A DNA stretch of 64,000 nt, taken from positions 34,232,598-34,296,597 of the forward strand of contig CM046858.1 of assembly GCA_025617745.1 (NCBI GenBank). The letters are read 5' to 3'. Within the stretch, counting starts at the first letter, position 1, and each line of letters starts with the position of its first letter. Of the stretch, positions 1 through 64,000 are shown piece by piece. Made by a program: the position numbers and the translations under genes. Source of the DNA: Heliocidaris erythrogramma (lineage: Eukaryota; Echinodermata; Echinoidea; Camarodonta; Echinometridae). The notes under the pieces were generated by a model. It was not told the DNA's origin, searched no databases, and saw nothing but the letters and a program-made list of their open reading frames with translations.

Positions 1-2200
1 TTGGTGTCATTTGATAGAAGAGATCCTAAACTATCGACAGGTATGAACATTTCCTTTAAATGCTTTGAAACATTTATTTGGTGAGACTTTTTCCAACCAA
101 ATTTTTTTTTTTCTGCGACGCACTGTAGAACGGAGATTCATAATACATTTATTCATGAACAACCTAGTGGTAGAACCAAGCACCACCCCCGTCCACAACT
201 TTCAACAGTTAATATCAATATTATCCCCAAATGAGAGCTGCATGATACATGCAAAATGACCCGTTTCACTTTAAAACGTTTCCTGTATGTCTTGTTCATG
301 TTTTACCGACATTATGCTGCATCATAATATTTCCTGTATTGCTCTGCTGTCATCCTCTGCTGTTAGCCAAGCCAGTGAAAATTGATTTATTTCGTCGCAG
401 TACATTTATGTATTGTCCTCTAAAACGCCTCAACAATCCTATATAGAAGCAATCAAATATGGAAATAGGTTTATATTTATTTACTTATTAATTATTGAAA
501 CATATTTATTGAGGATGAAACATGACCAGCAAAAGCTATTTTACCTCATGGCACTGGTTAAGGGACATTATAGAGCATTAAAAACTTTTTTGAATACAAC
601 AGAAAATACAAAATATCATATAGCACATTACAATAATGCATCACATTTACTGTAGCGTATTAACATGAAAACAAAACTATGATATGATAAAGAAAAGTAA
701 GAGGATGAGGATGAGACAAAAGTGACAAGGTTGGAAGAGAGAGAGAGAGAGAGAGAAGAAAGAACTAATAATAAACACAAATAGGACAATATGCGAATTA
801 GCGTGCGCCCTATTAAAATTTGATTATTGCTTTGTGGAGTTGCTAAAGTGTATTTGCCCTACAAGTATACATGTGTCTTGAGGCTCGCGAAACATGGATG
901 ATAAATGTTTATCTGTAAGAAATTTCATATAAGCAGCATGCGGATCCAAGATTTTATAAAAATGGGGGTCTAACAGGCTTGAGTATATCTTGGTGGAGGC
1001 AGGGGTGGGGCGGTTTCCCCCCGTCATTGTGTGACCACTTTTCCAGGGAATAAATCAAATCAAATCAAATCAAATCCAATCAATTTATTGAACTAAAAAT
1101 CCATATTTGTTTATTATCATCAAGACAAAGGAAGATTCAATATAGGATATAGATGATCAAAGCAGAATATTAATCATGAAAAATAACAAAGCAACCCAAC
1201 CCACCCCCAAACAACTACAAACAAACAAACAAATAAAAACAACCCTGAACAACAACACAAGAAGAGGCAAGGACAATGTTATAATAAGGAGGATACGATA
1301 TATATGTCGGTCTCTGCCAAACTCTTCTATAATTTACCAATTTTGATAGTGTATTATTTCTTTTTCTGTCACACTATATATTACTGAATGATGGAGTTGA
1401 CACAAATCTTGCTGATGTCATAGTCGCTACTCTGCATTATATATTTAATCATGTCTAGTTCGCTCATATCTTTAAATGATATTATGGTTATGAAATAATT
1501 TATCTCTTTGTTCTTTGTATGATGGACATCGCATAATAGAATGAAATTCAGTTTCTTAGTCCGACTTAGTCCGATTAGCAGGTGGGATATTATCGTTTAT
1601 TAACTTCTAAATGTTGGGGCGTCCCTGTTCAATCATTAATTTACTATTGCTTATTCGTATTCAGAGGTTTTAATATGTGACTTGTTTATATTTATTAATA
1701 AGCATTCTTCTAGTTTTTACGTATATTTCAGGTCCTCATAAGTTTGCTACAATATACGTCACGTCACTGTTTTCGTCGATAATTCTCTGCCAATTTCTTA
1801 TATATCTTTCGTGCAATTTCAAATCTTTTGCTCATATTATGGGCCCTACCGATAAAAGGGGGAGGGAGGTGTGGGATGAAAAAGAATCTCTCGTCATACA
1901 ACTCCCCCCTTTTTTTTCAGCAAGGGGCCGGGCGACACCCCCCCCCCCCTATGTCTACTCCTTTAAATTATTATTCTTGTCAATGAATGGAAGCTTACTT
2001 TTTCGCAAATAGATCAGTTGCAGTTGCGATACCATGGAGGGGATGCGGTGGGGAAGGGCGGGGGGGGAAGGGGGGGGGGGGGGTGAGTGACTCTCAATCA
2101 GAGCACTTTTCTGATCCCCCGCTCGATAATTGCATATATATCAAACTTAAGAAAAAAAGCTCCGAGAGGAATACTGGAAAATTGAGAGGGGATGCTTAAA
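1..2200 (+). repeat. Dispersed repeat family, copy A
   Basis: This stretch is repeated in the same orientation about 9.17 kb downstream (copy C, 9172-11720), starting with the shared words GGTGTCATTTGATAGAAG and running through a GA microsatellite (about 736-755), an AAATC-type short tandem (1050-1075), a poly-C/poly-G zone (about 1940-2085) and a shared 3' end. It contains no gene. The longest frames are simple by-products of the low-complexity stretches. The AAATC tandem preceded by a G-rich strand resembles the 3' tail of a non-LTR element, so the family may itself be a composite of retroposon and MITE pieces. Left end is cut by the window edge. Confidence 0.75.
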
Positions 2201-2996
2201 GTACTTATTATTGCATAGATGGCATGCATAAATTAAACAAGGTTATCAAAATTCAACGCTTGGAAACATTTGAAGTAATGATTATTATCAATTATAAAAC
2301 GGTAAATACAGCCCCCGACTAGCACCTGAAGAGCACCTCGAACGCTGCTGAGATGTGTGACGTCACACCAGGGACCAGTCCTGTCTAAGCAGACGATGTC
2401 CCATAACATCTTACATATTTTCAGTGCCTGTTTTGTCATCTCCTCTTCACTTATTATATTTCTCTTACTTGACTAGCGTCAGTCTGAATGTTAGTCTGTT
2501 GCCTCACTCTTAACATCCTCTACGGTATTATTTTGATGAAAAATGCAGCGTTAAAAAAATAAAGGAATCAGTCACTTGTAAACAAAATAAGACGCCATTG
2601 TATTTTCAGCTACTTGCACCGGGGCATGTTCGGCGTTTCAAGAGGGAACGAATACCATCTGTGCTATTATTCGGAGGGCTTTTCAATTTGAAAGTGGGGT
2701 TTATTTCATTGATCATTGACCCTTATCCTGTGTATTTACAATCATTCATTCGTTATAGGACGTCGTCTGCTTAAGCAGGATCGGTCCTTGGTATGACAAC
2801 ATCAAAACATCGCTATATTTCTGGCGAATCCTTGGATATTCCAAATGCTGAGAAGAGCTTTTATTTATGTTGTTTTTTATAATCATCAGATACGCAGTTG
2901 ACATAAAGCTTATATGATTTGCCATCTGTAAGCTTCCCAGTTTCTAGTCATACATTATTTGCCATATTTGTGATTTTCTTTGAATAGCTACTTTAA
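2201..2996. other. No gene seen; interspersed unique-looking DNA
   Basis: AT-rich DNA without a convincing reading frame, splice pattern or terminal repeat. The words GTCTAAGCAGACGATGTC (about 2384) and a related inverted form near 2760-2790 suggest another decayed inverted-repeat element, but the arms are too degraded to delimit. Confidence 0.5.
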
Positions 2997-3330
2997 TGTA
3001 ACGGCACAGTCCGGCGAGGAGGCCGGTGACCGGCTACCACCTCGCCTATGCGCGTTGCAATGGAAGACGACAGAAGGATTACAGCACACAAAAACTGTAT
3101 GAGTTGTGAAGTAGAGTTTATTAATATTAACAAAACATAATTTAGCCAAGTTGAAGAATCAATACAAATCGTCCTATATCTCTGAGCTGGGCGACCGACA
3201 ATCGACAAAAAGTTAAAGTTGCACGGTTAAGTATGAAACTAACAGAGACTGACCGAAAACTTGCATTTTGTCCAAAACTCCTTTTCCTTTTATATATCCC
3301 CCCAAATACCGCATGGCGGACCTCTAAAGG
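2997..3330 (-). mobile_element. Fossil LTR (probable solo LTR), minus strand
   Basis: Read on the minus strand, the segment has the order expected of a retrotransposon LTR: a TATATAAAAGG promoter box (about 3287-3297), a polyadenylation signal AATAAA (about 3117-3122), and an end in CCGTTACA at 2997. No coding region of an LTR element lies beside it, so it is best read as a lone LTR fossil. The upstream (U3) limit is not clear and could extend to about 3600. Family is probably Ty3/gypsy-like, but this is inference from layout only. Confidence 0.45.
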
Positions 3331-4004
3331 GCGTGTTAAATAGGACTTAATTTACCGCGAATTTGACTTTCCAAGTTGAGTTCTCCGACCTGCCATTGTT
3401 CTCTTCGCACTTGCGCAGCTTTCTCTTCTGCCCTCTCTCGTCATTTCACTCTTTCTACGTCTTTCGTACCTCACGCTCTTCTCGTCGCTCACTTATTTCT
3501 TTCACCTGTTCTCTCATACCTTTCTTACACACACACTTTCTCTCTCTCTCTCTCGCCGTGTCTCTCACCTGTCCCCTTTCTCTCGCTCTTCCAAAAACTC
3601 TGAAGCACGCAAGCAAGCCGGAAAACAGCAACCCCGAAATAAATACCTCAAAAAGAAACAATCAATTTCAGCTGGACCGTCTGCAATTTTTAATTCAGTA
3701 CAAATTATTCATTTCCCAACAACCAATCGCCATCCTATAATCCCGTGCATTAACATTAGTAAATCCCAGACAGCCTCAAACCACCCAGCAACAGCTCTGC
3801 CCAGTAACAAATTCCACCATGCTACTATTTATAACCTAACCAAATATCCGAGAAATTTACCAATGTTTGCCTTATCACCCATCCACATACCAGAACGCCA
3901 GCCTGACCCAGAAACACTGGCAACTAAAATGTACTAACTTAAGAATGTGGATAGTGCAAGAAGGCAAACGAACTTTCCATCAAAACAAAAACAAATTTCA
4001 ATTT
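3331..4004. other. No gene seen; CT-rich tract
   Basis: A pyrimidine-rich stretch (about 3410-3600, with a CT microsatellite near 3540-3560) produces overlapping open frames on both strands, but these have low-complexity composition and no recognisable domain. The rest is AT-rich with no repeat that I could match elsewhere. Confidence 0.5.
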
Positions 4005-4200
4005 CTGTACCGCTATAACTATATATTTCTTTTCTTTCTGTCTGTCTTTTCTGCCATGACCGTGCGTGCTGGTTGTGCCAATTGGAAAGAGAAGAGGGAG
4101 AAATATATCCCCGGTCTTCCGTCTTTGTTTTTTCCCAATCGGCCCTTGGGAACGATATTTTTAGTGGGGGCGCTGTGAGCAGAATTTCTCACCTACAAAA
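4005..4200 (+). repeat. Fragment of the copy A/C repeat family
   Basis: The words GCCATGACCGTGCGTGCTGG and CCGGTCTTC, with the AGAGAAGAGGGAGAAATATA block between them, recur at about 8315-8400, 11820-11915 and 12880-12950. In copy C this block follows directly on the part shared with 1-2200, so here it may be the displaced 3' part of copy A, separated from it by about 1.8 kb that includes the fossil LTR. Confidence 0.6.
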
Positions 4201-6013
4201 CGCAATTTCTTATGCAACTTAGCCAGGGAAATTTGCAAGGGGTACAGTTGTAGAGATCCGAATTTTGAACATTGATAAATTGTTTTCTATTCATTTCCTG
4301 CTCAAATGGGCCGTAACATTAATTAAATATTCGAAGAATTTGGGAACATTTCTTTGAAGTGTTGAAGTGTTCCATTTTACACAAAAGGAAGATGAAACCT
4401 ACCTAGCGTGCAAAGCAACGAGAATTGTTTATCAATCATGAGCGAAATAACGAGATTATACGGGCGAAGCAAAGCGACCCTTCAAGTGTGGCCCGAGGTA
4501 CGTGCGCTCCTGTACCCCGTAGTTGATAATTATTACACATTTTTTTTCGCTAAGTCCTTTAAAAAGCCAAAATTTCGGCGGGTGAGGGGGGGGGGGGGGG
4601 GGGGGGGGGGTGCAGACCCTGAAATTAAGGTTGCCTGCAAAGATAACATGGCTTTTGTTGTAGGTCATTCTGAAAACCAATTGGCACGACTGAAGTCAAC
4701 TTTCATTCTCCCTGATTTTGTAAAACAAAATCACCAATTTCAATTAAAAAAAAAAGAAATACATAAGATCTTTTTTTCTTTCATTTTGGTTGCTATAAAA
4801 CTCATCCAAGTAAATTTTGTACAGGAACATCAATAAGGCTCGGCTATAAATCGATTTAAATCAAATGCATCCGACTCTTTTTATTAAACCTTGCAATACA
4901 CACAATTTGCATTATTGTAGTTACATGTACGTAGAAAAATATGGAAGGAAATCCGTTCATAACCATGATCACGTTACGTAATGTGTTGCCCTAATGGCAG
5001 AGGCTTTGCTAGAGCGGGTGTGGGGGTGTCACACCCCACTAAAAAATGCTGTCAGCAAATGCGCCACCTCTGTCGGTAAAAAAGAGGGGTAAAAAGGACG
5101 AGGGAAGAAAAAGAAGAAAAAGAAGAGGAGAAAAGAGAAAGGAGAAGGAAAGAAAATAGAGGAAATGAACAGAAAACAAAATCAGAAAGAAAAGAAGGAC
5201 AGGAAAAGGGAAGGAAAGAATAAAAACTGGTCATTATTGGATTCGCTCGCTCGCAAAAACACTGGAGAATTAATATTAGGACAAAAGGCGTGTCTCTCCG
5301 GCAATGGGCTGCAGCCCCCCCCCCCCAGGATTTTCAAAGTTCTGATATTAGGGCAACCACAACTTCACATTCAGGCAGCGAGGTGCCAGAATATCCACAT
5401 ATCTGGGCAGCGAGGGTTCCCGGATAATTATGTAACTTCTGTATGTAAATTCAGTACATTTTCACTAAGAGAAGTTAAATAAATACATATTGAAAATTGA
5501 TATTCAGGCAAAAAGCGTCAGCCCCTCCTTTTTGGGGGAAGATGTGCCCGTATGATCGAGATCTCTACATCTGACATTTTCTTTTGTTATTATGAGGATG
5601 CAGGATTTTTGTTGACAAATGTGAGTTTCAGACCCTAACAATATGTCGGAAAATTTGGGTGTAAGATCCCCCCCCCCCCCCTCTGTTTACAATTTTCTTG
5701 CGACGCCCCTGCCTAATTGTTTTGTGCGAGAGTGCGAATCATGGTTGTTGTCTTGTTTAGGTTCCAAACTTTAAAGGCTTTTTCTATATTAGTGCTCTCG
5801 ACCAAATGAAATTCCCCTAGTCCCCACCCTTTTTCCATAGTAACACGATACTGCCAGGCAGCGAGGCGAAACAAATTCTGAATTTTGAACCTAAAATTGT
5901 CAGTATTGTCCGCGATAACACCATATCAACAGTCCTAGAAGTAATGAAATATGGAAATAAGGTTAGAAGTCATTTACAAGGAATAATTACTAATTATGAC
6001 TAGGAATAATTGC
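4201..6013. other. No gene seen; G/C homopolymers and purine tract
   Basis: Contains a 25-base poly-G run (4586-4610), a purine-rich tract (about 5090-5230), and poly-C runs near 5320 and 5672. Phrases such as GGCTTTGCTAGAGCGGGTG and GCGACGCCCCTGCC look like ends of decayed hAT-type MITEs. No gene is supported. Confidence 0.5.
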
Positions 6014-6598
6014 TTTAATATTCCCTTCTCAAGTTTTTACTCGCCTAGAAATAGTTGTTCCATTCTAGGAAGGAGTTGGGATGGCTTTCTATCCCCAACT
6101 CCTCTTCGGAGCATTCTGTACTCTATGCTCTACCAAGGAGTTACCAAGGAGTTATCACAGCTCCTTGGCTCTATACGCTGCTCAGACGCACTAATGCGCG
6201 CATGAGACTTTTCTTGAGAGTTCGTTCCTTTTCCGGAGGGCTGATAAAGATGTCGCGACTTCCTGTGGAAGAGCGGTAATCACCCACGCATATTTTGTAG
6301 CCTCTGTCGTGATGGGTCGCGTATATAGCAAACTGCGCTTCAGCTTGCGCAAACCAGACTAAGGGGTCTGACTTCCAAAGCTTCCTAGCGTTCATGACGT
6401 TAGCTGTGCTCCCCGTACCGGGCTCGGAAGCGGTCCCGCTTTGTCATAATGTAATATAATGCGTATATTCAATAACAAATATAGTTTAAGAATTCAATAA
6501 TTCTGCATAATAATTATTAAATCTCCCTCAGTAAGATCATGTAGGCCTTTGATCCCATCAGACTCTTTGATCAATCACATGAGCCTCTTATCATTCAC
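6014..6598 (+). repeat. 580-bp tandem unit, copy 1
   Basis: Starts TTTAATATTC and ends near CTTATCATTCAC. The second copy (7248-7833) matches over its length, including a palindromic stretch AGGAGTTGGGATGG / TCCCCAACTCCT (about 6070-6105), the CAAGGAGTTACCAAGGAG duplication, and the block GTACCGGGCTCGG. Without the MITE between them, the two copies would sit head to tail. Function unknown; no coding potential seen. Confidence 0.75.
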
Positions 6599-6603
6599 TT
6601 TAA

Positions 6604-7248
6604 AGGACAATTAACCCCACGTGATATTCTAGATGCACCTATTGTCTGCTACGTCTTTCCATGGAGGCTGCCATTTTGTGCATGACACGGATCATTAGGT
6701 ACCATATGCATTGATAATAGCCTACCTTTACAACAGATACGTCGCTTTGTTCTGATTGTATTACGATTGTTATTGGCCATGGGCCTAGATAATTGACGAC
6801 CCATGAGTTCTAATAGCCATCCTGTAAAGCAGATTCCTCGCTTTGTTTTGGTATTGTTACGATTGTCTCCGTCCTTGACGTCATTCTCCGTCCTTGACGT
6901 ATATTTTTTATGAAGTATATTTTTTATGAACAAATTAAGACCTTTTAAAAAATATATAAAACTAACTTACATTTCAGAATATGTGACTTTATCTAATATA
7001 TATTTGTCCTCTAAAAATCAATTACAAGTTAACGATGAAGGAAATTTTACTTGGGATGAAAAATATGTTCGTGTACACATAAAGTAATGGCAGCCCCCTT
7101 ATTATTGCTAGCAGACGATAACTTGGCTGGAAAATAGTGATTTATATCTATATCCTGTGTTTTTTACATGAAATTGCATGTATCAAATAAGAGGCATATA
7201 CTACACCATTCAAAATAAGCTAATTCATACGCTGAGGTTAATTTCCCT
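6604..7248. mobile_element. TTAA-flanked MITE (piggyBac-type target)
   Basis: Inverted ends AGGACAATTAACCCCA (left) and the complement of AGGGAAATTAACCTCA (right), flanked on both sides by TTAA (6600-6603 and 7249-7252). TTAA duplication is the signature of piggyBac-superfamily insertion. There is no transposase, so it is non-autonomous. Inside, two diverged copies of a roughly 110-bp block (around 6725-6775 and 6825-6870, each with CGCTTTGTT and TTACGATTGT) are arranged in tandem. Confidence 0.6.
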
Positions 7249-7833
7249 TTAATATTCACTTCTCAAGTTTTTACTCGCCTAGAAATAGTTGTTCCATTCT
7301 AGGAAGGAGTTGGGATGGCTTTCTATCCCCAACTCCTCTTCGGAGCATTCTGTACTCTATGCTCTACCAAGGAGTTACCAAGGAGTTATCACAGCTCCTT
7401 GGCGCTATACGCTGCTCAGACGCACTAATGCTCAGACGAACTAAAGACTTTTCTTGAGAGTATGTTCCTTCTCCGGAGGGCTGATCAAGATGTCGCGACT
7501 TCCTGTGGAAGAGCGGCAATCACCTACGCATATTGTTGTGATGGTTCGCGTATATAACAAACTGCGCTTCAGCTTGCGCAAACCAGACTAAGGGGTCTGG
7601 CTCTGACTCCAAAAAAGCGGAAGTTTCATAGCAACCGCGCTCAACGTAATCTGCGCTCCCGTACCGGGCTCGGACGCGGCGCTTTGTCATAATGTAATTT
7701 AATGCGTATATTCAATAACAAATATAGTTCAACAATTCAATAATTCTGCATATATTAAATCTCCCTCAGTAAGATCATGTAGGCTTTTGATCTTATCAGA
7801 CTCTTTGATCAATCACATGAGCCTCTTATCACA
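7248..7833 (+). repeat. 580-bp tandem unit, copy 2
   Basis: Second copy of the unit at 6014-6598, same orientation, with small indels (for example an extra CTCAGACGAAC stretch). Followed directly by GCTGACGTCGG and an inverted pair GGTATC/GATACC (7848-7887), which begin the next repeat. Confidence 0.75.
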
Positions 7834-7839
7834 CTCGGC

Positions 7840-8420
7840 TGACGTCGGTATCTGAGCGCGTCGGGCTCACGTCGGCTCTGATACCCTCTTTTTTCCAGGG
7901 AATATGAATTCAGCAATCGCATCGACTCTTGACCATGGAACAATGCCATGTAAGTAAATGGGGGGGGGGGGGGGGGGGGGGGATGGTACCGGATGAAGAA
8001 AAACAATCTCTACATAGTTCCAAGCCTCTTCCTTTTCTTACCCTTTACGTTTTTCAACATGAGGCGGGACGGCCGTGGACCCCTCCCCTATCCAATGTTT
8101 TTCATTTCCTTCCTATGTCTACTACTTACTTCAATTCACATTCTTTTCAATGAATACGAGCTTCTTTTTTTGTAAATAGATGAGTTGTGATGGTACCGGG
8201 GGGGGGGGATGAGCGTCTCCTTGCCTCTCAATCACAGAATTTTTTGGCCTCAGGTCAATAGGAAAATTCGGGAGTGGTCGTGCTTAATTTGTTTGTTTTC
8301 TTTCGTACTTTTCCGGCAGTAATCGTGCGTATGGGTTTTGCTGGCTGTAGAGAGAAGAGGGAAGAAGTTATCCCTGGTCTTAAGGCTTTGATTTCCTTGT
8401 CAAAGATAGCTTAGGGTCTC
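7840..8420 (+). repeat. Dispersed repeat family, copy B (partial)
   Basis: Shares with copies A, C and D the blocks around the poly-G run (7960-7982), the CTATGTCTACTACTTAC and TTTTCAATGAATACGAGCTT words, and the AGAGAGAAGAGGGAAGAAG block. It is the most 3' part only; the front part seen in copies A and C is absent. Confidence 0.6.
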
Positions 8421-8667
8421 TCCTATACAACAGCACAACAAAATTGTACTATAGTTATTACGCTTGAGTGATCAAAAACCAAAATTCAGACTTTACAAGA
8501 ATTGGTATTTGTTCTGGCTAGTATCAACAAAGTTGAGAACCATTTGAAATTGACAGTTGAGAAAGTCTCCCCACTTAAATATTCCAAACCATTTTCAGAA
8601 AATCTTCATATCTGTTGATCACCAACATATCTCACAATATTTTACGCTTGATTAAAGCAAAGCAACT

Positions 8668-9134
8668 TTTGTGAAAGGGTGCAAAATCCATACTTTAAAT
8701 TATGTTTGTTAATGTTTTGACTGGTATCAGCAAAGTTGAGAGTCATGAAAACACTTAGAAATGTTATCTTCTGGTAACTGAAATACAATTTTATATTCTG
8801 ATAATGAAAAGACAATCATTGAAAGAACAGATTTTGTCCTGATATATCCCATCAGAGCTTTATGGTTGAGTGAGCAAGCCAGGTAAAAATAAAAGACAAA
8901 GAGTAACATTTTGAAGCACTCAACAAGTAGTGAATTGCTCACTCAAGCACAAGACGTTGATGGGATGTGTAAGGACATACCGAGAACAAAGCCTGATATT
9001 TCATGAATTGTCTTTTAATGATCAGAATATGGATATTTCTAAGCCTTTTCATGACTCTCAGCTTGGCTGATACCAGACGGAGCCAATATCAATTCGTGTC
9101 ATGTCTGGATTTTGCACCCTTTCACAAAATTGGC
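8668..9134. repeat. Fold-back element with about 200-bp arms
   Basis: Left arm (about 8668-8878) and right arm (about 8937-9134) are inverted copies: both carry GTGAAAGGGTGCAAAATCC, CTGGTATCAGC, TTGAGAGTCATGAAAA and GTTGAGTGAGCAA or close variants. A third, more diverged copy of the arm lies in direct orientation at about 8470-8550 (GGCTAGTATCAACAAAGTTG). No transposase. Type undetermined. Confidence 0.65.
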
Positions 9135-9169
9135 GTGTGCTCACTTATACGTAGAATATTGTTCCATAT

Positions 9170-12060
9170 TTTGGTGTCATTTGATAGAAGAGATCCTGAA
9201 CTATCGACAGGTATGAAAATTCCCTTTAAATGCTTTGAAACATTTATTTGGGGAGACATTTTCTCTAACAAAAATTAACCTTTTTATAATTCATTTATTC
9301 ATGAGCAACCTAGTGGTAGAACCAAGCACCCCCCCCCCCCCCCCCCCACAACTTCAACAGTTAATATCAATATTATCCCCCAATGAGAGCTGCACGATAC
9401 CTGTAGTCGGACCCAACTTCCGAAAACCGAGCACGAAAACGGCGTATGAATATAGAGCCCTCATCGTTCAGTGCGAGGCGGTGTGTACAAAAGGTATGGG
9501 GACAATCTTGCAAAGTCAACCTGCCAACGATAAATTCAAATATCTTTAAAATAATGCTGTGTGTCAATTACCTTCAAAATCCGTGAATGATTTGCCATAT
9601 GAAATGACTTTCAAATTACAAACATTTGAAAGAAATATATCCGCAACATTATATTTGAAAATTATATTATCAACAGCAGGTCAACATTGCAGGATTTTTC
9701 CCATGGCTTTTGTACACACTGTCTCGCAATGAACGACGAGGGCTCTATATTCATCTTGCTCTATACGCCGTTTTCGGAGTATAAACCTGCGCTGGGTTTT
9801 CCGAACTTGGGTCTGATTGACCTGTGTCACTAGACATAACGCCCTTGTGGCTCCCAGCAGACGTCTTATGTTTTGAAAGCTTTACGAAATTTCCTGTATG
9901 TCTTGTTCATGTTTTACCGACATTATGCTGCATCATAATATTTCCTATGTTGCTCTGATGTCATCCTCTGCTGTTAACCAAGCCAAATTAGTTATTCACC
10001 CAAAACTTAGTGAAAATAAATTTATTTCATCGCAGTATGGAAATAAGTTTATATTTATTGACTTATTAATTTATTGAAAAAAAATGTATTGAAGATGAAA
10101 CATGACCAGCAAAAGCTGTTTTACATCATGGCCCTAGTTAAGAGACATTATACAGCAATACAAAATCTTTTATTACAATAAAAAATACAAAATATCATAA
10201 TAGCACATCACAATAATGCATCAAATTTACTGGTAGCGTATTAACATGAAAACAAAAGTATGATATGATAAAGAAAAGTAAGAGGATGAGGACGGGAGAA
10301 AAGAGACAAGGTTGGAAGACAGAGAGAGAGAGAGAGAAGACAGAACTAATATGCGCATTAGCGTGCCCCCATCAAACTTTGATTATTGCTCTGTGGAGTT
10401 GCTAAAGTGTATTGGCCCAAAAAGTATACATGTGTCTTGAGGCTCGCGAAACATGGATGAAACATGGATGTTAAATGTTTATCTCTAAGTAATTTCATAT
10501 AAAGCAGCATGCGGATCCAAGATTATATAAAAGTGGGGGTCTCACAGGCTTGAGTGTATCTTGGTGGAGGCAGGGGGTGGGTCGGTTTTCCCTGTCATTG
10601 TGTAGCCACTATTTCCCGGGAATAAATCAAATCAAATTAAATCAAATCAATTTATTGAACTAAAATCTGTAATTTTGGATTATCATCAACATACAAATAC
10701 AAAGGAAGATTCAAAATAGGTTACAGAAGATCAAAGGGGAATATAAATCATTGAAAAATAACAAAGCAACCCAAGCTCCCCCAAACAACAACAACAAACA
10801 AACAAACAAACAAAAAACAACCCATGAACAACAACACAAGAAGAGGCAAGTACAAGTTTATGATAAGGAAGATACGATACCGTATGTAGGCCTCGATCTG
10901 CCAAACTCTTCCTATAATTTACCAATTTTAATCAAGTATTTCTTTTTCTGTCACTGTATATATTACTGATGGAGTTGACACAAACTTGCTTATGTACATA
11001 TCTCTACTCTGCATTATATATTTAAACTTGTTTAGTTCGTTGATATCTTTATATGAAGATACTATGGTATATAATGTTATGAAATAGTTTTTTTCTTTGT
11101 TCTTTGTATGATGGACATCGCATAATAAAATGAAATTCAGTTTCTAAGTCCGATTGGCAGGTGGGACATAAACATTTATTAACTTCTAAATTTTTGTGGC
11201 GTCCCTGTTTAAATCATTATTTTACTATTGCTTATTCTTATTCCTAGATAGTTTTTAATATGTGACTTGTCTCTATCTAATAAGTATTTTTCTAGGTTTA
11301 CGTAGGCCTATATTTCAGGTCCTTATATGTTTTGAGTTTGTTACAATATACGTCACTGTTTTCCTCGATAATTCTCTGCCAATGTCTTATATATATCTTT
11401 CTTGCAATTTTGAATCTTTTGCTCGGATATGGACATGCCGATGAAGGGGGGGGGGGGGGGGGTATAGGATGAAAAAGAAAATCTCGTTATAAAACCCTCC
11501 CCTTCCCTTTTTTTTCTTTCTCAACAAGGGGCCGGGCGACCTCCTTCCCGATGTGATGTTTTCCCTTCTCCCATGTCTACTCCTGTCAATTATTATTCTT
11601 GTCAATGAATGGAAGCTTACTTTTTTTGGGGGGGGGAGGGGGGATGAGTGTCTCTTGATTAGAGCACTTTTCTGATCCCGCTGGATAAATAAATATCAAA
11701 ATTTAAACAAAAGCTGCGAGAGGAATATTTGATTTATTGATTTATTTATTAATCTTTTTTTTTCGGGGGGGGGGGGGGTGCTTAATATTTTTTTCTTTCT
11801 TTCTTTCTTTCTTTTTTTTTGCCATGATCATGCTTGTTGTGGTAATTGGAAAGGGAAGAGGGAAAAATATATCCCCGGTCTTCAGTCTTCGTTTTTCCAA
11901 ATCCTTGGGTGGATGGTTGTAAACCGGGGGATCTTCTTTTCCCATCTTTTTTTCGACGGACCCTTTTTTCTCCTTTTCTCACAACATGCATGCCGACCAT
12001 TAGCGGAAAACAAAAGACATTATTTTTTTACTCCTAGAGGATGCAGACTAAACAGACATA
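9170..12060 (+). repeat. Dispersed repeat family, copy C
   Basis: Matches copy A (1-2200) through 11720, then continues through TCTTTCTTTC, poly-G (about 11766-11778) and the GCCATGATCATGCTTG block that appears at 4050 and 12880. A MITE is inserted at 9404-9819. Copy A lacks it, so the duplication is older than the insertion. Contains no gene. Confidence 0.75.
9404..9819. mobile_element. MITE with long inverted ends inside copy C
   Basis: About 100-bp imperfect inverted ends share GACCCAACTTCCGAAAACC, AACGGCGTAT, GAATATAGAGCCCTC and GTGTGTACAAAAG. The sequence ACCTG occurs immediately outside both ends (9399-9403, 9820-9824), a possible 5-bp target duplication. Copy A of the host repeat has no insertion here, which confirms the boundaries to within a few bases. 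No transposase. Confidence 0.7.
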
Positions 12061-12164
12061 TATAGGGCCCATTTTTGCAGGATTTAGGTCCATAATAATC
12101 GTTAGAAAGTGTTTAGTTTTCAATAATTGTGCTAATCTAGCTTTATCGATAATTATTTTAACAG

Positions 12165-12338
12165 ATTGAGACCTTTGACATTCAGGAAGTGAATCTCAGT
12201 GAACGCCCCTCAGCATCACGTGATCTCGCTGAGTTCATCTGTAAGATGTCTCATCTGAAGAAGCTGACGCTGCGCTATGGGGAATTGCTACACGATAATT
12301 TCTACTCATCATCATCATCGATGGCATCGTCTGCAAAG
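12165..12338 (+). CDS. LRR exon of an NLR-family gene (partial)
   Basis: A 174-base exon bounded by a polypyrimidine-poor AACAG acceptor (12161-12164) and an AAAG|GTACTG donor. It is open in phase 0 and encodes 58 residues with the pattern of echinoderm NLR leucine-rich repeats: LAEFICKMSHLKKLTLRYGE followed by LLHDNFYSS and ending MASSAK. The length is a multiple of three, so it can be repeated or skipped without changing frame, as expected for a modular LRR exon. Upstream NACHT and further LRR exons are not found nearby, where only repeats occur, and no downstream exon was recognised. It may be part of a gene with long repeat-filled introns or an orphaned exon. Intron phase would favour the plus strand gene continuing across the assembly gap. 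Recognition rests on the LRR motif, not on a search. Confidence 0.7.
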
Positions 12339-12690
12339 GTACTGATCAGGTCATATCTTTCTAGTATTCTAAAAATATCAACCTCAATATTTTGTTTTAG
12401 TTACAACGGAGGAGTAGTCACTAGTTATGGATATAAATAAGTTAATTCCACTGCCCATTTATCACTCCGCTAGGACGAGGCAGGTAAACAAAATTAACTT
12501 CTTTATGTCAACGAATATGTTTTGAGTGATGAAAACTTTTCCGTGCTAATTAATCAAATAGGAGTAATTTCAAGATGTTTCGAATGGCTCACATGTTTAA
12601 ATAAGGCTATCAGCTAAAGTTTGTTGGGTTCCATTTTCATTTAGCTTAATAAGGTTTCAGTCTCCATCTCAGTTCCCATCTAGAACACAG
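12339..12690 (+). repeat. Intron downstream of LRR exon, duplicated unit 1
   Basis: The intron start is repeated at 13135-13345 (shared ACAATGGAAGAGTAGTCACT-like block, CACCGCTTGGACAAGGCAGG-like block, and TTAACTT/TTAACCTT), and its later part (TAAGGCTATCAGCTAAAGTT, 12604) is repeated at 14685. This shows a tandem duplication of an exon-plus-intron unit. Confidence 0.65.
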
Positions 12691-12759
12691 ACAAATATTA
12701 CGTACATTATTTTATCTAACAATGAGTGGTAGAATCAACTCCGTCCCCCCCCCCCCCTC

Positions 12760-13130
12760 CGTCCACTAGTGAAAAATAAATGTATTCCCGGGAATAAGAA
12801 TTCAGTAATCGCATCGAATCTCTTGCTCATGTCATGGGCCCTACCGATGGGAAATGAAACAGATTTTTTTTCTTTTCTTTTCTGCCATGATCGTGCGTGC
12901 TGGTTGTGGTAACTGGTCTTCGTTTTTCCAAATCCGTGCGTGCATTGTTCTTCTTTTCCCCTTCTGTTTTCGACGGATCTTTTCTCTTTCCTCTTCTCTC
13001 TAGCTAGCTAAAACGACATTCACGCCGACCATTAGTAGAAAACAAACGACAACATTTTAAGAAATGGGGATTTTTTGAGTGTCCCGGTGTTCGGTCTTCG
13101 TTTTTTCAAACGCCTCTGTAAAATACGGTC
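12760..13130 (+). repeat. Dispersed repeat family, copy D (partial)
   Basis: Carries CATGGGCCCTACCGATGG, the TGCCATGATCGTGCGTGCTG block and CGCCGACCATTAGTAG, all seen in copies A-C. The end of this copy runs straight into the second intron unit, as copy C runs into the exon at 12165. Confidence 0.6.
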
Positions 13131-13134
13131 ACAT

Positions 13135-13345
13135 ATTTTCTAGAACTCTAACTATGTTAACCTAATTTAATTCTGCTATTTTTTTTGTTACAATGGAAGA
13201 GTAGTCACTTCTAATCATAAAGCAGTTCATAACCACCCAGTTTATTACACCGCTTGGACAAGGCAGGTAAAGAAAGTTAACCTTTTTATATGAAATAATA
13301 TTTGTAGAACTATAAAAACTTGGCGACATTTGTCATTTAAGATAA
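13135..13345 (+). repeat. Duplicated NLR intron, exon lost
   Basis: Aligns with the intron immediately after the LRR exon donor (12339-12560). The position that should hold the exon (just before 13135) holds only a short unrelated stretch that joins copy D to the intron. The unit is therefore a duplicate without its LRR exon. Confidence 0.55.
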
Positions 13346-13639
13346 AGCAATCAATGTATAAATTCTCAATGGATTGTTTGATCGTATCGCAGCCGTATCC
13401 CATCTTGTAATAGGTATAGTTGTTTCATTATTACTGTTTTATTCATCAGGGTAGCCCATTCACCGAAAGTTGATCTTCCATGAGGCCCTGAAAATATAAA
13501 AACTATATAAAATGATTTAAAGTACAATAAGGGGAGCATACATATATCAAATAAGCAATAACAGTAATTATAAACGAATCCAATCAAATTGAAACCAAAG
13601 TAAACCACAATGAATAGTCAATATTCATTAATTTTAAAC

Positions 13640-14690
13640 TTGCTGATGTGAGTAAGGATAAACAATGAAAATAAAAAGAATGAGAAACAGAGAAATGAAA
13701 TTGAGTAAAACAAGATTAAAAATTAGGCATGGAGAAAGAGAGAGAGAGAGAGAGAGGGGGTAATGGAAGCGTAGGGAGGGAAGACCAAAAGAAGAAAAAT
13801 CAGAAGAAGAAGAGAGAGAGGAGAGAGAGAGAGAGAGAGGGAGCAGAAAAATAATGTTGATTCCAACCAGTGACAATATCTTACTCGGATTCAGAAAATG
13901 TTTTTTCAAGGAAAATTTAAAATTGGTTAAATTACTTGTTTGCTTGATATTTAGAGGCAAATTATTCCACCATTATTTCACCATTATAAGATATTGCATT
14001 CTTATAATATTTACCAATTATGAGGTCATGATTATTTTCGAGTGTATATTATGTCTCGTTGAGACTTCTTTAAAACACTTTTGTAAAAATCAGAGGACAA
14101 ATCATTAGAACATCTAAAATATTTGACCCGTTCCTTGAAAGACATCCATTTCAGGCGAGCAAATAATTCATTAAAATAATGGAGTATGTATATATTCCAG
14201 TTTACTATCAATCTGGCAGCTTTATTTTGTAATTTCGTTATCTTTAATTTGACTTAAAGATCTATTCCCCCAAATTTCAGTCAACAGTAATCAATTTGTA
14301 ATTGAATAAGACATGTAAATAATAATTTCATTGAAGTTTCATCAACATAAGGTTTTACTCTCCTGAGCATGGCAAGACCTGCGAATACTTTTCTACATAA
14401 TTAATCTATATGATTAGACCATAATAGATTGTGATCGATAAAAATACCAAGACACTTAAAGCTCGCGCATTGTTTAACATATATATATATATATATCTTT
14501 ATAATTTATAGAAATGCAATCGTTTTTGCAAATATTTAATCTTTGTTTACTCCCAATTATCAAAACTTTGTTTTCTCGACATTAAGATACAGCTTATTAC
14601 AATTTATCCATCTACCTAGAGCATTAAAATCACTCTGAAATTTAGTCTGTACTTCTAAAGAGGTGTTATGAAACATTGATAAGTAAGGCT
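13640..14690 (-). mobile_element. LINE fragment (CR1/L2-type reverse transcriptase C-terminus)
   Basis: On the minus strand, broken frames spell the usual end of a CR1/L2-like RT: a LGIFIDHNLLWSNHI thumb segment, LCRKVFAGLAMLRRVKPYVD, then LQNKAARLIVNW, and finally WNNLPLNIKQTSNLTNFKFS with a short tail. Several stops and frameshifts lie between these blocks, so it is dead. It is truncated at its 5' side, as usual for LINEs, and sits inside the second NLR intron unit. Purine-rich microsatellites at 13735-13840 lie beyond its 3' end. Confidence 0.75.
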
Positions 14691-14918
14691 ATCAGCTAAA
14701 GTTTGTTGGCTTTCATTTTCATTTAACTTGATAAGGTCTCCGTCTCGAAGTGGTGGTCTCGGTCTCGGAAGGAAAACTCTCGGTATCGGTCCTCAAGGTC
14801 TCGACAAAAGCACTGGTCTCCATAATTTTCCTGTTATCCTGCAATTTCTGAATAATGAGATTCATTTGTAACTTACTAGTATTTGAGTTTCTCCAGTGCA
14901 TACCATACGTATTTGTTG
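14684..14918 (+). repeat. Resumed NLR intron unit 2 up to the assembly gap
   Basis: TAAGGCTATCAGCTAAAGTT matches 12604 in unit 1, showing that the duplicated intron resumes after the LINE. The following TCTC-rich stretch (GGTCTCGGTCTCGG) is low complexity. Confidence 0.55.
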
Positions 14919-15418
14919 NNNNNNNNNNNNNNNNNNNNNNNNNNNNNNNNNNNNNNNNNNNNNNNNNNNNNNNNNNNNNNNNNNNNNNNNNNNNNNNNNN
15001 NNNNNNNNNNNNNNNNNNNNNNNNNNNNNNNNNNNNNNNNNNNNNNNNNNNNNNNNNNNNNNNNNNNNNNNNNNNNNNNNNNNNNNNNNNNNNNNNNNNN
15101 NNNNNNNNNNNNNNNNNNNNNNNNNNNNNNNNNNNNNNNNNNNNNNNNNNNNNNNNNNNNNNNNNNNNNNNNNNNNNNNNNNNNNNNNNNNNNNNNNNNN
15201 NNNNNNNNNNNNNNNNNNNNNNNNNNNNNNNNNNNNNNNNNNNNNNNNNNNNNNNNNNNNNNNNNNNNNNNNNNNNNNNNNNNNNNNNNNNNNNNNNNNN
15301 NNNNNNNNNNNNNNNNNNNNNNNNNNNNNNNNNNNNNNNNNNNNNNNNNNNNNNNNNNNNNNNNNNNNNNNNNNNNNNNNNNNNNNNNNNNNNNNNNNNN
15401 NNNNNNNNNNNNNNNNNN
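14919..15418. other. Assembly gap (500 N)
   Basis: Exactly 500 N, a conventional placeholder for a gap of unknown length. Frames that appear to span it are not real. Confidence 0.98.
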
Positions 15419-15538
15419 TATTTTGTATGAAGTCAGTAATGTGTATACCGCTAGAATAGATAGTATTTTGCGAGTTTTGACAAATGATTTATCTGTAATG
15501 TCAGCATAGGTTTATCTAAAACACCCTTTCCGCTTTAA

Positions 15539-16613
15539 TATAGGTTTTCCCGCCCATTTTCGTCACCTATTCAAGCGATTTCATCAGCTTTTAAATCAAT
15601 TTCGTCTGGCGAAGCGTACCGCGCTCAAACACGAGGATCGCTTTCGTCCAAATGTCATTTAATTTCGTCCAAATGTCATTTAATTTCGTCTTTGGTCAAC
15701 CAAATTCAACAATTTAGCATTCACATTCGTCAATTGTCACTGGATTTCGTCCCCACCGGCAAGCGAGTAAAAATGTTCAGATAAAATTCGTCGTCTTTTA
15801 AAACAAATTCACTTTATTGCTGTTCAAATTCGTCTTAAGATTTTTCTTCCTCTCTATAGAGGATAAAAATGATTTGAAATTAAAAAAAGGACTCTTTAAA
15901 CGTTATATTTATTTATTTTTGCATATATTCATATATTTATATTGATGTTTAGCTACATGTAAGCATGATAAGCCTTCTTTTTTTATTCCAACTGTGACTG
16001 CATCATCAAGTGGATGTATCGATGCATTTTATGTTTACAGAACCTTATTATTCGACAATGAATATTGAAAATTTGTCTATATATCTATTTAAAAGTTTAT
16101 TTATATCCCGAAAAAAACTTGTTTCAACTGCATCTTTTCTTTATCTTTATTTTGTTGTATTGTGTTGTTCATGTGAGAGTATTTCATCTGTGTGAAGTTA
16201 GATGATGTGATTTATTGATTGTTGCGAATTGAAATATGTTTTATCTACGATGAAAGTGGCATAATTGTGATCATGCAGGTGGTGAGTAAACGATATGATG
16301 AGCAAATGTAGATGCATCTTGCTGCAGTGTAGTATAGAGGACGATTTTGCGTGAAAGTTTGACGAAAACGAATGCCAAAAGACGAATTTGATCTTGTTGT
16401 TTTGCGCCCGACTACTGTGACCGACGAAATTGAATCGAAAGTGACGAAAGTCAGCGACAAATGACGAAATTCAATGGTAATGTTTTTAAATTGAATGATC
16501 AAAGACGAAATTGAAACAAGCATTCGCAAATTCCTGCGGGCCGGCGACGAAATTAAAAGATCATTGTTTGAAATTGATTGAAAAGGTGACGAAAATGGGC
16601 GGGAAAAACTATA
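15539..16613. mobile_element. Non-autonomous DNA transposon with GACGAAA sub-terminal motifs
   Basis: Inverted ends TATAGGTTTTCCCGCCC (left) and the complement of TATAGTTTTTCCCGCCC (right), continuing as ATTTTCGTCACC. About eight or more TTTCGTC words lie in the left 300 bases, and a similar number of GACGAAA words in the right 300 bases, so the clusters mirror each other. Such arrays are typical of transposase-binding regions. TA at the boundaries could be target sequence. The 0.5-kb core has no coding potential. Confidence 0.7.
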
Positions 16614-16640
16614 ATTATCTTGGGGGTTTAAAGTGGGAAA

Positions 16641-16808
16641 TATCCCTGCCGGAAAGAACACAGTATCCCACAGTGTGTTCACAATGTGTTCACATAGTCG
16701 ACTCTGAAGATTTGATTCACAATGTTAAAACGCTCGAATTTAACAGTGTAAAGATGATTTCACACTCTGAACACACTGTGGGATGCTGTGTTCTTACCGG
16801 CAGGGATA
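16641..16808. mobile_element. 168-bp MITE
   Basis: Starts TATCCCTGCCGG and ends with its exact complement. Arms of about 40 bases share GAACACAG, ATCCCACAGTGTGTTCA and neighbouring bases, with few mismatches, so it is young. No transposase. TA duplication possible. Confidence 0.8.
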
Positions 16809-16894
16809 CTTTGTGATGTTTATCTTACTCAAACATCTGGGTCCATATTCATAAAACATTAAGAGGTGTAGTTGGCAAGTAGCCATGGGGAGGG

Positions 16895-17140
16895 GGTACT
16901 CGTTTTTTTAAGGTTCGTTTTTCCGAAGGTTCATAATTCGGAACACAAATTTTCTATAGCAGGGTGTTCATAACTCCGAAAATAAAAGTGGGTTCATAAT
17001 TCTGAAGGTTCGTAATTCCGAAAATGCAATAGAGCCCTATACATAACCTTTTTATTTTCGGGATTATGAACCCTATTTGATGTTCGGAAATACGAACCTT
17101 CGGAATTAGGAACCTTCGGAAAAGCGACGTGTAACCCTAG
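16895..17140. repeat. Inverted-repeat element built of CCGAAGGTTCRTAATT units
   Basis: The variants GGTTCATAATTCGGAA, GTTCATAACTCCGAA, GGTTCATAATTCTGAA and GGTTCGTAATTCCGAA follow one another in the left half and appear as complements in the right half. Outer ends GGTACTCG... and the complement of GGGTTACACG... are also related. It is both a short tandem repeat and a fold-back. It contains no gene. Confidence 0.7.
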
Positions 17141-17439
17141 CCACGTACTGTAGCCTATGTAATTAGTTTACAACTAGCTTAAAGGCTATAATGTGAATAT
17201 GGTCCCTGGAGCTTAGGTATTGTTTTATGTCACTACAGTTGATGAGATGTGTTATAACAATATTGCTGCATGGTGATATTAAACATATAAATCATGAAGG
17301 TTATATAAATATGTAAGACAGGACATAAACGTTCAGAAAAATTAGATACAAGGAAGGTAATAAAGCTACAGCAATTAACAAAACAAAACCAAAAAAAAAA
17401 ATGAAAACCACCCACAATCATATCCGAAGAGCTTTGATC

Positions 17440-17469
<30 letters not shown>

Positions 17470-17475
<6 letters not shown>

Positions 17476-17968
17476 GCGAAAGGAAATGAGAGAATAATGG
17501 TTGCATAACTTAAATTAAAGTTCCCCAGAGCTGTCCTCCCTTTTTGAAATTTTTTGCAAAGGCTGAAAAAATGTCTCCGCCGGGAATCGAACCCGGGTCG
17601 TTGGCTTAGACCGCCAATGCCTTAACCATTTAGACCACGGAGACGGGTTAGTGGTTTCGGCGACACCAGATTCAATTGACCGACAGATTGACAAATCTTC
17701 AACCTTATTAATTAATTCCGTTATCGGGGGCAGATGAGTTTGAACAAAGACAAGCCGCGTGCCTCAGCTGGATCCAAACGAATGCTTTGAGATACATGTA
17801 TACATTAGAATAATTATTAACAATATTGTGTGGAAATAACATATACAACAGCTTTGGCAACTCTCATGGAAATATATATATATATAATGCGAAAGGAAAT
17901 GAGAGAATAATGGTTGCGTAACTTAAATCAAAGTTCCCCAAAGAGCTGTCCTCCCTTTTTGAATTTTT

Positions 17969-17975
<7 letters not shown>
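17470..17975 (-). repeat. tRNA-bearing repeat unit, 1.4 tandem copies
   Basis: One full unit with the tRNA-like gene (17572-17644), then GGATCCAAACGAATGC, ATACATTAGAATAATT and the start of the next unit (AACATATACAACAGCTTTGG, 17836) up to TTTTTTGCAAAA. A TA microsatellite borders each side. Same family as 27350, 28020, 32491 and 35460. Confidence 0.75.
17572..17644 (-). tRNA. tRNA-like gene in repeat unit (degenerate)
   Basis: On the minus strand it begins GTCTCCG and ends CGGAGACA, with A box TGGTCTAAATGGTTAAGG-like and B box GGGTTCGATTCC. The anticodon loop has one change compared with sibling copies (GGTCTAA instead of GTTCTAA), so U33 is lost. Six T follow the 3' end. Probably a dead or repeat-borne copy. 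Confidence 0.55.
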
Positions 17976-18012
<37 letters not shown>

Positions 18013-20010
18013 ACACTTGTCATTGATTTGGTCAATAGTTCAAGCACTCAGTCTGTATATGTGTATCATCCTCACTCATTGAAATCGTAATAACTGTGAC
18101 TACATCTAGTTTAGTTATATTCCCACACAGGGTTTACGAGAAAAAACAGATTTAGAAAAAACTTATCTCAGATCACTTATATCTATGATATTAGTTTTCA
18201 TACCAGTATTCTTTTATTAATATTTCAAGTGTGTTTAGAATAACAAATACGATTGTAAGCCATGTAAAACAATATATAAAGGTTTGGGTACCCTGTATTT
18301 TTATCATTATCTGATTTTAATTGACTTGGATCAGTGTTGCCAATTCTATAATGAGTGTTCTTGTGATATTTACGAATTATTCACAGGTCCATTTTTGTTA
18401 TAGTCTTACCTTACAATCATCATGCATTGGTTCTTTGATAGCTGGTTGGCTGTGAATGTCATATTTGTACTTTTTCCTGCAAAGTTATCTGGCCATTCAA
18501 CATTAATTATGTTAAGATAATTGTTATCATACTTGTGTATACAACACGTTAATAGACTTGTATTCCAGTATTGTGTCATGATTCCTACTCTATCAAACAT
18601 CTCGTGCTTTTGTATTGTTATATGTCACAACATTTGATGAAATTTGTTTTACTGCATTAAACAATATTGCTGCTTGTACAGTTGTAAATATTATGTTCTT
18701 AAACATATAAATCATATACATCATATACATCATAAGATGTATACGATGTATACCAAAGAATATACGATGAATCATATCAGAAAACTATATACAAGGGACG
18801 TAATAAAGCTACAACAATTAACAAAACAAAAAGTTGAAAACCACCCGCAATCATGTCCGAAGAGGTCATACTGTCATACTGATCACGGGTTTGCTCAATG
18901 GTTCAGGCACTCATTCTATATGTGCATCGTCTTAATTCACTCATTGAATCGTATCTGCTTATAATGTCGTACCTTATTCCCATACTTTGAAATGATTAAG
19001 GCGAGTAAGAATAGTTTCCAAAGCCCTCTCTAAACCTGGAAAGTGATTTCATTTTTTTTTACGAATCATATGCATCCATGTTTTCTTCAATAACTCTAAA
19101 TCTGATAACTGGATTTTATTTACATGTAATTCGTTTCGATACATGTACATGCATCCAAATGTTTACGTGAACTGATAAGTATAGAAATAACTTTATATTT
19201 CAGTTCACTTCTATGATGTTAGTGTTGATACCAGCATTTTGATCATTGATGATTTAATTATGTCAAATTATCGTCTGCCGCCGTACAAGAGATATTTTTT
19301 CCTTGTTTGTGTGTGTCTTTGTTTGTAATAGCACACATGATTTTATGAGTGTATGTATATGAAGGTATTGGTATAGCGTATGTTCGGTCTTAGAGCTAGG
19401 ATTTGGATTCAGAGTTGAAGTTATTGATTCGATTAGTGTAGGAATTAGAATTAGTGTCGAATGAGCATTTATTTTACAACCATCTTAGTTCATTGATGTG
19501 ATCTTAATGTTTATACCAGTGTTTGTTTATTGATTCTTGAAGTATGTCAAGTGATAATCCGTGACCATAACAGGGATGGTTATTGTAACCCGCATGGTAA
19601 GCCATGTATATAGGTATCGACACCCTATCTGCATCGATTATGTGATTATGATTACTTTGAGAATGCCTATTACATCGCCTATCCTATTGATGGATCTCCT
19701 TGTGTTATTGACGTTATGCTCATGTCTAAAGGTGCATTGTGTTAACTTTTGTTTTTATATACTCCACGCATCGGTTCTCTGATAGCAGGTTGGCTGTGTT
19801 TATCATAAATGTTTGTATTTCTTTTTACTACAGAGTCAAATGGCCATTTCACATTTATGTAAGATTTATGTCAATTATTATCATATTTGTGTATATCGCG
19901 TTTGAATAGTCAGATTTGTATCACCATACTTTCCCATTATTCTTGTACTATATTCACTGTATTTCACTGCTGGAATTACATGTAGCCATAAATGCAGAGA
20001 AATTAAAAGT

Positions 20011-21222
20011 GGAATCGTGACCGTGCATTTAACAGATTCGCTCTGTATTATCAAAGTGTGTTACTTTTAATAACACTTCAATAACAATGGATCGACATCA
20101 TTGACAGAAAACATCCTAAGATCATATGCATGTTGGGGTTTTTTGAGGCCTACTACCATGACTACCGTATATCAGAAAATACAAACAATGACATGACTTT
20201 TTAAAGAAAATGAATTATTCTGCTTGCATGGTTTGTTTTACATGTACGTACTTTTTAAAATCAATATTTGCTTAATTCCCGATAAACCTTTTCCGCCAGT
20301 GTGATGTATAATGTAAATAGATATTATACACCTTCATATATTAAACATCCTTACTGTTGTTATTGTTATCAATACTCTACACGGATTTGAAGACAATATC
20401 CAAGCTAGTTGTGAATGTAAATTGCTATGGATGAGAAAAATGACGTTACGTCAGTTATTGTTGGCAGAGTATGCATTATATAATATCATAAAATAATAAG
20501 TATAATGTTATAATGATGAATACGATGTTCAGCTACTCTATCCGTTACGTTCATTGTTATGTAATTATTGGTAATTATCTCGATGTATGTATGCATGGGG
20601 TCTCTAAGGGCTTTACAGATACATTCTTAGCTAGGTCATCGCATTAAGAAATGGTCGGGTTCTGTGGTAAGAATGCAAAATCAGTTACGAGCTTTCTGAT
20701 TCCCTTTTATCCCCACGTGGAATAATATCATAGTAACAATGTGACACGAAAGTGATTACTATTTAAATTGTCTCATATTGAAAATATGACAAGAAATGGT
20801 TTACACCTTTTGAACCAAGTAATGCTAATGCCATGTTGTTAGTGGAGTCCCATATACCCATATGTTTCTGCAGTGCTTTTCACTGTGTGTTGTATTTTAA
20901 ACAAATCTGAGTCAATTTGTTTGTAGTTGAACCCCCAAATACTATGCTACATGAACAACCTTTCCCAATAACTTCTTGACCAGCTTCCTTCATAATGCAA
21001 TCCTATGAACAGTACTCATCCTTAGCTTTAAAAGGCCCCTGCAACCCAAAGGCATCCCAAATACTAGTTTATTGTTGTTGATGTACAGGGATGCATACAA
21101 CTAATGTTATTCAAACATCTAGATATGTTTCATAGATTTTTACATCTTTTTTTAAAATCTGCATTTTATTAAACAACTATATCAATGTAAGTAAATGAAG
21201 AAGCTTAATGGGAGGAATTTTA
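20011..21222. other. No gene seen; diverged repeat at 20820-21200
   Basis: AT-rich DNA. The part 20820-21200 is distantly similar to 32060-32420 (shared TGAGTCAATTT and AACCTTTCCCAAT and the spacing between them), so it belongs to an old dispersed repeat. No coding region is evident. Confidence 0.5.
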
Positions 21223-21502
21223 ATTTGTAAACAAATTTTTTAGGCTTTTACTCCCAGTGTTATAGATCGTTTGCTCGATCTGTAATGAAAATCACAAGTC
21301 AGAAAAAAAATTGGAACCAGCGGGATTCGAACCTGTCATCTACTGCTTGCCGGGCAGCGACTTAACCACCAAGCAGTAGATGACAGGTTCGAATCCCGCT
21401 GGTTCCAATTTTTTCGGGGTATCGCCGTTGACTTGTGATTTTCATTACAGATCGAGCAAACGATCTATAACACTGGGAGTAAAAGCCTAAAAATTTGTTT
21501 AT
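21223..21502. repeat. Fold-back of two tRNA-like modules, arms about 125 bp
   Basis: Left arm (21228-21352) and right arm (21378-21502) are nearly perfect inverted copies. Each contains a tRNA-like 3' half reading outward from the centre: GACAGGTTCGAATCCCGC, GGTTCCA and a T-run. The roughly 20-base centre (CCGGGCAGCGACTTAACCAC) is the only unpaired part and holds an A-box-like GGTGGTTAAG on the minus strand. A single arm of the same family lies at 41586-41730. The arms end TTTAGGCTTTTACTCCCAG / its complement. Confidence 0.8.
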
Positions 21503-23504
21503 ATCAATGTAGAAAATAAAAATGATCAATAATAAAAACATAAACTGTAAAGAATTACATTTGTCTTCTGCCTCTTAGTGTCTTGAAGTATTCTCTTAAT
21601 TAGGATCCGATTTTTATTGAATTTATTAGTTTTGGGATTGTGCGTACTGTATACAACAAATAGTTGTGATCTCCAGAATGAAATGTACTTTGAGCAAATG
21701 ATGAACATTTGAAAAGTTAATAAAGTGTATATGTTCTGACATCATATAGGGCCTTTGTCCTTTTTGCAAAACAAGGTTTTACGTCTCCTCAATTAGATAC
21801 CAGTAAGTATACTTACGTATACGTACAATTTTGAGTACGGCACTAAAGAAAGGAAGGCGAAATGAGAAAGAAACAAATGATGGACGATAGCTGATATCTT
21901 GCAAAGAAGTATGTTTATGCAACACGAATGCTTTGGGAATGTGTGTATGAGGCATTTTTGGAAAGTAGAAGACTATGGTAAAGTGTGTGGTGGTGGTAAT
22001 AGAACGCCTGAATTTCTTGAATGTTTCTACAGGATAAAAAACAACAACAAACATCACCCCCCCCAAAAAAAAACACAAAACAAAACAAAACAACAACAAC
22101 AACAACAACAACAACAAACAACAAACAAACAAACAAATCTGAAAAAAGGGGGGAAAAAGAATCTTTATTTTCTTGGAAAGAAATTGTTCTCAACTGAACA
22201 AAGAAATATAAATGAAAGTGGATGGATATGGAACACAGAATGAGGTTATCGGTGAAAAAGAAGAAGTAATTAAATAACCAAAATGCTGATAATTGATTAA
22301 ATTCCCAAAAGATTAGCTGGTCTTTCTAAAAAAAAAAAAAAAAAAAGCTTCCAAACATGCCTACTCCACTATGAACACCTGATGCAAATCCTCAACGTGT
22401 CCTTAAATTCAAATGTCAATTGACGGGGACAAGCTGGAATACAACAAAACAACTCATTGTGGACACTATCATTGTGTTTTCTTGAACATTTGAAAGGAGT
22501 GTTTGAAACATTGATCACAAATTAGCCGAAAGGGGGATATTTCGGGTTTTCCCTCTAATTTGCAGAATTAAATTGTCATGTTATTTTGGTTTAATTTACT
22601 AATAAGCGGACATAAACCTACAATAGGACACTAATACTTCCCCCCCCCCTCCCCCACGCCTTCCCCTCACTTATTTCCTCAATACTCTTCTAAATGGGCT
22701 CATGCAGGCCCATGATTTGATTTGCATCACAACTAACAATTCAACGACTCACTAGGCAATAGATATGTATTCTTTTGTCTGGTTGAATGGCTATATATAC
22801 ATGAATCTGCAAAGTCCCTGAATCTGATGGTTTCGTTTTCGGGTACAACGCAGGCTTCACTTGCACCAGCATACGTGTACACTCTACACACCTTTATTTG
22901 AAAAGAGGATTCAAGCACCCCTATCATAATCTGCCTATGGATTTATCGTTGTTGATTCATTACACCTCTCACTCGATATATTGAAAGAGAATCTGAATAT
23001 GAAACCTAACCTGTTTATGCTGACGGAATCTGAATTACGATTCAATTTCCAGGGAATTAATTTTTGGTACACTGCATGTTTCTGCATAGTGCTGTAACTT
23101 TATTCAATAAACGGAGATCAAACTTTCCTTATTGCTCGTGCGAGAGAGACACATTTGGACACCATTTTGTTTCTTTATAGCATGTTAAGAGCAGACCTTA
23201 CAAGTCACTTGTTAGCTGTTAATTTCATTTGATTGTACAAGACACATGCAAAAGCTTTTTTTGGCTGGGCTACTGCTGATAAGAGGAAGGACTTGAGGCC
23301 CCATTTCACCGTTTCTTTTTGAAGCCAACAGTGAGTATATCTATCACTCTGAATTGCTATACGTAAGATCATTCTCTTAGTATAAGAAGATTGCAAGGAT
23401 TATAATTATATCTAAGCTAATATTTGTTTAGCTTTTTTTAACACAACAAGAATAATATTCATTCATGTAAATGATTTTAGAGTACTATTAACTGATAATA
23501 TTCA
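21503..23504. other. No gene seen; CAA microsatellite
   Basis: Contains a CAA/CAAA tract (22080-22137), poly-A (22328-22347) and poly-C (22639-22650). Open frames over the CAA tract are low complexity. No host gene, element or RNA was recognised. Confidence 0.5.
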
Positions 23505-23896
23505 ATAAAGTTCCCTAGCTATACGAGCTCCTTGGCTTATCAATCTGGTACTGGACCTACGGAGCTATATAGTAGGGTATCTAAGAGGGGTATCCGTGCA
23601 CCCCCCACAGGACTAAACAAAACCAACATTTTTAACTTCTTCATAATATGCTTAAAAACATAAAAACAAGATGTTAACAAGAAAAAAAAGTGGCCCCGAA
23701 TAGGGAAAATCAAGGGGGCGTCAAGGTGGTCAAAAATGCCCTTTTCAAATTTTGTTGAGAGGTCCTTTCTACTACCATCACATTTTGACCTGTAACTTTC
23801 TGTATGGTCATCAGATTGGTATGAAAATTGGTAGCGTTCTTGCCAGTACCGTTCTACACATTTTGATATAAAAAATATATCCATATCAAAATGTAT

Positions 23897-23910
23897 GTTG
23901 CCATGGCAAC
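23897..23910. promoter_or_regulatory. RFX/X-box-like palindrome
   Basis: GTTGCCATGGCAAC, a perfect palindrome fitting the X-box consensus bound by RFX transcription factors. It is one of two in this arm, about 390 bases apart. Function in a repeat is unproven. Confidence 0.45.
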
Positions 23911-24286
23911 AGTTATCATCAATGAAAATCTAACTAGAATAGAAGAATTTCATATTTTTTTCAAAGAAAATTGCTTAGACATGAAAACAATCACTTCAGT
24001 ATGAGTTTGATACAATATTGTGGTGTTTAATGACATTCCCATCACTCTGAAGCATACACAACATAATAAGAGGAACTCAATTATCTGTTGCCATAGTAGC
24101 ATGTTATGCGTATTACAAACCTCTTGTTTCCGCATATTTTTTTTTCCAGATTTCTCAGTTTTACACAGTAAGCATAATGAACTTCCTAATTTTAACCTGC
24201 AATTCTATGATAATCGACTATAAGAAAAAAAAAGATGACGATGTTTGCATCACTATGTCACACAATTTGATAATATGAGAATTTCT

Positions 24287-24300
24287 GTTGCCATGGCAAC
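24287..24300. promoter_or_regulatory. RFX/X-box-like palindrome
   Basis: Second GTTGCCATGGCAAC of the left arm, identical to the one at 23897. Confidence 0.45.
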
Positions 24301-24879
24301 TGCTGGTAATACAGTACAATACCAGACCATACCACACCATGCAAACATATTCGTTTTCTAACATATTTTAAGGAACCCGTGCTAAATGTTTTAGCACTAA
24401 TTTTGTCTAGCTGATGTGTGATACATGGAGGTATAAGTGACAACACATCTGTTATTTTTATTTTTTTTCTCTCTTTTAAAGAAACACACTCACACACGTG
24501 TTATATGCCCAAATACCACTTATCTAATGTACGATATAAAAGAGCAATTAATTATCTTTTTTTTCCCTCTTTCCCTCTCTCTCTCTCTCTTTTATAATTC
24601 TTTGCTTGTCATAAATCAGTGTCCCCTAACTTTTGAAAAGAGATTTATTAACATGTACCATCACCCCATCCTGACTCCCAGTCAGGATGGGGTGATGGGA
24701 TATGTTGTAGGGGAGGTGAGATACATGTAGGTTAGGACTTTGTTGGGTGGATGGGATAATTAAGGGTAAAGAGGACATTACCCCCCTCCACTCTCCCCCC
24801 CCCCCCTCTCTCTCTCTCTCTCGCTTCATATGACAATTCATATGCATTGGTCTCTACATTGGTCTCTACCAATGTAGTA

Positions 24880-25600
24880 AAAAAAATATACTTTTTTATT
24901 ATACAGACTAATAAGAAGATTACATGAAAATGAGGAGATAGATTTTGTATCATCCTGGCTAACATGTATTGAAAACATTATTGAATAATGCAGGATTCAC
25001 TAATGTGTGGCTTTCTCAGGGCAATGGATTTAATACCGATTGGATTTTAGGTGCATTACGTTTGAGACTAGCTGATATGTTTAAACAGGAATGGCGAGCA
25101 GCAACCTGGTCGAATCGGGTGTGCCTTAATTATAGGATTTTTAAACTTGAGCTAGAGTTTGAAAAATATTTGTGTCTCTTGAATAGCGCAGATGCAACAC
25201 TATTATGTAAATTTAGATGTCGAACACATAGATTACCAGTTAATAACAGTCGTTTCAACTCTGATTTGTTAAATGAAAGTCTATGCACACTCTGTACATC
25301 ATTAGATATTGGTGATGAATATCACTATTTGCTTGTTTGCCCATTTTTATTAATGAGAGAAAACTGTACTTGTCTGATTTTAATATACATAGACCAAATA
25401 CAACAGTAATGGCGGAAGTTCTTCTTACAAAAAATGCTTGCCATCTTAAAAAGCTTGTTAAATTTGTTAAAATTATTATGCAGCAATTTACATGTAAATC
25501 AAAAGAGGATGGAGATGTTGATGTTGTAAGTGAGAATCAAAGTCAGGTAGTTACACGTAGTGGTAGAATAGTTAACAACCCTATACGTCTAGTACTCTAG
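24880..25600 (+). mobile_element. LINE fragment, C-terminal end of ORF2
   Basis: The frame from about 24969 encodes a C-terminal LINE segment with a CTLC...DEYHYLLVCP zinc-knuckle-like motif (residues about 118-135 of the open stretch), typical of the end of several non-LTR reverse transcriptase proteins. The frame shifts once near 25350, after which HLKKLVKFVKIIMQQF and a final TRSGRIVNNP follow to a stop at 25600. Another shift near 24970 separates upstream RLHENEEIDF. RT core and endonuclease are absent (5' truncation). Dead copy. It lies in the spacer of the 8.2-kb inverted duplication and ends at a TA microsatellite. Confidence 0.75.
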
Positions 25601-25621
25601 TTGTATTTACACTGTGTATAT

Positions 25622-25656
<35 letters not shown>

Positions 25657-27320
25657 CAGTTAACAACAAAATTATTCATACCCCTTGGAAAATTATAGTT
25701 TTTTGCATTTTTCCTAAAAATGAATGGTTAAATGAAGTTACTTGCACATCACTTGAATACATTTAGTTTTCATCTGCAAATAAATGCCGTTTCCGGTTTC
25801 ACCTCATTTGCATAACAATAGAAAAGGTGAGTTATCCAAACTGGGCGATGTTCAAAATTATTCATACCCTTGGTGATTTATTGACTTTGTCAATCAGTAT
25901 GAATCCGATCCTTGTGATTAATGCTTGTAATTCACTTTATTTTAATACACCGTCACAAGGCTTCCGGAGGGGTCTCTGCTGGGATATCAGGCCAGTACCT
26001 GTTCTCCAATGGCTCAATCTCCTTGAGGATGTGTCCACACATGCCTTCACCTGACCTTCAGGGAGTTCATTAGATTTCGTGTCCTACAGGTGATGCAGTT
26101 ATCGACTTCATGATGACAGGACTATGATACTGAAATTTTCGGTCATTTATTCCATGCATTTTATTGAAAATTCTGTATCTACTTATGAAGCAAAGCACCA
26201 TTCCTGAAAAGCCCTTCCCTTTTGCACTGCCTGTGGGAGGGTTCACCTTTATTCATTGGCCCCATTCTTAATCAGAGTGCTCAGGAAGGCCATGTTGGTG
26301 ATATTAAAGTCATTGCATGACTCTAACGTCAGGTCACCATGAATAACAGTATGTAACCTTTGAGTACCATACACATCCCACATTGACTGTTACTGTATAT
26401 CAATCTTCATATGGTATATTCTTTGTATCTTTGGTATGAAAGCTACAATCCTTGATATCAAAATGAATGTAAACCAAATTTATACCATATGCCCTCCATG
26501 TTACCAGCTGCAGTGCACAAAATGCTACCACTTTGACAGTGCACTGGAACATAAAGATCAGTATTTTAAGCTTCACTAGAGTACCCACTTGCAGGTGTCC
26601 ATATCAAAAATGTGTCAATCAGTGTAACTGAATAAACTGATAAAATTGGCACCATCCAACCTTTAGACAACTACCATGGCCTCCCTAAACATTCTTAATA
26701 ATAATGGAACAAAAGTATCAGGAAATACCTTCCCTTGACAGTGCAACAGTGAATGCCTCTAGGGAAGTCTCTCCAGGAAGAGTGCTTTGTTTCAACTTAG
26801 ATACAGAATTGTCATTAAAATGTAAGGAATATTAACGAAAATATCAATATCATAGTCCTATCCTCATGACGTCTAAAACTACACCACCTGCAAACACAAA
26901 ATCTGCTTTAAATCCATCGAATCCCCTGAAGACCAGGTGATGGCATGTGTGGACAACATCCTCAAGGAGATTGGGCCATTGGAGACCAGGTATTGGCCTG
27001 ATATCTCAGTAGAGACCTCCAGAAGCATTGTGACAGTGTGAAGAAAGTGTTACAAGCATTAATCGCAAGGACTGGATTCATACTGATTGACAAAGTCAAT
27101 AGATCACCAAGGGTATGAATAACTTTGAACATCACCCAGTTTGGATAATTCACCTTTTCTATTGTTATGCAAATGAGGTGAAACCAGAAACAGCATTCAT
27201 TTGCAGATGATAACTAAATGTATTCAAGTGATGTGCAATTAAATTCAGTTAACCATTCATTTTTAGGAAAAATGCAAAAAACTAGAATTTTCCAAGGGGT
27301 TTGAATAATTTTGTTGTTAA

Positions 27321-27323
<3 letters not shown>
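25657..27323. mobile_element. Tc1/mariner-type fold-back element
   Basis: Ends CAGTTAACAACAAAATT and its complement are flanked by TA on each side inside TA microsatellites, matching Tc1/mariner target use. The inverted arms are unusually long: similarity runs for about 570 bases each (25657-26245 and 26760-27323), with blocks ATTATTCATACCC, TTGACTTTGTCAATCAGTAT, TCTCCTTGAGGATGT and TTCTGTATCTA. The 0.5-kb centre is unique. No transposase frame longer than 80 codons, so it is non-autonomous. Confidence 0.8.
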
Positions 27324-27349
<26 letters not shown>

Positions 27350-27351
<2 letters not shown>

Positions 27352-27660
27352 ATGTGAAAGAAATGCGAGAATAACGTTGCGTAGTTCAATCAAAGTTTCC
27401 CAGAGCTGTCCTCCCTTTTTGAAATTTTTGCAAAGGCTGAAAAAATGTCTCCGCCGGGAATCGAACCCGGGTCGTTGGCTTAGAACGCCAATGCCTTAAC
27501 CACTAGACCACGGAGACGGGTTAGTGGTTTCGGCGACACCAGATTCAATTGACCGACAGATTTGACAAATCTTCAACCTTATTAATTAATTCCTTTGACG
27601 GGGGCAGGTGAGTTTTGAACAAAGACAAGTCGCGTGCCTCAGCTTGGATCCATGCTCCAT
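27350..27660 (-). repeat. tRNA-bearing repeat unit (single copy)
   Basis: Contains the unit's 3' tail (GAGCTGTCCTCCC, TTTTTGCAAAGGC), the tRNA-like gene at 27446-27517 and the leader TTCAATTGACCGACAGATT ... GCGTGCCTCAGC. Begins in a TA microsatellite next to the Tc1-type element. Confidence 0.75.
27446..27517 (-). tRNA. tRNA-like gene, anticodon UCU by fold
   Basis: Minus strand: 7-bp acceptor GTCTCCG/CGGAGAC, D arm with TGGTCTAGTGG, anticodon stem TTGGC/GCCAA with loop GTTCTAA (anticodon UCU, arginine), T arm CCGGG/CCCGG with TTCGATT, discriminator A. No CCA encoded. TTTTTT follows directly, a pol III terminator. Structurally sound, but it is one of several copies within a repeat, so function as a real tRNA is doubtful. 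Confidence 0.65.
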
Positions 27661-27667
27661 CCATATA

Positions 27668-28018
27668 TACATACATGAAGAGTTCTTTCGCAAAAACCAA
27701 TAAACGGCATCAGTGAAAATATATATATATATATTTCTTGTTGTTGTTTTTTTTTAATGTTTCGTTGGGAAATGTTGTTTAATATGTAAACTATATACCC
27801 ATGTACAAGTATTCAATATGCCATTTATATTATTGTAAATATGTTGTTCTTTCATACCCCGAGTGGGGGTCGATAGAGTGAATAAAATCTCATCTTATCT
27901 TATCTTATCTTATCTCTCTACCAACTTCCCTTATCCCGAATGCTATCATTTCTCAAATTTGGACTTGTTGCTATTACCCATTGACCTGAAGAATAAGTAG
28001 CCAACATCTATGACATTC
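27668..28018 (+). repeat. LINE-like 3' end, direct copy 1
   Basis: Shared with 28990-29342: GAAGAGTTCTTTCGCAAAAA, TGTACAAGTATTCAATAT, CCGAGTGGGGGTCGATAGAG, then AATAAAATCTCATC and a TTATC tandem, followed by CTCTACCAMCTTCCCTTATC. The polyadenylation-like word and pentanucleotide tail are what a non-LTR 3' end looks like; it may belong to the same LINE as 24880-25600. Confidence 0.6.
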
Positions 28019-28019
28019 G

Positions 28020-28400
28020 AGGACAGGTGAGTTTTGAACAAAGACAAGCCGCGTGCCTCAGCTTGGATCCAGCTGAGGCACGCGGCTTGTCTTTGTTCAC
28101 AACTCACCTGCCCCGACAAAGGAATTAATTAATAAGGTTGAAGATTTGTCAAATCTGTCGGTCAATTGAATCTGGTGTCGCCGAAACCACTAACCCGTCT
28201 CCGTGGTCTAGTGGTTAAGGCATTGGCGTTCTAAGCCAACGACCCGGGTTCGATTCCCGGCGGAGACATTTTTTCAGCCTTTGCAAAAATTTCAAAAAGG
28301 GAGGACAGCTCTGGGGAACTTTGATTGAGCTACGCAACGTTATTCTCGCATTTATTTCACATTGTATTTATTCCCACGAGATTTGCCAAAGCTGTTGTAT
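28020..28400 (+). repeat. tRNA-bearing unit with fold-back leader
   Basis: Begins with an inverted pair: GGCACGCGGCTTGTCTTTGT faces its complement across GGATCC (28020-28115). A complete plus-strand unit follows, with leader, tRNA-like gene (28197-28268) and tail to GTTATTTCC. It is the only plus-strand copy with all parts intact among the close family members. Confidence 0.75.
28197..28268 (+). tRNA. tRNA-like gene, anticodon UCU by fold
   Basis: Sequence identical in design to 27446-27517: acceptor GTCTCCG/CGGAGAC, anticodon loop GTTCTAA between TTGGC and GCCAA, T loop TTCGATT. T6 terminator at 28269-28274. The immediate terminator means pol III would make only a tRNA-sized product and not copy the rest of the repeat, unlike an ordinary SINE. 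Confidence 0.65.
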
Positions 28401-28434
28401 ATGTTATTTCCTTACACTTGTTATATATATATAT

Positions 28435-28980
28435 ACAAGCGTGAGAGATATAAATGAGACGGGACGTATAGCCCTCGGTTAACCTCGATTTTAATTCCAA
28501 GCTTTCGGCCTCATTTGGCCTTCTTCAGGATCTACCAAGACAAATCAAAATTAAATGAAAACAAAATGAATATAGCATGACAATGCGAACATAAATAATG
28601 TTCTGATATACATAAGATATATATGTACCCGCTTCACTTAACGCCATCCGGCGCAATCGCATTATAATAGACACACGATATAAGTGACAGTATATGATGA
28701 TATGGTGTGGCACAGATATTAAATGCATGTCACATATAGAAAGTAAGTAAGATATCTATTTATTTTATATCTACGAAATAGGATACAAGGTAATATAGTC
28801 ACATCAATGCATGTGCATAAAGTGAACATAATAAGTCAACATAATTATAGTCATTAAACAGCATAATGGTGACATAATGCGTGCATATACACATACACAC
28901 ATACATACATACACAACATATAGTCATTAAATTGTATAATGGTGACATTATAAGTACATATATACACATACATACATGCA
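28435..28980 (-). repeat. Possible Penelope-like 3' remnant
   Basis: On the minus strand the words CCTGAAGAAGGCC and GGCCGAAAGC, bracketing a short hairpin, resemble the conserved GAAGGCC...GCCGAAA stretch near ends of Penelope-like elements. The remainder (tandem ACATAC microsatellite and AT-rich DNA) is not diagnostic. No RT or GIY-YIG frame is present. Weak call. Confidence 0.3.
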
Positions 28981-28989
28981 CATATATAC

Positions 28990-29342
28990 ATACATGAAGA
29001 GTTCTTTCGCAAAAACCAATAAACGGCATCAGTGGAAATATATATATATATATATATTTCTTGTTGTTTTTGTTTTTTTAATGTTTCGTTGAGAAATGTT
29101 GTTTAATATGTAAACTATATACCCATGTACAAGTATTCAATATACCATTTATATTATTGTAAATATGTTGTTCTTTCATACCCCGAGTGGGGGTCGATAG
29201 AGTGAATAAAATCTCATCTTATCTTATCTTATCTTATCTCTCTACCACCTTCCCTTATCCCGAATTCTATCATTTCTCAAATTTGGACTTGTTGCTATTA
29301 CCCATTGACCTGAAGAATAAGTAGCCAACATCTATGACATTC
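28990..29342 (+). repeat. LINE-like 3' end, direct copy 2
   Basis: Direct duplicate of 27668-28018 with few differences. The pair flanks the fold-back tRNA unit, so the whole 27.67-29.34 kb block may have formed by a local duplication. Confidence 0.6.
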
Positions 29343-29432
29343 CTTTTTTCAATTAAGTGATTGATAGCTGAATGTTGATTGAGAAATGTCGATCATTTGA
29401 GAAATGATAGAATTCGGGGTAAGGGAAGGTGG
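29240..29432. repeat. Inverted pair, 43-bp arms
   Basis: CTCTACCACCTTCCCTTATC at 29240 continues to CATTTCTCAAAT, and its complement lies at 29394-29432. The second arm is the point where copy 2 of the LINE-like 3' end meets the right arm of the big inverted duplication. Confidence 0.65.
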
Positions 29433-29792
29433 TAGAGACCAATGCATACGAATTGTCAAGATATGCACCAGCACACCCAGGAAGCGAGAGAAAGAGAGAG
29501 GGGGGGGGGGGGGGGGGGAGAGAGGGGGGGGGGGTAATGTCCTCATTACCCTTAATTATCCCATACACCCAACAAAGTCCAAACCTATCTCACCTCCCCT
29601 ACAACATATACCATCACCCCATCCTGACTTGGAGTCAGGATGAGGTGATGGTACATGTTAATAAATCTTTTTTCAAAAGTTAGAGGACACTGATTTTTGA
29701 CAAGCAAAGAATTATAAAAGAGAGAGAGAGGGGGGAAAAGAAAAAAAAGATACTTAATTGCTCTTTTATATCGTACATTAGATAAATGATGT

Positions 29793-30032
29793 GGCTTAAC
29801 TATAGAATACCCTACCACATAGACTTATGTGCATAAACGACCAACACATAGGTTTTATAGTGTTAGGTTTGGGTTAGGGTTATGTTTAAACTTAAAGTTA
29901 GGATTATGGTTAGAATTACTATTTACGGTAGCTAAAAAACTTAAGTCTTTGGATTCAGCTTCATTAGAGAAGCGTTGGTCAACTAATGGACATGTGGTCA
30001 ACTTTTGTGGTGGGGTATTCTATAGTTGTTCC
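29793..30032. mobile_element. 240-bp hAT-type MITE in the right arm
   Basis: Inverted ends GGCTTAACTATAGAATACCC and the complement of GGAACAACTATAGAATACCC. AATGATGT (29785-29792) and AATGGTGT (30033-30040) form an 8-bp target duplication with one change. The left arm of the big inverted duplication lacks the insertion, which fixes the boundaries and shows it came later. Confidence 0.75.
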
Positions 30033-30252
30033 AATGGTGTTTGGGCATATAACACGGGTGTGAGTGTGTTTCTTTAAAAGAGAGAAAAAAAATAAAAATA
30101 ACAGATGTGTTGTCACTTATACCTCCATGTATCACACATCAGCTAGACAAAATTAGTGCTAAAACATTTAGCACGGGTTCCTTAAAATATGTTAGAAAAC
30201 GAATATGTTTGCATGGTGTGGTATGGTCTGGTATTGTATTGTATTACCAGCA

Positions 30253-30266
30253 GTTGCCATGGCAAC
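30253..30266. promoter_or_regulatory. RFX/X-box-like palindrome
   Basis: GTTGCCATGGCAAC, mirror counterpart of 24287-24300. Confidence 0.45.
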
Positions 30267-30634
30267 AGAAATTCTAATATGTATCAAATTGTGTGACATA
30301 GTGATGCAAACATCGTCATCTTTTTTTTTCTTCTTATAGTCGATTATCATGGAATTGCAGGTTAAACTTAGAAAGTTCATTATGCTTACTGTGTAAAACT
30401 GAGAAATCTGGAAAAAACAAGAGGTTTCTAATGCGCATAACATGCTACTATGGCAACAGATAATTGAGTTCCTCTTAATTTGTTGTGTATGCTTCAGAGT
30501 GATAGGAATGTCATTAAACACCACGAATATTGTATTAAACTCATACTGAAGTGATTGTTTTCATGTATACGCAATTTTCTTTGAAAAAAATATGAAATTC
30601 TTCTATTCTACTTAGATTTGCATTCATGATAACT

Positions 30635-30648
30635 GTTGCCATGGCAAC
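30635..30648. promoter_or_regulatory. RFX/X-box-like palindrome
   Basis: GTTGCCATGGCAAC, mirror counterpart of 23897-23910. Confidence 0.45.
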
Positions 30649-31028
30649 ACACATTTTGACATGGATATATTTTTTTATATCAAAATGTGTAGAACAGTAC
30701 TGGCAAGAACGCTACCAATTTTCATACCAATCTGATGACCATACAGAAAGTTACAGGTCAAAATGTGACGGTAGTACAAAAGGACCTCTCAACAAAATTT
30801 GAAAAGGGCATTTTTTGACCATCTTGATGCCCCCTTGATTTTCCCTAAGAGGGGCGACTTTTTTCTTCTTGTTAACATCTTGATGTTTTAAGCATACTTT
30901 GAAGAAGTTAAAACAGTCAGTTTTGTTTAGTCATGGGGGTGCACGGATACCCATCTTAGATACCGTAATACGTCCTTCTTGGTAATTCTAAACGCAAAAA
31001 GGGGGTGAGTTTACCAGTTATAACAATG

Positions 31029-31042
31029 GTTGTCATGACAAC
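31029..31042. promoter_or_regulatory. X-box-like palindrome with paired change
   Basis: GTTGTCATGACAAC in the tandem block copy. Both halves differ from GTTGCCATGGCAAC by a matching change, so the palindrome is kept and still fits a relaxed X-box consensus. Confidence 0.4.
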
Positions 31043-31745
31043 AGATATTATAACATGTGTCAAAATGAGTGACATATCGGTACACACATCAACATCAAGC
31101 TTTATTATAATCAGATTATCACAAAACAGGGTTGCAGGTTAAAATTAAGCTGTCCGTATTCTTAATGCATAAAGACTGCGAAATCTTGAAAACGCGAAAA
31201 CAATAGGTTTGTAATACGCATAACATATCACTCTGCCAATATGCAATTGAGTTCCTTTTATCAATATATGTTGTATATGTTTCAAAGTGATAGGAAATGT
31301 CATTGAACACCGTGAATATTGCATCAAACTCATACTGAAGTGATTGTTTTCATGTCTAAGCAATTTTCTTTGAAAAAAATATGAAATTCTTCTATTCTAG
31401 TTAGATTTTCATTCCTGATTATCAACAAAAAATCGGCAGCGGGGATAGGATTCAGCTTACCTTACACATGTTGCTGTAAGAATTGTCATGGCATAAGTGT
31501 TGATAAGTGTTGATATTATTAATATATTTTTAATGTTAATATTCCATTTTGACCAGAACCACCACAGCAAACACCGAGGGTGGTTTCCAAGGTCAAGTGT
31601 GCACGGGAATGTGTGATTCTAATGTGTGTGTGTTTTGTGTTGATATAATCCGTCACAGGCCCTACGAGATCAAATGTAAAGCTCCGTATATATATAGGCC
31701 CAGTACCAGATTGATAAGCCAAGGAGCTCGTATAGCTAAAAGTTC

Positions 31746-32490
31746 CCCCGATTTGTTATTTTGGTCATTTGGCGTACGTTACCAAGCATATTAGTGTTAT
31801 GAACATAAATTGACATCAGAGGTATTATGTAAATTGAAAGTTGGTCTGGCCCAAGCTCTAGAATAGGGCCTGCATATTATTATATAATCATAATCATCAG
31901 ATATTCTAAATTCTTAGAAGTGGTCGGTTTACGTTTAGGTCCATAATTATAGCTTGGACTTGCCCTGTACAACTTAAAGGGAAAATTGAGTTCTTGGAAA
32001 GGTAACAAATAATTTGAGCTTTCTCATTCTTTTTATATTAGTTTGAAAGATTATTATAGTAGATATGTCCCATGAATCCATTTCAGGGGACATATCTAGA
32101 TTGCTCTTCAAATGCTCTCACTTTCAAAATATCAGCTGAAATATTCGGGCTGAACGTGTATAGTCCCGTATACACATTTATGTGTCCAGTGCATGTTACT
32201 CTCAGCAGGATTGAGTCAATTTCTTATCATTTTGGTGACTCCAAAAACTTACAGCATACACCAATTATTATGTGCTATATAATCAACCTTTCCCAATTAC
32301 TCTGAGACAGTTTCTTTTACTATTCAATTTTATGACCAGAGCTCAAATCTTTAAATATAATTCAGTTCACACTTCAGCCGTTAAAAGAATTCTAGCTTAT
32401 TATTTGTTAAACTCTCTTTTGATGCTTAAACATAAGCAAATTCAATCATGAAATGTATTTAGATAAATGTTTATAAATAAATATATTATT
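31746..32490. other. No gene seen; diverged repeat at 32060-32420
   Basis: Distant partner of 20820-21200. Otherwise AT-rich DNA without recognisable features. Confidence 0.5.
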
Positions 32491-32642
32491 TGTAAGGAAA
32501 TAACATATACAACAGCTTTGGCAAATCTCGTGGAAATAAATACAATGTGAAAGAAATGCGAGAATAACGTTGCGTAGCTCAGTCAAAGTTCCCCAGAGCT
32601 GTCCTCCCTTTTTGAAATTTTTTTTGCAAAGGCTGAAAAAAT

Positions 32643-32713
32643 GTCTCCGACGGGAATCGAACCCGGGTCGTTGGCTTAGAACGCCAATGTCTTAACCACT
32701 AGACCACCGAGAC
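32643..32713 (-). tRNA. tRNA-like gene in array, copy 1
   Basis: Same fold as 27446-27517, with changes that weaken the acceptor end (CCGAGAC and GACGGG on the plus strand) while keeping the GTTCTAA loop. T-run follows. Likely degenerate. Confidence 0.5.
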
Positions 32714-33056
32714 GGGTTAGTGGTTTCGGTGATATCAGACTCAATTGACCGACAGATTGACAAATCCTCAACCTTATTAATTAATTCCCCTTGTCGGGGG
32801 CAGATGGGTTTTTGATCAAGACAAGCCGCTAGTGCCTCAGCTGGATCCAAGTGAATGCTTCGAATACATGTATACGTTAGAATAAATTATTATTAAGAAC
32901 ATTATTTGTAAGGAAATAACATATACAACAGCTTTGGCAAATCTCGTGGAAATAAATACAATGTGAAAGAAATGCGAGAATAACGTTGCGTAGCTCAGTC
33001 AAAGTTCCCCAGAGCTGTCCTCCCTTTTTGAAATTTTTTGCAAAGGCTGAAAAAAT

Positions 33057-33127
33057 GTCTCCGACGGGAATCGAACCCGGGTCGTTGGCATAGAACGCCA
33101 ATGCCTTAACCACTAGACCACGGAGAC
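33057..33127 (-). tRNA. tRNA-like gene in array, copy 2
   Basis: Same fold, anticodon loop GTTCTAT, acceptor pair retained at one side only (GACGGG variant). T6 follows. Confidence 0.5.
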
Positions 33128-33410
33128 GGGTTAGTGGTTTCGGCGACATCAGATTCAATTGACCGACAGATTGACAAATCCTCAACCTTATTAATTAATT
33201 CCCCTTGTCGGGGGCAGATGAGTTTTTGAACAAGACAAGCCGCTTGTGACTCAGCTGGATCCAAGCGAATGCTTTGAATACATGTATACATTAGAATAAA
33301 TTATTATTAATAACATTATTATTTGTAAGGAAAAAACATATACAACAGCTTTGGCAAATCTCGTGGAAATAAATACAATCTGAAAGAAATGCGAGAATAA
33401 CGTTGCGTAT

Positions 33411-33757
33411 GTATATATATATTCAAAAAAGTGATTTTTCTGTGCCATATCGAATTACCATAAACTTCTTATTCATATCCTCTAATCGTTAATAAATTAA
33501 TGAACAATCTTCAGTGCTGGATAAGAATGCGTAATATTGATGAAGATACTGTTTTGTATGATAGTAATATAACGAAAACAAACGCCTATAGTATGGAATA
33601 AAAAATAATTCCAGGTTGAGAAACATTAAGCTAGATACTGTAGACATCTTAGAAATCTTTGACGATGATGATGTTCAAAGGACGCAAAACGTCGTCTCCC
33701 ACTGTGAGGGTAAACTACAAGATACTACAAGATACACTGAAAAAAAACTCCTTGTGG
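33411..33757. other. No gene seen
   Basis: AT-rich sequence between the tRNA-unit array and the SINE. ATGATGATG and ACAAGATACTACAAGATACA short repeats only. Confidence 0.5.
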
Positions 33758-33931
33758 AGGTGTCGTGGTATGGTGGTTCATTCACTCAATCCAAGGGTTG
33801 AGGATTCGAATCTCAGCCCGGCACTAGCGTCTTTTGGAAAGACATTAATCCACATTTGCCACTCTCCACCCAGGTGTAGTAAATGGGTTCCTGGCAGGAT
33901 TTATTCCTTGAAATGCACTTTGCGCTCATTA

Positions 33932-34578
33932 TAGCCTTTACCAACGGCGAGTGAGCGCGATAATTATTACCGTGGCTGCAAGGGAGAGTAGCTTCAATGT
34001 GGGCAGCTTGCTGCTCACCGCCTTTATCCACCCGTATAAACGCGGGTTGTTTTTTTTTTTATCTTGACCATTGAAATCTGCGTCGTTTTCTGACGCAGAA
34101 TTCTCATACATATTAAATTACCTCTAGAGAAAGTAACCAATCACGAACACCGTGAGGTAAACTCATCATGCAAATTTTTTTTGTCACGTGATTGATCGTG
34201 ACGTTTCACCCTGCTTTATCCAAAATGGCGAGTTCCACCAGCTTCGACGATCTTCTTCAGACTTCACGATAGTTTGAAATATGCCGCCAGCAAATTGAAG
34301 ATTCCAGCTGAAAAATTCAAGGAATTACAGGAGACTGCGATAAGATATGTTCTTGCGGGGGAAGGATTTTTCCATAGCGCTACCCACTGGTTTTGGCAAA
34401 AGTGCCATTTACGAAGCGATTCCTTTGTGTTGCGATTTCCTTTGTGAACGGCAGTACTTTGATGCGTTACGGGTGGATAAAGCTAGCTGCCCACATTGCA
34501 GCTAGTCTCCCTTGCAGCCACAGTAATGTTATCGCGCTCACTAATATTATCGCGCTCACTCGCCGTTGGTAAAGGCTA
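33932..34578 (+). mobile_element. Pack-MULE-like element carrying a helicase gene fragment
   Basis: Inverted arms of about 110 bases begin TAGCCTTTACCAACGGCG on both sides and share GAGTGAGCGCGATAA, GTGGCTGCAAGGGAGA, TGTGGGCAGCT and TTTATCCACCCGTA. The flanks CGCTCATTA (33923-33931) and CGCTGATTA (34579-34587) are a 9-bp duplication with one change, and the SINE it interrupts becomes continuous when it is removed. Nine-bp duplications and long inverted ends are the Mutator-superfamily signature. The interior is not transposase but a RecQ-like host gene fragment (34225-34466) with its upstream sequence, the defining trait of a Pack-MULE. Confidence 0.75.
34225..34466 (+). pseudogene. Captured 5' fragment of a RecQ-like DNA helicase gene
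   Basis: Starts at an ATG in context CAAAATGG (MASSTSFDDLLQ), then in shifted frames KLKIPAEKFKELQETAIRYV and LPTGFGKSAIYEAIPLCC, followed by DFLCERQYFDA. TGFGKS is the Walker A/helicase motif I of RecQ-type ATP-dependent DNA helicases. Q-motif-like text precedes it, as in the family. Two frameshifts break the reading frame (near 34270 and 34350), and everything after motif I is missing because the right arm of the carrying element starts there. Upstream 34060-34224 may be the parent gene's 5' flank (GGTCACGTGATT-like and CAAAATGGCG). The parent gene is not in the window. Confidence 0.75.
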
Positions 34579-34692
34579 CGCTGATTATGGCTGCCGGAGC
34601 TAAAGCTAAAACCCTTTGGAAGCGCATAGGGACGTTATATCATAATGTGATATGCGCTATACAAGAGGAGTGGTATTATTATTATTATTATT

Positions 34693-35058
34693 GTAAAATT
34701 TTGACACAAAAGGTGTTTTAAAAACTTTACCAGCGTTCCGGGTTGACCGCATCTTATTACCTGGTGAACTAATGGGATTATACACGGAAAATAATTTACA
34801 CGGATAATTTTAACCAGGCGTTTTTTGTGTGTATATTTAATATCGAAAACAAGCTGCTGAAAACTGCTTATCCAATAATAGCGAGCCAATGGAGTAAAAT
34901 GGAGTCAAAAGGGGCCTGAGCTTTCGATCCTAGCAGAATCTTCGTCAGAGGCAAAAAGACAGACATAAAAATGCTTGTCATGCTTTTTATGTCTGTCTTT
35001 TTGCCTCTGTATATTTAATAACTAAATAAAACTCGACCTTTTCCACGATAAAAGCGAT
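34693..35058. repeat. No gene; 25-bp hairpin and CTGACGA...GAAA motif
   Basis: 34947-34971 (AGAGGCAAAAAGACAGACAT and five more A) is repeated exactly as its complement at 34984-35008. Next to it, on the minus strand, CTGACGA and GAAA flank a short hairpin (34921-34949), similar to the arrangement at 28502-28529. Nothing coding. Confidence 0.6.
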
Positions 35059-35059
35059 G

Positions 35060-35225
35060 GAAAAAATAACAAACACGTTCGCATCCATTAACACCTGAGT
35101 GGAGAGGAGCAATATAGATAAAATGCCTTGCTCAAGGGCATAGTTGCCGTTTCGGGGTTCGAACCCACGACCCTTGCATTCACAGTCAAGTGATTAAACC
35201 ACTCGACTACGACACCTCTACTTTT
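35060..35225 (-). mobile_element. tRNA-derived SINE (second head type)
   Basis: Minus strand: AGGTGTCGTAGTCGAGTGG A box, GGGTCGTGGGTTCGAACCCC B box, then CCCTTGAGCAAGGCA and CTCCACTCAGGTGTTAATGG. The last block matches the central block of the SINEs at 33758 and 38964, but the tRNA head is different. Tail not clear. Confidence 0.75.
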
Positions 35226-35254
35226 CTTTATATCGTATTTCATGACATTTGAAC

Positions 35255-35345
35255 ATCACAGCTGGATCCCAATTGAAATTGGTTAAGGCGTTTGGTGTAC
35301 AGTGCCAAAGACCCGGGTTTGACTCCCGGCGGAGACAGGTTTTGC
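35255..35345 (+). repeat. Partial tRNA-bearing unit
   Basis: CAGCTGGATCC, then a tRNA-like 3' part GACCCGGGTTTGACTCCCGG with CGGAGACA. The 5' acceptor half is lost. Related to the unit at 35460-35830 (shared GTGTACAGTGCC). Confidence 0.55.
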
Positions 35346-35459
35346 AAAACCTGCAGTTATTTCCACAAAAAAGGAAGTCAGTAAGGAGCAACAATAATTT
35401 TAGCTACGCAGATTTTTTTTCTCTCATTCAATTCAATTGATTTCTCACATTATGTAAAT

Positions 35460-35830
35460 TTACCCACAAGAGTTGTAAATAATTAATTAATTCTTAATCA
35501 TGAATCCGCCATGGATCTAGCTGGGCATGCGACTTTTCATTGTTCAATACTCGCTTGCTTGTCCCTGTCCCTCCCCTGTCCCTCAAAAAAAAAGGAATAA
35601 ATTAACTGCGAAGGGGTTGCAAGGGCTGCCTGTCGGTGTTTGTACCTGGTATGGCCGAATAGCATTCAACCCGCTTCCGTGGTCTAGTGGTAAGGCGCTT
35701 GGCGTACAGTGCCACAGACCCGGGTTCCACTCCCGGCGGAGACATTTTTTCCACGAAAAAGGAAGTCAGTATAAGGAGGAACAATGAATTTATCTAAGCA
35801 AATTATTTCTCTAATTCAATTCAATACATC
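35460..35830 (+). repeat. Diverged subfamily of the tRNA-bearing unit
   Basis: Same order as the main family: GGATCTAGCTGGGCATGCGA leader start, GGAATAAATTAA, tRNA-like gene at 35673-35744, then ACATTTTTTCCAC and AGTCAGTATAAGGAGG. Divergence from the main family shows the unit is an old, repeatedly amplified element. Confidence 0.6.
35673..35744 (+). tRNA. tRNA-like gene, diverged
   Basis: GCTTCCGTGGTCTAGTGGTA A-box region, loop GTACAGT (anticodon ACA by position) between TTGGC and a mismatched GCCAC, T arm CCGGG TTCCACT CCCGG, acceptor CGGAGAC. T6 terminator follows. Acceptor mismatches make it unlikely to be a working tRNA. Confidence 0.5.
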
Positions 35831-35837
35831 AGTTCAT

Positions 35838-36095
35838 AGTTAGCACATGTCCCAAATGACCCCGAATATCCACAGATATTTAAAACAAGGAGAGGTCCCA
35901 CTTTGTACATTTTGAAATAATCCCTCCTACAGCGATGGAGGTGCTACATAAATAGCTTGTGTTTCCCCATTTGTGTATCATGGAGTGCACTGCTTGTGAA
36001 TAAATAACTGTCATGAGCACGTATCCAGTATTTTGTCTCCGTGTATTTCACAATTTGGTCTGCAATGACCTTTATCTGCTCGTGCGCATACATAT
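35838..36095 (+). repeat. Dispersed repeat shared with 54888-55180
   Basis: Both carry TGACCCCRAATATCCACAGA, TAGCTTTTGTTTCC/TAGCTTGTGTTTCC, TATCATGGARTGCAC and TGACCTTTATCTGCTC in the same order and orientation. At 54888 it abuts the 5' side of the hAT transposase remnant, so it may be non-coding sequence of that hAT family. Confidence 0.7.
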
Positions 36096-38955
36096 ACAGG
36101 CAGTGCTAACCGCTTTTGTGAAATGTTTAAAAAGATGAATACAAAATTTTACTAGTCTGTAAGACATCAAGTAAAAACATTGAACTGTTTATTTGTGAAA
36201 TGTTAATGCTATCACGAGTTGATAAAATCACAAAGTTGGATCACTGTTCCTGACTTGAGCCTTCCCTTTCGTCACCTAATCTATACAACCAAGATCATAC
36301 CGATTTTTTTTACATTTTGTAAATTAAAAAAGGGGTTTGGACAAAAGACGCATAATTATCATCTGCATCATTGCTATCCTCTTGACTTTTTGTTCTATTT
36401 TGATAATTCCAACTATCTCCAATGATAAGGAGAAAAATATAATGTTTAAATTATTGTATCGCTTTCGTTTTCAATATACATATTGTTGTAGATAGAATAT
36501 TGTAATAGGTCCTCCAAACCGAAAAAGATGTTACTGAGTAAAACATTTTGAAAAACTGAGATTTAGTCAGTTTGTCATTAGGAACAAATGGGAGAGTTGT
36601 CCGCCGGCACATCACAAAGGTTTTTACTGATTTGGTCATTTTGAAATTTTCATATGTAAAGTGATTATAACTTTCATCTAGGCAACAGCCAGATTTTGTC
36701 TCGCCTACCTGTGACCAAATTACTTGAATGGCGCCAAAGAGCATCACTGACCCAAGTTTGTTTTGTCGCACTTGGAACAATGTATGCAAAGTTACTAGTA
36801 ATAAGAATCTTGTTGGTAAACATTCATATTTAACCTAAAAATGATGTATGACGTCAAATGACCTATGAACGTAACATGTGACCCTCGACAGCACCATAAC
36901 ATGAAGATCCCCAAGTGCCTCTGTAACGCAAGTTTGGTCACAATAGGATCAACGGTTGCCAAGTCATTTGTCATAAGACTTGGCAAATATGGTCCTGCAT
37001 GATATAGAACAAGATTGCAAAGGCTTTCAAGAAATCTACATTATGTAATTTATTACTGTCTCCTTGTCCAATTCGAAAACTACAGTGACATATTACATGA
37101 TCCGATCATGATTTCTATATAATTACAGACAAAGCAATCAACAATAGGATATTGAAATTGCGCTTGAAAAAAGAAACTACATGAAGACCACATTCATGTT
37201 AATTGAATTTGCAATTGGGACGTACTTCACTTTTCTAGCCATGGCGTAATTTACTAATTAAGAAAATAAATTAACTGATACATATTCATTATTATTCAGT
37301 TCTTAAAATCTGAAGATATGAGATCATGCATGCTCTGGTACAATACTGGGTAACTGTTTAGTGATATGTCTGGCAGGTAGTTATGTATTCCACCTTCAAG
37401 TTAACCCCATGGTAGGATCCATATGCCTGAACCCACATTTTATCAACATTTCTTGGATAAGAAACCCACACAGCCTATCTTGTGCCCGAACCTTGCCCAC
37501 TCTGTACAATATTAGACCCAGATGGGTCGAGTTGGCACCATAATTGGCCTATCGATATTAAATTACAATTGTTGCTATCTTCATTAATTTTTTGATAATG
37601 CCTTGTAATCGTAGTTGATAACTAAAATATGACTACCTATGAGCAAGTGAGTAAAGCGAGTGAACATAATTGTATGGCCTTTTTTCATGCCTGGAGTCAG
37701 TGATGGTGCGTCATCTATCAGATCCATCAAGGATGGCGGAGTTTTCAAATTAGAAAGAATTACATACATCTTACCGCGGCCTAAGTATTTTTCGTGTTAT
37801 TGCATATTCCTTATTGCCTTTGTAACTGTACTTGGTCCCATTTGATAACAGGTAGATTCTAGATTTCTTTTCTTCGTGTAAATCAGTGATGGTGCACTAG
37901 CAGCAAAGCAGAACAAAACAAATGTTTTTAGTTTTATTGCGACCAGCTTTCTAGTGCTCTAAATGACGAGGTTTCACCATTCCAATACTTAAATTCTTAC
38001 ACGGTTGCTCTGCTCCCTCTACGTGCAGACATAAGCAGATGTAGAAATTCTTCATACCAGTGGCACTAAATCGAGGGGGCAAGTTTTCCTTCATCAAATC
38101 CTACCTGAATGACAACTTTTTTCTGAAAGAAAGAGGTAAAATTCAGAGAGAACTTTACGGAAATGATCACCATGCGATTCTCTCATTCTGATTCAGTGCG
38201 TTACAGAGGCACTTGGGGATCTTCAGGGGCGGACAACCACCCCCCCCCCCCCATTTGCTATGACACACAAAATGACAAAAATGTCATTTGTTCAAAAGCA
38301 CTTACTCAGTAGGATCTCTTTCTGTTATGAGGACCTATAACAATATGTTATCTACAATATATTTTGAGTATTTCTCCAAGGGAAAAAGGCGCTTAGGAGA
38401 AAACCGCAATTTAATGATAGTTTAGTGTACGACAAACTGGAGAGTTAACCGTCAATATGTCACAATCGACTAATCATAATGACAATTTGGGATTCGCATA
38501 GATTTTATTGATCTCATTTTTCAAGCATCCATAACTTTTTTATTCATTGTCCGATTTCTTTCAAACTTTCACAATCCTTTCTTTTTTTGTTTTCACAAAA
38601 ATCGTCTTATTTCCAAGGTTGGACTGACCTTTAACTTTTTTTTGCTTGCAAGAGACGAAACAATTAAGATCCCAGATGCGTCGTGCACGGGCTTTGCTAT
38701 ATAAGTGGGCGGGGTGGGGGAGGGGAGTAGAGCTATATTTCGTAGTAATTTGTTGAGGTGCCCCTCAAAAAAAAAAGCAGGAAACGTTCCGACGCCCCTT
38801 ACAAATACACAAACTTGTCTTATTTTCTACATGTTCTGGCAGTGTATTTCGAATTTAATATCTTTTATTCAACAGAAGCCAGGGTATATTGGATTCATTT
38901 ATCGCTTCTGTAAGATATGCCGAATCCTGCTGTGTATACGCTTTTAGCCAACCAT
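36096..38955. other. No gene seen; short inverted pair
   Basis: Mostly unmatched DNA. A 28-bp exact inverted pair (36902-36929, GATCCCCAAGTGCCTCTGTA and neighbours; 38199-38226) is the only large-scale structure I found. A poly-C run with CAGGGGCGG in front (38227-38253) looks like the end of a hAT-type MITE. Frames up to about 112 codons here have no recognisable domain. Confidence 0.5.
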
Positions 38956-38963
38956 ATTTATGA

Positions 38964-39319
38964 TGAGGTGTTGTGGATCAGTGGATAAGTCCCTGGACTG
39001 TGAACCACGAGGTCCGGGGTTCGAATCCCACCGCAGCACTAGCGTCCTTTGGCAAGAAGTTAATCTACATTTGCCACTCCTCCACCCAGGTGTTAAATGG
39101 GTACCCGGTAGGATGGCGAAAGTTAATGTCCTTTGCTTAGCATGTGTGCGCTTAACAGGCGACTGGCTGGAATACTCCCCAGGGAGCGGAGAATGTGCAT
39201 ACATCGTGTGCGGGCATGCCAGAATCCGATGACCAGGGTAATAATATATCTGTAAAGCGCTTAGAGACATCTCCGATGTATTAGGCGCTGTATAAAAGCT
39301 GAATATTATTATTATTATT
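38964..39319 (+). mobile_element. tRNA-derived SINE, complete
   Basis: Head GGTGTTGTGGATCAGTGG with B box GGGGTTCGAATCCC, central block TTAATCTACATTTGCCACTC and CACCCAGGTGTTAAATGG, 3' domain AAGCGCTTAGAGACATC and GGCGCTGTATAAAAGC, and an ATT tail. ATTTATGA at 38956-38963 and 39320-39327 is an 8-bp target duplication. Complete and moderately young. Confidence 0.9.
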
Positions 39320-39327
39320 ATTTATGA

Positions 39328-40590
39328 CACATAACGAGGCACTGCTTTATTAAGATAAGCATGAGTTTCCATTGATATTTTACTCTTTAGAATCTATTCT
39401 ACAAACACGTTTTTTTTCACTCAGGCTACAAAGGTATCAATCATTCATCAAAATAATATTTTTTTGTGTGTAAAACTTAGCACCGTGAATAACATAACAA
39501 TACAATTTCATTCAAAATACATTTCTTTTATTTGAAAATATTTTATCCTTTCAGACTTAACACTTTGTTTAATGCCCTCGGTCTCACAGTCCTATCTGTT
39601 TTGGGGTATTTTTCCTCCATCCACGGTAATCAGCATATGAATAGAGTGTGGTAATCCATGTTATGTAACAAAAAGAGGGGAAATTTGTAAAAAATAACTT
39701 AATCGTATGCCTATATCCTGTCTTCAGGGCAAACTTTCAGCCGTTTGCCGAAAGTAAATTAAAAAGTGTGTAGAGTAGTTGGACGTTCATATATCAACCC
39801 CCTTCCCCCCCCCCCCCCCAAAAAAAAAGGAATACAAACAACACATGAATAAATAAATACATAATAATGTTGCTAATAAAAGCATAACTATTTATAAATG
39901 AAAGAATTTTTATTTCAAGTGTGATATAGTGATATCGAAATGTTTGTGAGGGAACGGATTCTTCGGCAGAGGAAAGTTCCTACAACTGGCAGTTACCTTT
40001 CAATTTTACGTCATAGAAATGAATATGTTTGAGCTTGCTAAAGCAATGTACGTAGTATTGATTCAATAAACCTGTTAGTCAAATTTATGCATGTTTCTCT
40101 CCAGAATCCTTAGTTACCAACTATTTGGAGCACCTGCTATGCATAATGGCATCTCTATAGACGGAATCCATTTTGCATACATTAGTTGTTGCTATGTCGG
40201 GCAAGCCTCTGGCAAGCTTTTGAGTCCTCAAGAGAAACTTTTGTTCAAAAAGTATGGATAAAATTAGTAAACAGGTCTATTTGGAACACCAATAGGTCAG
40301 AGGGGTGTCTGGCGGCTTGTTAGAGCAGTCAATAATAGCATGATCGAAGAGGGAAAGGGGAGGTGGAGGGAGAGGCTGAGGGGGGATGCTGAGCCGTTGT
40401 CCAAGCCCATTTGGGATGGATTTTTGCTTCTCTCATGGGCAGAAGTAACATTATGAGGGACTGCATTCTTCTCTTTGTACAGTGAGTTAGGAACATCCAA
40501 TGCTAATAAGTTATATATATCATTTTAAAGCAGAGAATCTGCTCCTTCAGAATCAGACCTTAACTAAAAAATTCATTGGTGGTTTTGTGG
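39328..40590. other. No gene seen
   Basis: AT-rich, with a poly-C/poly-A run near 39803-39830. No element ends or frames worth calling. Confidence 0.5.
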
Positions 40591-40599
40591 TGACTGGTC

Positions 40600-40880
40600 A
40601 CAAATTTGACTCGTGACACCTTTTTTAAGGCGGAAAGTTAGTTCACCGCCCTGGCTGCTTTTCAGTTATTTTGGACGCAATTATATACTGCTCTGTATGT
40701 GACAGGGGTTGGTGCAGGGAGGGGGAGTTTTCCGCTTCCCGCGCAAAAGCTCTGACGTTTTAGCAAATTTGAGGGAAAGATAACGGCTCGTAACACTTTT
40801 TTAGGCGGAAATTTATAGTTCGACGCCCGGACTGCTTTTCAATTATTTGGACGCAACATTTCACATGCGAGGGAGCGAGG
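40600..40880 (+). repeat. Partial hAT-type MITE core with tandem unit
   Basis: Two tandem copies (period about 170-190) of AGGCGGAAAGTTAGTTC...CTGCTTTTCAGTTATTT, with TGGTGCAGGGAGGGGGAG between them. The same unit repeats inside the MITE at 53444-53966. Confidence 0.65.
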
Positions 40881-40881
40881 C

Positions 40882-42275
40882 CAGTGGCGTATCTAGGGAT
40901 TATGGCGCCCTGGGAGAACAATGAAGTTCCCCCCCCCCCCCGAGTGCCCAAACTTATCTACGTTATTGTACAAGCGAGGGAGCAAAGCAACCAAGCGGCA
41001 AATCTTTCAAATTTTAACCCTAAAAAACGCATTTGCTCACCGCAGTTGAGTGGTAGAGAAGCTATCCATTTATAAACGGTTTTCTATTCACTCACTTCTA
41101 CAATGGGCATCAGAACTAACGAAAACCCTATAAGCTTGAGAAAGAGTCGAGAAATAATATTCAGAAAGGCGACCTGAAGTTGAGATTCTTTCACAAGTTG
41201 AACCTTTGGGAATGCTGTTTTGTACACTTTATCCTATATTGGGAGCGCAGTATTTAGCAGGAGTCATATGAAACTTACATGATATAGCGAGAAAAGCAAT
41301 TACATCTTTATTTTTTCAAACTTTTTGAACCCTTTAAGTTATAAGTTTTATTTCGTGTACGTAGGCATCTCCTAACATTCCACTCATGTGTGTGCCTGTG
41401 TGTGCACATATACATGAACTGTTATTAATTCAAATATTTAAGATGTATATTATATTGATTGTCTTTATGGTTCTCTATTATATATTGATACTTGAGTAAC
41501 ACAATGATGATTACAAATTTATTAATTACTCACTGGAAATATTCTAATGTTAAACATTTTACACTCTATTGGAAAATAAATATAGGTCTCTGTAAACAAA
41601 TTTTTAGGCTTTCACTCCCAGTGTTATAGATTGTATGCTCGATCTGTAATGAAAAGCACAAGTCAGAAAAAATTTGAACCAGCGGGATTCGAAACTGTCA
41701 TCTTCTGCTTGCCGGGCAAGCATATAGGTCTCTTTTTTCTCTCTCTCTTGTCTAAATACTGCCACTAGACGAAAGGTATAATGGATTTCTATGTAATAAT
41801 TAATAATTATACTTTATTCGATTACTCCCATTATGTATGGGGAGACTTTATATAATTTATTTGTGCTATTTGTGCTATTGTATACTGTTCTTGTTCTTGT
41901 ACACCCTGCAGGCGATGCCGTAATGGCTATGACCACCCCTGACCTGAGTTTTGTCAACATCTTTATTATTATGCAATACATGTTTTTATGTGTCTTATAT
42001 GTTACAATAAAGAAATAAATTTAAGAACTACATGTATATACTGGGGAGCGAAATTACAAGATCCTGAAAGAAAAAAATTATGCGAGGGAGCAAAGCGACG
42101 GAGCATTGGAAAATGTTCGCATTTCAAACCTTCAAAAACTAGATTTCTAGTGCATTTAACCTTCGGATACTTAATTTCCTCTTCTTTTTTTTTCTTTCTC
42201 TCCTTTGCGTTTCTTACGCCACCTCCAAGTGCCGCCCAGGGCACGTGCCCCCTGCCCCCTAGATACGCCACTGAG
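40882..42275. mobile_element. hAT-type MITE, family CAGTGGCGTA, with insertion
   Basis: Ends CAGTGGCGTATCTAGGG and the complement of CAGTGGCGTATCTAGGGGG. The body matches the element at 42715-43411, but about 0.7 kb of extra DNA (roughly 41350-42040) is inserted, including a single arm of the tRNA-like fold-back family at 41586-41730. No transposase. Confidence 0.7.
41586..41730 (-). repeat. Single arm of the tRNA-like fold-back family
   Basis: Matches 21228-21352: TTTAGGCTTTCACTCCCAGT, GATCTGTAATGAAAA, ACCAGCGGGATTCGAA and CTGCTTGCCGGGCA. Only one arm is present here. Confidence 0.75.
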
Positions 42276-42650
42276 CGAAGTGACCGAGCAGGAGACCCCT
42301 TCAAAAATCTGTCCATAAAACTTGCATTTCAGAGCACCCCAAAATGTTTTTTTTTTTTTAATGAAAAGCAGGAATGAACGGATCTACACCAATGGACGGA
42401 ACCCCAACTTGAGAATAACAATGCGAGCGAGCGAATTTTCTTCAATATTTTCGCATTGAAATTATGGAATTTCTTATATCCTTACTTCTAATCATTACAG
42501 AATGTGATGGTATTTCATGATCAAACATAATGTGTTTGGATAATTATTAGTTTTAAGTTAATGTATCATAATTCTTATTTATTTTAGCAAAAAATATTGG
42601 GGGGGGGGGGGTGATAATACAGGCCATCCCCCAGCTAAAAGATTTGGGGG

Positions 42651-42681
<31 letters not shown>

Positions 42682-42714
42682 TTCTTTTGGATATATACCT
42701 CCATCCAGTGGCGT

Positions 42715-43411
42715 ATCTAGGGATTATGACGCCCGGGTCAAGCAATGAAGTTTCACCCCCCCCCCCCCCCCCCCCTCCGAGTGCCCAAACCTATGTACGT
42801 TATTGTACAAGCGAGAGAGCAAAGCGACCGAGAGACAAACATTTCCATTTTTAATTCTAAAAAAACACCATTTCTTGTGCATCTTACCCAGGAAATTTTG
42901 AAATTGAACACTGCAATTCAGCGGTAGAGAAGGTCGAATTTTGTACATACATAAACGATTTTCTATTCACTCCCTTCTAAAATTGGGAGCAAAATTTACG
43001 AAAACCTTGAGCAATAGTCCAGAAATTAAGCAAGGCGACTGAAAGTTGAGATATTTTTTTTCAAAAAAATAATGTTGAATCTTTGCAATTGCTGTTTCAT
43101 AGACTTACATGATAGCGAGCAAATCAACGACAATAATTACATCTTTATTTTTCAAGTTTTGAACCCTTTAAGTTATTTAAGAAAAAAACTGTATACTGGG
43201 GGCGCAGAATTGCAAGATCCTGAAAGAAAATAATTTTGCGAGGGAGCAAAGCGACTGAGCTTTAGAAATTTTCGCATACATTTACCAAGCGCTTTTGGGG
43301 CGCATAGTAAAACTGATATTTTTTCTTTCTTTTTCTTTCTCTCTCTAGCGTGTTTTGTGCCCCCTCAAAGTGCCACCCAGGGCACCTGCCCCCCCCCTAG
43401 CTACGCCACTG
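42715..43411. mobile_element. hAT-type MITE, family CAGTGGCGTA
   Basis: Ends CAGTGGCGTATCTAGGG and the complement of CAGTGGCGTAGCTAGGG. Shares with 40882-42275 the words ACGTTATTGTACAAGCGAG, AAGCGACCGAG, AAACGATTTTCTATTCACTC and GCAAGATCCTGAAAGAAA. Contains an internal poly-C run (42757-42775). Non-autonomous. Confidence 0.75.
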
Positions 43412-43577
43412 CCCCCATCCCCCGGGATCAACACCCATGGTAACAGGGGCGGGTACAGGGAGCGCCATTTTAGGCCTTTTCCTCTCAGTTCCCCCGCTTT
43501 TTCGCTCTCGCTTTCTTTTTTCTTAGTTGTTGAATTGGGGGGCCATGGCCCCCGGTGCCCCCCTGTCTACGCCAGTG

Positions 43578-43612
<35 letters not shown>

Positions 43613-44706
43613 AAACACTATACTAAACACTATATAAAACACTATATAAAACACTATACAGATATGATGTGTTTAAACCTATGGTTTAAACATACACGGT
43701 TGTTGTACACAAGTAAATTCCAAATGCCAGGGCTGATTGATACGTTCAGAGGTAAGAATTTAGACATTGTAATCTGATCCAGAACTAGGGTTGGGTATTG
43801 GTATAGCAGAGAAGTAGATTGGTGGACTGATAACCTATTCGGGTTCACGGCAGGTTTGTAATACATAGTATCATGATATATACGATAAACAAAATACAAA
43901 CATGAGCATAATGCATGGGAAAGAAATGTTCCCAATGTCATGACAATATTATGACAATACAATGGCAAATACACTGTATGTATAGCAAATTAATTAATTG
44001 GAAAACTATTTGAAAAAAATATGTGTTATAGTATATTCTTGATCTGGTCTGAACGTAGGTATGGATGATGCTTTTATTCTGGTGGCTAACTGTTGCTCTT
44101 TTCTACCTAATGTATTTTACTCTTTCCCAATGTTTATCCTCCCTACTGTAGAAAATAACAAAAGATAAAAGAAGCGCATTCTGCCTGAATTTACTATCAT
44201 TACCCCGTCTCTGACACAGGGTAATTTTACGCATGTCAACAACAGTTTTGAGGCTAACTTTGTTTTCTTTATCAAGGTGACCCAGACTGCAATAATTGTT
44301 TGAAAGAAAACGGGGTATTCCGTATATTTCAAGCCTGCTATCAAATACTCATAGCGTTCTTACTTTCTGCCATGTGCATCGTGCACATTTGTTTCAAAGG
44401 GAACAGTGAGTTCCACAATTTTTCCTCCTAAAATACAATAACGAAATTTGGTCGCTGAGTTGTGATGAGGATTGAGAGGGGTGATAGTCCCCACCCCACC
44501 CCCGGTTACAGAATAGCCTTCAATGTCTATGTAAAAACTCAAATTGTCATTAGGACACTGTTGAATGGGCAGTGCGCCAGATTATGATGTAAAGTGCTGT
44601 TTGGGCAAAACGAAATGGGCATTTAATTTTGTCGTTAAGCCTCTTACCACGGCCCACTTTTCCCGGGCGAAACTGTGTTTGAAACTGTGTTTGAATGAAT
44701 GAAACT
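43412..44706. other. No gene seen; TA and AAACACTATA tandem
   Basis: 43440-43580 looks like another G/C-rich MITE end (GCCCCCCTGTCTACGCCAGTG). 43580-43660 is a TA microsatellite followed by five copies of an AAACACTATA(TA)A unit. Nothing coding is supported up to the LINE. Confidence 0.5.
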
Positions 44707-44721
44707 TCATTCATTAACGTG
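44707..44721. repeat. Target site duplication, left
   Basis: TCATTCATTAACGTG, identical to 51276-51290. It delimits the LINE that lies between. Confidence 0.9.
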
Positions 44722-45226
44722 TCCCCTGCGGGTCGGGGAGTAGAATAGGCCCGCTGTGAACCTGCATGTCGTAAAAGGCGACTAAATGGAGCTCTGTTTG
44801 CCGTGGAGCGCGACCCGTGTCGGTGGAGAAAGGGATCCTGGTGATTGAGTGGAGGGTGAGACTGCGGTCCTCCTGAAACAACACATCACTTTGGCCCTGT
44901 ATTCACCTAGTCGGGAGGTTTAAGCTGGCCTGACTTAAATCAATCGGCTGGTGGTGTCTAGCCCTAGGATCTGAATTTTTACCTTTTTAGATGACGTTTT
45001 TTGTTACCTTGAACTTCAATACCTCTATTTGATATTGGTCTGAAATACTGATCCTAGAAGGCGACTGCTTAACAGGTCAATCAGGGTAGATATTGTTTTA
45101 TGTATATGTTTATATATTATATATATCCTCTCTGAGTATGTTACTATTGTATCCTTGTCGTTGGTATGAGTGAATACCCTCATATGATAACGTCCCCTTG
45201 TTGGGCTCCATGGTGGGTGGGGAACA

Positions 45227-46544
45227 ATGGTAATGAATATAAATCAATATAATATGGCTAAATCAAACAAAAGAATTCGAAGTGATTCCTCCGACTCTAT
45301 CTGTCCTGAATTTTTCCCTCATTTCCTTGTGATTGAGGCAATAGACCCAGCAAAACCATTAAAGATTTCTCCTTTTGCTATAAGCAAGGGTATTGAGGGG
45401 TTAATCGGATCTACAAAAAACATAAAGAGACTAAGATCAGGCAGTATATTGGTCGAGGTGGAAAAAGCTGTCCAGGCAAGTGGCTTGCTTAAGATTGATA
45501 ACTTTGTACAAATTCCTGTAAAAGTCATCGCTCACAAGACCTTAAATTCCTGCAAAGGGGTTTTAAGATGTCCCGACTTAAGGGACTGCGATGATGAAGA
45601 AATTTTGCAAGAACTTTCTGACCAACATGTCATCGATGTTAAGCGAGCTACTTTTTTACAGAATGGTTTAAGGAAACCTACTAATACACTGTTTTTAACT
45701 TTCGATCAGCCAAACCTTCCACAATATGTGAGGGTTGGTTACTTGAAAGTTGAAATAGAAAAATACATTCCAAACCCTATACGTTGTTTTAAATGCCAGA
45801 GATTTGGACATTTTAAAACAAGTTGCCAAAGAAAAGAATCCTGTGAAAAATGTGGTAGTGAAGAGCATAATGCCACTGATTGCCAGGCACAGATACAATG
45901 TATCAATTGCCATGGTAATCACTCTGCAAATTCTAAGGTATGTCCAAAATGGATTGAAGAAAAAGAAATACAAAGAATAAAGGCACTAAGAAACATTCCA
46001 TATCCAGAAGCAAAGAAGCTCTATCAGATCCAAAACAACAATGAACTGAATTCATATGCAAATAGGGTTAAACAAACAAAAGAGAATAACCAAGCAAATA
46101 GAGAGGTAAAACAATCACCCAAAGTAACAAGGGCTGTGCAAACTAATTTGACATGGTCATGTAACTTAGATAACCCAACCTTATTAAAACTTGATAATGA
46201 TTAACAAAGCAACTAACACCGAGAAAAGAAACACAATACAGAATCAGGGTCAAGAGAAAGCACAGACTAAATCTACACATGATCGTAGAAGTAGAAGTCT
46301 ATCTTGTGACCCTACTCCGAAAAATTCTAACATGTCTAAAGAAATCAAACAATCCAAAAATCATCCAACAAAGGATAAAAGTAAAGTGCAATCTAGTGTA
46401 ATTAAAAAGTCAACTGATGTGTTATCAACTAAAAATAGATATGAACCATTATTAGTGGAGGGGGTTGATGATATGGAAACTCTCCCCATTCACCAACCCT
46501 CTTCGAAACTTAAAATTATAAGGACTAATGAACGAGTCACATAA
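45227..46544 (+). pseudogene. LINE ORF1 (gag-like, zinc-knuckle protein)
   Basis: RNA-binding ORF1 protein of the LINE. The first frame (to 46204) has an RRM-like N-terminal region, then three CCHC knuckles: CFKCQRFGHFKTSC, CEKCGSEEHNATDC and CINCHGNHSANSKVC, at about residues 191-240. This set is typical of I/Jockey-superfamily ORF1. A +1 change near 46190-46200 moves the rest, a lysine- and serine-rich tail with NRYEPLLVEG near its end, to another frame (46191-46544). Stop codon TAA overlaps the ATG of ORF2 as TAATG (46542-46546). Start taken at 45227; in-frame ATGs follow shortly after, and the true start is uncertain. Confidence 0.85.
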
Positions 46545-49500
46545 TGCTGACTCAAAAAGAAAAGGCAGTTCTGCAATGAAACTGTCGTGGGCTTAAACCC
46601 AATTATGAGGAAATTAAGTGTCTCCTAATTAATCATAACCCTTATGTACATGTAGTTTGTTTACAGGAAACACTTTTAAAAGATTCAGACAAAAATTTAT
46701 TTAAGGGTTATGATATGTATAGTAAAACCAATAAATCTCTAATAGATGATAGGCCCATTGGAGGCTCCTCTATTTTAATAAAGAAAGGAATTCCACATGA
46801 AAATATTATACTTGATACTTGCATTCAGGCTGTAGCGGTTAAAACAACACTCCATCGCACAGTTACTATTTGTTCAATTTATATTCCTCCAAGGTATGAA
46901 TTGACACAAAATGAATTAAATAAACTAGTTGATCAACTTCCTGAACCATTTGTCCTATTAGGAGATTTTAATGCTCATAGTTCTCTTTGGGGATGCCAGA
47001 AGTCAAATAGACTCGGTAATATTTTAGAAATAATAATTGAAAACTTTGATTTATGTCTTTTAAATGATGATTCTTGTACATATCTTCATCCTGCCTCCGG
47101 TTCCACATCGGCTATTGATTTATCAATATGTTCAGCAAATATTATTATGGATTTTCACTGGCAGATACATAGTGATCAGTGTGGAAGTGATCATTTTCCT
47201 ATTTTTATTGACATTATTAAACCAATACCAGAAGAAAGAATTCCAAAGTGGCAACTTCAAAAAGCAAATTGGGGTGATTTCATAACACAGTGCAAACATA
47301 ATATTACGAAGGAACGTTTTGTGAACATCGCAGATTGTTTGACACTGTTTACAGACACATTACTGGACATAGCTAGCAAGACAATTCCCAAGTCTTCTAG
47401 CACCCTGCATAATAAACATAACCCTTGGTTTAATATAGAGTGCAAAGAAGCAGTTAAATGCCGAAAAGGGCACTAAGGAAATTCAACAAACAACCTACCA
47501 AAAATAATTTAATAAAATATCAAGAAGCACGAGCAAAGGCCCGAACTATAATCCAGAAAAATAGGAGAGAATCATGGAGAAAATTTGTCTCTAAACTAAA
47601 TACTCAAACTCCCATAAAGAAAGTATGGGATATGATTGGAAAAATAAGTGGAAAAAAGACAAATACATCTATTTCTCACTTAAATGACTCACATGGTAAT
47701 AAATGTACAGAAAATCAAGATATTGTCAACTTATTGGCAAATGAATTTGCAAACAATTCATCCTCCAAACATTATTCCCATACATTCCAGAACTATAAGA
47801 TCATAGCTGAGAAACAAAAAGTAAACTTTTTCTCAAATAATAGAGAGGATTATAATATTCCTTTTTCTCTTGCTGAACTAAATATTTCTCTTAATAAATG
47901 TCATGATACTGCAACTGGTCCAGATGATATTCATTATCAATTTCTTAAACATCTACCAGAAGAGTCTTTAATTGTTTTATTGGACATTATCAATGATATT
48001 TGGAGGAGAACTGGCAAATTTCCAAAATCATGGTGTGAAGCCATCATAATTCCCATCCCAAAGCCTGGGAAAGATGCATCTAACCCAACAAATTACCGTC
48101 CTATTTCTCTTACTAGTTGCCTATGTAAAACAATGGAAAGAATGATTAATGCTCGCCTAGTTTGGTTTTTAGAAAGAAATCATTTGATAACTGAATGTCA
48201 AAGTGGTTTTAGACATAATCGTACTACAACTGACCAACTTATCCGTCTTGAATCTTTTATACGAAATGGTATGGCCCGAGGTCACCATGTTGTCTCAATA
48301 TTCTTTGACCTTGAAAAGGCATATGACACAACTTGGAAGTATGGAATCCTTAAAGATCTTTATAATTTGGGTTGAGGGGCAGATTACCCACATTTATTGA
48401 GAGTTTCCTTTCACATCGGGTGTTTAGAGTTCGACTTGGGACCTCAATTTCTGAATTACATAATCAGGAAATGGTTGTTCCTCAAGGTAGTATACTTTCT
48501 GTTACCTTATTTCTAATTAAAATAAATAGTATCGTTGATGCTGTAAATCCTAGATTTGATAGATCATTATTTGTAGATGATTTTTCAATTTCTTGTTCAT
48601 CAACACAAATACCCATTATTGAGAGGCTATTACAAAATTGTCTTAACAGAATAGAGAAGTGGGCTGATGAGAACGGCTTCCGCTTTTCAAAAAAGAAAAC
48701 AGTATGTGTACACTTTTGTAATAAACGATCAATACATACAGATCCTCAAATAAGTATTAATGATGCTTTTATTCCCGTAGTTGAACAAGCCAAGTACCTT
48801 GGCTTAATTTTTGACAAACTTAATTTTAAAGCCCATATTGACTATGTTAGGAAATAATGTCATATATCCTTGACACTTTTGAAGGTGGTATCAAAAATGG
48901 ACTGGGGAGCTGACCGTATCGTATTGCTCCGTCTTTATCGATCATTAGTCCGATCAAAATTAGATTATGGTTGTCCAGTATATAGCTCTGCTAGACAATC
49001 TTACCTTGAAAAGCTGATACCTATTCAGAACCAAGGTCTCAGGCTTAGTCTTGGGGCGTATCGCACTTCCCCTATGGAGAGTCTCTATATAGAGGCCAGT
49101 GAACCTCCATTATTTTTGAGATATGAAAAACTATCATTACAATACGCACTGAAACTTAAAAATAACCCTCGAAACCCAACATATGAAGGTACATTTGTAC
49201 CACCATTCATTAATTTCTACACTAGTAAACCGTCAGCAATTCGACCTTTTGGCTTTCGTATCAAAGAAGCTCTCTTACAGATACTAACTACTGATAAGAT
49301 AGCTCCCTTTTTGGTTCCCACTAAAGGAATTTAAGAAGGGCACCGTTAGTGATTTAGTTTTCCAAAATGCATTTTTTGAACTTAAGAATAAATATTGTAA
49401 CTATCGTGCAATTTATACAGATGGGTCAAAGTACCAAAATAAAGTAGGTGCAGCAGCTACAAGCAGTTCGTTGCAAGTACAAATAAGATTGCCAGATAGT

Positions 49501-50205
49501 TCATCTATATTCTCTGCCGAGTTAGTGGCCCTAGGGATAGCTTTCGATATTATAGAAATCTGTGATGAACAGCGTTTCATCATTTTTACGGATTCCCTGT
49601 CGAGCTTAACGGCAATACAGGGAAGATGTCATAAACACCCATATGTTAGTCAATTATTAAAAACACAGTTTAAGATAAATGCTATGGGGAAAAGTGTAAT
49701 TTTTGCTTGGATTCCAAGTCATACAGGTATTAAAGGCAATGAAACTGCAGATAGGTTGGCAAGAGAAGCTTTAAATGAGGATATTACAAATATCCACATT
49801 CCTTGCAGTGATTTAAGAACAAAGATCAACAGTTACATTAAAAAGAAATGGCAAGCATTATGGAACTCTCATCCCAAGAATAAACTCTATCAACTTCAAC
49901 CTTCCATTGAACCTCGCCTCACATCTCCATTGTCTCGCCGGAGAGAGGACATTGTTTTGACCAGGGCTCGTATTGGTCATACATATTTAACACAATCATA
50001 TTTACTTAAAGCTGAGAACCCACCTAACTGTATAGCGTGTAACTGCCCACTCACAGTTAAACACATTCTTCTTGATTGTGTTGAATTTTCTCCAATTCGA
50101 ACCAAGTACTATACTGTTTCCGACTTGAAGACTTTATTCAGAGATATTCCTCAATCAAATATAATAGAATATCTTAAAGAGATTAAACTTTTTGTCCATT
50201 TTTGA
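46544..50205 (+). pseudogene. LINE ORF2 (endonuclease, reverse transcriptase, RNase H)
   Basis: Starts at the ATG of TAATG. Endonuclease: N-C-R-G-L block, CLQETLL, GDFNAHSSLWG, SAIDLSI and SDHFPIFI. Reverse transcriptase: NYRPISLTSCLCKTMERMI, FFDLEKAYDTTW (motif A), VVPQGSILS (motif B), LFVDDFSISC (motif C, catalytic DD kept). RNase H (49,4-49.8 kb): YTDGSK, SAELVALG, FTDSLSSL and SHTGIKGNETADRLA, with all four acidic or equivalent sites kept. A Cys/His knuckle (CIACNCPLTVKHILLDC) ends the protein. Lesions: TGA at the tryptophan of L-Q-W-N-C (46574 area), frame changes near 47460, 48370 and 49330, and an in-frame stop at 48858. Confidence 0.9.
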
Positions 50206-51275
50206 AAAGCTGGAAGTTTATTTTAAGTAAAACAATGTTAATATATATGCATGTTTATCTCAAATCGAACATTTATTGAAAAAAGGGCAATGCAACCCAA
50301 TACATACACAATATGTAATACTTTTAACATGGTAATATTATTCATGAGTACTCTGTACTAGGGAAAACTTATGGTATTTCAAATTGCATCTTTTTGGTTC
50401 TTTTTTAAAACGTCAATGTCTTCCTTAAGACAACGATCGAGTATGTTGGGTAGAGTGGACGACCTCTGGTCTGTGCTTGAGTTATCTTAGGGGGCCTTAA
50501 GTCCCTGATTAGCTATACACATAACATACCTTGTAAGAGCCGATAAGATGGCACATTAGATGGGGTAGGGGATCCGTACCATCTACCATACAGAAAGTTC
50601 GTCCAAAACATCCAAAAGAAAGTAAAATTGCATACACAAATATCATTCGTTTTTAAGTCCTTTTTAAAGTATTTCTCCTCATGGAATTTTATGTACTATG
50701 GATATTAAACTCGAACAAAATGAAAGCTCAAAACATGCACTCTGTTTTACAAAGGAAAATGTTATACATAAGTGAACCGGGTGCTGGGGCCTATGGTGGA
50801 TACTCATCTGCTGTAGGTCATCGGTTGGACTCTCACTCCTCCCACAACAGATCATACACGTGGTGGTATTTTATCACGATGGTCGGTGGTTGGTGTCTGA
50901 TCCTTCTCGGCTAGTCATTGGGAGTGGCTAGGTTCTAGCTCTCGCCCAGTTGGCTAGTAACTCAGTAACTCGGGGATCTACTTGAGAAGTAAGTCCTTGG
51001 TGGAAAGAAACTCCCTTTTATACTATTTTATGATCTATACGAACTGACTATAAATTATTGTTAGTCCACTTGGACATTGAATAAAGTGTATACAATACCA
51101 ATCATTGTGATCTGAATTTCAGAACTTAAGATTTTCATATACATGTATAACAGTCAAAATTTTTACGTAAAGTTTAACGTTTTAATGAAATTTTTAACTT
51201 TGTATCTATTAATGTCAGACACTTATATGACACTGTTGTGTTGATAGTGTCGTTAAACTTTTAACAATCAATCAA
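50206..51275 (+). other. LINE 3' UTR
   Basis: Non-coding tail of the element, about 1.07 kb. A short frame at 50681-50914 is not conserved in composition and is not called. Ends with the GACACTGTTGTG hairpin and AATC tandem. Confidence 0.75.
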
Positions 51276-51290
51276 TCATTCATTAACGTG
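51276..51290. repeat. Target site duplication, right
   Basis: TCATTCATTAACGTG, second copy. Part of its 5' end could also be read as the last ATC of the LINE tail. Confidence 0.9.
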
Positions 51291-52200
51291 ATACTCAGGG
51301 GCAGCGATCCGGGGGGGGGGGGGGGGGTGGTAGGCAGCGGGTACAGCCCCCCCCCCCCCCCCGACAAATTTTTTTGGGGAATAGTCACCCCAGAGATATT
51401 GAAGACCGAAAGAAAATGTGTTGCAAATAATGAGTAAAAGTTGCAATACCCTGTTGTATATCGTGTTATAGGCTCGTAAGTGGTATAAAATGCTCAGTTT
51501 CTATATTAAAAATGGAAATTTCCTAGCTCGGTCGCTACGCTCCCTTGCATACTAGTACTTGACCCCCCTGTTTTTGTCTGTGTCGGTTCCCCCCCCCCCC
51601 CGGCTGTGAAAAGAAATGGCCGCCCCCGGTGAGACTATCCTAATACTGTTGATGCATATAACCATTCATTTTGATATGTGTTTTTTTTCATAAATAATAT
51701 TTCTTAATCAAAATAACTTGATTGAAGTTAATTTGGTTAAAGTTATGAGAAAATCAGATTTCTGGGAACATTTTAATTTTATTATCAATTTTAACAAAGC
51801 TACTTATCAATTGTGAGAAAATGACAACACGAACTCACTACCGATTTGAGAATTTTCAGTCTTTAATAGGCTTTCATGTCATAAAAATTGACAACTCTTG
51901 TATTAGTTGACCGAACTCATTTTTTTTTACTTCCACTTGAAGCAACAATTATGACCGGAGTCTAGGTAAGAAACCGCGGAACGTTTTTGAAAGTGGGGGC
52001 GGAGCGTGAGGGGGAAAGGGCACACCAGTTGCTGCGGAGCAGTACTGAAATAGCTGATGGCGTAAACGTGCAAATGGTGAATTATTGAAACTATAGGGTT
52101 TATGTGTTTAGTTTATCAGCGATTAAAAATAAAAATACATGTAGAATCATAAGATGCTATTGAAATTAAAAGCTTTAGGGGGGGGGGGGGGGGGTTAAGT
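51291..52200. other. No gene seen; poly-G/poly-C MITE remnant
   Basis: 51296-51630 starts CAGGGGCAGCGATCCGG and ends with the near complement GGCCGCCCCCGGTG, with long G and C runs inside, so it is probably a small hAT-type MITE. The rest is AT-rich. A poly-G run lies at 52179-52194. Confidence 0.45.
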
Positions 52201-52239
52201 TACTTATACGTCTAAAGGTCCATGGAGGACGTAATCAAT

Positions 52240-54850
52240 CTAATTGTGTGAACCAAAGTCCTGTTGTGTAAATACGCCAAGATTTATTTTTCTTCTGTCA
52301 TTCCTGCTGGCAAACTCATTACTGACTGATACCAGATCCAGAGATGATGAGCGCTCCTTATGTACATGAACAATTGCTAGGTGATTGAAACGGTCCTGGT
52401 TCATGGTTGATCTTAACCAGGTCTTCAACCGCCGCGCCGTTGAGAATGACCTATCCCCTACTGCATTGGTTGATGGGTTGACAAGGATAAGCTTTACCAG
52501 GATTTGAACTTTAGATATTAGTCCTTTCTGAGCTATGTCAAGTTCCTTCAACGCAACGTAGATATCAGTAAAACAACCATATTGGATATCAGTATTCAAC
52601 AATGAACTGAGGAGTGGCAGTTGTGCTTTTAGGCCCAGAATGTCCATGTCATCAGAATAGTTGTTCTCCATGTCCTCTAACTCATTAGAGACATCTTCCT
52701 CACGAAGAGATTTCAGAAGAAGCTCTTCTATTTGACGGTATGCGTGGAACCCGGGCTGATCAAATCGACGCTTGACTGCATTTATGGCAAGGTCCATGGC
52801 TTCAAAGTATTGCCTCTTGTAATAGGCTCTTGGTGAAGGCGGCAAAGATCCCTCTCCGCTTCCCACTTCAAAATGCTCAGGAGCTCTTCTGTGTCGTGGT
52901 AGCTGTGGTCCAGCTAGGCCAAGCTCTGTTGACCTCTGAAGCACATCAGCTTCTCAAACTTCTTATCACAACGGATCTTCCCTAGAGCCTCCGCCGTGAC
53001 CTTCGCATTGCGCTGACCTTGTGTTGCTGACATGGAGTCATGCAGTCATAGAATACACCTTGACACCTAGGTTAAGAGCAAAAAGATATTCGAACTTCTC
53101 CTTCTGTACCTTGACGCCAACAATTCTGGCTCTCATCTCCGAGTCTGGTCATTCGTCCAGACAGGCGTCCCATTCCATTAGGAGGGCCTCATAATTCTTG
53201 ATTATGCGATCGAAGCTCTGTCCCCACTGTCCCCCACGTCCAACGTGTCGGGCAAATCACCTTCAAACCCGCAGCTTCTAAGTCAATGTCCTCTTTAATC
53301 TGATCCAGGAAACCTTGGCGCTTGGGTAAAAACTTAATCAATATCCAAGGCATCTGATAGCAGCTTTGACCCCTTTGTAGCATCACTTACTGCCAGATTC
53401 AAGGCGTGTCCATGGCAATGTATTAAATAAGCCCTTGGGCCTCCAGCCGCGTAGCCAGGATTTCATTTTAGGAGGTGCGGTTGACCCCAGGGGGTGGGTG
53501 CAGGGAGGGGGAGTTTCCCCCTTGCCGCGCGAAGCGCGAAAGCTTTGACATTTGAGCAAATTCGAGAGAAAGGTAACGGCTCGTAGCACCTTTTTTTTAG
53601 GTGGAAAGTTAATTCGACGCTCTGACTGCTTTTAAATTATTTGGGTGCAATAATGCACTATATATAACAACGGGGGGGGGGGGGGGGGAGGGGGCATAGG
53701 GATTGAGGGGGGAGTTTCTTCCTTCCCGCGCGATCAGCGCGAAAGCTTTGACGTTCTGGCAAATATGAAAGAAAGATGACGGCTCTTGTTGCACCTTTTT
53801 CAGGCGAAAAGTTAGTTCGATGCCCTGACTGCTTTTCAATTTTTGGACGCAATACAGCACTGTATTTAACAGCGGTGGGCGCGCAGGAAGACATTCTGCC
53901 AAATTTGAGAGAAAGATATTAAGGGGGCCCCCATTCCCCCCCCCCCCCCCCCTGGCTACGCGCCTGTGGGCCTCCGACAGGGTTTGTTGAGCGACCCCTC
54001 GTCGTGAACCAGCCATCGGGCCACCGGCATCATAGCACTGTCGACGACAGTTAGACAATGTCAAATTCATCCTTGTGATTGCGTCCTTGATGACTTCCAT
54101 GATCGTATCTGCCTTGATATTTGGGATGTGATAGAATCCAATGAATTATTCAGGTGGTTGCAGCTTCTCATCGACCCACCTGATGCAAAGTGTTAACTGT
54201 TCTTTATTCTAGATGTCAGTGCATTCGTCTGCCAAGATAGAGAAGAAGACGCCGTTCCTGATAGAAGATGCTACTTCCCGCAAGACCTGAAGGGCCATTA
54301 TTTCTAGCATTTCGTTCTGGACATCGTGAGAAATGTATTTGTCAGTTTTCTTCTTCAACCACTCTACCATTCGGGGGTCATCTTTAGCTCTGATGTGGTA
54401 GATTTGGAGTACATTTGACTCTTCATCTTCATTGCCTTGAATGGCCAATCCCTGTCTGGCTAAAAACTGAATGTTCTGGATGATCTTAGCAACGTTTCTT
54501 CGACTTTCTTGCTTTTCTTCACTGAGGTTCTTTTGCATCAACGCAGCAACATCAGGACACTGCTTGGGGAGAACAATCATTGCCGATACAGCTGACTTGT
54601 GACAGTGTGAAACTTGGTGCTCCCGAAACTTTTCTGTGGCTTTCTTCTAGTCTAAAATGAAAGCATTTTCCTTGTTTCTAGCAGCAAGAATTTTGTTTTC
54701 TTGTTCAGCGAGTAGGCAGGTATGGCAGAGGATGGCATCTCGAGATTCGTCGTAGAGCAACCAGGGAAATTCATCAAACCAACCGGGCTGAAATGACCTT
54801 TTAAAGTGTTTGTATTCTTTTTTAGGAAACGGAAAGTCCGTGACTGGTTA
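52240..54850 (-). pseudogene. Decayed hAT transposase (ZMYM1/DUF4371 type)
   Basis: Broken frames on the minus strand give, in order: a TTF-type zinc-finger region (FQPGWFDEFPWLLYDESRDA, ILCHTC, near 54700-54790), a DUF4371 segment (IQFLARQGLAIQGNEDEESN, HDVQNEMLEIMALQVLREVA, ILADECTDI, 54209-54580), a linker (MEVIKDAITRMNLTLS, 54100 down), and, after an inserted MITE, LDQIKEDIDLEAAGLKVICP plus TRWT (53.2-53.4 kb) and the C-terminal hAT dimerisation block (ARRLKTWLRSTMNQDRFNHL, 52240-52944). This is the usual order of the family. Several stops and frameshifts plus the insertion make it non-functional. Element ends were not found, and the repeat at 54888 may belong to its 5' side. Confidence 0.85.
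53444..53966. mobile_element. 523-bp hAT-type MITE inside the hAT transposase
   Basis: Ends CAGCCGCGTAGCCAGG and the complement of CAGGCGCGTAGCCAGG. TGGGCCTC occurs directly outside both ends (53436-53443, 53967-53974), an 8-bp target duplication, and the transposase reading resumes on either side. The interior has two to three tandem copies of a roughly 200-bp block (AGGTGGAAAGTTAATTCGAC / AAAGTTAGTTCGATGCC and CTGACTGCTTTT) shared with 40600-40880. Confidence 0.85.
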
Positions 54851-54887
54851 GGTTTGTGAGGGGTAATAAGCCAGTTCGGGGTTAGCG

Positions 54888-55180
54888 CATGGTACAAATG
54901 ACCCCAAATATCCACAGATATTTTAGACATGGAGGGTCCCTTTATGTGCACTTCAGAAAAATAACTCTGGGAGTGATAGAGGTGCCTCATGAATAGCTTT
55001 TGTTTCCCCCTTTAAAAAGAATACTTCCACCTGGATATCATGGAATGCACCATTAGTGCATAATTGAATAATGATTACATGACATTCATGAGCACATATC
55101 GAATATTAGTGTCAGTGGGTTTTAGAATTTGGTAGAGATGACCTTTATCTGCTCATGCTCAGATTGCATCTCCGAAGTGG
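54888..55180 (+). repeat. Dispersed repeat shared with 35838-36095
   Basis: Same blocks and order as at 35838. The region joins the 5' side of the hAT transposase remnant. Confidence 0.7.
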
Positions 55181-56703
55181 CTTATTGTTTTTTGATGTGC
55201 TTTATCATCCCCAGTATAACTTGAAAATGGAAGGGTAACTACAGGATCTTTCAATGATGTAGCTGCTGTAGAAGCACCAGCGATATTATCTTCGTTCAGT
55301 GCATGATCTTGCACAGCAGTAGATGAGCATTTTTGTTATCAGAGTCAGCTTGTTTAGGATTGAAGAAATTCTTTAGTCTCGATTGTGTTTTGCGCTTTTT
55401 AAGGGGCGACGTTTGCAAGACCTACCAGAATATTAAAAAAGGAACCAATATTTTCTAAGTAAAATGGGATAGACATATTCTACAATAAGTTGGAAAACAA
55501 CAAGATCTGGAGAAGATGTTTTGTTTCTCTTAACAAACAAACCTTGCATGAAACGAATCTGATGTTGGCGCAGACGCAGATGGCGCTATACATATTTTTC
55601 CGTCAGTCGCTTTGCTTTTTATATTAGAGATCAACAAATTCCTGATCAAGGGTTGATCCCGCATAAATACTCATTGGGAGAGATTTTTGTTTGTTTGTTT
55701 TTTGTCTAAAATGCTCTTTAATCGTGCATGATTTAGTTCCGCATACAACACAGGGTACTTTAAATAATAAAACCAATATTTAGGGCTAAACACAATTTCG
55801 CTGATATCGGGGGAGGGTCTAGCGGTACTGATATACACATTCCAGGAGAGGGAGGCATTTTATGAATGGACTTGTCGGATAAAGTATCTAACAAGTGGCC
55901 AGACCCTAAAGGTTGATATAGTAACAGGGGCCGGTGCTTCTCGGCCAATCAGAACCCAGGATTTTTCTGAACTTGTGGGATAAAATAGACTTGTCGGATA
56001 TTTCATCCGACAAGTCCTTTCATGTCACTGAAACACCCCCAGTTCAACACATGGGTAAATAGGCTACATATAATTCATTTTTATGTGGCCATGATACACG
56101 GACAATCAACGCTGAAAAATAGGAACATAAAGTGCGCAGTTTGTTTAAGGATTTTGCCCATTGATTAAGGATGCATTAGCAAGTGGCGGAATGTCTCCCT
56201 TGCACAAAAATCTGTCATGGCAGGGGGGGGGGGGGGGGGAGGCGGGTGGGGGCAGGGTAAGAGATCGCCCTCCAAACAAACATGAAACACAACAACAGGA
56301 CTTTTTTTTGGGGGGGGGGGCAATTGCAGACATACAGGGTAACAGCTTTTATACTAGCAAAAACTTTTTGTTGAGCAGCTAGCAAAGTACATAATTGTAT
56401 AGCAGTAAATTAGTTTTAAGATGTTTTGATTCGGTCTAGTTATTAGATTCATCTTATTTACTTCGATACTTAGCACTTATCCAACATATAATTCGACCTC
56501 TTTATCTTCACAATGATCCATCTTTTACTTGTGCTGAATCAGGAATCTCAAACGATCTTTCTTACTGTGCTGTGAACAGGGTAAGCGATGCTGTGCGTAA
56601 ATCGTAGTAGCGCTATAGGGCGTGTGGGAAATCCTCGTGTTTCTACTAGCGTGCACATAATAGTTTATCTATATCTACATAAAAACGTGTCTATTCCCTG
56701 TAG
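55181..56703. other. No gene seen; perfect hairpin and G-runs
   Basis: GACTTGTCGGAT (55988-55999) faces its exact complement at 56005-56016 with a 5-base loop. A related GGACTTGTCGGATAAAG stands alone at 55867. Poly-G at 56223-56239. No coding region is supported. Confidence 0.5.
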
Positions 56704-57446
56704 CCCTGATAGCAGAAAGTGTTAAAAATGACGTGATATTTACGTCGTGGTTTTCGTCTTTTTTACGTCCTGTAATTACGTCAATAAGACGACAACTTGC
56801 ACCAACGCAAGACGTCAAGAGGACGTCTTATTTTGACGTCATCTCTACGTCTTGTACACTGTAAAAACTAAAGTGCTACTTTTAGGGGCATGTATAGTGA
56901 CTGCACCTGAAATGCTGTTTATAGCACTTGTAATGTGCTAATTTACCAGCAAAAAAAAAATGTGACGTTACCGATGGACTAACGAATGCTTCTTGCAATC
57001 CAGTTTAGTCATGGGAGTCAAGTAGATAACATGAACTATGTGGTGTCGTAAATTCACTATGTAACAATATGATCTGCTCTAAGTCGTACAATGTGAGTTA
57101 GTCTAGCGGTAATGCCAGCAATTCTCGATCAGCGGACCCTGGTTCGAAGCTCGCCCAAATCATTTTTTTTTTAATGAATGTTTAGCAGTTTAAGGAGCCG
57201 GTCCAGCTCCCGTGAAAGTGCTGAAATAGCACGCTGTGTGCATTCAATAGCACTCTGAGTGCAGTCCCTATGCATGCCCTCAATTTTTCAGTTTTTACAG
57301 TGTACAGCTGACGTAAAAATAAGACGTCCTCTTGACGTCTTGCGTTGGTGCAAGTTGTCGTCTTATTGACGTAATTACAGGACGTAAAAAAGACGAAAAC
57401 CACGACGTAAATATCACGTAATTTTTAACACTTTCTGCTATCAGGG
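56704..57446. mobile_element. Young MITE with ACGTC-rich inverted ends
   Basis: Arms of about 135 bases start CCCTGATAGCAGAAAGTG and are almost identical in inverted orientation. Each carries several ACGTC words (TTTACGTCGTGG, TTTTTTACGTCC, AATTACGTCAATAAGACG, AAGACGTCAAGAGGACGTC). A second, more diverged inverted pair (TGTACACTGTAAAAACT, GTGCTAT, GCATGCATAG-like) continues inwards to about 230 bases per side. The centre holds a tRNA-like sequence. Near identity of the arms suggests recent mobilisation. Transposase absent. Confidence 0.85.
57092..57157 (+). ncRNA. tRNA-like sequence in the MITE centre
   Basis: TGTGAGTTAGTCTAGCGG resembles an A box and GGTTCGAAGC a B box. GTGAG near the start can pair with CTCGC near the end as an acceptor, and a T9 run follows within 12 bases. 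No clear anticodon arm, so it is called tRNA-like only. Confidence 0.4.
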
Positions 57447-57739
57447 AGGTAGGCACGCCAACACATCAGGAAAGCGCAGTTTTTGTGTGGGCATATTGCA
57501 CAGGCATTTTTGTACACAAGGTCTACCAAAGCAGATCTCATTGCTCATGATTTGGAAATAACAAAGTGATGAAAATCTTATACATTTTTTAACATGAAAA
57601 AGGATTTGTTGTTCATCATTAATCATTCGTACCGAATGTGAACCACGACACAAATTTGCAATTAATTTCTGAATTTTGGCCAATTTCATTTTTCTCCATA
57701 CCAATCTTTGAATTTATCACACAGAATCTTGATGTCAGC
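57447..57739. other. Upstream of the NLR leader exon
   Basis: No repeats recognised. CACACAG at 57718-57724 is a possible splice acceptor just before the leader exon, and an open frame extends from it into the exon, so a 5' untranslated or further coding exon upstream is possible. No clear TATA box. Confidence 0.45.
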
Positions 57740-58537
57740 ATGCCTGTTTCTCTCGGCGATTGGCGTGTCAGGATTGGCACGTTCCTGCGACGGAAGCGGA
57801 AAGAATATGATTACAACCACTTTCTGAGGAAACTTTTCAATTTAGCTAAAAGAACTGGAAATTCTAAGTCACGAGACGATAACAATCCTGAGTGTTCATC
57901 TACCAATAAGCCTTCAAAGGATGCTAATAGTTCCGGGGGTAACACGTCTCGTCACACTGGGTCTTCATGTAATGACAACGTTTCCCCATGTGACCTTACC
58001 TCTCATGCAGAACCATCATGTGAGGTCAATAGTGACTTGCCTATGGGTGACTCTACCGATCAGCCTATGTCCCCATGTGACGTCAATAGTCCTGGATGTG
58101 ATATTGTCACTAGTGGATCTTTATGTAATGTCAAAAGTCCTGGTAGTAACACTGCCCATCACTCTGAGTCTTCATGTCCTAAGAACAGTTCTTCTACGAC
58201 CGCGAATGAGAACGGTGCTGTTCCCGATTCCACTGAGAAGCGAAATCCATTTACCCGACCATGTACAGAAGATGATGAGAAGAATTATTCGCAGTTCTCC
58301 AACTCCGCTGCAATAAGCAACACAGACCAAAATGATGTTGGCATGGTACGACCGCATTCGGACTCACCTGCAGCCGTGTCTGCTGAGCCAGTGTATGACC
58401 TGGACTGTACCGCACTAGATGAGGAAGAAACAGCGAAACCTTCAGAGTTCTGGAGAGAGGACCAACTATCGGGCATATCACCTAAACCTGGAAAACCTTT
58501 ACCAAGAAACGATCAGCAAGCAGCAACACGCATAAGA
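57740..58537 (+). CDS. Leader exon of the NLR gene
   Basis: Encodes about 266 residues from the first ATG (57740), with donor AAGA|GTAAGA. The N-terminus MPVSLGDWRVRIGTFLRRKR is basic and has a W-x-x-R-I-G-x-F motif; then comes a long Ser/Asn/Asp-rich, likely disordered stretch containing four imperfect Cys-bearing units (SPCDLTS, PSCEVNS, SPCDVNS, GSLCNVKS) spaced about 20 residues apart, and finally an acidic-to-basic end (DLDCTALDEEETAKPSE). No signal peptide or membrane segment. The last codon ends in phase 0 and the next exon begins in phase 0. I do not recognise a family for it. The ATG at 57740 is chosen because the frame upstream has no ATG and enters a likely acceptor. Confidence 0.6.
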
Positions 58538-61286
58538 GTAAGATTGATTGTATTTTCATTTGACAGTATCGGTGTGAGGTAAGAAGCAAAACAAAACTAA
58601 ACAAATAATATAATATAACAAAAAAGGTTTTCTAGAAAAAGTAACGTGTAAGGTTATAGCTCCATCACATTTTGATACTTCAATCAAAAAAATAATAATC
58701 AAAATTACTATGGGAATCATGTTCGTTGCTTTAAAGGTTGACTAAATTAGCGAGAAAATGGGTGCTCTTTCCATGTAGATTTGCCTTCTAATCACGAATC
58801 TGCCAATCGATTGTCCAAATTATGTCTCGTTTTGGCGAAAAGGGGGGGGGGGAAGTATAGGTTTTGGGACCTTTCCTTAAAACTCGTGAGCTGATTGGCT
58901 AACCCCCAAGTGACGTATGAAAAGTAAGAGGCACAAGATCTGCAGGCTGCAGCATATAATATTGTACACAGAATGCGGTATTTGACCCCTCTGTTCAACG
59001 GACAATTTATGAAAAAAGGAGATTAATCAATATAATCTTAGGAGTGAATAATCATTAGCAATATATTTTCTACAAGAAAAACGCTTTTGCCCAAATATAC
59101 AGCTCTTGTTTTGTTTTTTAGCTTTTCTTTTGAACAATGTTCTCATCCATCTGAGCTTGCCGAACGAAAGTTTTGCATTGGTCATAAACGCGTGCACAGC
59201 CGTTTTATGCGTCTGTATGTACAATGTCCTACACATTTTTATTAAGACAGTGACTATGTTCCCCTCGTACATAGCGACTGGTGAACGCTTTTGTTTTGTT
59301 TATTTCACTTTTTTTTGTTTCCTTCGCTTTACATAATACGTTAGTACTGACTTAGATTTTGGCTGAATTCGAGTAACTTATATAGAGAGAGGAAAAGTGC
59401 CCGCGATTCCGAGTTGGAGGACTTTTCTGAGCCATGCAGATACGAACTCTGATTTATCAGATGATTTATCAGACCCCGAAGGCAAAGAAGCTGGAGTGGC
59501 AATGGGAAATTCGACCATATTATATGTTTGAACCCCTCGCAGAATACGGTGAAGGGCCGTGGGTGAAGTTACTCCAAGGGAGCTCCAACGCGTTGGAGCT
59601 CCCTGGAGTTACGGGTAAAGTAGACCGAAAATGCTGTCTCTCGTTCGACGAACGAGTGACAGAATTTTCGGTCTACGGATGAAGCTGCTGCAGCTGCTGT
59701 CGTTGAAAAAAAGATTGGAAGACTTGACTCCAAGTCTGATCGTTGGAATAGCTGAATATTTTAGCTAGCTTATCCTTCTCTTCATGCCAAATTCGGAATA
59801 CAGGCCAGGATCCTCAAAATCATCTTCGGCAAAGTGATCGCTGCAGATTGTACTCCACTCACTTGGCCGGCCCTTGCCACTCTGCCCGCGTGAGCTTTAC
59901 ATTTGCGACCCACAATTTCTGCAGATTTTCATCTTTAGGAAAATGATGTAGGCTTACACCATTTTTAGGGGTCTTTCTACAGCCCGCAACTATAAACCGA
60001 TTAGCCATTATTGATGAAACTGTATCCCAAAATCAGTTATTGTGAGGAATTAAACACACGAAAATACGAAATGAAAATGCTCGATGCGGTGAATATCATG
60101 CTCGGCACCGGGCTAGGCCTGCCGGGGGCCTCCGGGCGCGCACGGTATAGGTTAGTGGAATATTTTCCCTTACTTTTCATGCGTCACAGATCACGTGATC
60201 ACGATGTCGCTTCGATGGGTTTTTTTAGGGGCGGGGCTTATGACTGTGTAAATCAGCAAAAATGTACTTTTCAAATGATTATAAAATGTGACTGAATGCA
60301 TACAAAATTGTGGGATGGATATTTTTTGGCTCCTGATGACACCTTCCTACGAAAAATGGGCAATTATTTTTTTATTTTAGTGACCCTTTAAAAATGCTAA
60401 TCTGTTTCACTTGTGATTCTTGTATCCGAATGATATTCTACTAAATGTCCTCTGTTATTTTAATAAGAGTTGTCTATTTGATTTTGCTCTAATTATGTCT
60501 TCTGTGATGTTTATTCTTAATATTCTTCTCTCTTTAGGAAGAAATGGAAGACAAATCACTAATCTATACTGCCATCGGGTCAGGAATAACCTGCAATGAG
60601 GATAATGCAGTCGAAGGCAGTGACCGTCGAGACTTGACCAGCGTGCTCCTATTGAGATCCGGTGACGTAGAACTCAATCCTGGTCCAAATGACACGTAAG
60701 TTAAACTTGAAAAGTTCGCTTGTAAAAGACATTTAAAATATAGGTGATGGGTTATGAAACAAGCAGTACGAGCTTCCCATATTTTGTTTTGTTGCAGGCT
60801 TGCGTATTTTCCCGTTTATTAAGTTATGAAGACAAATAAGGATTTCAAATGTGAACGCAAGAGAGAATAATAAAATACAAATAGTAAGCATATGCATTCT
60901 CCTGAAACACTTTATGACATGAATTATTCTCTTTTAATGATTTAGACCTGGAAATTTGACCGAGTACGAGCTCTATCTCCTTGCTGATGGTTTGGATGCA
61001 TCAGATTTCAGGAAAGTGGGACTAGCATTAAGATTCTCTGAGGCTGCACTCAGTCGGTTTGAGAAAGACCAGGGTAACACCATGCAAGCTACCTATCAGA
61101 TGCTCTATGAGTGGCGCAAAACAGTACGTGATAGCGAGGCGAGAACAACGTTGATCAGCACGTTAGAAAGCATTCAGCTGATGCAGCTTGCCGATAGTTT
61201 GCGCCAAGGTAGGCCTGTGGTAAAGTAATCTTAACTACTTCAACAACAGCAGCAACTATAATAATTTTAATTGAAATTATAATGAA

Positions 61287-61324
<38 letters not shown>

Positions 61325-64000
61325 TAATCATCATCCTCATCATCATCATCATCATCATAATCATAACTCTACATGTAACATTATAAGGCGAATCCTTTTA
61401 TCTCGGCCTATTGTTTGCATTCGCCTTACCGCACGTTCGCCTTCACCTTAACGTCGAATGTCTATTGTGACGGAATAACCTGCATTGTCAGGATTCGCCT
61501 TAAGAAGAAAAATAGGCGTATAATGAGAGTAACAATAATAATAATAATCATAGTAATGAAACTGATAATAATACTACTACTAATAATCAAGTATTATAGT
61601 ATTGCCTCCCTGTTTGACGCCCATGTCCGTCAAGCCATGACGCTCCTGGAGCTCCAACGTTGTTACATTATAGCCACAACGATGATGGTGATAAAAGCCA
61701 TATAGTAATAATAATGATAACACATGTAATACAAACAACAACAACACTAATAATAACTAGAGTTGAACAAGTACAACTATACAGGTGGGCTGGAGAAAAG
61801 TCTTGAAATGCGATCATGCCAAATTTAGTTATGTTATGACTTTGTATTGCAGAGATATAGTATTTGTCAGAATTTTACAAAATGGTTCCTACATGACGTC
61901 ACAATGCGCCCGCACGCGCGGAAAATGTTGAAATGCTTAAAATGGCCTGAAACATGCTCAAAACTGATTATGAACCATTTTCAGCATTTTGAGATTTTGC
62001 GCGCGCACGCGTACGCGCACGCCCCGAATATTCAATTATTTTCCTTTTTAATTAACTTGCATTATGCCAAATATGGTTATGTTATGACTTTCCATTGCAG
62101 AAATATAGCATATGTCAGAATTTTACAAATGGCGCCTAGATCGGATCTAGCTTTTTTCCAAGGGGAGGGGGAGCGGCGAGCCAATTTTTTTTTTGCTATT
62201 TTGAACCCCCGTAAGTGATGTATTCCTTGCATCGACTAACCATAACCTAACCCGCGTAGCCGCGAGCCGATTTTTCTTTTGCTATTTTTAAAACTCCCGT
62301 AAGTGATGTTTTCCTGGCATTTCCTGGCATCAACTGACCCTAACCTAACCCGCGAGCCGATTTATTTTTGCTATTTTGAACCCCCGTAAGTTAGGTTTTC
62401 CTGGCATCTACTAAAGCAATGCAGACCATAACAAATGGAGACCATAAAAAAAAATAGTTGCCAGCCCAAGGGGGGGGGGGGGGGGGTTAAACCCTCTAAC
62501 CCCCCTAGATCCGACACTGCATTATTGTCTCTAATAGTTAGAAAACAAGATGGGGCAAGTATGCACGATTTTTAGTTTACAGAGTTTGATGTTTTGTGAA
62601 ATCTATAGGTTTCTCGAATCACAAAAATGACTGTCTCAATCTATTCCTTATACTTATATCATTTAGAAAAGTTATTTTGCTTATTCTTAAACGGTGTCTA
62701 ATTCAAAAGATATGGTAATTCTGGAATTTCATCAAAAATCCAAGACTGCCGTCAAAATGGCCGATTTCGAACCCATGGGACACAATTTGGCAATGGAAAC
62801 ATAAAATATTCATTAACTAGACACTTCAGGTAAAAAGCTCGGTTAAAAAGGTATATCTCGATGGTGCACGGGAACCCTCCCCCCCCCCCCCCCTTCCGAC
62901 TAAGATTTCTCTAATTTGGGTGTCCGGGGCTCGACACCCCTCATTTTTCAATATTACCTTGAGCAATATATATGACATGTACTCACTCTAGGATCCCTAC
63001 CGACGAAATAATTTATATCATAGCTCCTAACACGTACACAAAATATCAATTTAGAATTTGCAGTTGTAAAGAGACTTTATACAATTATTAAGCTCATGTT
63101 TAATTTCAATTAAAAGAATTTTATTTTTTTAATGATTTAATAACAGGTCAGGTTGGTGAACACATACCCTCACTGACGGAAGAGGAGATCAAACGGGTTG
63201 CTGAAGATGTCAAACGCTATTTATCCTTTGAGCTATGTCAGATACAAGCCGACCCGTTGAATAGTGAGCTTCTACTCCAATTTGAGCGTATCTTCACCAA
63301 TCTAACGTTGATGGAAGAAGACAAGGGCACAAAATTCAAGACACCACTCCTCTACAGTGACCTTCTCGAAACCAAAGTCAACGGATTCTATCCTAAACGC
63401 TTGTTGGTGGAAGGGGAAGGTGGTGTTGGGAAGACCACTCTTTGCGCCAAGATCGCTTGGGATTGGATCCACGGGAATGGCTACCAGGATTTCAAACTGG
63501 TTCTTGTTATTCTACTCCGCAAGGCAAAGGACAAGACTGTTGGAGAAATAGTCAAATCATATCTTTCTGACGACAATCCCGTCACATCCAAGCAGCTAGA
63601 CAAGTATATCCTTACGAATGCCGATAAAGTTTTTCTTGTTCTTGATGGCCTAGATGAGTTTGCTGTGGATTTTACTAGCATGCAGGAAATCATGCAGATC
63701 GTTCTCAATCGGTTATTCAAGTCAGGTACAGTCTTAATCACATCGCGACAATGGAGATCAGATGAAATTAGGAAGGACGTCGATCTAAGAAAGGTGTTTG
63801 CTTTCATTGCCGTCGAAGGATTCTCTGCTGAAAACCTCGCCTCATATGTCACGAAGTTCTTTCAGCCCGATACAGTTTCCTCAGAAGAACTTAACCGATT
63901 CATATCAGGTAGTGATGTGATTAGAGAGAACATGGCCCCCTTCCCTATATATACAGCCATGCTGTGTATCATGTGGAAAGAGTTTGATGGAGTGCGCCGA
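57740..64000 (+). CDS. NLR immune receptor with leader, 2A peptide, death-fold and NACHT (partial, 3' end beyond window)
   Basis: Host gene in four recognised exons: 57740-58537, 60538-60695, 60946-61208 and 63147 to beyond 64000. Introns have GT-AG ends, and the phases fit (0, 2, 1), joining the frames without a stop. Predicted order: serine-rich leader (266 aa), 2A exon (52 aa), death-fold domain (about 88 aa), linker, NACHT. NLRs are cytosolic sensors: the NACHT binds and hydrolyses nucleotide and drives assembly, the death fold recruits signalling partners, and C-terminal LRRs (not in window) sense ligand. The 2A would split the product at NPG|P. The leader exon could belong to only some transcripts, since ATG at 60544 gives a shorter form that also contains the 2A. 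The family is large in echinoderms. Domain calls rest on motifs; exon 1 linkage is inferred from phase and orientation. Confidence 0.75.
59420..59562 (+). pseudogene. Fragment of an RPYMFEP-type host coding exon
   Basis: Two frames: DTNSDLSDDLSDPEGKEAG and, after a shift, WEIRPYYMFEPLAEYGE. An acidic Ser/Asp-rich stretch followed by R-P-Y-x-F-E-P is typical of the N-terminal exon of a large invertebrate family related to the P2X7 receptor C-terminal domain. The frame is broken, and coding signals stop at the hairpins that follow. Identification is from memory of the motif only. Confidence 0.4.
59567..59676. repeat. Two adjacent hairpins
   Basis: Hairpin 1 (59567-59612): GGGAGCTCCAACG|CGTTGGAGCTCCC within longer GTTACTCCA/TGGAGTTAC arms. 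Hairpin 2 (59620-59676): GTAGACCGAAAAT / ATTTTCGGTCTAC with an inner CTCGTTCG|ACGAACGAG. Both have very small loops and few mismatches. Confidence 0.8.
59765..60008 (-). pseudogene. THAP-domain exon (broken)
   Basis: Minus strand from ATG at 60008: MANRFIVAGCRKTPKNGVSL, HHFPKDENLQKLWVANVKL, TRAEWQGPAK, then after one frame change SEWSTICSDHFAEDDFEDPG and LYSEFGMKRRIS. This is the C2CH THAP zinc finger (C-G-C..., W, C-S-x-H-F) with a DNA-binding role in host proteins and P-element-like transposases. The single frame break makes this copy non-functional. The upstream G/C-rich sequence (60080-60240, containing CACGTGATCACG) could be its old promoter. It lies antisense in intron 1 of the NLR gene. 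Confidence 0.75.
60538..60695 (+). CDS. 2A exon of the NLR gene
   Basis: 158 bases between CTTTAG|GAAGAA and ACAC|GTAAGT. Encodes EEMEDKSLIYTAIG, an acidic stretch, then LTSVLLLRSGDVELNPGPND. It contains its own ATG at 60544. The 2A motif lies 3 residues from the exon end, so what follows it after splicing is the proline-first death-fold chain. Confidence 0.85.
60664..60687 (+). other. 2A-type ribosome recoding site
   Basis: Codons for D-V-E-L-N-P-G-P match the D-x-E-x-N-P-G-P consensus. In known 2A peptides the ribosome fails to form the Gly-Pro bond and continues with Pro, giving two proteins from one frame. Break point between 60684 and 60685. The preceding LTSVLLLRSG is short and hydrophobic, as in active 2As. 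2A peptides near the N-termini of sea urchin NLRs have been described, and there they can double as secretory-type signals. Confidence 0.85.
60696..60945 (+). other. NLR intron 2
   Basis: 250 bases, GTAAGT to TTTAG, AT-rich, nothing else seen. Confidence 0.8.
60946..61208 (+). CDS. Death-fold domain exon of the NLR gene
   Basis: 263 bases, acceptor TTTAG|ACCTGG, donor CAAG|GTAGGC. Encodes EYELYLLADGLDASDFRKVG followed by LALRFSEAALSRFEKDQ, TYQMLYEWRKT and LESIQLMQLADSL, a six-helix death-domain pattern (L-x-x-L-A-x-x-L, W-R-K-T, final L-A-D). Recruits death-fold partners in signalling. Enters in phase 2 and leaves in phase 1. Confidence 0.8.
61385..61502. mobile_element. Small inverted-repeat element (118 bp)
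   Basis: AAGGCGAATCCT at the left end and AGGATTCGCCTT at the right end, with further TTCGCCTT words inside. Probably a MITE remnant in intron 3. Confidence 0.55.
62145..62410 (+). repeat. Three tandem copies of an about 110-bp unit
   Basis: GCGAGCCRATTTTT, TTGCTATTTT, CCCCCGTAAGT, GGCATCRACT and AACCTAACCCGCG recur three times with slight changes. Lies inside intron 3. Confidence 0.75.
63147..64000 (+). CDS. NACHT exon of the NLR gene (open at window edge)
   Basis: Acceptor AACAG|GTCAGG, open to 64000 (284 codons). A helical linker (EEEIKRVAEDVKRYL) is followed by GEGGVGKTTL (Walker A, about 63418-63447), KVFLVLDGLDEF (Walker B, about 63625-63660), TVLITSRQWRS (sensor 1) and FIAVEGFSAENLASYVTKFF (winged-helix start). 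All nucleotide-binding landmarks are intact, with no stops. The LRR part must lie beyond the window. Confidence 0.9.

Follow-up and report, generated by a model that had tools for sequence, protein, structure and literature searches.

A short inverted-repeat transposon family with a RecQ helicase 5' fragment in the sea urchin Heliocidaris erythrogramma is probably new within a known kind of transposon

The window analysed here, a stretch of 64,000 nucleotides of Heliocidaris erythrogramma DNA (C6:34232598-34296597 in the 1.064-Gb genome that was searched), contains at positions 33932-34578 an element of 647 bp, which represents a complete but degenerate copy of a transposon with terminal inverted repeats (TIRs). 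Its left arm starts with TAGCCTTTACCAACGG (33932..34036, plus strand) and its right arm, which includes an 18-bp subterminal unit twice, ends with GGTAAAGGCTA (34468..34578, plus strand). The arms, of 105 and 111 bp, can be paired if indels are allowed, with 100% complementarity over their outermost 33 bp and 91% over another block of 47 nt, in agreement with the inverted arms of about 110 bp given in the preliminary description. The target site duplication (TSD, without strand) reads CGCTCATTA on the left (33923..33931) and CGCTGATTA on the right (34579..34587); these flanks are identical at 8/9 positions, which bears out the earlier reading of a 9-bp duplication with one mismatch, and a duplicate of the locus (L003, C6:33121883-33122579) has CGCTGATTA on both sides. 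As the window copy and L003 are 96-97% alike over approximately 3 kb, the element included, the two represent one insertion that was duplicated later. A SINE had been named as the target, and comparison of the flanks supported this assignment: its left part (33757..33931, plus strand, limits approximate) has a second copy in the window at 39017-39322, whose segment 39017-39114 matches the left flank at 84%, while within its right part (34588..34690, plus strand, limits approximate) positions 34645-34689 match 39276-39322 of the same copy at 77% (E 6e-4). Since both flanks match this one copy in the same order, the SINE seems continuous across the insertion; when the joined flanks were aligned to the copy at 39017-39322, one alignment covered the left part only. 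Elsewhere, the window holds a non-LTR retrotransposon at 45191-50205, with pieces of endonuclease, reverse transcriptase and RNase H (Pfam) in several frames, and at 57623-58582 an open frame of 319 aa with a repetitive middle and without a Pfam match.

Between the arms lies the 5' fragment of a RecQ helicase gene, extending from the ATG to motif I (LPTGFGKS; 34225..34461, plus strand) and preceded, 5' of the helicase start codon, by a region that presumably corresponds to the promoter and 5' UTR of a transposon RecQ gene (34037..34224, plus strand). In the window copy, the ATG at 34225 and LPTGFGKS are present and the fragment is frameshifted, its reading passing through all three frames. When joined by hand, 72 aa of the fragment matched Pfam DEAD with E 7.5e-5 and 23 bits (curated threshold 26), and 84 aa matched RECQ1 chains with E 1.4e-4. 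The consensus of the family is open, with a frame that runs from the ATG through LPTGFGKS to approximately codon 80 and then on into other sequence, and 17/24 family elements begin with MASS and are unbroken through FGKS, in a set that is biased towards intact frames. The start codon region and the helicase motif I text noticed earlier between the arms are a true RecQ-type 5' fragment.

The element recurs throughout the genome. A search with the whole element revealed 157 matching pieces (40/125 candidates scored), and the terminal 24-mer, with at most 2 mismatches allowed, gave 94 + 89 = 183 genome matches by strand, compared with 0 + 0 for a reversed control, so that the arms occur well beyond this one site. 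The 100/183 end matches that were listed divide into 74 with a match to the family RecQ fragment at a distance of at most 2.5 kb and 26 without one. Target site duplications were analysed for 27 elements, which were left from 38 loci after 8 had been set aside because no pair of ends could be matched with 3 mismatches or fewer, and another 3 because they repeated a place already counted. At 9 bp, the duplication was perfect in 17 elements, had one mismatch in 5, two in 1 and 3-6 in the other 4; at most one mismatch was hence found in 22/27 at this length, against 0, 0, 1 and 0 of 27 at 7, 8, 10 and 11 bp, respectively, and in 7/702 cross-paired flanks used as a control at 9 bp. As L003, L023, L031 and L037 each share a flank with another element, approximately 23/27 sites are independent. 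Identity of the 27 elements to a consensus of 24 ranges from 96.8 to 99.7% (gaps excluded), which indicates that the family is fairly young.

The copies measured are mostly 0.63-0.85 kb long. Six elements that were compared fall into length forms of 854-840, 727-724 and 696 bp that agree in their left portion and at their right end and differ in how much is missing in between, as successive internal deletions would give. Longer members (L017, L023, L029, L051, L053 and L055) have additional sequence either 5' or 3' of the RecQ piece, and inspection by eye of the stretches viewed of L017, L029 and L051 revealed no further RecQ. All 27 measured elements have one and the same RecQ piece with its upstream region; this common interior is no test of cargo, since these elements were found by searching with the element or its protein. 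A search of viral contigs by end pattern and by protein yielded nothing useful.

A search of the genome with the fragment protein (150/862 candidates scored) revealed a second RecQ group at 53-57% identity to the window-family fragment. The sister family (L041-L050) has elements of 1.0-1.07 kb, with one pair of ends 1.9 kb apart, and TAGCC ends (TAGCCTCTTGTCGAGGCC). Both ends were present in 7/10 fetched loci, and among these the 9-bp TSD was perfect in 5/7 and had one mismatch in 1/7; L043 was a miss at 9 bp, although inspection by eye showed CCGTAGGCC as a repeat on the assumption that TA has been lost from the left end of L043. In L048, the sister element that was read whole, a RecQ gene starts a short way in from one end, and the sister-family RecQ start is 55% identical to the window-family fragment over 69 aa. 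Such a homologous gene start in the same place in two families with distinct arms is expected if their parents carried the gene. A third short family, with ends TAGCCTTTTGACA, was found nested in window-family copies, at 1223-1800 of L051 (578 bp) and at approximately 1221-1817 of L053, and its 9-bp duplications are CCCGTAACG (perfect) and CAATATGGG/CAATGTGGG.

When seven N-terminal pieces of RecQ were placed in a tree, which rests on approximately 75 residues per fragment with the fragments filling about 40% of the columns, both short families grouped with the transposon RecQs of C14 and C1, apart from the host RecQs, with a support of 100/99. The host RecQs were those of C12 and C15 (two copies), which we took to be host genes from their many exons. 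BLAST within the same set of seven sequences gave E 1.7e-16 to the C14 RecQ versus 2.8e-8 to the best host RecQ, and when the consensus fragment is aligned with a complete transposon RecQ, 48% of 58 aa are identical (E 1.7e-16). Judged by these sequence comparisons, the piece of helicase most likely remains from a transposon's own helicase gene and was not taken from a host gene. The preliminary description had proposed a captured helicase piece that includes possible upstream promoter sequence. The upstream sequence is indeed present, with the promoter presumed; capture from a host gene is not supported, as the fragment groups with transposon RecQs and not with the three host RecQs.

The search of the genome with the RecQ profile TIGR00614 (37/828 candidates scored) revealed many-exon genes, taken as host genes, as well as two-exon genes on C1, C4, C6, C14 and C17. 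At C14:28524539-28537581 (L072/L068/L071/L073/L075/L076), the RecQ belongs to an element of 13,043 bp with the ends TAGTCCA...TGGACTA and ATTAGTATA on both sides. This element carries the RecQ gene, with DEAD and Helicase_C, near one end and a convergent DUF6589 gene on the other strand (two exons, Pfam 2.1e-21 and 2.3e-8). A second copy at C17:21148842-21161770, of which the outer parts were read, occupies another site with the duplication TATCACCGC/TATCACCCC and is 99.7% identical to the C14 element over the 4.1 kb compared. As the two are near-identical at different sites, the element has moved, probably recently. DUF6589 gave 34 genome matches (64/64 candidates scored), and each of the best three (C1, C17 and C14) has a convergent RecQ at a distance of 4-6 kb; 2 of the other 31 are further exons at C14 and C17, and the remaining ones have, by eye, no listed TIGR00614 RecQ within 15 kb. 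Viewed from the listed RecQ loci, DUF6589 is nearby at only three, namely C1, C14:28.5 Mb and C17, and by eye there is none nearby at others, e.g. C4, C6, C11, C14:17.8 Mb, C3 and C10. The pair on C1 (C1:514008-522338; L061, L078, L079) is a more distant convergent combination of RecQ and DUF6589, and its RecQ-side end seems, by eye, to be TAGTCTAGTTCTGG. Comparison of the DUF6589 protein with the PDB gave a best E of 0.02, mostly to zinc fingers, comparison of the right-hand portion of the short families with the C14 DUF6589 gene gave no match, and the literature searched held no paper that connects DUF6589 with transposons. A fragment of a YqaJ-like nuclease (Pfam E 1.2e-4) was observed at approximately 486-808 of L067 (C6:46928016-46931900), where it adjoins a C14-type RecQ copy at the point at which that copy ceases to match C14.

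We consider it likely that the window element is a mutated copy of a deletion-derived, non-autonomous (MITE-like) family of the AcademH type. According to this reading, a larger cut-and-paste transposon with its own RecQ gene just inside one end would have lost its middle, and what remained would have been the two arms, the upstream region and approximately 80 codons from the start of RecQ. The parental kind would have been AcademH-like, combining RecQ with a convergent DUF6589 gene, ends starting with TAG[C/T]C and 9-bp target duplications, and the window family's own parent presumably resembled the ~13-kb RecQ+DUF6589 elements. DUF6589 itself is, we infer, the (Academ) transposase, and the lineage as a whole would belong to AcademH. 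Mobilisation probably took place in trans, with the transposase, perhaps together with the helicase, of a related full-length element acting on the ends, while some copies may have shrunk further, to bare arms. The window copy would have inserted into the SINE, become one of the two copies of that insertion and decayed.

On this reading, the RecQ piece would be a passenger. The proposal that the RecQ start region is kept because a short N-terminal product or transcript regulates or assists transposition, for which the retention of one piece, upstream region and approximately 80 initial codons, in two arm-distinct families could be quoted, appears unlikely to us. In the RecQ frame of the short elements, 18/46 distinct changes were synonymous versus 24% expected (simulated P 0.019), and among private changes the same test gave 16/43 (P 0.041), with 21/24 elements used and L001, L022 and L037 excluded as duplicates. 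We do not count this excess as evidence, since most loci were fetched as the best scorers of a protein search, which favours intact, conservative copies.

Family members without RecQ exist and count against a derivation by deletion. Seven of the 26 RecQ-less end matches (among the 100/183 listed) were read in stretches. The pair at C13:3822187-3822734 (L082, 548 bp) encloses two tandem SINE-like units, with 7/7 visible flank bases repeated. A pair 6,448 bp long at C12:39482655-39489102 (L080/L081) has the perfect duplication CTTTTTGCG and starts with the same SINE in the same place as the C13 pair; as SINE sequence lies just inside its left arm and the end of that SINE near its right arm, a nested insertion is likely. 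This C12 pair had been a candidate for the autonomous partner and was rejected because of the SINE inside the arms (1.4 of 6.4 kb read). L085 (C8:5972941) consists of two arms back to back, and in L084 an arm is followed by a broken second arm and near-unique DNA, this interior matching itself and one place 160 kb off at 99%. By coordinates, a further end pair at C1:22241008-22241134 spans 127 bp. From the SINE-filled and back-to-back interiors it follows that members consisting of arms only, or filled with SINE sequence, bear the family ends as well. The 7/26 RecQ-less end matches read showed no cargo from a host gene, the interior of L083 being unclassified.

Arms-only members such as L085 could have received a RecQ piece, and an AcademH-type short element might therefore have gained it secondarily from another AcademH element by recombination. 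Such an origin would agree with our finding no full-length element with the window family's own ends among the 100/183 end matches listed, and with the great difference in arm length between the short families (approximately 105-130 bp) and the full elements (approximately 7 bp of matching ends); both observations also weigh against the deletion reading. We nevertheless regard the secondary gain as unlikely, given that the two short families and the full C14 element all have the RecQ start at a few hundred bp from one end, and that the length forms indicate shrinkage of the deletion-derived kind.

Mutator-like elements make 9-bp duplications, and together with arms of approximately 110 bp this feature had led the preliminary description to place the element in the Mutator superfamily. 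MULE transposases do occur in the genome, with 31 matches (82/82 candidates scored), one of which (C13:35263493) lies approximately 10 kb from the family copy C13:35252252-35253879. However, by eye 0/31 lie near a listed TIGR00614 RecQ match (37/828 RecQ candidates scored), and complete RecQs of the clade to which the fragment belongs reside in ~13-kb DUF6589 elements with 9-bp TSDs, which speaks against that placement. A true animal Pack-MULE, in which a non-autonomous element of the Mutator-like kind took up the beginning of a host RecQ gene and multiplied afterwards, is in our view very unlikely. Some family members do have other interiors, as a capturing element would, but those read proved to be SINE units, a broken arm or nothing, apart from the unclassified L083, and the second family, despite its different arms, has a homologous RecQ start in the same place. 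With the fragment in the transposon RecQ clade rather than among host RecQs and MULE transposases absent from the vicinity of the listed RecQs, the Pack-MULE was rejected as the best reading. A literature search joining RecQ, Mutator, transposon and coral found nothing. The chance that the element is an ordinary MITE with helicase-like text by coincidence is negligible and we rule it out, for the low score that the window piece by itself obtained against Pfam is outweighed by a consensus open for approximately 80 codons from the ATG through motif I, by its E of 1.7e-16 to a transposon RecQ and its RecQ grouping, and by the recurrence of the element genome-wide in 157 pieces, which means that the helicase fragment is not due to chance.

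These results suggest that a helicase-bearing transposon lineage combined with internal deletion can mimic a Pack-MULE, and that the inference of gene capture is probably wrong here. Calling every 9-bp TIR element Mutator-like, or every fragment of this sort a captured gene, would misfile the window family. A genome with near-identical ~13-kb RecQ+DUF6589 elements at two sites and short families besides offers a setting in which the roles of DUF6589 and the helicase can be probed.

AcademH was reportedly defined, as part of the Academ superfamily, by Kojima in 2020 (Mob DNA 11:15) in a paper that is said to name animals in its title. According to PMC10045372 and PMC10799480, AcademH transposons carry a helicase gene, and PMC10045372 gives duplications of 9 or 10 bp for AcademH and of 3 or 4 bp for AcademX, a difference that is perhaps due to whether a helicase or a nuclease is encoded. 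A RecQ helicase is named in Academ in PMC3627910, which also gives the MuDr duplication as 9 bp. The elements described here resemble AcademH in a transposon-carried helicase gene, present as a RecQ 5' remnant in the window family and as a complete RecQ in both the C14 element and the C17 copy, and in 9-bp duplications compared with the 9 or 10 bp reported (at most one mismatch in 22/27 at 9 bp and in 1/27 at 10 bp). In contrast to AcademH, the window family is without a transposase, its helicase is cut to approximately 80 codons and its arms measure approximately 110 bp. Non-autonomous Academ elements are described from the fungus Marasmius oreades in PMC8290104, and are likewise short and classified on their end motif and the length of their duplication; they differ in being fungal, and a helicase remnant is not mentioned in the passage concerned. 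KolobokH, in which a RecQ lies downstream of the transposase according to PMC9587614, is another DNA transposon that encodes a RecQ helicase, but Kolobok duplications are TTAA there, whereas the window and sister families make 9-bp, non-TTAA duplications. The Pack-MULEs of plants, as presented in PMC6431247, are non-autonomous elements with inverted arms and a gene fragment inside. The window family is like them in these features and also has the 9-bp duplication of Mutator-like elements; unlike theirs, its fragment belongs to the transposon RecQ clade and not to a host gene. Overall, the window family appears to be a new addition to a kind of transposon that is already known, and not a plant-style gene-capturing element in an animal.
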